From Dehalococcoidia bacterium (GTDB taxonomy: Bacteria > Chloroflexota > Dehalococcoidia > JAUSIH01), in contig JAUSIH010000001.1 of the NCBI GenBank assembly GCA_030648205.1, positions 1 through 55,696 of the forward strand: a stretch of 55,696 bases of DNA, given 5' to 3'. The first letter of the stretch is position 1. Every line of letters starts with the position of its first letter. The notes beneath the pieces were generated by a model. It was not told where the DNA came from. It worked only from the letters and a program-made list of their open reading frames with translations, and searched no databases. The position numbers and the translations under genes are program-made. Positions 1 through 55,696 of this stretch are shown here, piece by piece.

Positions 1-518
1 AAGGGTATGGAGAGCGGCACGCCGGGGAACACGACGCCCTTGCCCGGCTTCAGCGTCCCGCCGACGACGACGCGACAGACCACGTCCGGCGGCCTCACCT
101 CGACGACGCGCAGCTCGATGGCGCCGTCGTCGAGCAGCACGACGCGCGCTTTCGCGGCGTCCTGCGCGAACGTCGGCAGGTTGACGCCGATGCGGCTCTC
201 CGTGCCGACGACGCGCTCCGTGGTGAGGGTGACGGACGCGCCGCGCCGCAGCACGACGCTCTCCGCGGCGAGCGGCCCCACGCGGTACTTGGGGCCGGGC
301 ACGTCCACCAGGATGGCGACGGGCCTCTCCAGGCGTTGCGCGGCCTCGCGGACAAGGCGCACCGTGCGGGCGTGCTCCTCGACGGTGCCGTGCGACAGGT
401 TCAGGCGCGCCACATCCACGCCCGCGCGCACGAGCCGCCCCAGCACGGACGCGCTCGCGCTGGCCGGCCCCAGTGTGGCGACTATCTTGGTGCGGCGATT
501 GAACTGGAGGAGCTTCAT
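1..518 (-). CDS. pyk: Pyruvate kinase, N-terminal part (runs off the window)
   Basis: Final glycolytic step, phosphoenolpyruvate + ADP to pyruvate + ATP, cytosolic. The open frame begins MKLLQFNRRTKIVATLGPAS, the classical start of the family (the TKIVATLGP strand), followed by ARLNLSHG at about residues 39-46 and the DVPGPKYRVG segment, the counterpart of the usual DxxGPKxR motif. The window then cuts the gene inside the beta-barrel B domain (VVFPGVPLS), so about 172 of the usual ~470 residues are visible. The ATG at 518 has an AGGAG ribosome site a few bases upstream. It stands alone on this strand, with a 109-bp repeat just upstream. The residue V in DVPGP, where L is common, is a mild deviation. 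Identification is confident; functionality of the missing part cannot be judged. Confidence 0.93.
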   Translation of the reverse strand, partial: MKLLQFNRRTKIVATLGPASASASVLGRLVRAGVDVARLNLSHGTVEEHARTVRLVREAAQRLERPVAILVDVPGPKYRVGPLAAESVVLRRGASVTLTTERVVGTESRIGVNLPTFAQDAAKARVVLLDDGAIELRVVEVRPPDVVCRVVVGGTLKPGKGVVFPGVPLSIP

Positions 519-565
519 GCGTCCGCTCTCCTGTCTCTTTTCTCAGGCTCAGTATATGCGAAGTC

Positions 566-674
566 ATCCCGAAAACGCGCGCCCACCCTTCGACAAGCTC
601 AGGGTGAGCGGTGTGCCCCGCTCGTGGTGAGCCTGTCGAACCACGAGCAGAGACCAGCCGAGGGTTCTCAGGAC
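566..674 (+). repeat. 109-bp interspersed palindromic element, copy 1
   Basis: Same length and same internal plan as the element at 38461-38569. It has an imperfect 11-base terminal inverted repeat (ATCCCGAAAAC at the left end), then an inner arm TTCGACAAGCTCAGGGTGAG and an opposed arm GTGAGCCTGTCGAACCAC. Both copies are followed by AGCTTTT. It has no coding capacity, so it looks like a MITE or REP-type element between pyk and the GNAT gene. Confidence 0.7.
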
Positions 675-699
675 AGCTTTTCCTACCAGGACGGACGCA

Positions 700-1140
700 T
701 CAGGCCAGGTCTTTCACGTACCGCAGCGCGTCGGCGCCGTCCTGGTAGTAGTCCGGTAGGACGTCGAACCGGCGGTAGCCGCGCTCCTCGTAGAGGCGGA
801 TGGCCGTCGCGTTGTCGCGGCGCGACTCCAGCACCAGCCGCACGCAGCCCTGCCGTCGCGCGCAGGCCTCCGCCGCGTCCAGGAGCCTGCCGCCCAGGCC
901 GCGTCCGCGCAGGGAGGGCCGGACGACGATGTCGTACAGGCGACAGGACTTGCCGCCAATCCGCCACATGACGACGGCCATGCCCCGGGCCTGTCCGCGC
1001 GCGCTGTCCAGCAGCACGACGCCGTGTCCGCGAGTCAGGTAATGGCGGAACTGGGCGCGGGTGAAGAGGTCTGACGTGAAGCCGACGCGCTCCAGCTCCA
1101 CGAGCTGGTCTAAGTCAGCCAGGGTTGCCTTGCGTATCAC
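700..1140 (-). CDS. GNAT-family N-acetyltransferase (RimI-like)
   Basis: 146 aa, the usual size of a single GNAT domain. Such enzymes transfer acetyl from acetyl-CoA to an amine, often a protein N-terminus or a small molecule. Motif A is clear at about residues 72-84: the strand YDIVVRPS leads into the CoA-binding loop RGRGLGG. The C-terminal part RLYEERGYRRF is the typical beta-6/7 region of the RimI group. The start is GTG at 1140; the ribosome site is weak (GGAAGG, rather far upstream). The gene is monocistronic, divergent from coaE. Substrate cannot be read from sequence; RimI itself is only one possibility. Confidence 0.8.
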   Translation of the reverse strand: MIRKATLADLDQLVELERVGFTSDLFTRAQFRHYLTRGHGVVLLDSARGQARGMAVVMWRIGGKSCRLYDIVVRPSLRGRGLGGRLLDAAEACARRQGCVRLVLESRRDNATAIRLYEERGYRRFDVLPDYYQDGADALRYVKDLA

Positions 1141-1303
1141 TCGATGATGCGGCCTTCCGGACCCCGCGAGGTGCGTCGCGGATGCGGGCGTCCCGTGGTG
1201 ATTATAGCGTCCCGCCCCGCTTCAGGGCCAGCGCTGAGCACCACGACTGTTGCTGTTCCTCCTTGCTCAACGTCACCTTCTCCATAGGGCGACATCACTG
1301 GCC

Positions 1304-1333
1304 TTGACCGCGCTGTCGGCAAATAGGTACACT
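1304..1333 (+). promoter_or_regulatory. Sigma70-like promoter for the coaE operon
   Basis: TTGACC, 18-base spacer, TACACT, placed 30 bp before the TTG start of coaE and just before its AGGAG ribosome site. Position and hexamers fit a housekeeping promoter; no experimental support. Confidence 0.5.
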
Positions 1334-1362
1334 AATAGGATAGGCAGCACAGGAGAGGGCTG

Positions 1363-1989
1363 TTGATCACCATCGGACTGACGGGCGGGATAGGGACCGG
1401 CAAGAGCACGGTCACCGATATGCTCAAGGAGCTGGGCGCCGTCATCGTTGACGCCGACAAGGTCGCCCACGAGGCGTACAGGCCCGGCACGCCCGCCTGG
1501 CAGGACATCGTCGCCCAGTGGGGCAAGGACGTCGTGCTCCCCTCCAACGAGGTGGACAGGAAGAAACTGGGCGGCATCGTCTTCAACAACCCCCAGGCGC
1601 TCCAGCGACTGAACGAGATCGTCCACCCGCGGATGCGCCAGATGCTCTTCGACATGATCGAGCAGCACCGGCGCAAGGGCGAGCGAGTGGTCGTGCTGGA
1701 GGCGGCCATCCTCATCGAGGCGGGATGGGCGCCCCTGGTGGACGAGGTGTGGGTCACGGTGGCGCCGGAGGAGACAGTCATTCGCCGCATCCAGGGCCGC
1801 AACAATCTCACGCCGGAGCAGATACGGGCGCGCATCCGGTCGCAGCTCTCCACGAAGGAGCGCGTGGCCCTGTCGCAGGTGGTGATTGATACAGACTGCA
1901 CCATTCCAGAGGTTCGGCAAAAGGTCAGGAAGCTCTGGGATGAGCGACTGGCGAGCAGGAAGGACCCCACGAGCGATGTCCAACGTTAG
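1363..1989 (+). CDS. coaE: Dephospho-CoA kinase
   Basis: Catalyses the last step of coenzyme A synthesis: ATP + dephospho-CoA to CoA. 208 aa, normal for the family. The Walker A loop GGIGTGKS sits at residues 8-15, followed by [11 protein letters not shown] (the substrate-binding DAD), and [13 protein letters not shown] in the middle corresponds to the conserved PLL-E region. The start is a TTG with AGGAG eight bases upstream. It is the first gene of a four-gene plus-strand operon that overlaps the next gene by 14 bp. It is notable that the third gene of this operon is predicted to hydrolyse CoA, so synthesis and breakdown of the cofactor are co-transcribed. Confidence 0.93.
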
Positions 1990-2878
1990 CGAGCTGGAAA
2001 GCAAGCCGTTCAAGGAATACGTCATTGAGGAGTACGTGCTCCGCGAGGAGCCGTTCTACCTGCCGGTGACAGACGAGGTCCAGGTCTTTGAGGCGGCGTA
2101 CCACGCCAAGATCCCCGTCCTGCTCAAGGGGCCGACGGGTTGCGGCAAGACGCGCTTTGTGGAGTACATGGCCTATCGCCTGGGCCGACCGGTGACCGCG
2201 GTGCGTCGCAAGGGCCGCCGGGACGGCGACGCGACGGAGAGCGGCATCCCGCTCATCACCGTCGCCTGTCACGAGGACCTGACCGCCAGCGACCTTGTGG
2301 GGCGCTACCTGCTGGAAGGCGACACCACCCGCTGGATAGACGGCCCACTGACCCGCGCCGTCAAGGTGGGGGCCATCTGCTACCTGGACGAGATTGTGGA
2401 GGCCCGCAAGGACACCACGGTGCTCATCCACCCGCTGACCGACCATCGCCGCATCCTCCCGGTGGAAAAGCGCGGCCAGATCATTGAGGCCAGCGACGGC
2501 TTTTTGCTGGTCATCTCCTACAACCCGGGTTACCAGAGCGTGCTCAAGGACCTCAAGCAAAGCACCCGGCAGCGGTTCGTGGCCATTGAGTTCAGCTACC
2601 CGCCCAAGGAGCTGGAGCAGGAAGTCATCAAGCACGAGAGCGGCGTGTCGGAGGACGTGGCGAAGGGCCTAGCCAAGCTGGCCGAGAAGGTGCGCAACCT
2701 GAAGGAGCACGGGCTTCAGGAGGGCGCCAGCACCCGGCTTCTGATTTACGCGGGCAAGCTCATCGCGCGGGGGATCGCGCCGCGCCGCGCCTGCCAGGTG
2801 GCCGTGGCCTGGGCGCTCACCGACGACAGGGACGTTCAGCGCAGCATTGAGGAAATCATCTCCAGCATCTTCGAGTAA
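1976..2878 (+). CDS. MoxR-type AAA+ ATPase of the NorQ/CbbQ group
   Basis: 300 aa. Walker A GPTGCGKT at residues 52-59, Walker B CYLDEI at about 135-140, and a C-terminal CbbQ-type domain ([16 protein letters not shown]). Proteins of this group pair with a VWA-domain protein and use ATP to remodel or insert metal in an enzyme: NorQ/NorD for nitric oxide reductase, CbbQ/CbbO for Rubisco. The VWA partner is encoded two genes downstream. The start at 1976 overlaps the end of coaE; ATG 1940, with AGGAAG upstream, is an alternative adding 12 residues. No norCB or cbbLS is present here, so the client is unknown. Confidence 0.85.
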
Positions 2879-2887
2879 CGAGGGGTC

Positions 2888-3535
2888 ATGGCGCAAGGGA
2901 CCATCCACAGCGAACGGGCACGGGCGGGTACAGCGGAGTCGCTGGAGACGCAGGTCCGGCATGCCCTGACGGGACACAACAAGCTGGTCCTCCATGATCC
3001 GTACCTCAAGCCCGCAGCCGTCCTCGTGCCCCTGTTCTACAAGCGAGAATTGCCGCATATCCTCCTGACCAAGCGCACCACCCGCGTCCTGCACCACAAA
3101 GGGCAAATCTCCTTCCCAGGCGGCACCCGCGACCCGGAGGACCCCACGCTGCTCAGCACGGCGCTGCGGGAGATCCACGAGGAGATGGGCATCCACAGCG
3201 GGGATGTGCGCATCCTGGGGGAGCTGGACGACATCATCACCAACACTCGCTTTGTCGTCTCGCCCTACGTGGGAGTCATCCCGTACCCCTACGCGTTCAC
3301 CGTGAGCGGCGAGGAGATTGACGAAGTGCTGGAGGTGCCCATCGCGACGCTGCTGGAGCACGGGCACGTGAACACGGCGGCGGTGGCGCCCATCCGGCCA
3401 TACCCCGCTTATACGTTCGATTACGATCAGCATGTTATCTGGGGCATCACGGCCCGGATTCTGCGCCAGTTCCTGGACGTGGTCTTTGGCCCCCAAAAAG
3501 GTGCGCCAGCATGGACGGGGAAGAACGGTCATTAG
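2888..3535 (+). CDS. Nudix hydrolase, probable CoA pyrophosphatase
   Basis: 215 aa. It carries the CoA-type Nudix signature: LLTKRTTRVLHHKGQISFPG at about 59-78, matching the UPF0035/NudL consensus (LLTxRxxxVxxHxGQxxFPGG), followed by the catalytic helix REIHEEMG at about 94-101. Family members split CoA or its derivatives into 3',5'-ADP and phosphopantetheine. The gene starts nine bases after the AAA ATPase gene with an ATG and an AGGGGT-like site. Its end overlaps the next gene by 25 bp, so all four genes are translationally coupled. Identification as a CoA-active Nudix enzyme is good; the exact substrate is inferred. Confidence 0.85.
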   Translation: MAQGTIHSERARAGTAESLETQVRHALTGHNKLVLHDPYLKPAAVLVPLFYKRELPHILLTKRTTRVLHHKGQISFPGGTRDPEDPTLLSTALREIHEEMGIHSGDVRILGELDDIITNTRFVVSPYVGVIPYPYAFTVSGEEIDEVLEVPIATLLEHGHVNTAAVAPIRPYPAYTFDYDQHVIWGITARILRQFLDVVFGPQKGAPAWTGKNGH

Positions 3536-6500
3536 CCGCCATCGAGCGGGACCTTCAGCGCTTCCACATCTCTTTGGGAAGCGAGTTCCGGAAGGCTGAG
3601 CGCCTCATCGGCGGACGGCTCTCCCGCGCGAACCTGGCGACGTGGGCCAACGAAGGTGTCGCCATCGCGCAGAACAGCTTCCGTTCATGGGAAGCCGCCA
3701 CGGAGTACTTCGGCGCGACTCCCGCGATGCTGGACAAGGTCTCCTTTCCCCAGTTCCTGACGTGGGCGCGGTGGGGCCGCACGCTGGCGCAGGACTCGCC
3801 GAATCTGGCCGCCGCCTACTTCCGCGCCGGGCCTGGCTCGCTCGACTTTCTTGCCCCCGCGCGGATCGGCGACTGGGCAGAGCTGGGCAAGGGGCTTTAC
3901 AAAGGCACGTGGAAGTCCAGCGCGCTGGCCTGCCGGTTCTTCGAGCAAAGCCCCCACATCCTGCGGTACCTGCCGTTGCCGGAGCTGCGCCACTATGCCG
4001 CGTTCGTTGACGCTCTGGCCGCCCGCTCGTACGACATGGCGGCCGAGTGCATGGCCCTGGCCGAGAGCGTCCTGTCCAAGATTGACGAGCCGGACAGGAA
4101 GGGGTTCCTGAGCTTTACGACGTCGCTTGTCGAGGCAAGCTGGCGGGACGCGCGCACCGCCTTTGAGTCGGGCGGAAGGGTGCTGGTGCGGATTCACAAG
4201 CCGGAGCGCGGCCGCTTCATCGCCATGGCCCAGGCCCTGGCCCAGGTGGGGCAGGGCGCCGCCCTGGTCTTCTTCAACGAGTGCTCGCGCGCGCTGGCGC
4301 AGATGGACCCCGCTTTGCACAAAGAAGTCCTGGACCTGGCGGACCAGTTGATGAAGATCGCTCCCGCGACGGCGCCGGAGTTCCTCCGCAGCGCGCCGGG
4401 TGTGCTGAAGCGCGTCCGCGCCGACCGTCTGGAGCGATGGTTCCAGGAGGGCGCTCGCATCCTGGCGGAGAACCCGGAAGGCGGCTTGGCCTACTTCCGC
4501 ATGGAGTCCACTCGCGGCGAGGAGGTTCTGGAGGGCCTGGCCTCCGGCGTGGAGCTGGAGCGCGTGCGCGAGGTCCTGCGCATGTATTGCCGCGCCCTGG
4601 CGGGCACGGGCGTGGAGCTCAGCCCCGCCCAGGACCTCAAAGCCAAGGGTATCGGATGGGCGGCCCAGGAGTCGCCCACAACGGAGGGCAACACCATCTA
4701 CCTGCCCGACGTGGTGGAGCGCTACGCGCTGAAGGACCAGAACTTCGGCTGGTACAAGGTGGTGTCCACCCATCAGGTGGCGCACCTGGAGTTCGGCAGC
4801 TTTGCTTTCTCCTTCGACAGGGAGTCACGCCTGTTCCCGGAGTCGCGCCGGAAGGCCCTGGCGGCGCTTTCCCCGAACGGCCACGCGGACGCCACGGAGA
4901 TGGAGCGCTTCTTCGACCTGTTTGAGGACCGGCGGCTGGCCGCGGATATCTTCACCGCCCTGGAGGACATGCGCGTTGACTCCATGGTCAAAAGAGAATA
5001 CGCGGGCATCCGGGAGCCGTACCGGCGCGTGCAGCAGGACGCCCTGGCGGAGCGGACCGATATCGCGCTCCTTCCCCTGCGCGAGGCCCTGGTGGAGTAT
5101 CTGGTGCGCATCAGCCTGGACGGCGTGGCGTCCGTCGAGCAGTTCCCCTCGGACATGGACCCGGTCATCCGCGCAATTGTCGACACCGCGCCCGTCGTCC
5201 GCGCGCCCGAGGCGCGGGTGGAAGACACCGCGGAGGCGACCATCCGCCTGTACGAGCTTATCCGCTCCGTGCCCAACGCCCCGCAACGGCAGGATGAGAA
5301 CATGCAGCCGTCCCCCGGCGCGGCGGGCGGCGCGCCCCAGCCTCGGCAGACCAGCCAGGCGGCGCCGGACCAGCCCCCTTCCGGCGACGGCGAGGGGCCG
5401 CGGCAGCACAGCGGCAAGAAGCAGGCCGCCGAGAAGCCATACACGTCACCACGGCGCGTGGACTATCGCGGCGACTTCAAACCGGAGCTGGTACAGCTTC
5501 TCTCCAAGCTGCGGACAACGCACGCTCAGCAGGGCAAGACCCAGGGGCAGCAGAATCTGTCCAAGGCCCTGCGGCAGTTCCTGGAGAAGAGCGTCGAGTT
5601 CGAGGCGGACGACGCCGCCGAGGGTGAGATAGAGGGGATGCAGCGGCAGTTCGTGGAGAACCTGCTGAACGAGGCGGCCCGGCATCGCAAGGCGCACAAC
5701 AAGCCGGAGGAGGCGAAAGGCTTCGGCCTGGACAAGTCCGAGGACGAGGGCGAACCGCTGGACGCGCACGAGCCGCTCACGTTCCTGTACAGCGAGTGGG
5801 ACTTCCGCGCGGGGGACTACAAGCCGCGCTGGTGCCGCGTGCGGGAGCAGCGCATGGAGGAGGGCGGCGAGGACTTCTTCCAGCGGACGCTGGATTCCTA
5901 TTCCGGCCTGGTGAACGAGATAAAGCGGTCTTTTGAGATGGTCTCCATGGAGCGTCTCCGCAAGCAGCGGTTCCTGACGGACGGCGAGGACCTGGAGATG
6001 GACGCGGTCATTGAGGCGCGAGTGGAGCAGAAGGCGGGCGCCACGCCTACCGACAAGCTCTACTGGCGTCGGAACAAGGTGGAGCGGGACGTGGCCGTGG
6101 CCTTCCTGCTGGACATGAGCGCCTCAACGGCGGAGGCCATAGACGAGTCGCGCCGGGGCACGGACAAGCTTGACCCGCCGGACGACCCGCGCGACTACAT
6201 GGCGTGGCTGAAGTCGCGCCGGGAGGACGTGGGCCGGCCCACGTACAAGCGCATCATTGACATCGAGAAGGAGAGCACCGTCCTGCTCATCAAGGCGCTG
6301 GAGACCGTGGGCGACCGCTACGGCATCTACGGCTTCTCCGGCTATGGCCGCGAGAACGTGGAGTTCTTCGTCATCAAAGACCTGCCCGAGGCCTTCAGCG
6401 ACCGGGTCAAGCGCCGCATTGACAAGATTGCGCCGTTGCACGCCACGCGCATGGGCCCGGCCATCCGCCACGCCGTGAGCAAACTGGACAAGGAGGACGC

Positions 6501-6774
6501 CAAGACCAAGATACTGTTCCTGATCAGCGACGGTCGCCCGCAGGACAGGGGCTACTCACGCGAGGGCGTGGAGCGCGAGTACGCCGTGCATGACACGAAG
6601 ATGGCCCTGACCGAGGCCCGCCGCCGCAACATCGTGCCGTTCTGCCTGACGGTGGACCGCTCCGGCCACGACTATCTCAAGACCATGTGCTCCGACATGG
6701 GCTACGAGGTGCTGGCGGACATCCAGACGCTCCCCAAGCGCCTGCCGTTCCTCTACCGTCGTCTCACGGTGTAG
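3511..6774 (+). CDS. NorD-like VWA-domain protein (large)
   Basis: 1087 aa, larger than typical NorD (about 640). The C-terminal third is a von Willebrand A domain with a MIDAS motif DMSAS at residues 868-872, a HATRMGPAIRHA segment and LISDGRPQDRGY near the end, all hallmarks of NorD/CbbO. The first ~450 residues are a helical region with recurring W/A-rich units (for example TWANEG, TWARWG, DWAELG), probably armadillo-like repeats. A charged, Pro/Gln-rich linker lies at about 590-650. It should act with the AAA ATPase at 1976 as a metal-dependent client adaptor. Its 3' end is the source of a partial duplicate at 8581-8620. Confidence 0.8.
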   Translation: MDGEERSLAAIERDLQRFHISLGSEFRKAERLIGGRLSRANLATWANEGVAIAQNSFRSWEAATEYFGATPAMLDKVSFPQFLTWARWGRTLAQDSPNLAAAYFRAGPGSLDFLAPARIGDWAELGKGLYKGTWKSSALACRFFEQSPHILRYLPLPELRHYAAFVDALAARSYDMAAECMALAESVLSKIDEPDRKGFLSFTTSLVEASWRDARTAFESGGRVLVRIHKPERGRFIAMAQALAQVGQGAALVFFNECSRALAQMDPALHKEVLDLADQLMKIAPATAPEFLRSAPGVLKRVRADRLERWFQEGARILAENPEGGLAYFRMESTRGEEVLEGLASGVELERVREVLRMYCRALAGTGVELSPAQDLKAKGIGWAAQESPTTEGNTIYLPDVVERYALKDQNFGWYKVVSTHQVAHLEFGSFAFSFDRESRLFPESRRKALAALSPNGHADATEMERFFDLFEDRRLAADIFTALEDMRVDSMVKREYAGIREPYRRVQQDALAERTDIALLPLREALVEYLVRISLDGVASVEQFPSDMDPVIRAIVDTAPVVRAPEARVEDTAEATIRLYELIRSVPNAPQRQDENMQPSPGAAGGAPQPRQTSQAAPDQPPSGDGEGPRQHSGKKQAAEKPYTSPRRVDYRGDFKPELVQLLSKLRTTHAQQGKTQGQQNLSKALRQFLEKSVEFEADDAAEGEIEGMQRQFVENLLNEAARHRKAHNKPEEAKGFGLDKSEDEGEPLDAHEPLTFLYSEWDFRAGDYKPRWCRVREQRMEEGGEDFFQRTLDSYSGLVNEIKRSFEMVSMERLRKQRFLTDGEDLEMDAVIEARVEQKAGATPTDKLYWRRNKVERDVAVAFLLDMSASTAEAIDESRRGTDKLDPPDDPRDYMAWLKSRREDVGRPTYKRIIDIEKESTVLLIKALETVGDRYGIYGFSGYGRENVEFFVIKDLPEAFSDRVKRRIDKIAPLHATRMGPAIRHAVSKLDKEDAKTKILFLISDGRPQDRGYSREGVEREYAVHDTKMALTEARRRNIVPFCLTVDRSGHDYLKTMCSDMGYEVLADIQTLPKRLPFLYRRLTV

Positions 6775-6808
6775 CCCGCGCTTCGCTACATTGGAGAGGC
6801 GCGCGGCC

Positions 6809-7864
6809 TTACGCTCCTTCGATCTTTCGCGTGACGGAGAGCGACTCTCCCCATGAGGGGATGAACGTCGAGTGGTAGCCTCCGGGGCCTCCCGCGATCA
6901 CGAAGACGAAGTCCTCCGGCTTCTGGGCGAGCGCCACCCGCCCGTCAATGACGCGGCCGGGCTGCTTGCGAAGCTGGTCGTGGTACTCGGGCGCCCAGTG
7001 ATCGAGGGGCCGCCATTGCGTCAGCTCGAAGAGGGCGCGTCTGACATCCTGTTTTGAATACCCGTCGCGGGCCATCAGGTTGGCGTGGTCCGGGCACATC
7101 ACCACAAGCACTTCACCGACGGCGAACAGCATGTTGTTGCTGCCGACCATGTCCATGCAGTGGGAGAGCATGGTGAGGGAGCTTTGGGCGGACTTGGAAT
7201 GGCTGTCGAGGTAGCTGACGGTGCTGGCCGCGGAGAACACGGTGACGGTGCTGTCCTCCTTCTTGAACCCGCGCTCCACGTGCAGCGGTTCCCACGGCGA
7301 CCGCTCCTCGAACTCGCCGACGCACATTGTGTAGCGGCCGGGCGAGCCTTGCGTGGACTTGCTGACTGAGCCGGGGATGGCGCCGCCGATGTTCAGTTGA
7401 ATGAAGCGGACCGTACGCCCGATCGTGGCGTTGGCGCGCCAGCCCGGGCCGAAGCATCCGTAGGAGCAATTGATGTCCAGTTTCTGGCGGATAGGCCCGT
7501 TGATGACCAGCAAGAGAGCCGCGGGGCTGGTGCTCGTAGTCACTCCGTACAGGTTCAAGTCAAGGTCGGCCATCGCCTCCGTCGCGGCGATCAGGACGGG
7601 CATGTACTCCGGAGCGCAGCCCGCCATGACGGCGTTCACGGCGATCTTCTCCACGGTGGCCGGTGCGCGCCGCGGAGGTATCTCCCGCGCTATGACCTCC
7701 TCGGGCCGCCGTCCGGACGCGGCGACCATGCGCCGGACGCGCTCCTCCGTGGGCGGGACTATCGGCAGTCCGTCGGTGACGCCTTCCTTGTAGAAATGCT
7801 CGTAGATAGCGTCGCACGAGTCCTCAACGGCTATGCGTGGGGAAGCCAACGTGTAGTCGCCCAT
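6809..7864 (-). CDS. UGSC-associated ~350-aa protein, paralog A
   Basis: 351 aa; I recognise the family only through its five copies here. Shared landmarks: DGLPIVPPTEERV near residue 33; KIAVNAVMAGC with an invariant cysteine near 83; INGPIRQKL; GPGWRANATIGR; a second invariant cysteine in YTMCVGE; and WEPLHVERGF. No signal peptide or membrane segment, so cytosolic. It starts 63 bp downstream of selenoprotein gene UGSC1 with an AAGGAGAGGG ribosome site and is surely co-transcribed. The constant pairing implies a subunit of the same enzyme or complex. Function unknown; a reductase partner subunit is my inference. Confidence 0.85.
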   Translation of the reverse strand: MGDYTLASPRIAVEDSCDAIYEHFYKEGVTDGLPIVPPTEERVRRMVAASGRRPEEVIAREIPPRRAPATVEKIAVNAVMAGCAPEYMPVLIAATEAMADLDLNLYGVTTSTSPAALLLVINGPIRQKLDINCSYGCFGPGWRANATIGRTVRFIQLNIGGAIPGSVSKSTQGSPGRYTMCVGEFEERSPWEPLHVERGFKKEDSTVTVFSAASTVSYLDSHSKSAQSSLTMLSHCMDMVGSNNMLFAVGEVLVVMCPDHANLMARDGYSKQDVRRALFELTQWRPLDHWAPEYHDQLRKQPGRVIDGRVALAQKPEDFVFVIAGGPGGYHSTFIPSWGESLSVTRKIEGA

Positions 7865-7927
7865 ACCCTCTCCTTACTGGGGGACCGAGCGTGGCAGACC
7901 GGACGCCAGTCTGTGTCCGGGGGCCGA

Positions 7928-8485
7928 CTAGAGGCGGGCGGCCAGCGGGACGGTCAGCCTGGAGCAGATCTCCTCCAGCTTTTCCTTGGCCAGCCGCTTC
8001 ATCTCATCCGCGGGGAGCGTTTCGAACGGGTGTGGTAGGACGACCATCGGCAGGTCGGGATAGCCGAGGGATTTCGCGGACATCTGCGCCAGGGGCTGGA
8101 ACTCTCTGGTCACCAGCGCCACCGTCGGGACGCCCCTTTTCTCGAACTCGGCGCTCTCGTGGATACACCACGCGGTGCACCCGCCTCAGGCGGCCAGACC
8201 GGCGACGACGACATCGCAGTCCTGGCTAAACTGCTCGAACTCCCTGAGCTTCTCGCCCTTCCGTGTGTTGTAGAGGCTCTCAATGCGGCTGGTGGAGATG
8301 GTGGGGAAGCGCTCCTTCAGCAGCCGTTCGAGGTGGTCAACGAACACGCGGTAGTTGCGCCACGTGCCCAGACTGAAACCTATGCGCTTGCCCTCCAGTG
8401 TCTGCACCCTGGGAGACAGACCATGCCGCCGGTCGGGAGCCTTTTCCCGTGGGTCAAGGAGTTGGACCGTGCGCGACGCAGTCAT
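7928..8485 (-). CDS. UGSC-family selenoprotein 1 (in-frame TGA = Sec; U-G-G-C variant)
   Basis: 185 aa when the TGA at 8188-8186 is read as selenocysteine (residue 100). The frame is open on both sides of the TGA, and the downstream half matches the other two copies: after Sec come G-G-C-T-A-W-C-I-H, then EFEKRGVPTVALVT and a DLPMVVLPHPFE tail. The N-terminal half has the family pattern LEGKRIGFSLGTW and ends VVVAGLAA before Sec. Sec and Cys form a UxxC redox pair. The middle residue is Gly, where the family name motif has Ser. ATG 8485 has AAGGAG five bases upstream. Upstream gene of a two-gene operon with paralog A. A simple nonsense mutation is unlikely because the same codon interrupts three paralogs. 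Confidence 0.87.
8150..8188 (-). promoter_or_regulatory. SECIS-like hairpin of UGSC1 with its TGA codon
   Basis: Immediately 3' of the TGA the mRNA can fold as GGCG, 9 nt, CGTGG, loop TGTAT, CCACG, 4 nt, CGCC. The apical 5-bp stem and 5-nt loop begin 13 nt after the TGA; the loop starts 19 nt after it, within the 16-37 nt range known for bacterial SECIS elements. The outer GGCG/CGCC pair closes the element. Confidence 0.6.
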
Positions 8486-8517
8486 AGGCACTCCTTCTCC
8501 TGATTGTTATGCAGGCA

Positions 8518-8546
8518 AGTGTAGGAACCCGCCGCGCCGCAGTCAA
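8518..8546 (-). promoter_or_regulatory. Sigma70-like promoter of UGSC module 1
   Basis: On the minus strand TTGACT, 17-base spacer, TACACT, ending about 32 bp before the UGSC1 start codon. Well-spaced hexamers. The UGSC2 operon has an equally good promoter in the same relative place. Confidence 0.55.
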
Positions 8547-8550
8547 TAGG

Positions 8551-8620
8551 GCGCTGGTCGTGGCGCGGCGCTTGATGACCAAGCGCTCGCCGTTCCTCTA
8601 CCGCCGCCTCACGGTGTAGC
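8551..8620 (+). repeat. Mosaic scar: joined copies of a cinA segment and the norD-like 3' end
   Basis: Bases 8551-8592 match 10114-10155 (inside cinA) at 41 of 42 positions. Bases 8581-8620 match 6736-6775, the last codons of the NorD-like gene including its stop, at 36 of 40. The two sources overlap at the junction. In the plus frame the scar reads into KRSPFLYRRLTV and a stop, like the NorD-like C-terminus. It lies between the UGSC1 promoter and the MFS gene and cannot encode a protein by itself. Confidence 0.75.
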
Positions 8621-8640
8621 AGGCGTTTCGTGGCCCTGCC

Positions 8641-9921
8641 CTAGCGCCGACCTGTTGCCCCGGCGTACGCCCCGGCTGGCGGCGCGGGTTTCTTAATGAG
8701 CAGCGCGACCGGAATCGCCAGCGCCGTCGTCCCCGCCGCAATGAAGTACGCTGTCTGATACCCGCCCGTCACGTCAAAGATCCACCCCGCGAGCGTCGGC
8801 CCGATGATGGAACCTATGGTGATGACGCCGAGCATCATCCCGTGTACGGAGCCGAACGACCTGCGCCCGAAGTAGTCGGCGACGAGGGATGCGCGCACGG
8901 GCGTCGCGCCGCCGTAGCCGGGCGCGAACACGACAATGAAGACCGCGAGCAGCGCCAGGTCCTGCACGAATGCCAGGATTAACGCTCCGGCTGTCAGCAG
9001 AAGCAGGGCAAGCGCCGTCACGTAGCGCTTGTCCATCGAATCGCCGATCCAGCCCAGTCCAACTCGACCCACCAGGGCCATCATGCTTAAGGCGGCGAAG
9101 CCGAGGGCGGCAGTCTCGCGGGAGATGCCGACTTCGACCAGGTTCGGGATGAAGTGGACGAGCACGGCGCTGGCGGAGAGGTGGACGGTGTTATGGACCA
9201 GGCAGATCATCCAGAAAGCGCGCGTGCGCAGGGCCTGGCGCAGCGTGAAGTAAGGCTCTGGCTTCACGGGAACGACCGACCCGTCGGTGGCGCGCGCTGG
9301 CTGCTCTGCCGGGTCTCCGTCCGGGCGCAGGCCTATGTCCTCCGGCTTGTGGTGCATCACGAGTGACAGCGGCAGGCAGACGGCCAGAAAGCCGATGCCA
9401 ATCGCCAGGACCGCGCCGCGCCAGCCCACCAGGTTGATAACGATGACCAGGACGGTGACCAGCAGCCCGCCCGCGCTAATCCCCGCGAGGAAGACACCCA
9501 TGGCGCGGCTCCGCAGCCGTGTGAACCAGTTCGCCACCGTGGCCATGCCGACGCCGATGGACGCCGCGCCCACGCCCGTGGAGATGATGACGAACGAGAG
9601 GTAGAAGACCGCGAGCGACTCCGTCCGGCTGAGAAGAAAGAACCCGGCCGCGGCGATGATGGACCCGAAGATGACAAGCCTGCGGGGTCCTATCCGGTCG
9701 AACAGGAGGCCGACAATCGGGGCGCTGATGCCTCCTTCAAGACGCTCAAGGGAGAATGCCAGGGAGGTCGCGGCGCGAGACCATCCGAATTCACTAATGA
9801 TTGGATTGAAAATAGCGCCGAAACCGTAATAGAAAAAGCCCGCGACGTACATATTGATGACGCCGAAGGCGCTGACAATCCACCAGCCGTGAAAGATACG
9901 CTTACGCGGTGTGCCTGTCAC
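8641..9921 (-). CDS. MFS transporter, OFA/monocarboxylate-like
   Basis: 426 aa with about 12 hydrophobic segments and a central hydrophilic loop at about 200-225. The MFS signature between helices 2 and 3 is visible as GLLFDRIGPRR, and the N-terminus (IFHGWWIVSAFGVINMY) is typical of the oxalate/formate antiporter and monocarboxylate group. Likely carries an organic anion across the inner membrane; substrate unknown. GTG start without an obvious ribosome site, but with a good promoter 41 bp upstream. It lies just upstream of UGSC module 1 on the same strand, separated by the mosaic scar. Two similar MFS genes occur at 22333 and 35703. Confidence 0.85.
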   Translation of the reverse strand: MTGTPRKRIFHGWWIVSAFGVINMYVAGFFYYGFGAIFNPIISEFGWSRAATSLAFSLERLEGGISAPIVGLLFDRIGPRRLVIFGSIIAAAGFFLLSRTESLAVFYLSFVIISTGVGAASIGVGMATVANWFTRLRSRAMGVFLAGISAGGLLVTVLVIVINLVGWRGAVLAIGIGFLAVCLPLSLVMHHKPEDIGLRPDGDPAEQPARATDGSVVPVKPEPYFTLRQALRTRAFWMICLVHNTVHLSASAVLVHFIPNLVEVGISRETAALGFAALSMMALVGRVGLGWIGDSMDKRYVTALALLLLTAGALILAFVQDLALLAVFIVVFAPGYGGATPVRASLVADYFGRRSFGSVHGMMLGVITIGSIIGPTLAGWIFDVTGGYQTAYFIAAGTTALAIPVALLIKKPAPPAGAYAGATGRR

Positions 9922-9961
9922 GATACGATGTGGTCACAATCAGTGGTGAGCATGCGGCGCA

Positions 9962-9990
9962 ATGATACGTCACTCGTGGGCGGCGCACAA
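9962..9990 (-). promoter_or_regulatory. Sigma70-like promoter of the first MFS gene
   Basis: Minus strand TTGTGC, 17-base spacer, TATCAT, ending 41 bp before the GTG start of the transporter gene. The gene could have a short 5' leader and lacks a clear ribosome site. Confidence 0.45.
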
Positions 9991-10073
9991 GAGGCATGCA
10001 GTATAATCGCATGTGGAGGGCATCAAAGTAGCCGGATTTCGCCTGCCCAGCGACGGGACAGCAGCGTGAAAGG

Positions 10074-11306
10074 CTACGCGCGTCCCTCCAGCAGCTTCTT
10101 GAGCTGGAACAGCGCGCTGGTCGTGGCGCGGCGCTTGATGACCGAGCGCTCGCCGGGCCAGAACGTCGGGAAGACGATGGCCGCGCGGCCATCGTCAATG
10201 GCGATGAACACCGTGCCCGGGCGCTTGCCCTCCATCTCGGACGGGCCCGCGACGCCCGTGACGCCGACGCCGATGTCAGCGGCGCAGCGCCGGCGCACGG
10301 CGGCGGCCATGGCGCGGGCCACCTGCTCGCTCACGGCGCCGTGCTCCGCGATGAGCTTCGCGTCCACGCCGGAGGCCGCCTTCACCTCGTTGGTGTACGA
10401 CACGACGCCGCCCTTGAAGTAGTCCGAGCTGCCGGGCACGTCCGTGATGACGCTCGCCAGCAGGCCGCCGGTGCACGACTCCATCGTCGCGAGCGTCAGG
10501 CCCTTCGCCTTCAGCAGCTTGCCGACGCTCGTCTCCAACGTGTCGCCGTCGAAGCCCCAGACCGTCTCGCCCATCGTCGCCAGCACCTTCTCGACCATCG
10601 GCAGCAGGAGCGCCTCGGCCTCGCTCTGCGTCGCCGCCTTCGCCGTGACGCGCAGGTGGATGCCGTCCGGCTTGGCGTACACGCCGATGCTGGGGTTGTT
10701 CGACTTCAGCAGCGGGCTGAGCATCTCGTCCACCTTGCCCTCGCCGATGCCGAACGTCTTGACGAGGCGGGAGGCGATGGTGACGCCGCCGGTCAGCTTC
10801 CGCAGGCGCGGCGCGACCTCGTTCTCCCACATATAGGTCATCTCGCGCGGCGGGCCGGGCATGGCGGCGATGATGCGCCCGTTTTTCTCCACCCACCAGC
10901 CGGGGGCGGTCCCCTTCGGGTTCGGGATGGCCGTCGCGGAGGCGATGAGCGTGGCCTGCTTGATGTTGCGCTCCGGCATATCCGTTCCGCGGCGCGTGAA
11001 GAACTCGCGGAGATGACGCTCCAGCTCCGGTTGCACGACCATCGTCTCGCCCAGCGCGGCGGCGATGGACTCGCGCGTCACGTCGTCCTCCGTGGGGCCA
11101 AGGCCGCCGGAGGTCAGGACGACGTCCGAGCGGGCGAGGGCGCGCGCGAACGTGTCCGCGAGGCGGCCCAGGTTGTCGCCGACCTGCGAGATGAAATAGA
11201 GGTCAACGCCGAGGGCGGGGAGCTGCCCGGCGAGGTAGGCGGCGTTGGTGTCCACGATCTGCCCCATGAGCAGCTCGGTGCCGATGGAGATGATTTCCGC
11301 TTTCAT
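10074..11306 (-). CDS. cinA: CinA: nicotinamide-nucleotide amidohydrolase / MoCF-domain protein
   Basis: 410 aa, standard full-length CinA. The N-terminal MoCF (MogA-like) domain begins KAEIISIGTELLMGQIVDTN and contains TSGGLGPTEDD at about 65-75. The C-terminal PncC domain has the active-site motif MESCTGGLL near 280 and GVTGVAGPS near 350. Known members deamidate NMN in pyridine nucleotide recycling and hydrolyse ADP-ribose. The start is ATG 11306; a perfect -10 box (TATAAT on the minus strand, 11343-11348) lies upstream but without a matching -35. A 42-bp piece near its 3' end is copied at 8551. Confidence 0.95.
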   Translation of the reverse strand: MKAEIISIGTELLMGQIVDTNAAYLAGQLPALGVDLYFISQVGDNLGRLADTFARALARSDVVLTSGGLGPTEDDVTRESIAAALGETMVVQPELERHLREFFTRRGTDMPERNIKQATLIASATAIPNPKGTAPGWWVEKNGRIIAAMPGPPREMTYMWENEVAPRLRKLTGGVTIASRLVKTFGIGEGKVDEMLSPLLKSNNPSIGVYAKPDGIHLRVTAKAATQSEAEALLLPMVEKVLATMGETVWGFDGDTLETSVGKLLKAKGLTLATMESCTGGLLASVITDVPGSSDYFKGGVVSYTNEVKAASGVDAKLIAEHGAVSEQVARAMAAAVRRRCAADIGVGVTGVAGPSEMEGKRPGTVFIAIDDGRAAIVFPTFWPGERSVIKRRATTSALFQLKKLLEGRA

Positions 11307-11747
11307 GAATCATGACGCTCCAGAAGGACGATAGCGGGGGTCATTATACCGCACCGCATGGGCGGGGGCGGGGATTGCTGGCGTGTGCGAGGGCGCGGTG
11401 TATAATCGGCGTGGCGGCGGGGCGCTCCGGAGAGGGGTTAGCGGAAGTACACTTCAGCAGACACCGTGGCAATGGGGTCAAAAGATGGTGCTTTGAGATA
11501 TCGTCTCCAACTCGTTGGTTTGAGTCTCTGACGGCGCACCAATGCGAGCGCATGTGAAACGGCTGCGAGTATTGCCATGAGAGACCAGCCATAAGCGAAT
11601 CCAATGAAGGGGATAACTCCAGTTCAGGACTGTTCGACAATGGTTGGGCCAACCCTAGCCACATAAAGCGCAAGCTTCAAATTTTCGCTCTCCCGGAATT
11701 AGGGTTCACACGAGGCCCACATTCTGAGTGAACAAGGCAGTGATGCC
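11307..11747. other. Gene-free stretch with a tRNA-3'-end-like remnant
   Basis: No convincing gene in 441 bp. It holds -10-like TATAAT boxes facing both ways (minus 11343-11348 for cinA; plus 11401-11406). At 11514-11541 the plus strand ends GTTTGAGTCTCTGACGGCGC then ACCA, which resembles the T-loop and CCA end of a tRNA but with a broken T stem. G+C content drops from here into the next gene. It may be the edge of an integrated segment. Confidence 0.3.
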
Positions 11748-13676
11748 ATGACCGCGATCTTCAACCAGGATGATATTCCAAGCCACCTACTCAGCATTCC
11801 TGAGATGAGTTTCACTCAGGACCTCCTTGTCGACCGCATAGGCGGCCTATGGTTCAGGCTAGGGGCTTTCACTATCAAACCTCGTCGCAACGGGCGGGGT
11901 GTTGAGGACGTGATTTCTCGGGAGAGTATTCTTCTCGCTCCTGAGCGTTTTGCCGATATCTTCGACAAGCTAAGCTTCATCGGCAATGCCCTTCACAACC
12001 TCGGCAAACCGGGAGGATTTGTCTGCCAAAAGGGCGATCAGAAGGAATATAGCTATGCCCCATTCCACCGATTCGAGTTAGGTTTCACTTCGGTGCCCAG
12101 CGAGCCGCTGGTGTTCGTCCGGTCCAACACATCGGCTGTCGAGCTTTTTATCAACCCGGACTTGGAGTTATTCTTTGAACTGAAGGAAAAAACAAGTGGA
12201 TGTGGTATTTGGTGGGATCCGCGGCGTGGAGTCGAGGCCCTTCGTCGGCGCGTGATTGAGGAAGGCAACTTGGAAATCGTTGAAATCCGAGTTGATTACC
12301 TGAGGAGATACCTCCAAGCACGTCAGATGTCATTGATCGTTGGGCACTATCGCCACCTTCATCTCTTTGATCCCTCATCCAGTAATGTAGAGACGTTTGT
12401 AGCAGAGGATGTGGTGCTAGGGTCTCCCGAGAAGGGAGCCAAAGCGATCTTCCAGAACTGTGGACTCCGACAGGACATCCCGGGGACACCACCATTCTTG
12501 CAACGAAGGCTGCACTTGTGGTTTGAGATCAGGCCGCCAGAAATCGACATCGATGATCCATGGGCTGACGAGCCGTCTTTCGATCTCTACACATTCACAC
12601 TGCCTACCAGAGTCGGCCCAGTTTCCCCTGCCCGCTGGAGGCTCTTTCGGCGAACTGAAGGACGCAGATTCGAAGGAGGGGTCTGCGACTTCATGGATCG
12701 TGTGTACTTTCGGCAAGAAGTGCTGGCAAAGTATGAACGGGCTTCCGGGTTCGATGTTTCGGATGATGGTTCGGTATCGCATCGCTACTACTGGGGACTT
12801 GTTCGCAGCACATCGCGAATTGGTAACGAACTGCTCGCGACTGCTATTGGAGACTTCGCGGAAGGCGTACCCTTCGAGGAATGGTCGCACTGGAAGGAGT
12901 ACGCTGTCGAACCGCCGAGTCGTGAGACCGCGGCTGCACTTGGTGGAGAGCAGACAGTACCTGATGCAGTAAATTCACTGGTTCGAGCACTTCGCACATT
13001 GAACGCAACTTTCGCCCGTTTCGCCGGTTCGTTCGGCGTCGCTATTCCAGACCCGCTTTGGCAGGGTTCACTCGATAGTCTGGCTGGCCGTCAGCTCAAG
13101 TGGGTCTATCCCGCCGATGCCGATGACGACGAGTTTCTTAAGCGAGCAACGCTCGCGTCGACGCTGGTTATCGACGCTCTAGCGCCAGCATCGCTACGCA
13201 AGCTTCTCAATGTAGTAGGGAAAGACTTTCACCTGAATGACGGAAGCGAAGGCCAGTCACTGGGTTCGCGGAATCTTCTGCAACGGGTAACGCTCGTTGC
13301 TGTATTAGTCGAGGATTTCCAGCCTGCCATCGCGGAAATCCCTGAGCTAGTGAGGCTGGCAGAGAGCAAAGCTCCTAAGGCGAGCAAGGCTGACCTGCAA
13401 GACGAACTTGTGAAGTCGCACCAACGTGTTCGAGATGAGTTCGCTCCAATGGCCTTTTTGTACGATCTACGAACATACGGTGGGCTCGCTCACACTCCCA
13501 ATAGGACGAAGGCGGCGTCTGCGGCGGCACAACTCGGTCTTCCCGATAAGAACTGGCATCGCACTGACTATCTCCGCCTTCTCAATCTCATTGCCAGAAG
13601 CGTTATGCAGGTCAGTGAGCACCTAGAAATCGCTGCCGAAGAGCTAATCCGTGGCGGATCCCCTGAGCCTGAATAG
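11748..13676 (+). CDS. Uncharacterised 642-aa protein on a lower-GC segment
   Basis: I do not recognise this protein. It is soluble (no signal peptide or membrane helix), acidic, with no P-loop or obvious nuclease motif. The C-terminal ~90 residues (FAPMAFLYDLRTYGGLAHTP, then a short helix-rich tail VMQVSEHLEIAAEELIRG) are mostly helical, with an Arg and a His spaced as in some HEPN-like domains, but I would not assign it. ATG 11748 is preceded by AAGGCAG. Codon use is visibly less GC-rich than that of neighbours, the gene stands alone, and it is followed by repeat clusters and a toxin-antitoxin pair. Acquired accessory gene is the likeliest reading; a defence role is only a guess. Confidence 0.75.
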   Translation: MTAIFNQDDIPSHLLSIPEMSFTQDLLVDRIGGLWFRLGAFTIKPRRNGRGVEDVISRESILLAPERFADIFDKLSFIGNALHNLGKPGGFVCQKGDQKEYSYAPFHRFELGFTSVPSEPLVFVRSNTSAVELFINPDLELFFELKEKTSGCGIWWDPRRGVEALRRRVIEEGNLEIVEIRVDYLRRYLQARQMSLIVGHYRHLHLFDPSSSNVETFVAEDVVLGSPEKGAKAIFQNCGLRQDIPGTPPFLQRRLHLWFEIRPPEIDIDDPWADEPSFDLYTFTLPTRVGPVSPARWRLFRRTEGRRFEGGVCDFMDRVYFRQEVLAKYERASGFDVSDDGSVSHRYYWGLVRSTSRIGNELLATAIGDFAEGVPFEEWSHWKEYAVEPPSRETAAALGGEQTVPDAVNSLVRALRTLNATFARFAGSFGVAIPDPLWQGSLDSLAGRQLKWVYPADADDDEFLKRATLASTLVIDALAPASLRKLLNVVGKDFHLNDGSEGQSLGSRNLLQRVTLVAVLVEDFQPAIAEIPELVRLAESKAPKASKADLQDELVKSHQRVRDEFAPMAFLYDLRTYGGLAHTPNRTKAASAAAQLGLPDKNWHRTDYLRLLNLIARSVMQVSEHLEIAAEELIRGGSPEPE

Positions 13677-14002
13677 GTTGTAAGAGGTCGTTGACTAACC
13701 TCAATCCATTATGGGGATGTTTCAGCGACCACTTGGCGCATGCTGTTGGCGACGGCCAGTGCCAGGAGACGATTCCCCGTCGTTGCGAGCCCCGATATAA
13801 TCGGGGCGTGGCAACCTGGCGGGGCGGTGGATGGCCGCGCCAAGGATGGCGGTAGGAGTAGCCCCACGACCCCACCAGATTGCTTCGCTCGGAGACTCGC
13901 TCGCAATGACCTTGCCCCTGGCTCAGCCTGGAGGTGGGTCAACAGTCGCCTCAGCCTGGGCACGAGGTAAGACCGGGAAAGATCGAGCGCTGTCCGCAGG
14001 GG
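13677..14002. repeat. Dispersed repeat cluster (first copy)
   Basis: No gene in 326 bp. From about 13766 to 13925 lies a repeat unit: a CGTCGTTGCGAGCCCCGATA arm and an AATCGGGGCGTGGCAAC arm form a hairpin, followed by a G-rich tract and AGATTGCTTCGCTCGGAGAC with CTCGCTCGCAATGAC. A related unit is at 14786-14918, with a partial at 15035-15120. The short tract after the unit (13926-14002) shows nothing. Confidence 0.6.
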
Positions 14003-14428
14003 TCACGCCTTCTCTTCGGGGAGCAGGCGCAGCGCCTCCACGTGGCGGGGCCGGAGAGCGCGGAAGTGGCGCTGGTCAAGGGTGGCCAGCTTCGGCTCGT
14101 TGAGCCGCTCGACGACTGCAAGCACGGCGGCGTCCACGAAGCCCACGTCTGCATCAGCGTACCGGTCGCAGAGCTCGCGGACGCGGCGGTAGTCCTCGGG
14201 CCGCAGCGCCTCGACGCGATAGGCGCCGGCTATGATGTCGTCCAGAAGAGTGACGAACACGCCCGGATGCATCCGAACGTGCACCCAGTAGTCCACCTCC
14301 TCTAGGACGGGGGCTGGGATGACTAACGGCTCGTCCGCATCCTCTATAAGCCTGCGGCACGCCGCATGGTCCGCGTCACTCCGGTCCAGCGAGGCGTAAA
14401 GCGGCCCCGTGTCCAGGATCAGCGCCAT
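14003..14428 (-). CDS. PIN-domain ribonuclease toxin (VapC-like)
   Basis: 141 aa, the normal length for VapC. The acidic metal-binding residues are all visible: D6 in LILDTGP, E43/E44 in VLEEVDY, D94 and D99 in ADVGFVDAAV, and D118 in ATLDQRHF. Such toxins cleave tRNA or rRNA when freed from their antitoxin. Its start overlaps the end of the upstream antitoxin gene by 10 bp, the standard coupled arrangement. It sits between two repeat clusters, consistent with a mobile accessory module. RNA target not predictable. Confidence 0.87.
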   Translation of the reverse strand: MALILDTGPLYASLDRSDADHAACRRLIEDADEPLVIPAPVLEEVDYWVHVRMHPGVFVTLLDDIIAGAYRVEALRPEDYRRVRELCDRYADADVGFVDAAVLAVVERLNEPKLATLDQRHFRALRPRHVEALRLLPEEKA

Positions 14429-14643
14429 GCGCGCGGCTCCGCACGCTCCTCGGCGGTCCGCCGGGCGGTGTTCGTGCGGCCAGAGGCGCCTATCCCCAGG
14501 CTTCGAGGTCGTGGCCGGTAGCTCCCGGCCTTCTCCTCAAGGGCCTCTCGGACCAGGGCGGCGACGGATGTCCCTCGTTCCGCCGCTATCAGCCGCAGGC
14601 GCTTGAGCAGCTCTTCCGGGATGGACATAGTGGTGCGTTCCAT
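14419..14643 (-). CDS. Ribbon-helix-helix antitoxin of the PIN toxin
   Basis: 74 aa beginning MERTTMSIPEELLKRLRLIA, a typical ribbon-helix-helix sequence with a short beta strand then two helices (GTSVAALVREALEEKAG). The C-terminal 35 residues are basic and Pro/Arg-rich and probably wrap the toxin. The chosen start, ATG 14643, aligns with the domain; an upstream GTG would add an unlikely His/Tyr-rich leader. Ribosome site is weak. It should neutralise the toxin and autorepress the operon. Confidence 0.8.
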   Translation of the reverse strand: MERTTMSIPEELLKRLRLIAAERGTSVAALVREALEEKAGSYRPRPRSLGIGASGRTNTARRTAEERAEPRAWR

Positions 14644-14785
14644 GTCATCATGATAGCAGTAGTGATGTCTCCCGTCAACCGCCCGCACGGGTGGCCGGGA
14701 GACCCCGCAGTCGCCTCAGCTTGGGCGCGGGGTAAGGGTGGGAAGGGCGAGCACTGTGCACGGCGGCCACACCACCGGGGACTCT

Positions 14786-14918
14786 AACCAGAAGGCGATT
14801 CCCCCGTCGTTGCGATCCCCGACATAATCGGGGCGTGGCAACGTGATGGGGTGGCGGATGGCTGTGCCGGGATGGCGGTAGGCGCAGCCCCATGCCTCAC
14901 CAGATTGCCGTGAACGTG
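14786..14918 (+). repeat. Dispersed repeat, second copy
   Basis: Same order of blocks as 13766-13925: GATTCCCCCGTCGTTGCGAT, the CCCCGACATAATCGGGG hairpin, GCGTGGCAAC, a G-rich tract, then CCTCACCAGATTGC. It lies in the 517-bp gene-free stretch 14644-15160. Confidence 0.6.
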
Positions 14919-14926
14919 GCCCCTTT

Positions 14927-14994
14927 GTCATTCCGGCGAACGCCGGAATCCACGAAGGTCGCTGGCCTGGATTCCGGATCAAGTCCGGAATGAC
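14927..14994. repeat. 68-bp palindromic element with 10-bp inverted ends
   Basis: Ends are GTCATTCCGG and CCGGAATGAC, exact inverted repeats; the inside contains CGCCGGAATCC and GGATTCCGGA. A relative without the right end is at 51383-51460. Typical of small non-coding intergenic elements. Confidence 0.7.
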
Positions 14995-15034
14995 GGGTTG
15001 GCGGCCACATTTTCATCCCCTTGTGGCGTTCCAC

Positions 15035-15120
15035 AGGGGCATGGCGGATTGCTGCTCGCGGACTCGCTCGCAATGATGTTGACGCTGGCTTGGCCCAGAG
15101 GTGCGTAACAGTCGGCGCGG
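15035..15120 (+). repeat. Dispersed repeat, partial third copy
   Basis: Contains GGATTGCTGCTCGCGGACTC then GCTCGCAATGATG, followed by GTGCGTAACAGTCGGC, parallel to the right part of the 13766 copy. Nothing else is seen between it and the CoA-transferase stop codon. Confidence 0.5.
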
Positions 15121-15160
15121 GGCCATCCTGTGTGACAGAGGAGCGTCAACGCGTCGCTCG

Positions 15161-16360
15161 CTACTTCACCACGCCCTTTTTCCGCAGCGCGCGCACCTCC
15201 GCGGGCGTGTACCCGGCCTCCGCCAGCACCTTCGCGGTGTGCCTGCCGAGCGTCAGCGGCGCGGGCGTCCGCACGCGGCCCGGCGTCTCGGACAGGCGCA
15301 GCGGCACGTTGAACATGCTCACCGGCCCCACCTCCGGCTGACGCACCGTCGTGAACATGCGGTTCGCGACAACCTGCGGGTGGTCGTACACCTCCGACGG
15401 GTCGAGCACGGGCGCGCCGGGCACGTCATGCTCTCGGAAGGCGCGCATCCACGCGTCGCGCGGGCGCGTCTCGAACAGGCCGGACAGGAGCTGGTACAGG
15501 TCGTCGCTGCGCTCCCCGCGCTTCAGCGATGTCGCGTACGCGGGGTCGTCCGCCATGTCCGGCACGTCCAGCGCCTTGCACAGCGCGCGCCACTCCTTGT
15601 CGCTGATGACGACGATGGTCAGCCACCGGTCGTCGGCGCAGCGATAGCAGCCGAACATCGCCTGCGCCGCGAGGTCGGGGCCTGGCGTCTTCGCCGCGCG
15701 GCGCTCGCTTTCGAGGCGCACCATCTCGACGGCCTGCATGGCGATGGCGACCTGCAGCAGCGACGTGTCCACCATCTGGCCGCGGCCCGTGCGCTCGCGG
15801 ACCAGCAGGGCGAGCGCGACGCCGTAGGAGACGAGCATGGGCGCGGCCATGTCGGAGACCCAGACGCCCGCGCCCTGCGGCGTGCCGTCCGGCAGTCGCC
15901 GACGCCCCATGACGCCGGAGAGCGCCTGGAAGAGGCGGTCGTAGCCGCGCCAGGAGGCGTACGGCCCCTTGCGGCCGTAGGGCGTGACCCACACATAGAC
16001 CAGCCGCGGGTTGCGCTTGCGCAGTGCTGCGTAGCCCAGCCCGAGCCGCTCAACGACGCCGGGCCGGAAGTTGTGCAGCAGCACGTCCGACCTGTCCGCC
16101 AGGCGCAGCGCGACGTCGCGGCCCTCCGGCTTGGTGATGTCCAGCGCCAGGCCCTTCTTGTTGCGGTTGACGACAAGGTACGCGCGACTGTCGCCGGTGG
16201 GGAGCGGGGGCTGCGTGAACGTGCGACGGGCGTCGTCGCCCCAGAGCGGCTCGACTTTGACGACGTCGGCGCCCTGATCGGCGAGGTACATGGCGGCGCC
16301 GGGCGTGGCCCACATCTGCGAGAGGTCCAGGACCCGGATGCCGTCCAGCGCGTAACGCAT
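15161..16360 (-). CDS. Class III CoA-transferase (CaiB/BaiF family)
   Basis: 399 aa, full length. N-terminal GIRVLDLSQMWATPGAAMYL and ADVVKVEP are the family's nucleotide-like fold; the catalytic aspartate is D170 in WVSDMAAPM, aligning with Asp169 of formyl-CoA transferase. The interlocked C-terminal part contains PVLDPSEVYDHPQV. These enzymes move CoA between organic acids, activating or recycling catabolic intermediates. ATG 16360 has AGGGGG six bases upstream. It lies 34 bp after the last gene of the ABC exporter operon and may be read through from it. Substrate unknown. Confidence 0.9.
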   Translation of the reverse strand: MRYALDGIRVLDLSQMWATPGAAMYLADQGADVVKVEPLWGDDARRTFTQPPLPTGDSRAYLVVNRNKKGLALDITKPEGRDVALRLADRSDVLLHNFRPGVVERLGLGYAALRKRNPRLVYVWVTPYGRKGPYASWRGYDRLFQALSGVMGRRRLPDGTPQGAGVWVSDMAAPMLVSYGVALALLVRERTGRGQMVDTSLLQVAIAMQAVEMVRLESERRAAKTPGPDLAAQAMFGCYRCADDRWLTIVVISDKEWRALCKALDVPDMADDPAYATSLKRGERSDDLYQLLSGLFETRPRDAWMRAFREHDVPGAPVLDPSEVYDHPQVVANRMFTTVRQPEVGPVSMFNVPLRLSETPGRVRTPAPLTLGRHTAKVLAEAGYTPAEVRALRKKGVVK

Positions 16361-16394
16361 GGCGACCCCCTGCGGACTCGGAGGCGTTTCGGCG

Positions 16395-17051
16395 CTAGGA
16401 GGCGGGCTTCGTCGGCGTGGGTGGCGCGAACGTGGGCGTAGGCGCGAACGTGGGCGTGGGTGCGGGAATGTAGGGCGGCTCGGTGACCAGGCGGGAGAGG
16501 ACAGCGCCCCAACTGCCGTCCACCAGGAATATCTGGGGGAAGCCCTTCATCTGCACGTAGTGGTTCTGGCCGTCGGGCGTCTGGTCGCCAATGAAGAGGG
16601 TGAACGTGTTGTAGGCGAGCTTGCCCGTCTGGTCATCCTTGTCCTCCAGAGTCACGTCCACGACCACGGAGGGGTTCTTCAGCCCGTAGTTCTCGTAGAT
16701 GTCCGGGTTGTTGCAGGGAGGCGGCAGGCTGGCCTTGCCGGTCTCCGCGCAGAGGAGGCGCTTGGACTGCGGGCCGCTCAGGAGGAGGGTGATGCCTCCC
16801 CATCGCTCCAGGTTGACGGGCGTCTTTGCGGCGTCGGTGAAGTGGAAGGACTTGTCCGCGGGGTCACGGACGAAGGAGACCTTCTTGTCTTTGTACGTGA
16901 CGTCAATCCCGCTGATGCGGTCCATCTCCAGGTTGTAGAACCAGAGGGGCGGCGTGACGAACTGAGTCGGGCGGCGCAGCTCATAGAAATAGACATACCC
17001 GCCGACCAGGATGAGCGCGACGACAAGGATTATGGTGAAGCGGAAGCTCAT
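16395..17051 (-). CDS. DUF4340-type membrane-anchored protein of the ABC exporter operon
   Basis: 218 aa. One N-terminal membrane anchor (FTIILVVALILVGGYVYFYE, residues 5-24), then an extracytoplasmic beta-rich domain of the DUF4340 type (repeating strands with short Gly turns), ending in a Pro/Thr tail with a duplicated PTPTFAP unit at about 199-216. Genes of this type commonly sit last in gliding-type (GldFG) ABC operons. It follows the GldG-like gene by 16 bp. Role probably assembly or substrate presentation at the exporter; not established. Confidence 0.75.
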   Translation of the reverse strand: MSFRFTIILVVALILVGGYVYFYELRRPTQFVTPPLWFYNLEMDRISGIDVTYKDKKVSFVRDPADKSFHFTDAAKTPVNLERWGGITLLLSGPQSKRLLCAETGKASLPPPCNNPDIYENYGLKNPSVVVDVTLEDKDDQTGKLAYNTFTLFIGDQTPDGQNHYVQMKGFPQIFLVDGSWGAVLSRLVTEPPYIPAPTPTFAPTPTFAPPTPTKPAS

Positions 17052-17067
17052 ATCTTATGCTAGCCGC

Positions 17068-18714
17068 CTACCGTCTGCGCCACCACACGATGCCGCCCAC
17101 CCCCACCAGCACCAGCGGCAAGAGCGCGATACTGGACCACAGAATGTAGCGGAACTCGAGCTGGGTCAGGACTATCAGGCGAATGCCCGCCGGCTTGGGC
17201 CGGATAGAGATGAGCGTCTCGTCCTCAGCAAGCCAGTTGATGCTGTTGAGGAACAGGTCGCTGTTGCCCAGGGAGTAGAAGTACTGGTTCGTCGCGAAGT
17301 CCGAGTCGCCGATGGCGATGATGCGCGTCCGCGACTGCGCGCCGGGCGCCTTGGTTTCGCCCAGAGGCGCCGAGCCGTCGACGGCCACCGCGAGCACCAA
17401 GGGTCCCTGGAGGTCCCCGCGCTTGAGGTCGAAGTCAGGCTTCTGCGGGGCCTGGGACATCCAGCTTCGGGGGCTGGAAACGGCGACGGGGGAGAGCTTG
17501 ACCGTGTCCGACGGCTTCGGCTCCTTGATAAGCGACTTGAACGACGTGGCCGCCGGGAAGAAGGTGGTGTCCAGCGACGCGGTGATGCGGTCAAACAGGT
17601 ACTGGGAACGCTGCACCGCCGGGGCGGTCACGTCCGGCACGGCGAAGCTGATCTGGTCCACCACGGTGCCGGGCAGGACGTCCACAGCCCATTTCTTGAG
17701 GATGTCCACGAAACTCGAGGGCGGGTTGGGGTCCAGCAGTATGAGGAGCTTTCCTCCCTGACGCAGGTAGTCTTCCAGTATCTTCTTCTCCGGCTCCAGC
17801 AGGTCTTTCTTCGGCCCCGAGATAATGAGCACGGCGGCGGAGTTGAGCTTGTTCGGGGCGGCAGGGTCGGCGGTCAGGTTCAGCGCCTGAACATCGTAGT
17901 TGTCTCGCTGAAGACCGCGCGTCGCCTCGCCCACGCCCGTCTCGATGAAGCTGACGGGGTCGCGTTCATCATGTCCGGCCAGGAACACAATCTTCTTGAG
18001 TTCCTTGCCGGTCACGCGCAAGAGGGCGCCGGTGAAATCCTGCTCGGTCAGGTTGCTGGCGGGCACCTTCTGGCGGCGCGTGCCGGAGGCGAAGACCACG
18101 GAGCCGTAGTCGTCGGTCCCCCTGATCTCGAATTGCCGCGCGACGCCCGGCTCGGCGTCCGGGTCCACGAATCTGTACGTGAACTTGGGCGACTGGTAGT
18201 GGTACTCCTTGAAAAGGCTCTCGGACTGGTCCTGGAGTCGAGAGAGCACCGGGTCGGTGGCTGTGAAGAAGCCCACGGCCTCCACCGGCTGGTCCAGCCG
18301 TTTCAGCAGGTCAACCGTCTGTTGAGCGAGTGAGAACTGCTTGGAGGCGGTCAGGTCCATCCGGTAGGTGTTGCGGGCGGCGATGATGTTGGCCAGGACC
18401 ATGAGGCCGGCGAACGCGAAGGCCATGACGACGGCGTTGCTGCCGTACCGTCCGCTGCGGCCCAGGAAGGCCGTCTTCACCGTTCGGAAGGCGATGACCA
18501 CGAACAGCAAAAGCAGGAACACGCCCAATGCCGCGAGGGTCAAGGTGTACGAAGCCAGGTTGGGCAGGAGCAGCGCCGTGAGGAGGGCCGCCGCCAGCGA
18601 TAGGATACCTCCGCCCAGCAACGCCAGACTTACGGCGTTGAGCAGGGAAAAGAGGCGGCGGAAGGCCGCGCCCAGCCCGCGGGGTTCCTGGGGCTCGATG
18701 GGAGTCTGCGTCAC
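17068..18714 (-). CDS. GldG-like ABC transporter auxiliary protein
   Basis: 548 aa. Three N-terminal membrane helices (about 25-50, 55-78, 93-112), then a large outside domain of the ABC_transp_aux type starting at YRMDLTASKQFSLAQQTVDL, the diagnostic segment of GldG/DUF7088 proteins, and ending with one C-terminal helix followed by WWRRR. The segment LEDYLRQGGKLLILLDPN near 300 is also family-typical. It is one base apart from the permease gene and 16 bp from the DUF4340 gene. Such systems are linked to gliding in Bacteroidetes, but in other phyla export or surface roles are presumed. Confidence 0.87.
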   Translation of the reverse strand: MTQTPIEPQEPRGLGAAFRRLFSLLNAVSLALLGGGILSLAAALLTALLLPNLASYTLTLAALGVFLLLLFVVIAFRTVKTAFLGRSGRYGSNAVVMAFAFAGLMVLANIIAARNTYRMDLTASKQFSLAQQTVDLLKRLDQPVEAVGFFTATDPVLSRLQDQSESLFKEYHYQSPKFTYRFVDPDAEPGVARQFEIRGTDDYGSVVFASGTRRQKVPASNLTEQDFTGALLRVTGKELKKIVFLAGHDERDPVSFIETGVGEATRGLQRDNYDVQALNLTADPAAPNKLNSAAVLIISGPKKDLLEPEKKILEDYLRQGGKLLILLDPNPPSSFVDILKKWAVDVLPGTVVDQISFAVPDVTAPAVQRSQYLFDRITASLDTTFFPAATSFKSLIKEPKPSDTVKLSPVAVSSPRSWMSQAPQKPDFDLKRGDLQGPLVLAVAVDGSAPLGETKAPGAQSRTRIIAIGDSDFATNQYFYSLGNSDLFLNSINWLAEDETLISIRPKPAGIRLIVLTQLEFRYILWSSIALLPLVLVGVGGIVWWRRR

Positions 18715-18715
18715 G

Positions 18716-19429
18716 TTACCTCCACCTCCGGGCGGAAACGGACTGCACGGTGAACAGCAGGAAGGCCGCCGCGATGCTCACGAAGTACACCACATCCTTG
18801 GTGTCAATGACGCCAAAGGCGAAGTCGCGGAAGTGCGTGGGCGGTGAAAGGTAGTCGAAGATCTCCTTCGGGATGCCGCTGAACACGCCACCCGCCGAGT
18901 TGATAACCCACATGAGGAGCAGGAGGCCGAAGGTCAGGACGGCGGCCACGATCTGGTTGCTGGTCAAGGACGAGGCGAAGACCCCGACGGCCAGGAACAA
19001 GGCACCCAGAAGGAAAAGCCCCAGGTAACCGCTCAGAATGGGGCCCGCATCCGGGTTTCCGTAGATGAGCAGGATGATGGCGTAGTAGCCGGTCACGGCG
19101 ATCATCACCGCCAGAATAGCCAGGGAGGAGAGGAATTTACCCAGCACGACCTGGTAGTCCTGCACCGGCGCGGTGAGCAGCAGCTCCAGCGTGCCCATCT
19201 TGGCCTCCTCAGCGAAGAGGCGCATTGTGAGCAAAGGCGTCAGTATCATGAGGACGAAGGCGGCGGGGAACAGGAACCCGCGTGTGGTGGCTTCCGGGAA
19301 GGCGCTGCTCAGGCTTGTCGCGAAGAAGTAGCCGCAGATCACCAGGAAGACCGCTGTAATCACATATGCCATCGGAGAGCCGAAGTACGTCCGTATCTCC
19401 TTGCTGGCGATGGTAAGAATGTTCCGCAC
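18716..19429 (-). CDS. ABC-2 type permease (GldF-like)
   Basis: 237 aa with six hydrophobic segments: residues ~20-40, 52-75, 95-120, 135-160, 165-190 and 212-232. N-terminus ILTIASKEIRTYFGSPMAYV is the typical start of this permease group, and LFAEEAKMGTLELLLTAPV after helix 2 is the cytoplasmic coupling segment. It is separated by 3 bp from the ATPase gene upstream and by 1 bp from the GldG-like gene downstream. It should form the membrane channel with the ATPase at 19433. Confidence 0.9.
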   Translation of the reverse strand: MRNILTIASKEIRTYFGSPMAYVITAVFLVICGYFFATSLSSAFPEATTRGFLFPAAFVLMILTPLLTMRLFAEEAKMGTLELLLTAPVQDYQVVLGKFLSSLAILAVMIAVTGYYAIILLIYGNPDAGPILSGYLGLFLLGALFLAVGVFASSLTSNQIVAAVLTFGLLLLMWVINSAGGVFSGIPKEIFDYLSPPTHFRDFAFGVIDTKDVVYFVSIAAAFLLFTVQSVSARRWR

Positions 19430-19432
19430 GGG

Positions 19433-20371
19433 CTAGAGCTCCTCCTTCGTAGTCAGCTTCAGGAAGATCTCCTCCAGGCTCAGGCCGCCCGTTTGCAGCC
19501 CCTGCAGGCCCCATCCGCTGTTGACCACCAGCCTCGCCATCTCCTCGCGCAGGTCGAGACCCGGCTGCGCCTCGATGATGTAGCCATTGCGGTCGCCAAC
19601 GCCGGGTGTCCACTTCACCTCGCGGACGCCTTTCACGGAGCGCAGCTTGGTCAGTACGTCCTTGGACGGCCCGCGCACTTCCATGCGGAGCTGCTCCGAG
19701 CCTCGCAGGCGCGCCGAGAGGTTCTCCGGCTTGTCCACCGCCACAATCCGCCCGTCATTGATGACGATGACCTGCTCGCAGACCATGCTGACTTCGGGCA
19801 GGATGTGGGTGCTGAGGAGGAGGGTATGCTCCTTCCCCAGGCCTTTGATGAGTTGGCGCGTCTCGACGACCTGGCGCGGGTCAATGCCGATAGTCGGCTC
19901 GTCGAGGATGAGGACATCCGGCTCGTGCAGAATCGCCTGGGCGATGCCCACGCGCTGCCGAAAGCCTTTGGAGAGCTTGCCGATGATGGTGTCCCGATAG
20001 TCGCCAAGTCTGCACACGTCAATGACGTCGCCCAGGCGCGTCCGCAGGCGCTTCTTGGTCATGCCCCGGAGGGTGCCCTGAAAGTCCAAGTATGACCGCA
20101 CGGTCATGTCCGTGTAGAGGGGGACGGTCTCGGGGAGGTAGCCCACCTTGCGGCGCGCTTCCAGCGACTCCTCCAGGATGTCGTGGTCGGCGACCTTGGC
20201 CGTGCCCGACGACGGTGGCATGAAGCCCGTCAGGATGCGCATGGTCGTGGTCTTCCCGGAGCCGTTCGGGCCCAGGAAGCCCACTATCTGACCCTTGCCC
20301 ACCTTGAAGGACACGTCCTCTATCGCGAGGAAGTCGCCGTAATATTTGGTAAGGTTATAGGCCTCGATCAT
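19433..20371 (-). CDS. ABC transporter ATP-binding protein (GldA/CcmA-like)
   Basis: 312 aa. Walker A GPNGSGKT at 34-41, ABC signature LSKGFRQRVGIAQA near 134, Walker B VLILDEPT near 155, and a D-loop and H-loop (LLLSTHILPEV). The last ~90 residues form the regulatory DUF4162-like extension usual in GldA-type ATPases (LRMEVRGPSKDVLTKL). First gene of a four-gene operon (ATPase, permease, GldG-like, DUF4340). A perfect TATAAT -10 lies 46 bp upstream of its ATG. Confidence 0.92.
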   Translation of the reverse strand: MIEAYNLTKYYGDFLAIEDVSFKVGKGQIVGFLGPNGSGKTTTMRILTGFMPPSSGTAKVADHDILEESLEARRKVGYLPETVPLYTDMTVRSYLDFQGTLRGMTKKRLRTRLGDVIDVCRLGDYRDTIIGKLSKGFRQRVGIAQAILHEPDVLILDEPTIGIDPRQVVETRQLIKGLGKEHTLLLSTHILPEVSMVCEQVIVINDGRIVAVDKPENLSARLRGSEQLRMEVRGPSKDVLTKLRSVKGVREVKWTPGVGDRNGYIIEAQPGLDLREEMARLVVNSGWGLQGLQTGGLSLEEIFLKLTTKEEL

Positions 20372-20416
20372 CGTCCTAAAGCTTCGTTAGGCAGTTTACG
20401 CGCGAGCCAAAGGCGG

Positions 20417-20445
20417 ATTATACCACAGGCGTCTCGCGGGCGAAA
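20417..20445 (-). promoter_or_regulatory. Promoter of the ABC exporter operon (strong -10, weak -35)
   Basis: Minus-strand TATAAT at 20422-20417 with a poor -35 (TTTCGC) 17 bases upstream. Spacing to the ATPase start is normal. Low support because of the -35. Confidence 0.4.
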
Positions 20446-20583
20446 GAGGCGTGTGGTAGTTCTGTGATAATGACACCCTCTCATGGCCCCGTGCAAATGT
20501 CACCTGGTGGAGGCGGTGACGTTGAACGCGGAGGAACAGCAACGGGTTGCCGTGATCGCGCATAGGGAGGGGTCAAAACGAGG

Positions 20584-20661
20584 TGGTCGGGGTGGCCGGA
20601 TTTGAACCGGCGGCCTCGTGGTCCCAAACCACGCGCGCTGGCCGGACTGCGCCACACCCCG
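20584..20661 (-). tRNA. tRNA-Pro (anticodon TGG)
   Basis: Full cloverleaf: acceptor CGGGGTG paired with CACCCCG, discriminator A and encoded CCA; anticodon stem CGTGG/CCACG with loop TTTGGGA, anticodon TGG; T arm GCCGG-TTCAAAT-CCGGC. Length 78 including CCA. Confidence 0.95.
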
Positions 20662-20721
20662 CCTTCTCCCTATCATACACGACCGACGCAAGACACCGGC
20701 GGCGCGTGACGGACGCGCTGC

Positions 20722-20749
20722 TTGCACATCTCGCGCCAGCGTGTAGAAT
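20722..20749 (+). promoter_or_regulatory. Promoter for the 135-aa membrane protein
   Basis: TTGCAC, 16-base spacer, TAGAAT, ending 27 bp before the ATG at 20777. Confidence 0.4.
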
Positions 20750-20776
20750 AGCAGCATTCTAGCACGAGGGCAGTCC

Positions 20777-21184
20777 ATGTCTCCTGAGGTTACGGGTCTC
20801 ATCATCGGGTCAGCCGTCTTCGGAGCGGCGCTCGCCGTGGGCGGGAGTTGGTTCTGGGCCTGCGCCCATCTGACCGAGGCATGGCACGACCAGAAGAAAA
20901 TCCAGATGCCGCGCTGGCTCCTCCTAGTGCTCACCTTCGGCTATACCAGCGCCAAGTCCGACTGGGAGAAGGAGCGGTCGCTGAAGAGCAGCGGCGGCCT
21001 GCGCTGGCTCGCGTACGCGCTGGGCCTGGGCCTGCCCCTCTTTGTCCTGGCGACCACCTTGCTGCGGCTCGTCACGGCCAAGCGCCTGGACGCCAACGAC
21101 ATCCAGTACCTTGTTCTGGCGGCGATCACCCTGGGCCTCTGGTTCCTCCTCACCACGCTGGTCCGCCGCTCGGTGGAGAGCTAG
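20777..21184 (+). CDS. Small membrane protein, unrecognised
   Basis: 135 aa with three hydrophobic segments (about 8-28, 78-98, 110-128) and a hydrophilic loop at 34-75 rich in charged residues. Not recognised. Its ATG is preceded by a GAGGGCAG ribosome site and by a plausible promoter at 20722. It is isolated, transcribed away from tRNA-Pro, and followed by a repeat cluster. Codon use matches the host background, which supports a real gene; function unknown. Confidence 0.65.
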   Translation: MSPEVTGLIIGSAVFGAALAVGGSWFWACAHLTEAWHDQKKIQMPRWLLLVLTFGYTSAKSDWEKERSLKSSGGLRWLAYALGLGLPLFVLATTLLRLVTAKRLDANDIQYLVLAAITLGLWFLLTTLVRRSVES

Positions 21185-21192
21185 AGGCTGGG

Positions 21193-21338
21193 AGACCCTC
21201 ACCCTCTGAGTCTCCCTCTCCCAGAACTGGGAGAGGGAGATAGAGAAACGAATCTGGGGGACACTCCTTCGGCTTCGCTCAGGACAGGCCCCAGACCCCC
21301 GTCAAGGGGTTGCACTCCCTCTGGACTCACCAAAGATG
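21193..21338 (+). repeat. Intergenic repeat shared with 31990-32310
   Basis: Contains CTCCCTCTCCCAGAACTGGG with GAGAGGGAG (hairpin) and then CTGGGGGACAC, CCCCCGTCAAGGGG and CTCCCTCTGGACTC. The latter blocks recur in the same order at 32035-32091. Non-coding. Confidence 0.55.
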
Positions 21339-21346
21339 GCTCTGGG

Positions 21347-22291
21347 CTAGCCCGCGCTCTCCTTGCGCCGGACAAGCGGCAGGACGTCGCGGGCGATGGC
21401 CTCGAACTGGGCCATCACCTCGTCGAGCGGGCACGTCGGCGAGAACAGGATGTGCCGCGCCCCCGCGGCGATGAACTCCTCCAGACGCCGCGCGCAGTCC
21501 TGGGGCGTGCCAAGCACCACGTACCGCTCCACAACCTTGTCGAAGGGCTGGTTGTAGCGCTCCTGAAGCGACTGGGCCGCGACGCGCGCGGCCTCCGCCA
21601 CGGTGCGTCCCACGCAGATGAACTGGTACAGCCCCGGCGTAATGCCGGCCGGGTCGCGCCCCGCCTCATGCGCATACGCCTGCACGCGCGCCCAGCCGTC
21701 GCGGTACTGCTCCGGCGCGTAGAGGTAGGGCATCCACCCCTGGGCGTAGCGCGCGGTGCGCCGCAGCGCGGCATCGCGACGCCCGCCCACCCATACGGGC
21801 AGCCCGCCCGGCGTCAGCGGCTTGGGGTCCATCGTCGTGTCCTGGAGGGTGAAATAGCGCCCCTGATAGGTGGTCTTCTGGTCCGTCCACAGGCTACGCA
21901 TCACCTCCAGTTGCTCGTTGGCGCGGCGACCGCGTTCCGCGTGGGGCGCGCCGCACGAGTCGAATTCCCGCTTGTTCTCGCCGCCGATGCCCACGCCCAG
22001 GATGAAGCGCCCGCCGGAGACGTGGTCCAGCGTGACGGCCTCCTTCGCCAGAATGGTCGGATGGTGGAGCGGCAGCAGGACGATGGACGTGCCTATCTGC
22101 ACGCGCTTCGTGCGGGCGGCGAACGCGGCGCACACCGTCATGGCGTCGAATGTGGGGCGCCACCAGTTGGTGATGTGCTCGCCCTGCCAGATGGAGTCGT
22201 AGCCCCACGCCTCGATCTTGTCCGCGAAGTCGAGGACGTCCACGCCGCCCTCCGGCTGGGGATAGACCGCGCCGAACTTCACCAATTGCAT
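21347..22291 (-). CDS. Luciferase-like (LLM) flavin/F420-dependent oxidoreductase 1
   Basis: 314 aa, one TIM-barrel LLM domain. MQLVKFGAVYPQPEGG start, DSIWQGEHI, TKRVQIGTSIVLLPLHHP, then HVSGGRFILGVGIGGE and GGLPVWVGGRR are the classic landmarks. Members are F420- or FMNH2-dependent dehydrogenases or monooxygenases acting on small organics. ATG 22291 has GAGGAGG upstream. It is the last gene of an operon EthD-like - MFS - LLM on the minus strand (41 bp after the MFS gene). The cofactor (F420 or FMN) cannot be fixed from sequence; the arrangement suggests oxidation of an imported compound. Confidence 0.9.
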   Translation of the reverse strand: MQLVKFGAVYPQPEGGVDVLDFADKIEAWGYDSIWQGEHITNWWRPTFDAMTVCAAFAARTKRVQIGTSIVLLPLHHPTILAKEAVTLDHVSGGRFILGVGIGGENKREFDSCGAPHAERGRRANEQLEVMRSLWTDQKTTYQGRYFTLQDTTMDPKPLTPGGLPVWVGGRRDAALRRTARYAQGWMPYLYAPEQYRDGWARVQAYAHEAGRDPAGITPGLYQFICVGRTVAEAARVAAQSLQERYNQPFDKVVERYVVLGTPQDCARRLEEFIAAGARHILFSPTCPLDEVMAQFEAIARDVLPLVRRKESAG

Positions 22292-22332
22292 GGTCTTCCT
22301 CCTCGTAGGTGGGACATCGTCGCGCGCCTCGG

Positions 22333-23613
22333 TCACGTCGGCGATACAGCCGCCCGCGCCAGGCGTTCCGGCACGCGCGCCATCGCAACCAGCGCCGCCG
22401 CGACCACGTACAGCCCCGCGAACGGAATAAACGCCCACGTGTAGCTGCCGCTCACGTCGTACACCCAGCCCGCGAACACCGGCGACAGCGCGGCCAGCAG
22501 TTGCAGCGCGGGGAACGTGAAGCCCCGGATGGCGCCGAGCGACTCGCGGCCAAAGTACGTAGCCCACATCGTCGGCGTGAGCGACAGAAAGCCGCCCAGC
22601 GCCAGCCCGTACACGACCGCGTACGCATAGGCCATCGCGGGGGTGCGCGCGAAGACGAGGAGCACGAGGCCGACGGCGCACAATGCCATCGCAAGCGGCA
22701 TGGACCAGCGCACGTGCAGCCGCTCCACGATGAAGCCCCAGATCAGGGCGCCCGCCCCGGACAGCACGGCCACCATCGTCAGCACTATGATGGCGACGCT
22801 CTCCGACAGGCCCGCGTCCGTCAGGCGCGGGTACATGTGGAGGTTGATGGCGATGGCGACCATCAGGGCGAAGCAGTTCGCGACCATGAGCAGCCACATG
22901 GCGGGGGTGCGCAACGCCTGCCGCAGGGAGAACGAGGTCTCCACCTTCGCCGCGCCCGCCCCTGATGCCGAGGGCGCGCCAGGCAGGCCGTCCGGCGTCA
23001 GGCCCATGTCCTCCGGGCGTCGGCGCAGGAACAGCGCGGCGGGCACCAGCGCGAAGACGAGTACGCCCGCGCCCACGGCCAGCCAACCGGCCCGCCATCC
23101 GTAGGCGACAATGAACACCTGCGCCAGCAGCGGCCATATCGCGGTGCCGACGCGCGTCGCCACCGAGTAAAAGCCGAGCGCGCGCCCCCTGCGGCGGAAA
23201 AACCAGTTGGCGACGGCCACGCTCCCGCCCAGCTCCATGAAGCCCACGTCCGCCAGTCGCCCCAGGCTGAGCAGGACGTAGAACTGCCACGCGGCGGACA
23301 CGCCCGAAATCGCCATGAAGCTCAGCCCCAGGATGGCGACGCCCGCGACGATGAACCGGCGCGGCCCGTAGCGGTCCATGAGCGGCCCGACGGCCATCGC
23401 CACGACGCCGCCGATGGCGAAGCCGACGCCCGCCATGAGCGACACCTCGGCGCGACTCCAGCCGTACTCGGCGGTCATGGGCTTGATGAACACGGACAGA
23501 AGAGGGTTCCGCGAGGCGACCTGGACGAAGCCGACGGTCAACGTCGCCGCCAGCACCAGCCAGCCGTAGTAAACGCGACGGTGGCCGATTCCGCCGCCCG
23601 GCAGGTCACTCAC
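22333..23613 (-). CDS. MFS transporter 2, OFA/monocarboxylate-like
   Basis: 426 aa, twelve predicted helices, with GPLMDRYGPRRF between helices 2 and 3 and the start HRRVYYGWLVLAATLTVGFV. The segment FLRRRPEDMGLTPDG before the central loop is shared almost word for word with the MFS at 35703 and loosely with the one at 8641, so the three are one subfamily. It lies 8 bp downstream of the EthD-like gene and 41 bp upstream of the LLM gene, so it probably imports the substrate of that pathway. Substrate unknown; an organic anion is the family default. Confidence 0.87.
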   Translation of the reverse strand: MSDLPGGGIGHRRVYYGWLVLAATLTVGFVQVASRNPLLSVFIKPMTAEYGWSRAEVSLMAGVGFAIGGVVAMAVGPLMDRYGPRRFIVAGVAILGLSFMAISGVSAAWQFYVLLSLGRLADVGFMELGGSVAVANWFFRRRGRALGFYSVATRVGTAIWPLLAQVFIVAYGWRAGWLAVGAGVLVFALVPAALFLRRRPEDMGLTPDGLPGAPSASGAGAAKVETSFSLRQALRTPAMWLLMVANCFALMVAIAINLHMYPRLTDAGLSESVAIIVLTMVAVLSGAGALIWGFIVERLHVRWSMPLAMALCAVGLVLLVFARTPAMAYAYAVVYGLALGGFLSLTPTMWATYFGRESLGAIRGFTFPALQLLAALSPVFAGWVYDVSGSYTWAFIPFAGLYVVAAALVAMARVPERLARAAVSPT

Positions 23614-23621
23614 CGCGCCCC

Positions 23622-24311
23622 CTAGCCGTTCGGCGGGCGGACCGCCGCGCCCACGGGCCTGTACACGCCGCTGACGACCATCTCCAGCAGCGGGCTGCGC
23701 CTGCCCGCCGCCCTCTCCTCGTCCGCGCGGACCTGCAGGTCGCGGTTGAACGTCCGCGCGTCGTCAATGGCCAGCTCGTAGAGAGCGAGGTACCGTCCAT
23801 TGCCAATCCGCTGCCGGGCGCACACGTAGCGCCGCGCGGAGAGCACGCCGGGCGTCTTCAGCACGTTGGGCGCGTGCACCGTGTCGTACCATACGTTGAA
23901 CTCGGCGTCCCGCGCCGGGTCATTGCAGTTGGTAATGACGACAGTCATGGCGTTGGCCGTCCCGCTCTGGCCGGAGGGCCGCGTCGGCCCCATCGGCGTG
24001 TAGATGCCGACGACGACGATGGCCGCGAGGTCGCGCCACTCGCCGCGCGCCTTCTCCGCATCCCTCTCGCGCTCCAGGGCGTCGTTGAAGCCGCCTGGGT
24101 CGGTCACATCCAGCTCGTAGAGGAGCACGTACTGCCCCTTCCCGTAGCGTTGATGGACGCAAGTGAACAACCGGCCGGACACGACGCCGGGCGTCCGCGC
24201 CATGTTGGGCATGTGCACAGACGTCAACCACGTTCGCAGGGCGTCGTCCTGCCCGGGCTGCCTGCTGTTGACGACGGCGACGAGCAGCGCCGTGTGCTCT
24301 GCTACAAGCAC
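23622..24311 (-). CDS. Tandem EthD-like (dimeric alpha-beta barrel) protein 1
   Basis: 229 aa made of two similar ferredoxin-like halves. Each half has the pattern of a short strand, then (F/L)xxWxxxVHxPN, a TPGVxSxRxxxC segment and YLxLYELxxxD (for example YDTVHAPNVLKTPGV in the second half). EthD-like domains are small barrels found in degradation pathways, often as accessory or cofactor-independent oxygenase/isomerase units. GTG 24311 is chosen because GAGGGGG lies just upstream and the length then matches the paralog at 25964 (231 aa). First gene of the EthD-MFS-LLM operon. A lower-GC gene ends only 48 bp upstream, so its promoter may have been displaced. Confidence 0.75.
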   Translation of the reverse strand: MLVAEHTALLVAVVNSRQPGQDDALRTWLTSVHMPNMARTPGVVSGRLFTCVHQRYGKGQYVLLYELDVTDPGGFNDALERERDAEKARGEWRDLAAIVVVGIYTPMGPTRPSGQSGTANAMTVVITNCNDPARDAEFNVWYDTVHAPNVLKTPGVLSARRYVCARQRIGNGRYLALYELAIDDARTFNRDLQVRADEERAAGRRSPLLEMVVSGVYRPVGAAVRPPNG

Positions 24312-24359
24312 GGCACCCCCCTCAGAGCGATGCATCCTGTCTTTCGAGCGCGTCTCTTG

Positions 24360-24926
24360 TCATTCCGCAAACAGCTTATCAATCACCAACTCCTTGAGTT
24401 CCTTGCTCGACTTGATCTCATACAATGGCACCGCAAATGACTTCACACAATTAGCGGCCGGAACGGGTTTGGACGGGTTCCATTGATGCCACGTACCCAC
24501 CGTTCTTTCCGTCTTCCCCCAATCCCAAAACCAACTCTTGCAAAGCCAGTATTCGTAGCTCTCGCGCGCGCGTTCTCTTGGCATCGCGCTTTGAAAAACG
24601 TGCATACCAGCTACCAAAAGCGGATCCTCTACTTCGGTATCCTGGTCCGAGGCGAAGTGCACACTAACGAATTTCAGTTCTTTCACTAAGTCATCGCCAC
24701 TTACACTGGGCGGCTCATAGAACCTCACAGCCCAACGCGCAAACCATCGCTCAGGAGCATTCAGTAAGTAAGAGAACCCCTGGGGTGCGTAAGTGTTGAC
24801 AGATTGCCAGCCTTGTTCGTCCATTAACCGATCGCTATCTAGTAGCAACTGTTGTGCTTGAACATAAAGACTCTTGAGGGTAACGAACAAGCTCTTTGTA
24901 GGTGACGCCGTGGTCTTATCTTGCAT
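24360..24926 (-). CDS. Unrecognised 188-aa protein paired with a PD-(D/E)XK nuclease
   Basis: Soluble, Trp-rich (WFARWAVRFYEPPS, WLCKSWFWDWGKTE), no known motif that I can name. ATG 24926 with AGGAGG upstream; its first 11 bp overlap the last codons of the nuclease-like gene, so the two are translationally coupled. G+C is clearly lower than in the surrounding catabolic genes. The pairing with a restriction-like nuclease suggests a defence or mobile-element role. Function unknown. Confidence 0.75.
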   Translation of the reverse strand: MQDKTTASPTKSLFVTLKSLYVQAQQLLLDSDRLMDEQGWQSVNTYAPQGFSYLLNAPERWFARWAVRFYEPPSVSGDDLVKELKFVSVHFASDQDTEVEDPLLVAGMHVFQSAMPRERARESYEYWLCKSWFWDWGKTERTVGTWHQWNPSKPVPAANCVKSFAVPLYEIKSSKELKELVIDKLFAE

Positions 24927-25761
24927 GTGCGCCCCTCCTATAACGATAAGCAAGCACTTCCTCGGGAATCGGACTGAACCGAGGCCATTTGTACACGTTC
25001 ACTTTCGGGCCAGAAAAGTAGAAGGCGAATTTCTCACGCGGGAAGTACGTTGTGACGGGATCAATACCCTCAAACATAGTCAATGCCTTGCGCCGAAGAA
25101 GTTGAAGCATGTCTTCCAAGACATTTCTTTGATATACATCGCTCGTTCCAGCTATCTGTCTCTCAATGATCCGAGGAAGGAGTCTCCAGGTAGTCCAGTA
25201 GATTGGCGATTCGGCGTTGTTCTTCAGACGGTATGCTTCCAGAGACTCAGAGATATCTGGACGAGGCAAAACGACGTGCTCGGTGACAAAGACCAAATCC
25301 CTGGAAACGATGCTAAGTTTGGAATCCCATTTGAGGTCTGTCGGTCTAACTCCCTGAAGGCAATCGAGCTCTTTGGCTAACTGGTCACCCGGGCTGTCGT
25401 CCTTTCCTTCAGAATCGTCCCCCTCTTTGCTGTTGGACTTGGGCGACCAGTACTTGGCCTCAATCATCACAACGTGCGTCCGATGCTCATCGCCCTCTAG
25501 GCCAATGACGACATCTGGCTCGCAATCGCTGTAGCCTTTGCGGTTCAACCACGGCCAGAACGACCAATGGACATGCTGCACTTCCATATCAAGTGCAAAC
25601 GGACGTCCGTCTATCGTCTTCGCCGTTTGCAGAAATGGGAGCACACCCGTACTCGGCGGCAGGTAACGAAATGAGCCAAAGATATCAGACGTGAGCAGGT
25701 CTTCCCTCATTTCGCTCAGGTTCGTATCTGATATCTTGCCGCGGATTTCAGCTATCGTCAT
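24916..25761 (-). CDS. PD-(D/E)XK nuclease-like protein
   Basis: 281 aa. The catalytic pattern is present: EPDVVIG (P82-D83) followed 18 residues on by MIEAKYW (E101-x-K103), preceded by the helix region QHVHWSFWPWLNRKG. The rest (LVFVTEHVVLPRPDISESLE, LLPRIIERQI) is unassigned. Such domains cut DNA, or occasionally RNA, with Mg2+. First gene of a two-gene lower-GC unit inserted in the minus-strand catabolic run, with an interspersed repeat directly upstream (25815-25910). Could be part of a defence system or a restriction-like enzyme; not assigned further. Confidence 0.75.
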   Translation of the reverse strand: MTIAEIRGKISDTNLSEMREDLLTSDIFGSFRYLPPSTGVLPFLQTAKTIDGRPFALDMEVQHVHWSFWPWLNRKGYSDCEPDVVIGLEGDEHRTHVVMIEAKYWSPKSNSKEGDDSEGKDDSPGDQLAKELDCLQGVRPTDLKWDSKLSIVSRDLVFVTEHVVLPRPDISESLEAYRLKNNAESPIYWTTWRLLPRIIERQIAGTSDVYQRNVLEDMLQLLRRKALTMFEGIDPVTTYFPREKFAFYFSGPKVNVYKWPRFSPIPEEVLAYRYRRGAHAR

Positions 25762-25814
25762 TTCTCGTGTCTCTTGGACTCATCCTAAAACCCTTGAAAC
25801 TACGCAGATGCGTT

Positions 25815-25910
25815 CAAACTCCCTCATGGTTCGACAAGCTCACCATGAGCGGCAGCTAATGTTCCGCTCGTCCTGAGCTTGTCGAAGGACGAAGCCTCGG
25901 ACTTTTGAAA
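25815..25910 (-). repeat. Interspersed palindromic element, divergent third copy
   Basis: Read on the minus strand it carries CTTCGACAAGCTCAGGACGA and later GGTGAGCTTGTCGAACCATG, the same two opposed arms as the elements at 566 and 38461. It lies at the upstream border of the lower-GC nuclease pair. Confidence 0.55.
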
Positions 25911-25963
25911 AGACCTCTTGGTAGCCCGAATCGTCGAGTAGGCCGGAGAGCTGCGCGCCGCGC

Positions 25964-26659
25964 TCACGCGGGCCGCCGCTGCGTTCCGCCGAGGGGCTTG
26001 TAGAAGCCGCTGAGAACGACGGTGTTCAGCTCCGGCACGGGGCGCTCCCCCCGCGCCTTCTCTCTCTCGACCGAACTGCGGAGGTCCTGGTCCATCCTCT
26101 GGTAGTCGTCCACGTCAATGTCGTACACGGCCATGTATCCGCTCAGGCCGAAGCGCTGGTGCACGCACTTGTAGCGCTGGGCAGAGAGCATGCCCCGTAC
26201 CTGCAGCACGTGCGGGAGATGCACCGTGTCGTACCAGCGATGGAACTCGGCCTCCCGCGCGGGGTCGGCGCAGTTGGAGACGACCACCAGCATGCCCGTC
26301 GGCTTGCGTCCCGCCGCCGCGTTGCTGTGCCGCTTGCCCAGAGGCGCGAAGACGCCGTTCACCGGCGCGCTCAGGAGTGCGCTCCACTGCCCGCGGTCCG
26401 CCTCGGCCTGGCGCATCGCGCCGAGGTCCGCGTCCAGCTTGGGGAAGTCGCTGGTGTCCAGCGTGTAGGCGGCTATGTACTGGATTTTGCCGGCGCGCGG
26501 ATAGACGCAGGTGTAGCGCTGGCTGTCCACGATCCCGGGCGTGCGCACCACGTCCGGGATATGCACGGTGTCATACCAGCGGTTGAACTCATCCTCCCGC
26601 GTGGGGTCCTTGCAGTTGGCGAAGACGGCCAGCAGAGGCCCGCTACCTCGTGGGAACAT
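25964..26659 (-). CDS. Tandem EthD-like protein 2
   Basis: 231 aa, same two-domain plan as the protein at 23622. The halves share FNRWYDTVHIPDVVRTPGIV and FHRWYDTVHLPHVLQVRGML, each followed by RYTCVxPR- or RYKCVHQR-like strands. ATG 26659 with GGGAGG upstream. It is the last gene of the UGSC2 operon, 44 bp after partner B. The two EthD-like genes thus bracket the nuclease insertion, one closing the selenoprotein operon and one opening the MFS-LLM operon, which supports a single ancestral locus. Biochemical role unknown; binding or processing of a small substrate is the reasonable guess. Confidence 0.75.
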   Translation of the reverse strand: MFPRGSGPLLAVFANCKDPTREDEFNRWYDTVHIPDVVRTPGIVDSQRYTCVYPRAGKIQYIAAYTLDTSDFPKLDADLGAMRQAEADRGQWSALLSAPVNGVFAPLGKRHSNAAAGRKPTGMLVVVSNCADPAREAEFHRWYDTVHLPHVLQVRGMLSAQRYKCVHQRFGLSGYMAVYDIDVDDYQRMDQDLRSSVEREKARGERPVPELNTVVLSGFYKPLGGTQRRPA

Positions 26660-26703
26660 GCTCACCTCCCTGTGTTGGTATGTGACCGCACCGTGCGCCC
26701 GGC

Positions 26704-27747
26704 CTACCGCTCGATGCGCCGCGTCACCGACATGGCGCTGCCGCGCGTCGGCAGGAACGTGGAGTGCAGGGAGCCGTCGCCGCCGCCCACCATGACCATC
26801 CAGTCCTGCCAGCGCCGGACCATGGGCACCTTGCCGTTGATCTCGCGGCCCGGCCAGGTCTCCTGCTCCTTCTTGCGCTGGGAGATCCAGTCCGCCGGCA
26901 CCTGCGTGTTCTCCCACAGCCACTTCTTGAAGTCGTTCTTGGTGGCGAAGATGCGCTTGATCAGGCCCACGTGGCTGGGGCACAGCAGCAGCCCCGGCTC
27001 GCCCTTCCCCATGTGGAAGTTGTTGCAGCCCACGTCGCGCAGTGCGTATTTGAAGGTCAGGAGGACGTCCTCCGGGTCCGGGCTGGACTCAATGATGTTT
27101 TGCGTGCCGTGCACACCGGAGACCGTGACGGCGCTGTCCTCCCTCTTGAAGCCGCGCTCCACGTGCAGCGGCTCCCACGGGTTCTCCTCCTCGTTTTCTG
27201 CGATGCAAAAGGTGTACTTGCCGGGAGACCCCTGCGTCGCCTTGTCCACGGCGCCGGGCCTGGCGCCGCCCAGGTTCAGCAGAATGAGGCGCACCGCCCG
27301 TCCGATCGTGGCGTTGGCCTGCCAGCCCGGCCCGAAGAGACCGGACTTGTAGTTGACATTCAGCTCGTTGCGGATGGGGCCGTTGATGATGAGCAGCGGC
27401 GCGACGGGATTGGTGGTGGCCTGCATGCCGCTCAGGCTGAACCGCGGCTCCGCCATCGCGGCGACGGCGGCGATGAGCACCGGCATGTATTCCTTCTTGC
27501 ACCCCGCCATGACGGCGTTGACCGCGATCTTCTCGACGGTCGCCTCGCCGTTCAGGGGCGCGACCGCCGCGATCTTCTGCCTGGGGTCCTTGCCGGTGTA
27601 CTCGACGAAGGCCCGCACCCGCGCCTCCGTGGGCGGGACGACGGGCAGGCCATCGCTCATGCCCTTCGACAGCAGGTACTCGTTGATGGCCTCCAACGAG
27701 TCCTGGACCTGGACTTTGATGGACACAAGGCGTACATCCGGGGACAT
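26704..27747 (-). CDS. UGSC-associated ~350-aa protein, paralog B
   Basis: 347 aa, gap-free tandem copy of paralog C. Family landmarks: SDGLPVVPPTEARVRAFVEY, KIAVNAVMAGCKKEY (Cys near 83), INGPIRNELN, GPGWQANATIGR, YTFCIAENEEENPWEPLHVE and the C-terminal GGGDGSLHSTFLP. Starts ATG 27747 after a GGTCATCTC-poor leader of 55 bp from paralog C. Much of the C-terminal half is identical to C, including a long run around CNNFHMGKGEPGLLLCPSHV. Third gene of the UGSC2 operon. No transport signal; cytosolic. Presumed partner subunit of the selenoprotein; two different partners per selenoprotein suggest a heteromer or two specificities. Confidence 0.85.
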   Translation of the reverse strand: MSPDVRLVSIKVQVQDSLEAINEYLLSKGMSDGLPVVPPTEARVRAFVEYTGKDPRQKIAAVAPLNGEATVEKIAVNAVMAGCKKEYMPVLIAAVAAMAEPRFSLSGMQATTNPVAPLLIINGPIRNELNVNYKSGLFGPGWQANATIGRAVRLILLNLGGARPGAVDKATQGSPGKYTFCIAENEEENPWEPLHVERGFKREDSAVTVSGVHGTQNIIESSPDPEDVLLTFKYALRDVGCNNFHMGKGEPGLLLCPSHVGLIKRIFATKNDFKKWLWENTQVPADWISQRKKEQETWPGREINGKVPMVRRWQDWMVMVGGGDGSLHSTFLPTRGSAMSVTRRIER

Positions 27748-27802
27748 GAGATGACCCCCTACAGTACGAAGCTGCCTGACGGCGCGGGCGGCGCCCGGAC
27801 GC

Positions 27803-28846
27803 CTAGCGCTCGATGCGCCGCGTCACCGACATGGTGTCGCCGAATGTCGGCAGAAACGTGGAGTGCAGGGAGCCGTCGCCGCCGCCCACCATGACCATCC
27901 AGTCCTGCCAGCGCCGGACCATGGGCACCTTGCCGTTGATCTCGCGGCCCGGCCAGGTCTCCTGCTCCTTCTTGCGCAGGGAGATCCAGTCCGCCGGCAC
28001 CTTCGTGTTCTCCCACACCCACTGCTTGAAATCGTTCTTGGTGGCGAAGATGCGCTTGATCAGGCCCACGTGGCTGGGGCACAGCAGCAGCCCCGGCTCG
28101 CCCTTCCCCATGTGGAAGTTGTTGCAGCCCACGTCACGCAGGGCGTACTTGAAGGTCACAAGAACCTCCTCCGGGGTCGGGCTGCCCTCCAGGACGTTCT
28201 GCGTACCCTGCACGCCGGAGACCGTGACGGTGCTTTCGTCCTTTTTGAAGCCGCGCTCCACGTGCAGCGGCTCCCAGGGGTTCTCCTCTTCGTGTTCGGC
28301 GATGCAGAAAGTGTACTTGCCGGGAGACCCCTGCGTGGCCTTGTCAACAGTGCCGGGCCACGCGCCTCCCAGGGTGAGCTGGATGAGGCGCACCGCCCGC
28401 CCGATGGTCGCGTTGGCCTGCCAGCCCGGCCCGAAGAGGCCGGACTTGTAGTTGACGTTCAGCTCGTCGCGGATGGGGCCGTTGATGATGACCAGGATCG
28501 CGATCGGGTTGGTGGTGGCCTGCATGCCGTTCAGGTTGAACTGCGGCTCCGCCATCGCGGACACGGCGGCGAGGAGCACGGGCATGTATTCCTTCTTGCA
28601 CCCCGCCATGACCGCGTTGACCGCGATCTTCTCGACGGTCGCCTCGCCGTTCAGGGGCGCGACCACCGCGATCTTCTGCTTGGGGTCCTTGCGGGTGTAC
28701 TCGACGAAGGCCCGCACCCGCGCTTCCGTGGGCGGCACGACGGGCAGGCCGTCGCTCAACTGCTTCGAGAGGAGGTATTCGCTGACGGCCTCAACGGAAT
28801 CCTCGACCTGGACGCGGCTGGAGCTGAGCTTGAAATCCGGAGACAT
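27803..28846 (-). CDS. UGSC-associated ~350-aa protein, paralog C
   Basis: 347 aa, same length as paralog B without any gap. ATG 28846 with GGGAGG seven bases upstream, which rejects a longer GTG/ATG reading starting at 28915. All family landmarks are present: SDGLPVVPPTEARV, VNAVMAGCKKEY, INGPIRDELN, GPGWQANATIG, YTFCIAEHEEENPWEP. Differences from B are concentrated in the first 60 residues and around 215-235 (VQGTQNVLEGSPTPEEV against VHGTQNIIESSPDPEDV). It lies 105 bp after UGSC2 and is the second gene of that operon. Recent duplication followed by partial divergence or gene conversion. Confidence 0.87.
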   Translation of the reverse strand: MSPDFKLSSSRVQVEDSVEAVSEYLLSKQLSDGLPVVPPTEARVRAFVEYTRKDPKQKIAVVAPLNGEATVEKIAVNAVMAGCKKEYMPVLLAAVSAMAEPQFNLNGMQATTNPIAILVIINGPIRDELNVNYKSGLFGPGWQANATIGRAVRLIQLTLGGAWPGTVDKATQGSPGKYTFCIAEHEEENPWEPLHVERGFKKDESTVTVSGVQGTQNVLEGSPTPEEVLVTFKYALRDVGCNNFHMGKGEPGLLLCPSHVGLIKRIFATKNDFKQWVWENTKVPADWISLRKKEQETWPGREINGKVPMVRRWQDWMVMVGGGDGSLHSTFLPTFGDTMSVTRRIER

Positions 28847-28951
28847 AGGATAACCTCCCTTTGACTGAAGATTACTGGTCACACAAGTCGAGGCCCGGAC
28901 CGCCCGCCGGGACAATCCTGGGCCTCGACTTTCGATTGCGTGCTTGTGGGA

Positions 28952-29506
28952 CTAGGCCTTTGTTGGAATCTTGGGCATCGCCCCCGTCAGCTCCCCCACG
29001 ACGGCGGAAAACGCCTTGCGCGCGTGGGCGCGGACTTCCGCTTCCGGCAGAGTTTCCAGAGGGAAGGGCAGAATGACCTGGGGCAGGTCGGACATGCCCT
29101 TGCCCTTCGCCGAAGCGTTGGCGAGGGACTCGAAGAACTTGGTGGACAGAGTAACGGTGGGGACTCCCCGCTTCTCCAGCTCGACGCTGTCGTGGATACA
29201 CCACGCTGTGCAGGAGCCTCAGTTGCCCAGACCGCAGATCACCGCGTCCGCCTGGGCCAGCTCCTCCATCGCCGCCTTGGGCGTGGGGCTGGACGCGCCC
29301 TTCTTCTTGTGGATGACTTTGACCACGCCTTCGTTCTCTTTGAGCATCTTGGTGTATTCGTCGAAGACGATGCCCAGGCTCCGCCACCCGTTGTCAATGA
29401 AGCCGATGGTCTTGCCCTTGAGGCTGGGAATGCGCGGCGATACCTTCTGCTTTGCCGCGCCCGCTTCCGCCGAGGGCAGAAGGATCTCCACCATCTGGAC
29501 CGGCAT
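28952..29506 (-). CDS. UGSC-family selenoprotein 2 (in-frame TGA = Sec)
   Basis: 184 aa with Sec at residue 96 (TGA 29221-29219). The protein reads through exactly as the family name: GLGN then U-G-S-C-T-A-W-C-I-H, next ELEKRGVPTVTLSTKFFESL and DLPQVILPFPLE. N-terminal landmark KGKTIGFIDNGWRSLG. ATG 29506 is fixed by AGGAGG upstream; the longer frame to 29632 lacks a site. First gene of UGSC2 - partner C - partner B - EthD-like 2, behind a strong promoter. The Sec-x-x-Cys pair and the following E-(L/I)-E-K/R-x-G-(V/I)-P pattern resemble the selenocysteine region of glycine/proline reductase B subunits, as I remember them. Cytosolic; substrate unknown. Confidence 0.92.
29183..29221 (-). promoter_or_regulatory. 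SECIS-like hairpin of UGSC2 with its TGA codon
   Basis: Downstream of TGA: GGCTCCTGCACAG, then CGTGG-TGTAT-CCACG, then ACAGCGTC. Same apical stem and same 13-nt distance as in UGSC1 and UGSC3. The outer stem is short here (GGC with GUC, one G-U pair). Confidence 0.6.
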
Positions 29507-29585
29507 ACTGTCCTCCTCTTGGCTGACTAATGCACTATCCTCGGCGCGGCTCCCTTTCGGAAATCGAAGCCGGGCCGTCGCGCCC

Positions 29586-29614
29586 ACAATACACAGACAT
29601 GACGCGCGTGTCAA
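29586..29614 (-). promoter_or_regulatory. Strong sigma70-like promoter of the UGSC2 operon
   Basis: Minus strand TTGACA, 17-base spacer, TATTGT; perfect -35 and spacing. The start site would be near 29579, leaving a ~73-nt leader. It lies in the 222-bp region shared with divergent selA. Confidence 0.65.
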
Positions 29615-29728
29615 GTCACGGGACGGCCCCACCCGAACGGCGCGGCGTCACCCGCGTCACATCCCTCTTGCCCGATATGCTACGATACTGTGCAGACGCA
29701 CTCTACTACGGAAAGGGAGGCCCTGACG

Positions 29729-31102
<1,374 letters not shown>

Positions 31103-31155
31103 ACCTCTTTCCACGCCCCTGCTGAGCAAACATCCCGTTGAGGGCAGGACTTTCC

Positions 31156-31587
31156 ATGCCTTTCCCTGCCTGGCTCCGCGTCCACGATCCCGCTTACGCA
31201 GCCCGCGTCCTCGGCGTGCGCGCCCAGGCGGAGGCCGCGCCGGGCCAGCCCGCCGATGTCCGGCAGAGCCTGGGGCGGGACGTTGATGCGCTCATGGCGC
31301 TGGTGGCGGAGCAGGCGGCGGGCGACGCCTTTGCCCGCCGGTGCGTCGCGCTTCTCGGCCAGGCCCGCGCGGAGTTGGGCAGCGAGCGCCCCGACCCGCG
31401 GAGAGTCGTCGAGGCGACGGAGGAGGTCAGGCGGCTGCTCATCAGGTCGCGGGAGTCCAAGAGACCGTGCGATGACGCGGGTGGGACTGCCGCTGGCGGC
31501 TTACTGCGTGGCGTGGCTTGGCGCGCTGGCATGGCTCGCCTTCGGAGCACTGCGGCTGTACCCGGAGTCGGATGCGCTGAGCGGTGA
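31156..31587 (+). CDS. Unrecognised 143-aa protein after selA
   Basis: Starts 53 bp after selA at ATG 31156. Residues 1-105 are helical and Ala/Arg-rich (VLGVRAQAEAAPGQPADVRQ, ARRCVALLGQARAELGSE). The last ~38 residues lie in the 116-bp overlap with the next gene and look like an out-of-frame translation of it. The true protein may therefore be shorter, or a frameshift may join the two genes. Not recognised; no link to SelB. Confidence 0.4.
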   Translation: MPFPAWLRVHDPAYAARVLGVRAQAEAAPGQPADVRQSLGRDVDALMALVAEQAAGDAFARRCVALLGQARAELGSERPDPRRVVEATEEVRRLLIRSRESKRPCDDAGGTAAGGLLRGVAWRAGMARLRSTAAVPGVGCAER

Positions 31588-31972
31588 TGGCGGCGCGGCG
31601 TGGCTACCGGTGACCGCCGTGCTCTGGGGCGCGATGGGCGGCGTCCTGGACGCGCTTTTCGCGCTCTGGCAGCGCTTCGGTGAGCGCACGTTCGACGCGC
31701 GGTTCTGGCTGTGGTACGTGCTCAACCCCGCGCTGGGCGCGGGCCTGGGGATCGTGGTCTATCTGCTGTCCGCGACAGGGTACCTCGCCGTCACGGGCGG
31801 CGCTCACGTTGCGGATGGCGTTGCGGGCCTCCCGCGACTGAACCCGAACGGCGTCATCCTACTGGCGTTCGTCGCCGGGTTCAAGCAGACCATGTCCTAC
31901 ACCGTGATGAACAGGACTCTCAGCGCCGTCTTCAACGCGGGCGCGGACAGGGGCGCCACCGGCAGCGGCTAG
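31472..31972 (+). CDS. Membrane protein, unrecognised (166 aa)
   Basis: Four hydrophobic segments at about 5-25, 40-60, 82-105 and 128-145; ends FKQTMSYTVMNRTLSAVFNA. ATG 31472 has no clear ribosome site (GGGAG is 18 bases away), so translation probably depends on the overlapping upstream frame. Ends just before a repeat cluster. Function unknown. Confidence 0.55.
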   Translation: MTRVGLPLAAYCVAWLGALAWLAFGALRLYPESDALSGDGGAAWLPVTAVLWGAMGGVLDALFALWQRFGERTFDARFWLWYVLNPALGAGLGIVVYLLSATGYLAVTGGAHVADGVAGLPRLNPNGVILLAFVAGFKQTMSYTVMNRTLSAVFNAGADRGATGSG

Positions 31973-31989
31973 CAGAGTGTTGAATACCC

Positions 31990-32310
31990 CCTTCAACCAT
32001 TCCCATGGCCCCCTTCCTGTCCAGAGAAAGAGGGATACTGGGGGACACCCCCAGCGCCCCCGTCAAAGGGGGTGACTCCCCCTCTGGACTCCCTCGTACT
32101 GCGGATTCCGAACGGAGACCCTACCACGAAGCCTCAGCCCTGCGCTGGCATCCCGTCCTAGAAATAGCAGCGCAAGTCCACGGGTGCAGTGCAGGGAGCG
32201 ATGCCCCTGCCGGAGGGCACGGGAGGTGTCCTCCCGTACTCGCTTTATCTCTCCCCCTCTCCGTCGGAGAGGGGGACCAAGGGGGTGAGGGCCTCACAGC
32301 AGCCCTCAGC
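31990..32310 (+). repeat. Intergenic repeat cluster
   Basis: Contains CTGGGGGACACCCCCAGCG, CCCCCGTCAAAGGGGG, ACTCCCCCTCTGGACTCC (shared with 21193-21338) and, near 32250, CCCCTCTCCGTCGGAGAGGG, a hairpin, followed by GGGGGTGAGGGCC. No gene in the 352 bp between 31973 and 32324. Confidence 0.5.
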
Positions 32311-32324
32311 GCCGCCTTGAAGAC

Positions 32325-33380
32325 CTACTCTTTGATCTCCCGGCTGGCCATGAACCCGCCGAAGGTGCCCCATCCGGGGCAGACGCTGGAGTTGCGGCCC
32401 CAGCCGCCCGCGACGACGATGTGGATATCGTCCGGGCTATATGCTATCGGCACCAGGGCGTCGTCGTTATTGCGGTCCACCCACTTGGGCCAGGAGTTCA
32501 GCTCTTTCTCAAGGCTGTAGTAGCCGCCCGTCTTGATGAACCCCAGCGGCTTGCGCGCATGCTCCCAGATGAAATGCTGGACGTCCTGCTTGGAGTACCC
32601 GTCGCGGGCGAGCTGATTGGCGTGATAGGCGCCCAGGGCCACGAGCGTCTGGCCCATGGTCACCACGTTGTTGTTCCCCAGGGTGGCGAGTGTGTCGCAG
32701 ATGGTCATCATGACCGCCCGCGACTCGCAGATGGCGCCCACGTAGTGCGGCGACTCGCAGCCGAAGACGGTGACGGCGCTGGCCTCGGCGGGCACGCCGT
32801 GGTCGGTGTGGACGGGCGCCCAAGGGCTTTCCTTGTTGTTCTCGCCGATGCAGTATGTCCACTTGCCGGGATGGGCCTGGTTCTTGCGGGCCGTCTCGCC
32901 GGGGCGCGCGCCGCCCAGGTTCCACAGGCCCAGAGCAACGGCCCGACCGATTGTCCCGTTGGCGCGGTAGCCGTTCCCGAAGACGCCCCAGGAGGCGTTG
33001 ATGCCCAGCTTTTGCACCACCGGCCCGCTCACGATAATCAGCGGGCAGGCGATGTGCGCGGTGGTCTGCACGCCGTTCAGGTTGAACTCCGGCGCCAGCA
33101 GCGCCTCAAAAGCGGCCAGGACGGTGGGGAAATACTCCGGCAGGCAGCCCGCCATCACCGCGTTGATGGCCAGCTTCTCCACGGTGGCCGGGCAGTACTT
33201 CGGCGGGATGGGGCCCAACACCTCGTCCGGCTTGCGCCTGGTTGCGGCGAGCATGCGCTCCACCTTCTGGGGCGTCGGCGGGACCACGGGCAGGCCGTCA
33301 GTCCATCCCTTTTGAAAGAACAGCTCAACCGCGTCATCGGGGCCTGGCGTTTCGATAAGGTCGGCCTGGAACTGCATCAT
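32325..33380 (-). CDS. UGSC-associated ~350-aa protein, orphan paralog D
   Basis: 351 aa, most divergent copy. Retained landmarks: TDGLPVVPPTPQKVERM, AINAVMAGCLPEYFP (invariant Cys), GYRANGTIGR, WTYCIGENNKESPWAPVHTD (second invariant Cys). Unlike the others it has an extended final third with CESPHYVGAICESRAV and ends WGTFGGFMASREIKE. No UGSC gene lies beside it; the nearest is UGSC2, 2.8 kb away. Start ATG 33380 (or the ATG 3 bp later, better spaced from AGGAGG). Divergent from the phosphoesterase gene. Either a stand-alone relative or a partner acting in trans. Confidence 0.83.
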   Translation of the reverse strand: MMQFQADLIETPGPDDAVELFFQKGWTDGLPVVPPTPQKVERMLAATRRKPDEVLGPIPPKYCPATVEKLAINAVMAGCLPEYFPTVLAAFEALLAPEFNLNGVQTTAHIACPLIIVSGPVVQKLGINASWGVFGNGYRANGTIGRAVALGLWNLGGARPGETARKNQAHPGKWTYCIGENNKESPWAPVHTDHGVPAEASAVTVFGCESPHYVGAICESRAVMMTICDTLATLGNNNVVTMGQTLVALGAYHANQLARDGYSKQDVQHFIWEHARKPLGFIKTGGYYSLEKELNSWPKWVDRNNDDALVPIAYSPDDIHIVVAGGWGRNSSVCPGWGTFGGFMASREIKE

Positions 33381-33537
33381 GTCCTCCTTGTCGGGGTGCT
33401 CCAGCAGCCCAAGATACTGCTCACGGCGTCTCCTGTCCAGTGGCGGCTTGTGGCGGTCAGTGGGCTTATGTTAGGATAGAAATGAATCTCATGCTAGACC
33501 GATGTAGCGGGGACCACGAATTTCGGGGGAGGAGTTG

Positions 33538-34299
33538 GTGGCCTTGACTGAGCATCGGCGCGTTAGCCTGTTGCACACCTCGGATGTGCACCTGGGATGG
33601 GACAGCAATCCCCTCCTGGTTAAACGCGCCTTCACCGCTGTTATTGACACCGCCCACAAGCTGGACGTGGACATCGTCGTCGTTGCGGGGGACCTGTTCG
33701 ACCACGCCCGGGTGGAGAACGATGTCATCGCGTTCGCCATCGCGGAGATGAACCGCGCGGGGCGACAGGTCGTCGTTCTTCCCGGCAATCACGACGTCTA
33801 TGACGCGAACTCCTTGTACCACCGGGTGAATGTGGAAGCCGAGTGCCCCAACGTCAAGCTCATCCGCGGCGGGGCCGGCGAGCTGGTGCATCTGCCCGAT
33901 AAAGGCGTCACGTTCTGGGGCAAAGCAATGGAGGAACACCACCCCGGGTTTCATCCTCTGACAGATATTCCGGCGCGGGCTAACGGCAATTGGTTCGTGG
34001 GCATCGCGCACGGGCACTTCGAGCCGAGCGGCGGGGTGTCCGGCAGGTCGTCCCCCATCTATCCCGCGGAGATCGCCGGCGCCGGGTGCGACTACGTCGC
34101 GCTGGGGCACTGGCACATTCCGCTGGACATCTCCCAGCAGGGCGTCCGTTGCCGGTACTCCGGCTCGCCCGCGGGCTCCGGTTTCTCCGACACTCTGGGC
34201 GAGGTCTCCATCGTGGAGTTTGACCCCGCGCTGGGCGTCACGGTGCGGTCCCACCCGCTCCAGGAGCAACCGGCGCAGCCTGTCGAAGACGAGGACTAG
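33538..34299 (+). CDS. Calcineurin-like metallophosphoesterase (SbcD/Mre11-like)
   Basis: 253 aa. All dinuclear-metal motifs are visible: TSDVHLG near 14-20, AGDLFDHARVE near 50, LPGNHDVYD near 81, IAHGHFE near 157 and ALGHWHIP near 186. The motifs are those of SbcD/YkuE-type exonucleases or phosphodiesterases; it lacks the capping domain and a SbcC partner. The GTG at 33538 has GGAGG five bases upstream. Next to a ComEC-like hydrolase (convergent). Substrate unresolved between DNA ends and small phosphodiesters. Confidence 0.88.
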   Translation: MALTEHRRVSLLHTSDVHLGWDSNPLLVKRAFTAVIDTAHKLDVDIVVVAGDLFDHARVENDVIAFAIAEMNRAGRQVVVLPGNHDVYDANSLYHRVNVEAECPNVKLIRGGAGELVHLPDKGVTFWGKAMEEHHPGFHPLTDIPARANGNWFVGIAHGHFEPSGGVSGRSSPIYPAEIAGAGCDYVALGHWHIPLDISQQGVRCRYSGSPAGSGFSDTLGEVSIVEFDPALGVTVRSHPLQEQPAQPVEDED

Positions 34300-34316
34300 C
34301 CGCTCCCCGACCGACG

Positions 34317-34565
34317 CTACGACTGGCCGGGCCGCTTGAATATCCTGTCCATCTTGACCTGAATGCGCGCCCTGCGGCGGGCCGTCTCCCGCGCGTCCGG
34401 CACAGCCTCGACAAGCTCCCCCCTGTCTAGCGTCACTTTCAGCCAGTCGCCCGGCGCGACGCCCGGGGGCAGCTTCGTCAGCGGCGCCACGAGCTGTCGC
34501 TCTTCGTCGCCGACCAGCAACACAGCCTGCCCCTCGTCAATCCGGTCAATGACCGCTCTCTCCAC
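34317..34565 (-). CDS. DUF3006-type small protein
   Basis: 82 aa with a small beta barrel (AVIDRIDEGQAVLLVGDEER, then DWLKVTLDRGELVEAVPD) and a basic C-terminal helix. DUF3006 proteins are commonly encoded beside secreted ComEC-like hydrolases, as here: it follows that gene by 2 bp. Convergent with the phosphoesterase. Likely an accessory of the neighbour; role unknown. Confidence 0.75.
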   Translation of the reverse strand: MERAVIDRIDEGQAVLLVGDEERQLVAPLTKLPPGVAPGDWLKVTLDRGELVEAVPDARETARRRARIQVKMDRIFKRPGQS

Positions 34566-34567
34566 GG

Positions 34568-35419
34568 CTAGCGCTCCGTCGTGACCTGGTACGTCTGCCC
34601 GTCCGTGCGGATGACGATGGCGCCGCGCGTGTCGTTGCCATAGATTTTGGCGCCCGCGGCCAGAACGGTCTGCAGGGTCTCTTTGTGCGGATGGCCGTAG
34701 GAGTTGTCGCGGCCCGCCTGATAGACGGCCACCTCCGGCTGGACGGCGGCGACGAACTGCGGGGAGCTGGACGTGCGAGAGCCGTGGTGGCCCAGCTTGA
34801 GGATGGTGGAGCGCAGCGGCACACCCGCGCTGAGCATGCTCGCCTCCGCCTGACGCTCGGCGTCGCCCGTGAACAGGAAGCTGACCTTGCCGAACTCCAG
34901 GCGCACCACCACGGAGTTGTTGTTCCGGTCGGGGAACAACGGGTCCACGGGGTGCAGCACATGCGCCTCCAGGCTGCCCAGCCGGATGACGTCGCCGCGG
35001 CGCGCGACCACCCCTTTCGCCTTGGCTCGCTCCACCGCGTCCACGAACCGCTCGAAGGTGACCGTGGTGTTCGGCTGGCCGCTGACCCAGACCTCTTTCA
35101 CGGGGAACGCGTTCAGCACGTCCACCAGCCCGCCGATGTGGTCGGCGTCCGCGTTGGTGCCCACCATCACGTCCACCTGCTGCACGCCGACCTTGCGCAT
35201 GTACGCGACCAGGCCGGACTGGCGGGGGCCGCCGTCAATCACCATCACCTTGCCCTCCGGCGTCCGCACCAGGATGCCGTCTCCCTGGCCCACGTCCACG
35301 AAGTGGACGGCAAGCTCGGCGCCGGCGGTCGGCGCGGGCGCAGGCGCGGCGGGAGAGCACGCGTCGCCTAAGAGCGTGACGAGGGCAAGGGCAAGCGCAA
35401 AGACCAGGGAACGGAACAT
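34568..35419 (-). CDS. Secreted ComEC/Rec2-like metallo-beta-lactamase-fold hydrolase
   Basis: 283 aa. Signal peptide followed by LLGDACSPAAP, probably a lipoprotein although the lipobox is imperfect. Then a metallo-beta-lactamase fold: VHFVDVGQGDGILV near 42-55, TNADADHIGG near 90-99, FTGDAE and LKLGHHGS. The metal motif normally reads HxDADH; here the first His is Asn, so one metal site may be lost or shifted. Free-standing ComEC-like domains are thought to degrade extracellular DNA. ATG 35419 is chosen from the signal peptide; a ribosome site is not obvious. Operon with DUF3006. Confidence 0.82.
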   Translation of the reverse strand: MFRSLVFALALALVTLLGDACSPAAPAPAPTAGAELAVHFVDVGQGDGILVRTPEGKVMVIDGGPRQSGLVAYMRKVGVQQVDVMVGTNADADHIGGLVDVLNAFPVKEVWVSGQPNTTVTFERFVDAVERAKAKGVVARRGDVIRLGSLEAHVLHPVDPLFPDRNNNSVVVRLEFGKVSFLFTGDAERQAEASMLSAGVPLRSTILKLGHHGSRTSSSPQFVAAVQPEVAVYQAGRDNSYGHPHKETLQTVLAAGAKIYGNDTRGAIVIRTDGQTYQVTTER

Positions 35420-35477
35420 ACACGCGGATTGTAGCACACGGCGCGGGACGCACTCACGGAGGGTGGACTGTTTTGAC

Positions 35478-35507
35478 TTGCGAATACGGCGAACAGCGTG
35501 CTAAGAT
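35478..35507 (+). promoter_or_regulatory. Promoter of tRNA-Asn
   Basis: TTGCGA, 18-base spacer, TAAGAT, ending 55 bp before the tRNA. A second -35-like TTGACT overlaps it five bases upstream. Confidence 0.4.
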
Positions 35508-35562
35508 GGCGATTGCGCCGCGTTCGCCGGACGCCAGTCTGGTGAGACGGTTGGCAGGGCGC

Positions 35563-35637
35563 TCCCCGGTAGCTCAGCGGTAGAGCTGGCGGCTGTTAAC
35601 CGCAAGGTCGTAGGTTCGAATCCTACCCGGGGAGCCA
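35563..35637 (+). tRNA. tRNA-Asn (anticodon GTT)
   Basis: Cloverleaf with acceptor TCCCCGG/CCGGGGA, discriminator G and encoded CCA; D arm GCTCAGCGGTAGAGC; anticodon loop CTGTTAA; T arm GTAGG-TTCGAAT-CCTAC. Confidence 0.96.
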
Positions 35638-35702
35638 TTCACATTCCGACCCCCTCATCCGACCTCTGCCACCATCCTTCAGACCGGAGACCGGCGAAAG
35701 GG

Positions 35703-37013
35703 CTACGCCGCGGAGGGATGGCGCGGCACCTGCGACAGCAGTACGAGCACCATGCCTATCACGTATGCGCAAGCGAAGACGATCCACGCCCACTGATAGC
35801 TGCCAGAGGTGTCGTACACAAACGCGGCGAAGAGCGGCCCTATCGCGTTGGATACCATCTGGGCCGTCATCGCCACGCTCCGAACGGAACCCAGACTCTT
35901 CCGCCCAAAGTAGTCCGCCCACGCGGTCGCCGTCAGGGGTATTATTCCGCCAAAGCCTATGCCATAGACCACCGCATACAGGTACGCCATCGACTCCGAC
36001 GTCGCGACGTGCAGAAAGGACACGCCAATAGCGGCCCACGCAAGGTCCATGGCGAAGCAGTACCGCACCGGCAGGCGGTCCGCCAGCGACCCCCAGAACA
36101 TGGTCCCCGCCGCGCCCGCCACGGCGTAGAGGCTGAGAGAGGTCACCGCAACAGTCGGCGAGAGCCCCATGTCAATCATGTAGACGACCTGGTGCAGGTT
36201 GACCGATCCGCCCACGAAGAAAGCGGCGCAGCCCACGCCCATCAGCAGCCAGAAAGCCGGAGTCCGCAACGCCTCCTGTAGCGTCCATGACACGTCCTGC
36301 CGCAACGCTCGCGGCTGTCTGGAGGCGGTCGCCGTCGGCGCGGAATTCGCAGGGGCGGCGCCGTCTGGCCGCAGGCCCATGTCCTCCGGACGGCGCCTCA
36401 CAAGCATGGCTGTGGGCAGAATGCCGACCACGGCGACTATCCCCGCGATGCCCACCCAGCCGGCGCGCCACCCGAAGGCGACGATAATCGCCTGCCCGAT
36501 GAGAGGCAGCAGAGCGATGGCCGCGCGTCGGCCCAGGCTCGCCATCCCCATCGCCCGGCCGCGCAGCCTGATGAACCAGTTGGCCACCAGCACCGTCGAG
36601 GAGAGGTCCAGCGTGGCGGAGGATAGCGCCCGCGAGACGGCGAAGAGCACCCAGAGTTGCCAGAGGGCGGAGACCTGGGACAGCAGCGTCAGGCAGACGA
36701 CGAGGGCGGCGACGCCTCCAAGGATGACGTACTTGGGCCCGCGCAGGTCAATCACCCGTCCAACGCCAAGCACGAGAACGCCCGCCAGGAGAGAGCCGAT
36801 TGACACGCCAATGGAGAACTGAGTGCGCGTCCAGCCGAACTCCTCGGTCATGGGCTTGACGAAGACCGAGAGTGTGGTATTGAACCCGGCCATCTCCACG
36901 AAGGTGACGGTTGAGGCGGCGAAAACGACATACCAGCCGTAGTAGAAGCGTGGCTGCACGGGCGCAGCCACGGCTGGCGGGGTCGCGGCGGTGGTGCGAG
37001 GCTGGTCAGTCAT
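35703..37013 (-). CDS. MFS transporter 3, OFA/monocarboxylate-like
   Basis: 436 aa, about twelve helices, start FYYGWYVVFAASTVTFVEM. It shares VRRRPEDMGLRPDG with MFS2, and its C-terminal half (VVYGIGFGGIIPLT, WADYFGRKSLGS) parallels MFS1 and MFS2, so the three are paralogs. The ATG at 37013 is chosen because the longer start at 37049 begins inside the terminator hairpin of the gene upstream. Stand-alone. Substrate unknown. Confidence 0.87.
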   Translation of the reverse strand: MTDQPRTTAATPPAVAAPVQPRFYYGWYVVFAASTVTFVEMAGFNTTLSVFVKPMTEEFGWTRTQFSIGVSIGSLLAGVLVLGVGRVIDLRGPKYVILGGVAALVVCLTLLSQVSALWQLWVLFAVSRALSSATLDLSSTVLVANWFIRLRGRAMGMASLGRRAAIALLPLIGQAIIVAFGWRAGWVGIAGIVAVVGILPTAMLVRRRPEDMGLRPDGAAPANSAPTATASRQPRALRQDVSWTLQEALRTPAFWLLMGVGCAAFFVGGSVNLHQVVYMIDMGLSPTVAVTSLSLYAVAGAAGTMFWGSLADRLPVRYCFAMDLAWAAIGVSFLHVATSESMAYLYAVVYGIGFGGIIPLTATAWADYFGRKSLGSVRSVAMTAQMVSNAIGPLFAAFVYDTSGSYQWAWIVFACAYVIGMVLVLLSQVPRHPSAA

Positions 37014-37019
37014 ACAAAC

Positions 37020-37050
37020 GTTGTGCGGGCGCCCATGGCGCCCGCACAAC
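37020..37050 (-). terminator. Perfect 14-bp hairpin after the 55-aa gene
   Basis: GTTGTGCGGGCGCC and its exact complement, separated by CAT, 32 bp beyond the stop codon of the small gene at 37083. On the minus strand only GTTTG follows, so it lacks a strong U tract and may need Rho. Confidence 0.55.
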
Positions 37051-37082
37051 TATAGTTTACGCGTGAAGAACCGTCAAACGGG

Positions 37083-37250
37083 CTACTTCTTCTTGGGCAG
37101 CTTGTTCTCCAGTGGCTTGGACGCCTGCTCCTTGAGCTCGGCCTCACGCCACGGCAGCATCGGCACCTTGTGGCGGCCCGTGCCCTTGCCGATGCCCCCG
37201 CGTTTGACACCCCGATTTTGGCGCGCGCCCTTCATCACTGCGTGGCCCAT
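37083..37250 (-). CDS. 55-aa basic protein (unrecognised)
   Basis: MGHAVMKGARQNRGVKRGGI then GKGTGRHKVPMLPWREAELK and a Lys-rich end. Net strongly basic with Gly/Arg-rich N-terminus, reminiscent of nucleic-acid or ribosome-binding peptides, but I cannot name a family. ATG 37250 with AAGGGA upstream and a hairpin terminator downstream make it a credible gene despite its size. It follows the MDR gene by 61 bp on the same strand. Confidence 0.65.
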   Translation of the reverse strand: MGHAVMKGARQNRGVKRGGIGKGTGRHKVPMLPWREAELKEQASKPLENKLPKKK

Positions 37251-37311
37251 GTTGTCGTTCCCTTTCCTTGCATGTATGAACTGAAAGCCAGCTATCTATG
37301 CTACTCCGTAT

Positions 37312-38349
37312 TTACGGCGCTTGCAAGACCAGCTTTCCGAAGTTAGCCCTGTTCTCCATCGCCTCGTGGGCCTTTCGCGCGTCCTTCAGCGGGTACACGG
37401 CGTGGACGACGGGCCTGAGCCGACCGGAGTCGAAGAACTTCAGAAGCTGCAGCAGCTCGCTCTTGCTGCCCATGTAGCTGCCCAGCACGTTCAGATGCTT
37501 GCTGTACACGTACCGCAGGTCAACGGCAGGGCTGAAGCCCGCCGTGGCGCCGCAGGTGACCAGGCGGCCGTTCGTGGCCAGAGAGCGGATGCTCTTCTCG
37601 AAGACCTCGCCGCCCACGTGCTCGATGACCACCTCCGCGCCCTTCTTGCCGGTGATGCGCCGGACCTCCTGCGCGAAGTCCTGCGTGGTGTAGTTGATGA
37701 CCTCGTCCGCGCCCAGCGCCTTCGCCTTTTGCAGCTTGTCGTCCGTGCTGGCGGTGGTGATGACGCGCGCGCCGAACAGTTTGGCGATCTGGATGGCCGC
37801 GATGCCGACGCCGCTGCCCGCCGCCTGCACCAGCACGTCGTCGCCCGCCTGGACCCTGGCCCGCCCGACGAGCATGTGCCAGGCGGTCAGGAAGACCAGG
37901 GGCACGGAGGCCGCCTCCTCAAAGCTCAGCTTCGCGGGCATGGGCACGATGTTGGTGGCCGGCGCCCGCACGTACTGGGCGTACCCGCCGTTCTGCTTCT
38001 GCCCTATGATGTTGTAGCTCAGGCACATGTTGTCGTTCCCCGCCAGGCACGCGGCGCAGCGGCCGCAACTGATGCCCGGGTTGATGACGACCTTCAGCCC
38101 CTTTTGTATGCCGTGGACGGCGCCGCCGACAGCCTCCACCTCGCCCGACACGTCGCAGCCCAGGACGTGGGGCATCTCCATCTCAGACTGGCCGCGCTGG
38201 CCCATGCGGACCCAGATGTCCAGGTGGTTCAAGGCGCACGCGCGGACGCGCACCAGGACCTCCGTAGGCCCTATCTGTGGCTCGGGGGCGTCCTCATCGT
38301 ACTGGAGCTTGTCCGCTCCGCCAAATTCGTGGACACGCACCGCTTTCAT
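37312..38349 (-). CDS. Medium-chain dehydrogenase/reductase (zinc-type, quinone-reductase-like)
   Basis: 345 aa. GroES-like N-terminus with HVLGCDVSGEVEAVG near 61-75 and a structural-zinc cluster GISCGRCAACLAGNDNMC. Rossmann motif AAGSGVGIAAIQIAK near 175-190. The catalytic-zinc signature GHE is replaced by GCD, so it may work without catalytic zinc. NAD(P)H-dependent oxidation or reduction of a small alcohol, quinone or enone. ATG 38349 with GGAGG upstream. Single gene, possibly followed by the 55-aa gene. Confidence 0.9.
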   Translation of the reverse strand: MKAVRVHEFGGADKLQYDEDAPEPQIGPTEVLVRVRACALNHLDIWVRMGQRGQSEMEMPHVLGCDVSGEVEAVGGAVHGIQKGLKVVINPGISCGRCAACLAGNDNMCLSYNIIGQKQNGGYAQYVRAPATNIVPMPAKLSFEEAASVPLVFLTAWHMLVGRARVQAGDDVLVQAAGSGVGIAAIQIAKLFGARVITTASTDDKLQKAKALGADEVINYTTQDFAQEVRRITGKKGAEVVIEHVGGEVFEKSIRSLATNGRLVTCGATAGFSPAVDLRYVYSKHLNVLGSYMGSKSELLQLLKFFDSGRLRPVVHAVYPLKDARKAHEAMENRANFGKLVLQAP

Positions 38350-38460
38350 GCCGACCTCCTTGAATGTTTGTAGTCAAGCGCCAAGCGCCCGCGCGGCAAC
38401 CCGCTCATCGTAGCACGGCGCGGGGGCCAGTTCCAGCGCCCGAACGGGGCCCTAGAACTC

Positions 38461-38569
38461 ATTTCGAAAGTCGCCGCTCACCCTTCGACAAGCTCAGGGT
38501 GAGCGGAAATCATCGCTCATGGTAAGCCTATCGAACCATGAGCAACAACCGACCGAAGGTTTTCGGGAT
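38461..38569 (+). repeat. 109-bp interspersed palindromic element, copy 2
   Basis: Same 109-bp length and orientation as 566-674. The right end carries GTTTTCGGGAT, the exact complement of the left end of copy 1. Inner arms TTCGACAAGCTCAGGGTGAG and TAAGCCTATCGAACCATGAG. Located between the MDR and deacetylase genes. Confidence 0.7.
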
Positions 38570-38592
38570 AGCTTTTAGGGACACGAAGAAGA

Positions 38593-39726
38593 TCAGCCGC
38601 TCCGCAGCCTGTGGTACGGGAAGACGAGGCGCTGCACCTCGGCGACGCTCCGCTCGGCGAACTCTCTGGCCTGCTTGCGGGCCGACTCCTCGACCCGCGG
38701 CCCGTCCTCGCTGTCGCGCAGCTTGTCCAGCCCGTACGTTGCCCGGTACGCCGCCGGGATCTCGTCCGGCAGCTCCACGTCCAGCATCGCCGCGTAGGCC
38801 AGCGTCCACGCCCGGGGCACCACGCCCAGCTCGTAACCGCCGCCGCCCAGGGCGACCCACGGCAGGCCTAACGACTTGAACTCGCGGACGGCCTCGGTGA
38901 ATCCATGCGTCGTCAGACAGAGGTGCGTCAACTGGTCCAAGTAGTGCGTGTCAATGCCGAGCTGAGTCACCAGCACGTCCGGCCTGAACGCGCGGACGAG
39001 CGGCGGCGCCACCTCACGGAAGGCCCACAGATAGGTGTCGTCGGTGGTGTACGGGTACAGCGGCACGTTCACCGCGTAGCCCTTGCCCTTGCCGGTCCCC
39101 GTCTCCGTGACATCGCCCGTGCCAGGGAAGAGGAAGCGCCCCGACTCGTGCAGGGAGATGGTCAGGACCTGATCGGTGTCGTAGAACGCGGCCTGGACGC
39201 CGTCGCCGTGGTGCGCGTCAATGTCCACGTAGGCCACGCGAAGGCCCCGGCGCAGCAGCAGGTGAATGGCGAGCACCGGGTCGTTGAAGACGCAGAACCC
39301 AGATGCGTGGCCCGCCATGGCGTGGTGCAGTCCCCCCGCGGCGTTGAACGCGGCTGGCGCATTCTTGTCCGCGACCAGCCGGGCGGCGACCAGCGACGCG
39401 CCCGCGCTCAGGGCGGAGGCCTCGTACATGCCGGGATACGGGGGATTGTCCCCGTGCGCGCTGAAGTTGCAGGCCGCGGCGTCCGGGACATCCTCGCCCC
39501 GGCTGAGCCGCTTGACCACGTCCAGGTAGGCCGGCGTGTGGAACCACAGGACCTCTTCGTCGGAGGCCGTGCGCGGCGGCACGAGCCGACCGTCCGGCCG
39601 CTGAAAGACGCCGTAGGCCTCCAGCAGCTCGTAGGTCAGGTGGAGCCGATGGGGCCGCATGGGGTGGTCGGCGCGCAGCACGTGGTTGCTCAGCGTGTCT
39701 TCATATACAAAGGCAGCGTCAGCCAT
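38593..39726 (-). CDS. Histone-deacetylase-superfamily protein (AcuC-like)
   Basis: 377 aa, complete domain. Zinc and catalytic residues are visible: GGLHHAMAGHASGFCVFND near 135-153, VDIDAHHGDGVQAAF near 172-186, and LGIDTHYLDQLTHL near 255. AcuC-like enzymes remove acetyl groups from acetyl-lysine, for example on acetyl-CoA synthetase, or from polyamines. ATG 39726; the Mut7-C gene ends 9 bp upstream, so the two form an operon. Confidence 0.88.
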   Translation of the reverse strand: MADAAFVYEDTLSNHVLRADHPMRPHRLHLTYELLEAYGVFQRPDGRLVPPRTASDEEVLWFHTPAYLDVVKRLSRGEDVPDAAACNFSAHGDNPPYPGMYEASALSAGASLVAARLVADKNAPAAFNAAGGLHHAMAGHASGFCVFNDPVLAIHLLLRRGLRVAYVDIDAHHGDGVQAAFYDTDQVLTISLHESGRFLFPGTGDVTETGTGKGKGYAVNVPLYPYTTDDTYLWAFREVAPPLVRAFRPDVLVTQLGIDTHYLDQLTHLCLTTHGFTEAVREFKSLGLPWVALGGGGYELGVVPRAWTLAYAAMLDVELPDEIPAAYRATYGLDKLRDSEDGPRVEESARKQAREFAERSVAEVQRLVFPYHRLRSG

Positions 39727-39735
39727 ATGTCTCCT

Positions 39736-40233
39736 TCATGCCGGCGAGTCGCCCAGCCCTGGACGGACGCGCTCCATCTCTTTCCGCATGTTCTCCCAGT
39801 GCGTCCCCCGCCAATACACCCGGCGGCACGTGGGACACTGAGAGTAGGTGCGCTGCGTGCCATAAACGTAGGGCGGCACCATATCCCGCACCTCGTCGGG
39901 GCGGCGCTGCGCCAGCGGCTCGTTGCACTCGATGCATCGGGAGAAGGCATGCGCCGTCCCCTCCAGCGACAGGGCGTCCACCACCTGGCGGAGCTGGTCC
40001 GCCACCACGTCGTGCTGGATAAGAAGCGCCCGCAGCAGCCCTAATGTCACCACCCGGCGCTTAAGGATGTGCGTGTCCCTGGTCAGCAGCACGCGGCCCT
40101 CTCGCAGGGCCAGACGCACCAGCGCGTTGTCATCAACGTCGCGCGCGAGCAGGGCGTCATAGCCCAGGACACGCAGCCGCCGGGCCAGCCTGCCCACGTT
40201 GATGTCCACCAGGAAACGAGGCGCGTCGCTCAT
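39736..40233 (-). CDS. Mut7-C RNase-domain protein with zinc ribbon
   Basis: 165 aa. PIN-like N-terminus LVDINVGRLARRLRVLGYDA, with LLTRDTHILKRR, then a C-terminal four-Cys zinc ribbon CIECNEPL ... CPTCRRVYW, the DUF82/Mut7-C layout. Proposed RNA-cleaving activity in the family. ATG 40233 overlaps the stop of a tiny upstream frame (ATGA). Upstream of the deacetylase in the same operon. Confidence 0.85.
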   Translation of the reverse strand: MSDAPRFLVDINVGRLARRLRVLGYDALLARDVDDNALVRLALREGRVLLTRDTHILKRRVVTLGLLRALLIQHDVVADQLRQVVDALSLEGTAHAFSRCIECNEPLAQRRPDEVRDMVPPYVYGTQRTYSQCPTCRRVYWRGTHWENMRKEMERVRPGLGDSPA

Positions 40234-40337
40234 AGAGTAAGCGTGATACCCTCCCACGCCAGGCCAATCCGGCATTCGGCGCGGTCGGTAAGGTCCTCCA
40301 GATCCCCCCGTATCTCGCCCTGATAGACCAAGCGCAT
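40230..40337 (-). CDS. Possible 35-aa coupled leader ORF
   Basis: Reads MRLVYQGEIRGDLEDLTDRA and ends GITLTL; its TGA overlaps the Mut7-C ATG (ATGA). Acidic, no known motif, no ribosome site. The overlap suggests translational coupling but the short length makes it uncertain. Confidence 0.3.
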   Translation of the reverse strand: MRLVYQGEIRGDLEDLTDRAECRIGLAWEGITLTL

Positions 40338-40435
40338 GTGGGCATCGAGACTCGTAGCACACCACTACAAGTATATCGTTTCACTTTGTCGTGTCACAGA
40401 GAGCTGCGCCACAAAACAAGCACCACGCGCTTGCC

Positions 40436-40478
40436 TTGACAACTCCCATTATCATGTGTAACCTTAGATAAGAGGTTA
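40436..40478 (+). promoter_or_regulatory. Promoter with palindromic operator for the FTR1 operon
   Basis: TTGACA (40436-40441), 17-base spacer, TAACCT as the -10. The -10 is the left arm of a palindrome TAACCT-tagataag-AGGTTA (40459-40478). The arms are like the half-sites of DtxR/IdeR iron regulators (AGGTTAG), though with a wider spacing. A repressor there would block initiation. It lies in the 353-bp gene-free stretch 40234-40586; the AT-rich rest, upstream of the GTG start, shows nothing else. Confidence 0.5.
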
Positions 40479-40586
40479 GTATATACAAAGTATTTCACTA
40501 TGCACAAGTTTATGTCTACATCAGGCGTCCCTACGCCCGCCCGGCTTGATGCCGGGGAATCGCCGCGGTAAACAGGAGGTATCTGC

Positions 40587-41450
40587 GTGGTCTATTCACT
40601 CTTCGTGAGCCTCCGTGAGGGGCTGGAGGCGTTCCTCATCATCGCCATCGTCCTCGGTTACCTGAACCGCATCGGCCAGAGACGGTACTTCACCCACGTG
40701 TGGCTCGGCGCCGCCCTGGCTTTTCTGGGCACCATCGCGGTCTGGGCCGGACTTGAGCTCACGGCCAGCAAGCTGTCCGGCCCTGCGCTCGAGGCGTTCG
40801 AGGGCGGCGCGACGCTCCTCGCCGTGGTCGTCCTGACCAGCATGACGCTGTGGATGAAGCGTCAGGCGGCGGACATGGGCAGCCACCTGCGCTCCCAGGT
40901 GGACGTGGCACTCCGCAGCGGCTCCGTCGTCACGCTGGTGCTCCTCGCCTTCACTTCGGTGGGCAGGGAGGGCCTGGAGACGGCCCTGTTCCTCACCGCC
41001 GGCTCCGCGACGGCGGACTCCGCGCTGCTCTACTGGCTGGGCGCGGGCCTGGGACTGGCCGTCGCGGCAGTCATGGGGGCCATCGTCTACGCCGGCACCA
41101 TGCGCCTGCCGCTGAGCGCGGTCTTCAATGTGACGGGCGTCATCCTTATCGTGCTGGCGGCGGGGCTGCTGAGCAGCGGCCTCAAGGAGCTCAGCCACGC
41201 AACGTCCGCCTCCGCTCTTGGCCCACATCTGTGGGACACGTATAACCTCGTGCCCGACAACTCAGGTTTGGGCCGCCTTTTGAATACCGTGCTGGGCTAC
41301 GACGCCAGCCCCCGCCTGGGCCAAGTCGTGGCCTACCTCGGATACCTCGCCGTTTTCCTGCCACTGTTTCTTCTGGGACGGGAGAAGCCTCCCGTCGCCT
41401 CTCAAACGACTACGACGCCAATGTCCACTATGAACAGGAGGCCCGCATAA
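40587..41450 (+). CDS. FTR1-family iron permease (EfeU-like)
   Basis: 287 aa, seven membrane helices. Both iron-binding REGLE motifs are present at residues 10-14 and 127-131. It imports ferric or ferrous iron across the inner membrane, usually with a periplasmic oxidase or cupredoxin. GTG 40587 with AGGAGG upstream. Followed by a cupredoxin lipoprotein 3 bp later, so an EfeUO-like two-gene system. Behind a palindromic operator (40459-40478). EfeB peroxidase not seen. Confidence 0.92.
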   Translation: MVYSLFVSLREGLEAFLIIAIVLGYLNRIGQRRYFTHVWLGAALAFLGTIAVWAGLELTASKLSGPALEAFEGGATLLAVVVLTSMTLWMKRQAADMGSHLRSQVDVALRSGSVVTLVLLAFTSVGREGLETALFLTAGSATADSALLYWLGAGLGLAVAAVMGAIVYAGTMRLPLSAVFNVTGVILIVLAAGLLSSGLKELSHATSASALGPHLWDTYNLVPDNSGLGRLLNTVLGYDASPRLGQVVAYLGYLAVFLPLFLLGREKPPVASQTTTTPMSTMNRRPA

Positions 41451-41453
41451 GCC

Positions 41454-41834
41454 ATGAACCACAGACTTCTTTGCGCTCCGGTGCTGGCCCTCGGACTATT
41501 GCTGACCACCGCTTGCGGCGAGGTCAGTAACGCCAGCGGCGGTCAGGAGATCATCATAACCGCAGGCGAGCGCTCGGGCGGCCGCCAGTTCTTCGAGCCC
41601 CAGGAGGTTACGGTGCCGGCGGGCGCGCGGGTGAGTTTTGTCATCAAGAACGTCGGCAGCGAGGACCACGAATTCGAGAGCGAGGAGGCCCACGTCGAGG
41701 AGGTCGTCGTGCCGCCCGGACGCGAGCGGAGAGCGACCTGGACCGCGCCCACGCAGCCGGGCCGCTACCCGGCCTACTGCGACCTGCCCGGCCACCGGGC
41801 GATGGGCATGGAGATGACCCTCATCGTCAAGTAG
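41454..41834 (+). CDS. Cupredoxin-domain lipoprotein of the iron permease operon
   Basis: 126 aa. Signal peptide with lipobox LLTTAC (Cys21), then a single cupredoxin domain with ligands H in EDHEFE and C-H-M in CDLPGHRAMGM, a type 1 copper set. Probably oxidises or relays iron to the FTR1 permease as the cupredoxin part of EfeO does. Starts 3 bp after the permease gene. Confidence 0.87.
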   Translation: MNHRLLCAPVLALGLLLTTACGEVSNASGGQEIIITAGERSGGRQFFEPQEVTVPAGARVSFVIKNVGSEDHEFESEEAHVEEVVVPPGRERRATWTAPTQPGRYPAYCDLPGHRAMGMEMTLIVK

Positions 41835-41849
41835 CCAGCAGGGCGGAGG

Positions 41850-42629
41850 CTACCGGACAAGCCTCCGCCGCATGGCCGCCACCGCCAGCGGGAAGCAGAC
41901 GGCGGCCAGCACGACCAGCCATAGCCCGGCCAGAAGGACCTCCAGCGTCACCCTGCCTTGGAACAGCCCCCTTATCACCGTGAGGCCCGCGGTCAGCGGC
42001 AACGGCCAGAGGAGAACCTGGACCCATTCTGGCAGTTGGGCCAACGGGAAGAAGGTGCCGCTGGCAACGAACATGGGCGTGATAAACAGGTTGAAATAGT
42101 AGTTGAACTGGGTGCCACTCTGGACGAACGAGGTCACCAGGACGGACAGGGCGGCGAACGTCAATCCGACGAGCACCCCGGCGACGGGCGCCAGCAGCGC
42201 CAGCGGTGACGTGACGACGCCCAGCACGGCCAGGGCCAGCAGAATGGTCGCCGAGCTGACAAAGGCGCGAGTGGCGCCCCACAGGACCTCTCCGGTGATG
42301 ACGTCATCCAGGCTCACAGGTGTCACGATGATGGCGTCAAACGTCTTCTGGATATTCATGCGGACGTAGGTGCCCCAGGTGCACTCGAAGACCGCGGCGT
42401 ACATGGCGTACGCGGCCAGTATCCCCGGTCCCAGGAACTCCAGATACTTGTGGGGGTCGTCGGGCCTGAGCAGCGATCCCAGGCCGTAGCCCATCGCCAC
42501 CAGCACGACCAGAGGCTCCGCCAGGACCAGGACCAGCTCCGTCTTCCAAAGGCGCAGAAAGACATCGCTATTGCGTTGCCAGACGCGAACGCAGCGGTAA
42601 GAGACGGCGGGAAGCGAAGCTACAGACAT
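41850..42629 (-). CDS. ABC-2 type permease (NodJ-like), without ATPase neighbour
   Basis: 259 aa, six hydrophobic segments. Landmarks ECTWGTYVRMNIQKTFDAII and FFPLAQLPEWVQVLLWPLPL are those of ABC-2 exporters of the NodJ/Wzm type. ATG 42629; ATPase not adjacent, so it may work with an unlinked one. Convergent with the iron operon. Substrate unknown. Confidence 0.85.
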   Translation of the reverse strand: MSVASLPAVSYRCVRVWQRNSDVFLRLWKTELVLVLAEPLVVLVAMGYGLGSLLRPDDPHKYLEFLGPGILAAYAMYAAVFECTWGTYVRMNIQKTFDAIIVTPVSLDDVITGEVLWGATRAFVSSATILLALAVLGVVTSPLALLAPVAGVLVGLTFAALSVLVTSFVQSGTQFNYYFNLFITPMFVASGTFFPLAQLPEWVQVLLWPLPLTAGLTVIRGLFQGRVTLEVLLAGLWLVVLAAVCFPLAVAAMRRRLVR

Positions 42630-42695
42630 GGCGATAGACTATTATAGCGGGTGGGGCACAGGGCGCTATGACTCCACACACACGGGAGTCCCGAT

Positions 42696-43061
42696 ATGCT
42701 CAAGCTGAAGCGTGCGTACGATCCTCCCAGCGACCAGGACGGGGAGCGCCTGCTGGTGGAGCGACTATGGCCCCGGGGCATACGGCGGGAGGCGGCGCGA
42801 CTGGACGGTTGGCTTAAGGAGCTGGCCCCCAGCCCGGACCTGCGCAAGTGGTTCGGGCACGACGTCCAGCGTTGGGAGGAGTTCCAGCGGCGCTACCGCG
42901 CGGAACTGGGTTCGCCCGAGAAGGCCACGCTGCTGCGCTCGCTCGCTGAGAAGGCCCAGACGGGCGCCGTCACGCTGGTCTTCGCCGCGCGCGACACGGA
43001 GCACAACAGCGCCGTCGTGCTCAAAGAGGCCGTCGCGGAGCAATATCGCCGGTCAGGATGA
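42696..43061 (+). CDS. DUF488-family protein (YeaO-like)
   Basis: 121 aa. Characteristic pattern RAYDPPSDQDGERLLVERLW followed by PRGIRRE, WLKELAPSPDLRKWFGH, and ending with LVFAARDTEHNSAVVL. Conserved in many bacteria with unclear function (possible nucleotide or sulfur chemistry). Small stand-alone gene, divergent from the ABC-2 permease. Confidence 0.88.
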   Translation: MLKLKRAYDPPSDQDGERLLVERLWPRGIRREAARLDGWLKELAPSPDLRKWFGHDVQRWEEFQRRYRAELGSPEKATLLRSLAEKAQTGAVTLVFAARDTEHNSAVVLKEAVAEQYRRSG

Positions 43062-43082
43062 CCCTGCCCTCGCCGCTTCGTG

Positions 43083-43823
43083 TCATCCGGAGACGCGTGT
43101 GGAGTCCGGCTCCTTCGGAGAGTCCTGCTCCGTCAGGGATATCCAGCCCTGGCGCAGCGCCATCACCACCGCGTGGGTGCGGTCGTTAGCGTCCAGCTTG
43201 CGCAGAATGGCGGTGATGTGGTTCTTGACCGTCTGCTCGCTGATCGTCAGCGTGACGCCAATCTCTTTGTTGGACTGGCCCTTGGCGACGTGGGTGAGCA
43301 CCTGCATCTCGCGGCGGGAGAGAGGCCCGACGGCGCCCGCGGAGTCGTGGCTGACGCCGTTTTCCAGGGCCAGGCCCTGGAATTGGCGGAGAACGTAAGC
43401 GGCCACTCTGGCCCTGTTGAGGAGCGTGTACTGGATGGGGTACTCACCGGCGCGCACGCTCCGCACGATGCCAGGGAGGAACTCCGGCATGGAGTCCTTC
43501 CGCACGCACGCGGCGGCGCCAGCGTTGATGGCGAGGAAGATGTGCGCGTCGTCATCCTGAGGCACGAGGGCGATGAGGGACGCGCCGGCGCACTTCTGCT
43601 TGATCCGCCGCGTCAGGGGCAGGTCTTCGACGGCTTCGGCGCCGAGGTCAGCGACGACTACGTCCGGCTTCGCGGTTTCCAGGGCAGGGAGGGCCTCCTC
43701 CAGCGAGGCCGCGGTCCCGACAACCTGCATGTCCGCGTTCTCAGCGAAAGCGGCGCGGAGGCTCTCCACGTAGCCCGCTTCCCGGTCAACCACAAAGACC
43801 CGGGTCCTTGATTGCTCAGTCAC
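43083..43823 (-). CDS. LuxR-type response regulator
   Basis: 246 aa. Receiver domain at 1-125 with phospho-acceptor D59 in VVVADLG and K near 108; the second acidic residue of the usual DD pair is Arg (VVDREAG), so phosphorylation may be weak. HTH-LuxR domain near 168-220: LSRREMQVLTHVAKGQSNKE, then TVKNHITAILRKL. GTG start. No cognate kinase adjacent; the kinase at 46530 has its own regulator. It probably regulates transcription of unidentified targets. Confidence 0.87.
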   Translation of the reverse strand: MTEQSRTRVFVVDREAGYVESLRAAFAENADMQVVGTAASLEEALPALETAKPDVVVADLGAEAVEDLPLTRRIKQKCAGASLIALVPQDDDAHIFLAINAGAAACVRKDSMPEFLPGIVRSVRAGEYPIQYTLLNRARVAAYVLRQFQGLALENGVSHDSAGAVGPLSRREMQVLTHVAKGQSNKEIGVTLTISEQTVKNHITAILRKLDANDRTHAVVMALRQGWISLTEQDSPKEPDSTRVSG

Positions 43824-44190
43824 AAGCCGTCATGTCCTGCCTTGCCTGCATCTTATCATAATGTAAAATGTATTGTAAAGTCCGCTCCGGCATGGTCAGA
43901 ATTGTCCCTTTTTGTAGTCATAGTGGGATTCCCCGACGTGTAACGCCTCCAGGGGGAGCGGACATGAAACTCATTGCAAGAGCCTGCCGCGCTCACCATT
44001 GCTTGTATTCTCGGGGCATGCGCACATGAACGATGCGCCCTCGTCATCCGCGAGGATAGTACTTTTGGGTCTTGGCGCGGCCCGTCCGCCACGCTAGCAT
44101 TCGTTCCGGCGGGCGACGCTTGATACGTCAGGCGTTGATAGTGTGAGCTTTGGTCTCGAAAGGCCAGGCTCGAAGGCAAGGAGGCGATCC
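43824..44190. other. Gene-free stretch, AT-rich then mixed
   Basis: 367 bp without a credible gene. Starts with an AT-rich block (TAATGTAAAATGTATTGTAA) that may hold the promoter of the divergent LuxR-type gene; I cannot fix hexamers. The rest shows nothing clear. Confidence 0.35.
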
Positions 44191-44724
44191 ATGAAGAGGC
44201 TCCTGGCAGTTCTGGCAGTCCTAGCGTTGCTCGCGGTTCAGCCCGCTCCAGTTATGGCCGCCGCGCCGCAGCCCTTTACCGCAATTGGCGGTGTGCTTGG
44301 AGTGGGCAACGGCGCCATCCAACCCCTCCCTGTGGGGTTCATAACACGGGGGGAGGCCGTCTACATCCAAATAGGGTACAGCCCCGCGTGGCCTGAGCTT
44401 CAGGGAGCCATTGCGCAGACCGTCCACAAGTCCACCTCACTGGTCACCGACCCTGCGACCGGCGGGATCAAGGGCGTGGGGCACGGCACGATCACTGTCA
44501 GCGGAGGCGGGCTTTCGGTTCCGCTCACCGGCCAGTTCACCTTTAAGATATCCGGCCATGTGAACCTGCTCACGGGGAACATCATCGACCTTCATGATGA
44601 GGGCGTATTCAACGCGCAGGGAGGCGACGAGGGAGCCAATGGCACCTTCACGCTGGACCTGGACCTGAGCTCGTTCCCACCCCCAACGAATGTCGTGGTT
44701 TTTAAGGGAGCCCACCGCTCCTAA
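44191..44724 (+). CDS. Secreted protein, unrecognised (177 aa)
   Basis: Signal peptide MKRLLAVLAVLALLAVQPAP with a cleavage-like VMAAAPQ. The mature part is beta-rich with many Gly and Ser/Thr strands (GTITVSGGGLSVPLTGQFTF), no cysteines. ATG 44191 with AAGGAGG upstream. A very strong terminator hairpin follows. Extracellular or periplasmic; function unknown. Confidence 0.78.
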   Translation: MKRLLAVLAVLALLAVQPAPVMAAAPQPFTAIGGVLGVGNGAIQPLPVGFITRGEAVYIQIGYSPAWPELQGAIAQTVHKSTSLVTDPATGGIKGVGHGTITVSGGGLSVPLTGQFTFKISGHVNLLTGNIIDLHDEGVFNAQGGDEGANGTFTLDLDLSSFPPPTNVVVFKGAHRS

Positions 44725-44770
44725 CAGGGCGGTCCAGAAGCAGCTCCCCCATTTCATAAACTGGGGTCCT

Positions 44771-44808
44771 GAACGAAGCGCAGGGCAGGGGTGCCCTGCG
44801 TTTCGTTC
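44771..44808 (+). terminator. Strong hairpin after the secreted protein gene
   Basis: 17-bp stem (GAACGAAGCGCAGGGCA against TGCCCTGCGTTTCGTTC, one G-T pair) with loop GGGG, 46 bp after the stop codon. No T run follows, so a structural or Rho-aided stop. Confidence 0.7.
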
Positions 44809-44919
44809 TCACGGGGCAGTGCGGCCCGCTGGCCGGTGAGCTTCGCGGAATCGGGCGCCCCGTCGGAGCATAATCCAATGCGTTCCGGGCGAGCGCAGCG
44901 GTAGGGAAAGGCAAAAGCG

Positions 44920-46533
44920 ATGTCCCGAGCAAAAGACACCGTGTGGGAGCGCGATAGGGAGGGAGTCTGGCAGAAGTACTGCGGCTTTCTGGACAACTCG
45001 CTGGACGCGTTCATGGGTATTCAGGAGCACCTCCTGGGCGAGCAACTGCGGCTCGTGGGGCAGTCCCCCCTGGGCCGGCGCTTCCTGCCCGTCCGTTTGC
45101 CCACCACAGGCAAGGAGTTCCGCGAGACGGTTCCCCTGACCACGTATGAAGACTACCGGGACGTCCTGGACGGCCAACGGGAGGAATTCCTGGCGGTCAA
45201 GCCCCACGCATGGATACATACGTCCGGCCGCGGGGGCACCTTCCGCTGGATCCCCTATACTCCCATGGCCTATGAGCGGTTTGTGGACGCCGGGGCCGCA
45301 TGCATGATTCTGGCCACGGCCACCGAAAAGGGCGAGGTGAACCTGTCGAGCGGCACGCGCGTGCTCTGCAACATCCCGCGCATGCCCTACCTCTCGGGAC
45401 TGCTGGGCGAGGGTCTGCACGACCGCCTGGGGCTGCGCCTGATCCCACCCATAGACGACCTCCCTGACACGGACTTCCACAAGAAGACGGAGGTGGCCTT
45501 CAAGATGGCCCTGCGGGAGGGGGCGCCCATCATCGTCTCCCTGGGAAGCGTTCTGGTGAAAATGGGCGAGGGCATGGCCGAACACTCCCGAAAAACCCGC
45601 TTCACCCGCGACATGCTGCACCCCGCGGTCCTGTGGCGCCTGGCTCGCGCCTACGTGCGTTCGCGGCTGGCGGGACGCGGCATCCTTCCCAAAGACCTGT
45701 GGCCCGCCCGCGCGGTCATCGCATGGGGGATGGACACGGACATCTTCCGTGAAGACATCCGGCGCTACTGGGGCCACCTGCCCTACGAAGCCTACGCCGC
45801 CTCTGAGGGAGGCATCCTCGCCGTCCAGAGCTGGCTCCGGCGCGGGCTGACCCTGCTGCCGTACGCGGCATACTACGAATTCATCCCTGAGAACGAATGG
45901 CTGAAGGCTCGCGGAAACGACTCGTACCAGCCTCGGACAGTCCTGCTGCCTGACCTGGAACCGGGCAAGCTCTACGAAATAGTTATCTCCCACTTCTACG
46001 GCATGCCGTTTTTGCGCTACCGCCTGGGACACTTCATTCGCGTGTTGTCCCGGGGCGACGACGAAGCAGGCATCCATCTGCCCCAGGTCGCCTTCCACGC
46101 CCGCGCCGACGACCTGATTGACATCGCCAACTTCACGCGCATTGACGAGGGCACGGTGCACCGTGCGCTGCGCATGGCGGGGCTGCGCTACGAGGACTGG
46201 ACGCTGCGCAAGGAGAAAACAGGGAACAGACCCTCTTTGCACCTGTACATCGAGCCGCGCCAGGCCGTCGCGCAGGACGGCCTGGCCCACGTTCTGCACG
46301 AGAAGCTGAAGGAATGCGACTCCTTCTATAACGACCTGGACAGGATGCTGCAGATACAGCCCGTGCGGGTGACCTACCTCAGGCCCGGGACTTTTGCGCT
46401 ATATTATGAGCAGAAGATGCGGGCCGGGGTGGACCTGGCCAACCGGCGTCCGCCCCGCATGAACCCGTTGGAATCCGAGGTGCGCGACCTGCTGCAAGTC
46501 AGCGGCTGCGAGGTGAAACTCGAGGTGGCATGA
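44920..46533 (+). CDS. GH3-like acyl-acid adenylating enzyme
   Basis: 537 aa. Full GH3/auxin-responsive fold: early VPLTTYEDYRDVL, the ATP-binding HTSGRGGTFRWIPYT near 99-113, then VIAWGMDTDIF, YAASEGGILAVQ near 289, YYEFIPENEWL and LRYRLGHFIRV near 369. GH3 proteins adenylate carboxylic acids and join them to amino acids. Product unknown in bacteria. Its stop overlaps the histidine kinase start (ATGA), so enzyme and signalling genes are coupled. Confidence 0.87.
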   Translation: MSRAKDTVWERDREGVWQKYCGFLDNSLDAFMGIQEHLLGEQLRLVGQSPLGRRFLPVRLPTTGKEFRETVPLTTYEDYRDVLDGQREEFLAVKPHAWIHTSGRGGTFRWIPYTPMAYERFVDAGAACMILATATEKGEVNLSSGTRVLCNIPRMPYLSGLLGEGLHDRLGLRLIPPIDDLPDTDFHKKTEVAFKMALREGAPIIVSLGSVLVKMGEGMAEHSRKTRFTRDMLHPAVLWRLARAYVRSRLAGRGILPKDLWPARAVIAWGMDTDIFREDIRRYWGHLPYEAYAASEGGILAVQSWLRRGLTLLPYAAYYEFIPENEWLKARGNDSYQPRTVLLPDLEPGKLYEIVISHFYGMPFLRYRLGHFIRVLSRGDDEAGIHLPQVAFHARADDLIDIANFTRIDEGTVHRALRMAGLRYEDWTLRKEKTGNRPSLHLYIEPRQAVAQDGLAHVLHEKLKECDSFYNDLDRMLQIQPVRVTYLRPGTFALYYEQKMRAGVDLANRRPPRMNPLESEVRDLLQVSGCEVKLEVA

Positions 46534-48668
46534 ACCTCTACCTGCTCCTGCCCCTCCTGGGGTTCATCGTTAACCTTGCGCTGATACCTCTTGTCCTGAG
46601 GGGCAATCGCAAGAGTCAGCAGCACCAGGTCTTCTCCCTGTTCCTCCTTGTCCTGGCGCTCTGGGGCCTCACCATCTTCCAGATGCGTTCCAGCCCCACG
46701 TTGGAGGAGGCCGCCCGATGGGAGGTGGGCGTTTTCGCCACCATCGCCGCCATCGGCGTCTACTATTTCCACTTCAGCCTGCTCTTCACGCGCTTCAAGA
46801 CCCCTCAAGGCCTTCTTCCCGCCGTCTATGTGAGTGGACTCGTTCTCATAGCCCTGCTGCCCACGGGGCTTGTCTTCAAAGGAATGCAGACCAAATGGTA
46901 TGGGTACGCGCCCGTCCTCGGCCCTCTCGCCGTCCCGTATATCCTGTACCTCTACGTCCTGACGACATGGTGCCTGGTCAACACCATCAAGGTGTACCGG
47001 AACCCCATCTCTCCGGGAGAGCGCAACAGAGCGGGCTGGCTGGCCTTGGGGCTGTTCCTCCTGATGCTGGGAGCCACGTCAGACTACCTCCCCGTGATGG
47101 GAGTGCCTGTGTACCCCATGGGCATCGTGACCAACGTCATGTTTGCCGCGGTGACCGCCTACGCCATCGCCCGGCACCAGCTTCTGGACGTGCACGTGGC
47201 CGTGCGCAAGGGCCTCCTGTACTCGGTGGTCAGCGGCGTCCTGCTGGGCGCGTACGCCCTGGTTATCCTGTTCGTGAACCAGCTCCTCGGCACGCCGCGA
47301 GACCTTCAGCCCATACTCGTCTACCTGGGTGGCTTGTTCCTCGTGGCCATTGCCTTCCAGCCCCTGTACCATGCCCTGCAGAAGTTCGTGGACCAGTGGT
47401 TCTACCGAGGGCGCTACGACGCCCTCCGAGAACTCAGGGGTTTCGCCGTGGCGGCCCGTGACATCGCCGACCTGGAAGGCCTGGCCGCCACCCTGGTGCG
47501 GTTGGTGGTCGGCGGCCTGCAGACGGAGCGGGCCTGCCTTCTCCTGGCCTCTCCCCAGGAGCGCGGATATATCCCCGCCGCGTCCGCGGGCGCCCTGGGG
47601 TCCGCACCCATCGTCTTTACGGCACAGAGCCCTCCCGTCCAGTGGATGAGAAGCCATGACCAGGTGGTGACCATGCGGGAGGTGGACGCCCTGCCCAATC
47701 GCTACATGATGCCCACCAGCGAAGTCCTGGCCCTCCAGGAATTTGGCGCGGAACTCTTCGTGCCGCTCAAAACGCGCGAATCCCTGGTCGGAGTGCTCGT
47801 CCTGGGGCCGAAGAAGTCGCACCAGCCCTTCTCCCAGGAGGACGTGGACCTGCTTCAGACGGTGTGTAGTCAGGCGGCTACACGGATGGAAAACGCCCGC
47901 CTATACAGCGAGCTTCGCCGTCAACTGGACGAGCTTCGACAGGCCCAGGCCCAGCTTGTGCGCTCCGAGAAGCTGGCCGCCGTAGGCGAACTGGCCGCGA
48001 ATGTCGCCCACGAGGTCAACAACCCCCTTCAAACCATCATCAACCTGACGTTCCTGGTGGAGCACAGCCTGGACGAGAACGACCCGCGCAAAGCAGACCT
48101 GCGGGCCATCCAGGCGGAGAGCCTGCGAGCACGGCACATCGTCAAGGGGCTGCTGGACTTCGCGCGGCAGCAGAAGTCCGCCCTGGCCGACGCCAACGTC
48201 AACGAGGTGGCGGAGGCGGTCCTGAGCCTGGCCCGGGTGCGCACGGCGAGCGGGAACGTGAAGGTGGTCACGGAGATGGACCGGAACCTGCCACCCATCC
48301 GCTGTGACGCTGAGCAGATCAAGCAGGTCTTCCTGAACATGGTGAACAACGCTATGGACGCCATGCCGAGCGGCGGTACGTTGACCGTCCGGTCACGGAG
48401 TGACAAAGACGGCATGGTCGCCGTCGAGGTGACAGACACGGGCGATGGCATCCCTCCCGAGGTGATGCCCCGTATCTTTGAACCTTTCTTCACTACCAAG
48501 CCCGTGGGCCAGGGGACCGGCCTGGGCCTGGCGGTAAGCTACCAGATTGTCAAGAAACACGGAGGGGTCATCAAGGTGGAGAGCACGGTGGGGAAGGGCA
48601 GCGCCTTCACCGTCTGTCTTCCTCTGACCCCACCAAAAGAGGAAAGCGCGGTGATGTCCCTTGCCTAA
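46530..48668 (+). CDS. Membrane sensor histidine kinase (7TM-GAF-HisKA-HATPase)
   Basis: 712 aa. About eight hydrophobic segments in residues 1-270 (7TM-type N-terminus), a GAF domain near 300-455, a short coiled coil (LRRQLDELRQAQAQLVRSEK), the H box VAHEVNNPLQ with H494, then N box NMVNNAMDAM, G1 DTGDGIP, F box FEPFFTTKP and G2 GTGLGLAVSY. Phosphorelay to the regulator immediately downstream, whose start overlaps its stop. Signal unknown; linked to the GH3-like enzyme. Confidence 0.93.
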   Translation: MNLYLLLPLLGFIVNLALIPLVLRGNRKSQQHQVFSLFLLVLALWGLTIFQMRSSPTLEEAARWEVGVFATIAAIGVYYFHFSLLFTRFKTPQGLLPAVYVSGLVLIALLPTGLVFKGMQTKWYGYAPVLGPLAVPYILYLYVLTTWCLVNTIKVYRNPISPGERNRAGWLALGLFLLMLGATSDYLPVMGVPVYPMGIVTNVMFAAVTAYAIARHQLLDVHVAVRKGLLYSVVSGVLLGAYALVILFVNQLLGTPRDLQPILVYLGGLFLVAIAFQPLYHALQKFVDQWFYRGRYDALRELRGFAVAARDIADLEGLAATLVRLVVGGLQTERACLLLASPQERGYIPAASAGALGSAPIVFTAQSPPVQWMRSHDQVVTMREVDALPNRYMMPTSEVLALQEFGAELFVPLKTRESLVGVLVLGPKKSHQPFSQEDVDLLQTVCSQAATRMENARLYSELRRQLDELRQAQAQLVRSEKLAAVGELAANVAHEVNNPLQTIINLTFLVEHSLDENDPRKADLRAIQAESLRARHIVKGLLDFARQQKSALADANVNEVAEAVLSLARVRTASGNVKVVTEMDRNLPPIRCDAEQIKQVFLNMVNNAMDAMPSGGTLTVRSRSDKDGMVAVEVTDTGDGIPPEVMPRIFEPFFTTKPVGQGTGLGLAVSYQIVKKHGGVIKVESTVGKGSAFTVCLPLTPPKEESAVMSLA

Positions 48669-50262
48669 TGAACGCATCCTGGTCGTTGACGACGAGGCGC
48701 CGGTGCGCGAGTCCCTGATGCGGGTGCTCCGCGCCGTGAGCTATCAGGTGGACGGGGCCGCCTCTGGCGCGGAGGCCCTCGAAAAGCTCGCCGCATCCCC
48801 CTATGACCTGCTGGTGGCGGACATCCGCATGCCGGGAATGGACGGCCTGGAGATGATGCGTCAGGCCAAGAAGCGCGACCCCCACGTGGCCGGGCTGTTC
48901 CTCACCGGCTATGGCAACATTGATACCGCCATCGAGGCGCTGGACCTGGGGGTCCAGGGCTTCGTGCTGAAGCCAGCCACGCCGGACAAGCTGCTGCGTT
49001 CCGTGGAGCAGGCGCTGATCCGGGTGCGCGCCGACAGGGAGGCGTCCCGCCTGCGGGCGCTGACGCCCCTGCTGGAGGTCTCCCGCGCCCTGGTGGCGGA
49101 GGTGGACCTGGAGAGCCTGTTCTCCCTCATCCTCAAGCTCGTCCAGCAGGAGACCAGGGCTGACCGGGCCTCCCTCATGATGGTGGACGACGACGGCAAG
49201 GAACTGGTCATCCGCGCGGCCTACGGCCTGCCCCAGGAGTACATCGGCAGCCGCCGCAAGGTCCAGGACACCATCGCCGGGACGGTGCTGCAGCGGGGCG
49301 AGCCGCTCCTGATTCAGAGCGGGGCGTCCACTCCGCCGGACATGCAGCGGGAGATGACGGCCAGGGACACCGGCTCGGCGCTGTGCCTGCCGCTGAAGGC
49401 CAAGGGGAAGGTCATCGGGGTGATGAACCTGTCCAAGCAGCGGGGCAACGCCGCCTTCACCCGGAGCGACATGGAGCTGTTCACCGTGCTGGCGGGGCAG
49501 GTGGCCGCGGCCATCGAGAACGCGCGGCTCTACGGGAACCTGAAATACTACTCCAAGATGCTCGAGCACGATAAGAAGGACCTGGAGCAGCGGATGCAGG
49601 AGATACGGGGACTAAACACTTTCCTGCAGAGCCAGCAGGCGCAGTCAATGGAGCTGTCCACCGCCAACCGCGCGCTGGAGGAGCAGTACCGTGGCCTTAT
49701 CCGGAGCCTTCCGGAGATGGTTGATGCGCGCTGCCCGGAGCGGCGCGAGCATTCCCGCACGGTGGCGGCGCTGGCGGTGAGCGTGGCCCAGGTCATGGGC
49801 CTGGCGCGGGAGGACGTGGAGGAGGCCGCCTACCTGCATGATATCGGCATGGCGGTCCTGCGCGACGAGCTGCTCAACCGACGCGGCGCCCTCTCGTCGC
49901 CGGAGCAGGAGACGGTCATCAAGCACCCGGAGACGGGAGCGAAGCTCCTCTCCGACGCCCACATCCAGCCCAGCGTCCGCGACACGGTGCTGTACCACCA
50001 TGAGAACTTCGACGGCTCCGGCTATCCGCTGGGCCTGGCGCGAGAGGCGATTCCCCTGCCGGCGCGCATCATCCGCGTGGTGGACTCCCTGGAAGCCATG
50101 ACCGCGGCGCGCCCCTATCGCAAGAAGGCCCTGAGCCGAGAGGAAGCGATGACGGAATTGCGGAATAAATCAGGGAAGTTCTATGACCCCCAGGTTGTGG
50201 CGGCCCTGGAGAAAGCCCTGCAACAGGCCGACGAAGAGAAGAAGGGGCCTGCCACTCCATAG
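48661..50262 (+). CDS. Response regulator with GAF and HD-GYP domains
   Basis: 533 aa. Receiver 1-120 with VVDDEAPVRES and phospho-Asp D54 in ADIRMPGMDG; GAF at about 145-295; coiled coil near 300-345; HD-GYP at 360-520 with HD H393-D394 (YLHDIGM) and GYP at G454-Y455-P456 (YHHENFDGSGYP). The canonical HD and GYP residues argue for a c-di-GMP phosphodiesterase activated by the upstream kinase. TTG start 48661 within the kinase stop region. Third gene of GH3 - kinase - regulator. Confidence 0.93.
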   Translation: MPNERILVVDDEAPVRESLMRVLRAVSYQVDGAASGAEALEKLAASPYDLLVADIRMPGMDGLEMMRQAKKRDPHVAGLFLTGYGNIDTAIEALDLGVQGFVLKPATPDKLLRSVEQALIRVRADREASRLRALTPLLEVSRALVAEVDLESLFSLILKLVQQETRADRASLMMVDDDGKELVIRAAYGLPQEYIGSRRKVQDTIAGTVLQRGEPLLIQSGASTPPDMQREMTARDTGSALCLPLKAKGKVIGVMNLSKQRGNAAFTRSDMELFTVLAGQVAAAIENARLYGNLKYYSKMLEHDKKDLEQRMQEIRGLNTFLQSQQAQSMELSTANRALEEQYRGLIRSLPEMVDARCPERREHSRTVAALAVSVAQVMGLAREDVEEAAYLHDIGMAVLRDELLNRRGALSSPEQETVIKHPETGAKLLSDAHIQPSVRDTVLYHHENFDGSGYPLGLAREAIPLPARIIRVVDSLEAMTAARPYRKKALSREEAMTELRNKSGKFYDPQVVAALEKALQQADEEKKGPATP

Positions 50263-50274
50263 GGGTTCAGGACG

Positions 50275-50297
50275 GCGTGGCCTGTCTCAGGCCACGC
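50275..50297. terminator. Bidirectional hairpin between convergent genes
   Basis: Perfect 10-bp stem (GCGTGGCCTG / CAGGCCACGC, loop TCT) between the regulator gene and the convergent luciferase-family gene. Confidence 0.65.
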
Positions 50298-50298
50298 G

Positions 50299-51231
50299 TC
50301 ACGGGGCGTGAGGCCGGACCTCCGCCATGAATCGCTCTATGATCTCCAGCCGCGCGCTCACGTCCCGCGTGCGGAAGTCGAAGTGGACAGCGCCGACGCC
50401 CATCGCGGCCAGCGCGCGCAGTTCCGCCACCATCTTTTCCTTGTTGCCGTCGCCCAGCAGCCTGCGTTGCTGGTCCGGCGTCACGGGCCTGTCCGCGAAC
50501 TCCAGCGACGACCCCAGGCAGACCTCTATCTCCGCCGGATCGCGGCCCGCCGCCTTCGTCATCGCGCGCAGCTCCTGAACCATCGGCCTCAGCTCGTCGG
50601 ACGAGAGGTGGATGGGGAACCAGCCCTGGGCGATCCGCGCGGCGCGCCGCATGGACACCCGCGAGGTGCCGCCAATCCAGATAGGCGGATGAGGCTTCTG
50701 GACCGGCTTCGGCGAGAAGCGTAGCTCGTCGAATTGGAAAAAGCGCCCCTTGAACGCCGGGCGCTCCTGCGTCCACAGGGCCTTGTAGACCTCCACCATC
50801 TCGTCGGTCAGCGCGCCACGATGCTGGTACGGGAAGCCCAGCACGTCGAACTCCTCCTTCATCCAGCCCACGCCGATGCCGAGGATGACACGCCCCTGCG
50901 TCAGATAGTCAAGGCTGGCGATCATCTTCGCGGCGAGCACGGGGTGCCGGTACGGCACGATGAGCACGCCCGTCAACAGCTTGATGGTCGCGGTCGCGCC
51001 GGCGACGTAGCTGAGCAGCGTCATGGCCTCCACATAGTTCGGCGCGCTCTCAGAGGGATGACGGCCTGTCGTGGCGTAGGGATAGGCGGAGTCAATGCGC
51101 TCCGGGAAGACCACGTGGTCGCCGACGGAGAGGATGTCGAAGCCCAGGCGCTCCGCCCCCTGCGCGAAGCGCAGGATGTCACGCCCGTTCAGGTTCGTCC
51201 CGACTTGTGGCAGCTTGACGGCGTAACGCAC
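50299..51231 (-). CDS. Luciferase-like (LLM) flavin/F420-dependent oxidoreductase 2
   Basis: 310 aa, single LLM domain: VRYAVKLPQVGTNLNGRDIL start, FDILSVGDHVVFP, IKLLTGVLIVPYRHP, LTQGRVILGIGVGWMKEEFD and PPIWIGGTSR. GTG 51231 is preferred (AGGAGG seven bases upstream) over the longer ATG. Stand-alone on this strand, upstream neighbour of UGSC module 3 but on a separate transcript. Substrate and F420/FMN use not decidable. Confidence 0.9.
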   Translation of the reverse strand: MRYAVKLPQVGTNLNGRDILRFAQGAERLGFDILSVGDHVVFPERIDSAYPYATTGRHPSESAPNYVEAMTLLSYVAGATATIKLLTGVLIVPYRHPVLAAKMIASLDYLTQGRVILGIGVGWMKEEFDVLGFPYQHRGALTDEMVEVYKALWTQERPAFKGRFFQFDELRFSPKPVQKPHPPIWIGGTSRVSMRRAARIAQGWFPIHLSSDELRPMVQELRAMTKAAGRDPAEIEVCLGSSLEFADRPVTPDQQRRLLGDGNKEKMVAELRALAAMGVGAVHFDFRTRDVSARLEIIERFMAEVRPHAP

Positions 51232-51382
51232 GGCCAACCTCCTGGAAGCAGCATACGTCACCGATGGCGAGCATGAAGTCTGGGGGCATTGAGACCAGAC
51301 GTGCTATCTGGACTCCGCGCCTGGCAGCATAGCACAACGCAGAACCTAGTGTCTTGTTTCGGAAATACGTTCCCTATTCCAT

Positions 51383-51460
51383 GTCATACCGGCGGAAGCC
51401 GGTATCCAGAGAAGCACCGGCGAACGCTGGATTCCGGCCCCGTATCGGGTACGGGGCAAG
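51383..51460 (+). repeat. Imperfect palindromic repeat in a gene-free stretch
   Basis: Starts GTCATACCGGCGGAAGCCGG, with TATCC and later CTGGATTCCGG and CCCGTATCGGGTACGGGG, a relative of 14927-14994 with a lost right end. The gene-free stretch is 51232-51667; nothing else is visible in it. Confidence 0.5.
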
Positions 51461-51667
51461 CTTTTGGCCGGAAAGACGGTCAGTGGACAGGGGCGTTTCC
51501 TTGAACAGCTTCTCATGCATGAATTAGTATGCGTACTTCGGGGACAGGACACTAGAGTAACGACACCGGCCGGTAGTGTGTTCGCATCATGGTGCTTCCC
51601 GACAGGTGAGATGTAGCATGACTTACGCGGCAGGGTGGGTCCTGAACAGAGCGAAGGACGGTGAAGC

Positions 51668-52117
51668 GTGGGACATGAGGCAGTGTCTGCGCGCCCACAT
51701 CGAGTGACGGAATTGGGGCGAGCATTTCTCGTCCTGGGCGGCCTTGGAATTGTGGGCGGCGCGGTGCTGATCGCCGTGGGCGCTGTGTTTGAAATGGACG
51801 ACCCGTCGGGGCCCTTTCCAGGGATCATGGTGATCATGTTCGGCATCCCCATCATGGTGGCGGGCGCTCTCTGCCTCGCGGCGGGTATCGGGCTGCTGCA
51901 GAGGAAGCGCTGGGGACGGACCCTGGCCCTCGTCATGCTCTGGGTTATCCTGGTGTTCGGAACGGTGAGCATGATTGGCAACCTGGCCGCAGGGGAGATA
52001 GGCATAACTTTCGTGAGCCTCATCGTTGCGTTATTTGGCTTCCGCTTCCTGAATCACCTGCGTAACGATGCTGTCAAGGCCTACTTCTCTCCCAAGGCGC
52101 CGCCGCCCGTCGCGTAG
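51668..52117 (+). CDS. Small membrane protein (149 aa), unrecognised
   Basis: Four hydrophobic segments (about 18-42, 50-74, 85-105, 110-127). GTG start 51668 with a weak site. No motif. Convergent with paralog E gene (78 bp apart). Function unknown. Confidence 0.6.
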   Translation: MGHEAVSARPHRVTELGRAFLVLGGLGIVGGAVLIAVGAVFEMDDPSGPFPGIMVIMFGIPIMVAGALCLAAGIGLLQRKRWGRTLALVMLWVILVFGTVSMIGNLAAGEIGITFVSLIVALFGFRFLNHLRNDAVKAYFSPKAPPPVA

Positions 52118-52194
52118 GGCAGGCGACGGGCGGGCCATGCGGTCGCGCAACGCCCCGAGCACGCCGTGTGCGCGCGCTGCGGCGAGGAGTACGT

Positions 52195-53247
52195 TCAGAC
52201 CGGCTCCGGCACGCGCCGCGTCACGGCCCACGAGTCGCCCCAGCCGTGCACGACGACGATGTGGTACGGCTCCAGCGCGCCCGCCACGGCGATGAGGATG
52301 TGCTCTGGCTTCTGGCACGGCTTCGTCTGGTCGCCGACCTGGATGCGCGGCTGGCGGTGCTCCCGCATCATGTGGGGCATCTGCGCCGTCGGGAAGCCCG
52401 CCTTGTCGAAAATGTAGCGCTGCACGTCCGCCTTGCTCATTCCGCGCTCGGCGAAGAGCTTCGCGTGGCCGGGCGTGAAGATGATGAGCCACTCGCCGGA
52501 CGCGACGACGACGTTGTTGCTCCCCATCCATGACATGGCGTCGGCCACCCACAGGAGCATGTCGAACGGGTTGGTCAGGATGGTGGTGGCCACGTTCTGC
52601 GTGCCGTTGGCGGCATAGGCGGTGACGGCGCTCTCCTCCCGCTTGAAGCCCCGGTCCACGTGCAGGGGCGCCCACGGGCTGTTCTCCTCGTCCTCCGCGA
52701 AGCAGAAGGTGTACTTGCCGGGGAAGCCGTGGGTTGACTTGTCCACCGCCTCCGGGACGCCGCCGCCGATGTTGAGCATGATGAGGCGCAGCGCACGGCC
52801 AATGGTGGCGTTGGCCCGGTTGCCGGGCGCGAGGCAGCCGCGGCCCGAGTTCATGCCCGCCGTCCTGCGGACAGGCCCGTTCACGATGAGCACCGGCGCT
52901 GCGGGGCCGGTGGTCGCCTGCACGCCATGCAGGTTGAACGGCTCCTGGGCAATGGCGTCCACGGACGCGACCACCACGGAAAAGTGCTCCGGACGGCAGC
53001 CCGCCATCACCGCGTTGGCGGCGATCTTCTCCAGCGTGGCCCGGCCGTTGCGCGGGTCCAGGTTCGCGATGACCTCGCCGCCGGAGCGGCCCAGCGCGCG
53101 CAGCATCGCCGCCACGCGCCGCTCCGTGGGCGGGACGATGGGCAGGCCGTCCGACCAGCCCTCGGCGACGGCGCGTTCGTTGATGGCGTCCAGCGACGGG
53201 TCCACGGCCAGGAGGTCTTTCGCGCGCGTTTTCGCGGACGCAGGCAT
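52195..53247 (-). CDS. UGSC-associated ~350-aa protein, paralog E
   Basis: 350 aa. Landmarks: SDGLPIVPPTERRVAAMLRA, KIAANAVMAGCRPEHF, VNGPVRRTAG, NRANATIGRALRL, YTFCFAEDEENSPWAPLHVD and a closing HIVVVHGWGDSWAVTRRV. Starts four bases after the UGSC3 stop codon, the tightest pairing in the window, so the two are almost certainly one translation unit. ATG 53247 is chosen over the longer Arg-rich frame to 53313. Confidence 0.87.
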   Translation of the reverse strand: MPASAKTRAKDLLAVDPSLDAINERAVAEGWSDGLPIVPPTERRVAAMLRALGRSGGEVIANLDPRNGRATLEKIAANAVMAGCRPEHFSVVVASVDAIAQEPFNLHGVQATTGPAAPVLIVNGPVRRTAGMNSGRGCLAPGNRANATIGRALRLIMLNIGGGVPEAVDKSTHGFPGKYTFCFAEDEENSPWAPLHVDRGFKREESAVTAYAANGTQNVATTILTNPFDMLLWVADAMSWMGSNNVVVASGEWLIIFTPGHAKLFAERGMSKADVQRYIFDKAGFPTAQMPHMMREHRQPRIQVGDQTKPCQKPEHILIAVAGALEPYHIVVVHGWGDSWAVTRRVPEPV

Positions 53248-53251
53248 GGGC

Positions 53252-53815
53252 CTACACCTCTTTCGCGGCGCGCGCTGCCGCCTTGGGGGCGATGGACGCC
53301 AACGCCTGGTCAAGCGCCTTCTCCGCCGCCTTCTCCAGGTCAGGCTTCGGCATGTACTCGACGCTGCGCGGCATGACGACCAGCGGCAGATTGGGCATGC
53401 CCTTGCTCTTGCGCACCGCCTGCCCCAGCGGAATGAAGGACTCGGTCACGAGGACGGCGGCGGGAACGCCGCGCTTGTGGAACTCGACTCCGTCGTGGAC
53501 ACTCCACGCGGTGCAGGAGCCTCAGTTGCCCAGCCCCACGATGGCGATGTCCGCCTCCTTCGCGAGCTGGTCCATGGTTCCGGCGGCCAGCGGACGCGTC
53601 AGGTCCGGGTTCTTCACGCGGATGACCTTCGCGACGCCGTGCCGCTCCTTGAGGAGGCGCTCCATGGTGTCCAGCGTCACGCCCAGGCTGGCCCAGCCGT
53701 TGTCAATGAAGGCGGCTGTCTTGCCCGCCAGCTCGCCGACGGGCGGGGCCATCTCCTGCGTCAGCGTGGGGACAGGCGCCACGGGGTTCACGATGTAGGA
53801 TGTGCGCGGGGACAT
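53252..53815 (-). CDS. UGSC-family selenoprotein 3 (in-frame TGA = Sec)
   Basis: 187 aa with Sec at residue 98 (TGA 53524-53522). Around it: IVGLGN, U-G-S-C-T-A-W-S-V-H-D-G-V-E-F, HKRGVPAAVLVTESF and NLPLVVMPRSVE. N-terminal landmark GKTAAFIDNGWASLG. ATG 53815 has GGAGG five bases upstream. The tryptophan-following Cys of copies 1 and 2 (WCIH) is Ser here, so only the U-G-S-C pair is invariant. Upstream of paralog E by four bases. Same redox interpretation as copy 2. Confidence 0.92.
53486..53524 (-). promoter_or_regulatory. SECIS-like hairpin of UGSC3 with its TGA codon
   Basis: GGCTCC (pairs with GGAGTC downstream, six pairs including one G-U), then CGTGG-AGTGT-CCACG. The lower stem differs from UGSC1 but still pairs; the apical stem is identical. 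The best-paired of the three. Confidence 0.65.
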
Positions 53816-53872
53816 AGTCACCTCCGGCCTGTCGGCCTTTTTGCGTTCAAAAGTGGGTGCGCAACCGTGGGT

Positions 53873-53901
53873 ATGCTGCCGCTAAGCGGGGCGGGTGTCA
53901 A
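53873..53901 (-). promoter_or_regulatory. Possible promoter of UGSC module 3
   Basis: Minus strand TTGACA, 17-base spacer, CAGCAT. Perfect -35, poor -10; the leader would be about 50 nt. Confidence 0.35.
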
Positions 53902-53935
53902 GAGGGATGAGAGCAGCATTTGATATAATAGGAAA

Positions 53936-53953
53936 AGCCCCCTTGCGGGGGCT
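53936..53953 (-). terminator. Rho-independent terminator of the 303-aa gene
   Basis: AGCCCCC / GGGGGCT stem with a 4-nt loop, followed on the minus strand by TTTTCC. Confidence 0.65.
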
Positions 53954-53955
53954 CT

Positions 53956-54105
53956 CCCTATATTATGATGAGGGGCGCGAACGTGACGATGACAGTCGTC
54001 TTATGTTCCGCTAAAAGGTGTGAGGTGAGCAGCCTCATACCGACTCCTTTCCGGCGCTGGGGGACAGTCCAACTCGACCGTTGAGGCTCCCAGCGCCTAC
54101 TTTTT
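53956..54105 (+). ncRNA. Candidate structured small RNA with its own terminator
   Basis: Plus-strand TATAAT at 53924-53929, then from about 53956 a hairpin GGTGTGAGG/CCTCATACC near 54017-54041 and a terminator GGCGCTGGG ... CCCAGCGCC (54053-54097) followed by TACTTTTT. No matching -35. No known RNA class recognised. The stretch 53816-54207 has no other gene apart from a 39-codon ORF within it. Confidence 0.3.
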
Positions 54106-54207
54106 ACCGATCAATACGCCTCTACGTATGAACGGCCAGCAATTTGCCACAATCTCATGACCGCCTGTAGCGGTATGACGTTCTAGGCATCTCAAAGGCT
54201 GTCAGAT

Positions 54208-55119
54208 TTACGCGGATCCAGCCGCCTTCTGTTGTAGTCGCCGTATAGCCTTTCTCCGGATCGCCTCGAAATCCCCTACTGCTGCGTATAGATTCTTAAT
54301 GTCTTCATCCTCCAACGCGGCTAGCTCCTCGTCGGTCAACCGCAACTCCACACTGTTTCGCTGCATGATGGGTTTTGAAGCCTCGGGTGTCGCGCGCGAG
54401 GCATTTGGACTCAGTGATGCGGCAGCAACTGGCGGGTTAACCTGTCCGGCGACGGCAGTCGAACTAGTGGGCGTGGCTGCCTCACCAAGTGATGCCGTTA
54501 GTGGCGGAGTAGCTGCTGGTGCAGCGAGGCCTGCCTGTGTGCTCACCTTCGGCAAGACAAGGTATTGGCGTCCCTCCCTTACTTCGAGAACACCAGCTTG
54601 GCGCGCGGCCCTCAGTAAGATGTCGCGCGCGAACTTCACTTTGTTGTCAACAATCCCAAATCTATTCTTAATGGCGTCGTCCAATCCGTCTGTTGGAGGG
54701 ATCGGCCTGCCCTCGGTTAGGAATTCCATCAATCCCCGAAATAGCGGGACTGCGCGGAAGGCCTCAGCCAGAGCTTGGACTTTGTCGGCTTCGGAGTGCG
54801 GGGCAAGAATACGAGTAGCTCTCTCCGTAATCTTAATGACTCCATTATCCTCCTCGAGAAGGCCGTATAACCGACCAGCACTCAACCTCAATTTCCATGG
54901 CCCTGAGTCCAGAGAAATCCTAATCAAGCGGGCCAAGGTCGCCCCAGACAATGAACCACCGCCTGTCTCATATGCTTGTCGCGCTACTACTAACACAGCC
55001 TCCAAGTCGAAGTATGGATACGCCGTCTTCGACTTAGGACGCCTAAGCCCAATCTTCTCGCCGCCGCTATCCGGATTACTCTGCCCCGCTACTGGCTCCA
55101 CAGGTTCAGAAGTGACCAT
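54208..55119 (-). CDS. Unrecognised 303-aa protein on a lower-GC segment
   Basis: ATG 55119 with GGAGG upstream. N-terminal part has two helical segments that look winged-helix-like (YPYFDLEAVLVVARQAYETG, LRLSAGRLYGLLEEDNGVIK, ITERATRILAPHSEADKVQA), then a Pro/Ala/Ser-rich linker (about 205-250), and a C-terminal helical tail (LTDEELAALEDEDIKNLYAA). DNA-binding is possible. Base composition is lower than neighbours, with an A/T-rich upstream region. Likely acquired; function unknown. Confidence 0.7.
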   Translation of the reverse strand: MVTSEPVEPVAGQSNPDSGGEKIGLRRPKSKTAYPYFDLEAVLVVARQAYETGGGSLSGATLARLIRISLDSGPWKLRLSAGRLYGLLEEDNGVIKITERATRILAPHSEADKVQALAEAFRAVPLFRGLMEFLTEGRPIPPTDGLDDAIKNRFGIVDNKVKFARDILLRAARQAGVLEVREGRQYLVLPKVSTQAGLAAPAATPPLTASLGEAATPTSSTAVAGQVNPPVAAASLSPNASRATPEASKPIMQRNSVELRLTDEELAALEDEDIKNLYAAVGDFEAIRRKAIRRLQQKAAGSA

Positions 55120-55290
55120 CGTGCACACCTCCACACACTTTCTGATATACAGAATACTCCTCGTGTAAGGCCATGTCAATATCTGCTTGAGGCGGTTTTC
55201 CTCCATTTTATATTTTATGTAGAACTTGTACGCGCCTTTCATGCGGTGCAGACTCTGCGTTTTCCTGATGATGCGGAGCTAGAATGAAAA

Positions 55291-55322
55291 GAGGCGCTGG
55301 CGTTTCAGTACGCCAGCGCCTC
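55291..55322 (-). terminator. Perfect 13-bp hairpin with T run
   Basis: GAGGCGCTGGCGT and its complement with a 6-nt loop; minus strand continues TTTTCATTC. It ends a transcript arriving from the right, where only a gene tail remains (55344). Confidence 0.7.
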
Positions 55323-55343
55323 GTCCCGCGCGCGACCCCGCCC

Positions 55344-55422
55344 CTATTGCGCCAGCCAGACCACCTCCAGCGTGTCGTTCGCGTAGTCGCTCGCGCCGGG
55401 CCGCTTGCGCCCGGCAACGCGT
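55344..55422 (-). pseudogene. Orphan C-terminal tail of a gene
   Basis: An in-frame end RKRPGASDYANDTLEVVWLA then Q and stop, 25 codons without a start, just before the terminator at 55291. Its frame is closed by a stop upstream and the cupin gene occupies the rest. Looks like the remnant of a deleted gene; low confidence. Nothing else is seen in 55120-55485. Confidence 0.25.
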
Positions 55423-55485
55423 TACCGTATCATCGGAGCGCTTCGACGGGCCGCCGAAAAAACGCCGTCACAGGAGGAAAAGCAC

Positions 55486-55696
55486 ATGGAACCCACCATC
55501 TCCAGGATACAGGGCGAGCCGACCCGCACCACGGCTGGCGGACTCAAAGTCTGGGAGCTGCGCAAGGAGACTACGGACACGCGCGACCTGTACATTGTGT
55601 ACGCCGTCGTCCCGCCCGGCGCCAGCGAAGGGCCGCACACGCGGGACAGCGAGGAGATCATCTTCTACGTCAAAGGCACGTCGGAGGTCAAGGTCG
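55486..55696 (+). CDS. Cupin-domain protein, N-terminal part (runs off the window)
   Basis: First 70 codons: MEPTISRIQGEPTRTTAGGL then a cupin motif region VVPPGASEGPHTRDSEEIIF with YVKG. The metal-binding His-x-His of cupin motif 1 reads HTR, so one ligand is replaced. ATG 55486 with AGGAGG eight bases upstream. Small single-domain cupins bind or isomerise small molecules; the rest is outside the window. Confidence 0.82.
   Translation, partial: MEPTISRIQGEPTRTTAGGLKVWELRKETTDTRDLYIVYAVVPPGASEGPHTRDSEEIIFYVKGTSEVKV

Follow-up and report, generated by a model that had tools for sequence, protein, structure and literature searches.

Pairing of UGSC selenoproteins with an unnamed cysteine-containing protein family in Dehalococcoidia-like Chloroflexota: a candidate two-subunit selenocysteine-dependent reductase

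The window and the pairing of the two gene families

The question raised by this locus is what function a selenoprotein may have when its gene stands, three times within one contig, beside a gene of an unnamed protein family. The window, i.e. the whole stretch of 55,696 nucleotides which was analysed (contig JAUSIH010000001.1 of a Dehalococcoidia bacterium), contains three genes of the UGSC family and five genes of the partner family (Table 1). Each UGSC gene exceeds the cut-off of the Pfam model PF24696 (25 bits); the equivalog cut-off of NF041046 (125 bits) was not reached by UGSC gene 1 (105 bits), and all 40 UGSC paralogues scanned match this model at some level. One in-frame TGA was found in each of the three genes, within U-G-[SG]-C-T, and the combination that characterizes the family, an in-frame TGA in U-G-x-C together with a SECIS element, is present in them.

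Table 1. Genes, recoded codons and hairpins of the modules in the window
Feature	Position	Strand	Remarks
Partner gene 1	6809..7864	(-)	351 aa, unnamed family; no match in Pfam/NCBIfam
UGSC selenoprotein gene 1	7928..8485	(-)	ATG 8485, stop TAG 7928-7930; PF24696 136.9 bits; one TGA
In-frame TGA of UGSC gene 1	8186..8188	(-)	read as selenocysteine, U of U-G-G-C(-T)
SECIS-like hairpin, UGSC gene 1	8156..8174	(-)	directly downstream of TGA; 41-paralogue alignment and pair counts
Partner gene 3	26704..27747	(-)	tandem, after partner gene 2
Partner gene 2	27803..28846	(-)	directly after UGSC gene 2
UGSC selenoprotein gene 2	28952..29506	(-)	TGA 29219-29221; PF24696 143.8 bits
SECIS-like hairpin, UGSC gene 2	29189..29207	(-)	41-paralogue alignment and pair counts
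selA (selenocysteine synthase)	29690..31102	(+)	PF03841 E 4.8e-135; divergent from UGSC gene 2
Partner gene 5	32325..33380	(-)	no UGSC alongside
Partner gene 4	52195..53247	(-)	after UGSC gene 3
UGSC selenoprotein gene 3	53252..53815	(-)	TGA 53522-53524; PF24696 136.9 bits
SECIS-like hairpin, UGSC gene 3	53492..53510	(-)	41-paralogue alignment and pair counts

A sequence-only reading of this DNA had stated that every UGSC gene is directly followed by a partner gene, that there are five partners, a single one of them isolated, and that all partners keep two cysteines and the motif DGLPxVPPT. The coordinates agree with this description: the three UGSC genes are each directly trailed by a partner, the five partner genes were confirmed, and only partner gene 5 has neither a UGSC nor a second partner adjoining. 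All five partners (about 350 amino acids) retain NAVMAGC, DGLP[IV]VPPT and the second cysteine motif, the last in the form [YW]T.C. One point needs correction: behind UGSC gene 2 there is not one partner but a tandem of two.

Loci with one UGSC and two partners, arranged either as partner-UGSC-partner or in tandem, recur in haloarchaea and Chloroflexota (L165, L166, L169; window 26704-29506; G000 C48:12092-15297), hinting at a heteromeric partner pair. As a separate observation, module 6809-8485 is bracketed by a 52-nt direct repeat (87%) at 6734-6785 and 8579-8630, which corresponds to the last part of the gene lying upstream (3' end; the gene ends at 6774); the module looks as if it had been inserted at this place, accompanied by a partial duplication.

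UGSC ranks among the selenoprotein families that are most abundant in aquatic habitats, and no function has been assigned to it since 2008 (PMC2398784, PMC13188914). In the first of these papers, the family was named, its fusion to a domain called 'Unknown_1' was reported, a thioredoxin-like fold was suggested, and fusions were the only arrangement seen, in metagenome data (PMC2398784). Our results differ from that description of the family (PF24696/NF041046) in three points: UGSC nearly always has the partner beside it, a Rossmann-like fold is predicted, and the number of copies is extreme; we infer that 'Unknown_1' is the present partner family. The open-access literature yielded no account of an obligate pairing, of a link to GrdB, of the fold or of the expansion. 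The pairing, the relation to GrdB/PrdB and the scale of the expansion thus appear to be new, while UGSC and its fusion had already been published.

In the host genome (2.69 Mb in 120 contigs, fragmented, 95% complete and with 0.95% contamination), a search with PF24696 yielded 46 UGSC matches, of which 41 carry a single TGA, three are fusions that lost the motif and two are cut by contig ends. Cysteine at the Sec position was found in none of the intact-motif copies of this genome. The partner profile detected 56 full or partial copies and one fragment of 39 residues. A partner lies on the same strand at a distance of 30-243 bp from 44 of the 46 UGSC genes (34 with UGSC first and 10 with the partner first), and because of this the adjacency of the two genes in the host genome is far beyond chance.

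The association extends to other organisms. We collected 80 partner loci from other genomes, which were found through the partner, making the sample free of selection for UGSC; they come from Chloroflexota, several proteobacterial groups, Rokubacteria, Binatia, Entotheonella, Nitrospinae, Poribacteria, Bacillus and Natrialba. A same-strand UGSC gene is present at 71 of them, in 69 cases adjacent, mostly in the Sec form, three being Cys forms (Natrialba and two sphingomonads). Among 400 Chloroflexota genomes, UGSC was found in 42 and the partner in 42, both in 41, each alone in one and neither in 357 (Fisher 1e-53), which means that 41 of the 43 genomes having either have both. The prevalence of partners lacking UGSC, which the sequence-only reading had named as one result that would speak against a functional module, is therefore not what was found: the pairing is near-constant. 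Poribacteria were considered as a group with the partner but without UGSC, and this was rejected, as a Sec-type UGSC was present elsewhere in all three genomes tested.

Natural fusions of UGSC and the partner are frequent and occur in many lineages. In the fusions of Sporomusa (L163:7320-9044) and Vibrio (L164:7410-9095), MGTS replaces UGSC, and the genes adjoin those of aconitase X and DUF126; motif-less fusions of this kind also occur in the host genome. The fusion of Bacillus dakarensis (L094:5413-7260) is longer by some 70 residues at its C-terminus, and this additional part looks NifU-like.

Selenocysteine decoding and expansion of the family

The host genome encodes a complete machinery for selenocysteine incorporation, i.e. 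tRNA-Sec (contig C102), SelB (C46), SelD (C53; its gene has one in-frame TGA of its own) and the SelA encoded in the window. A second match to tRNA-Sec (C40) was rejected as tRNA-Ser. TGA serves also as an ordinary stop codon in this organism, six partner genes ending with it. The putative SECIS element is a hairpin formed by nucleotides 15-33 counted from the TGA. Across the 41 copies, 74.6% of its cells are paired, versus at most 45.6% when the pattern is slid along the sequence; 23 cells are changed on both sides, versus a shuffle mean of 9.2; and the covariation amounts to 0.261, versus at most 0.124 in the control. The pairs lie within the coding sequence, where codon constraint contributes to these values, a constraint that the slide control retains. 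Folding energy relative to shuffled sequences was lowest in the window starting at the TGA (mean z -0.76).

It might be argued that translation truly ends at the TGA, which would make the genes pseudogenes, or that a mixture of strains in the assembly accounts for the many copies; the fragmentation into 120 contigs would be in line with an artefact. However, the same motif around the TGA in 41 copies, the use of TGA as a stop in six partner genes and the covarying hairpin argue against a sequencing accident or general recoding, and the full Sec machinery is present. Homologues from Natrialba, Natrinema and Sphingomonas that have Cys in place of this Sec likewise speak against pseudogenes. As to strain mixture, the contamination is low (0.95%), and identity between paired paralogues does not exceed 62% for UGSC (median 30%) and 66% for the partner (median 38%), hence they are not strain duplicates. 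We regard an artefact of either kind as very improbable. In Paracoccus ferrooxidans, the annotation breaks the UGSC gene (L170:6384-6953) at its TGA into two short hypothetical proteins; selB lies about 3 kb away from this gene.

The two families have diversified together, the distances within 39 UGSC-partner pairs being correlated (Mantel r 0.684 versus a null maximum of 0.334). In a tree that also includes partners from related genomes, the host copies form 18 groups of their own (the largest with n=14 and support of 0.99), a pattern of old diversity combined with local duplication. The host is the only genome of its order among those compared.

An even larger set was found in genome G027 of the same class, taken as the groundwater Chloroflexi assembly JACPQD01. 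It has at least 150 UGSC genes, a count for which 150 of 208 candidates were scored, all 150 matching, and which calls for a strain check, contamination being 7%. The motif pattern occurs 179 times in this genome, versus 19 times in the reversed control, and nearly all of its UGSC genes listed have one in-frame TGA (loci L046-L053, L075 and L084 are among them). The largest bacterial selenoproteomes reported so far comprise 57 and 63 genes (PMC13188914); the number in G027 is more than twofold higher and comes from a single family, which raises the question why a bacterium commits so much of its metabolism to selenium.

Relatives, predicted folds and invariant residues

The likeness of the Sec segment of UGSC to that of GrdB/PrdB, which the sequence-only reading had proposed, was borne out by profile comparisons. 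The GrdB model TIGR01917 is matched by 25 of the 40 UGSC paralogues (best 5.1e-5) and PrdB by nine, the models of GrdF, GrdH and general selenoprotein B also being matched. When compared by hhalign, UGSC aligned with three GrdB proteins at a probability of 86% (P 4.8e-6) and with a small UPxC family at 93% (P 4.2e-7), in both cases U on U, while reversed-profile controls gave P of about 0.4 and a probability of 0.1-0.2%. Sequence profiles thus support UGSC and the Sec segment of GrdB/PrdB as remote homologues. PF07355 found no match in the host genome; since UGSC falls below this model, it is a relative of GrdB/PrdB, not a member.

In GrdB/PrdB (PF07355; glycine, sarcosine, betaine and D-proline reductases), the segment that aligns with UGSC has the order strand-U-x-x-C-helix-E-x-x-G-[IV]-P. 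Both systems appear to consist of substrate-specific two-subunit modules and both are linked to thioredoxin, in the case of UGSC through its Cys forms; they differ in that the partner of UGSC is unrelated to GrdB and that many UGSC hosts are not Stickland fermenters. A relation of the partner to GrdB was rejected (profile comparison probability 0.5-1.4%), and none of 53 partners matched the Pfam glycine/proline reductase families, those of GrdE/PrdA-type pyruvoyl proproteins included. In FarB/FarE, the proposed fluoroacetate reductase of Cloacibacillus, a GrdB-like Sec subunit is combined with a substrate subunit, C-X cleavage has been proposed, and the family is genomically expanded, as is the UGSC module (PMC10838667). 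However, FarB/FarE are true homologues of GrdB/GrdE, whereas UGSC is a remote relative only and its partner has no Pfam match to the GrdE/PrdA type. The small UPxC 'PrdB-like' selenoproteins of Chloroflexota (L133-L156) are short GrdB relatives with a UGSC-like Sec segment, but they clearly correspond to the C-terminal half of PF07355 and form a separate family.

Searches of PDB sequences with UGSC and with a GrdB returned nothing significant for either, and the same was true for the partner in Pfam, NCBIfam and PDB sequence searches. The AlphaFold2 model of partner 1 is of high confidence (pLDDT 95.5, pTM 0.94) and places Cys83 just ahead of helix 85-98; it matched no PDB fold at E<=0.001. 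The class I fumarase/Toblerone cyclic amide hydrolase fold was rejected (best E 1.5e-3, TM 0.26-0.30). Structure prediction of the two proteins together, suggested by the earlier reading, gave one confident unit for a natural betaproteobacterial fusion (L082:5440-7017; pLDDT 95.8, pTM 0.94), and our interface model is that of this fusion; such a pTM implies a defined mutual orientation of the modelled domains. In the UGSC half, beta and alpha elements alternate, with five strands, and Sec (residue 90) is located between strand 82-88 and helix 91-106. The best PDB matches of the UGSC model are generic flavodoxin/azoreductase-like proteins, and UGSC is predicted to be a small Rossmann-like domain. 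On the basis of this topology and these matches, a thioredoxin fold was rejected.

Most prokaryotic selenoproteins are redox or antioxidant proteins, and on that ground the module could be a peroxidase or another antioxidant pair, similar to peroxiredoxin-type selenoproteins. The thioredoxin-like fold guessed for UGSC in the 2008 report would fit it (PMC2398784). The predicted fold is, however, not of this type, and about 40-150 diversified paralogues near uptake systems, CoA transferases and luciferase-type monooxygenases are unlike housekeeping genes; an antioxidant role seems improbable to us.

Wherever the site is covered, Cys83 is present in all Sec-paired (112/112), lone (21/21), degenerate-UGSC (7/7) and Cys-paired (3/3) partners, and also in four of five copies at contig edges. 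Arg150, Glu184 and Trp191 are almost as constant. Cys181 is found in 98 of 112 Sec-paired partners, so that Cys83, being invariant, is the likely catalytic cysteine. It is kept with or without a neighbouring Sec, which suggests that the partner shares in catalysis or has chemistry of its own. The sequence-only reading had assigned catalysis to UGSC and substrate specificity to the partner. The two-subunit reductase it envisaged is consistent with the near-constant pairing and the GrdB/PrdB homology; UGSC as the sole catalyst beside a partner responsible for specificity only is less likely, given the Sec-independence of Cys83, and the model moves towards a probable shared active site.

Since the invariant residues of the partner are kept when UGSC is degenerate or non-adjacent, the main catalyst may be a residue other than Sec. 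One could go further and regard the partner as the enzyme proper, acting through Cys83, and UGSC as a dedicated selenol reductant that resets this cysteine in the manner of a thioredoxin-like recycler. Retention of Cys83, Arg150, Glu184 and Trp191 in lone partners and in fusions with the lost UGSC motif, the excess of partners (56) over UGSC (46) in the host, and the AcnX-linked Sporomusa and Vibrio fusions would all agree with this. On the other hand, UGSC is homologous to the Sec segment with which GrdB/PrdB attack their substrates and not to thioredoxin, its domain is predicted to be Rossmann-like, and UGSC and the partner diversify jointly, paralogue by paralogue, which would be needless for a general recycler. 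We consider such a division of labour unlikely, if well short of negligible.

Candidate reaction and neighbouring genes

The explanation we lean towards, by a small measure, is that UGSC and the partner constitute one two-subunit oxidoreductase, sometimes as a single fused chain, which would use its selenol to reduce organic compounds taken up by the cell and would probably be recycled by thioredoxin. For PrdB, it was described that Sec attacks the alpha-carbon, Cys resolves the selenoether and a dithiol recycles the enzyme, and thioredoxin and TrxB act in glycine reduction (reviewed in PMC3091704); cleavage of the C-F bond of fluoroacetate was proposed for a GrdB-like pair (PMC10838667). By analogy with the PrdB mechanism and this C-F cleavage, the reaction, its substrates, the electron flow and the order of attack may be pictured as follows. 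The substrate would be bound and activated (polarised) by the invariant Cys83-Arg150-Glu184 set of the partner. The selenol of UGSC, whose Sec is placed where a helix of the Rossmann-like domain begins, would then attack the substrate, either as bound or as an adduct with the partner, and the cysteine of UxxC would resolve the selenium intermediate, giving a selenenylsulfide. Re-reduction of the latter by thioredoxin and thioredoxin reductase is the probable recycling route. The net effect would be that a small organic compound, once imported, is cleaved reductively, different paralogues serving different substrates.

A broader proposal, to which we give slightly less than an even chance, is that the module represents a new class of selenoenzymes. 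A two-subunit Sec reductase, made up of a pared-down Sec domain of the GrdB type and a Cys subunit of new fold, would have diversified into tens to more than 150 substrate-specific enzymes in some uncultivated Dehalococcoidia-like Chloroflexota, giving the largest selenoproteomes known. The function of UGSC can be tested directly without selenium genetics, through the partner, the Cys forms (cultured haloarchaea, Roseovarius, Arthrobacter and Variovorax) and the homology to GrdB/PrdB.

Neighbouring genes bear on both the substrates and the electron supply. Haloarchaeal modules adjoin genes of CoA transferases, a CoA-ester lyase, an LLM-type oxidoreductase and TRAP/tricarboxylate transport. In the host, SBP_bac_5 uptake proteins account for 13 of 137 module neighbours versus 3 of 137 genes in control regions of the same genome, a modest enrichment (Fisher p 0.018); CoA_transf_3 and MFS, with six genes each near the modules versus at most one each in the control, did not reach significance. 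Enoyl-CoA hydratases were considered and showed no enrichment (four versus five in control regions). From the neighbouring transport and CoA-transferase genes, we infer a role of the module in catabolism of imported small organic compounds.

Linkage to thioredoxin was found for Cys forms (CGSC): the gene order is trxB-trxA-partner-UGSC in Arthrobacter and partner-UGSC-trxB in Roseovarius, and trxB lies three genes upstream in Variovorax. No thioredoxin genes stand beside the modules of the host genome, where one thioredoxin gene is located near a partnerless UGSC. The latter, on G000 C102 (L023, L126), is the only UGSC of the host that lacks a partner on its contig without being cut by a contig end; the genes of tRNA-Sec and thioredoxin lie within 2.5 kb of it.
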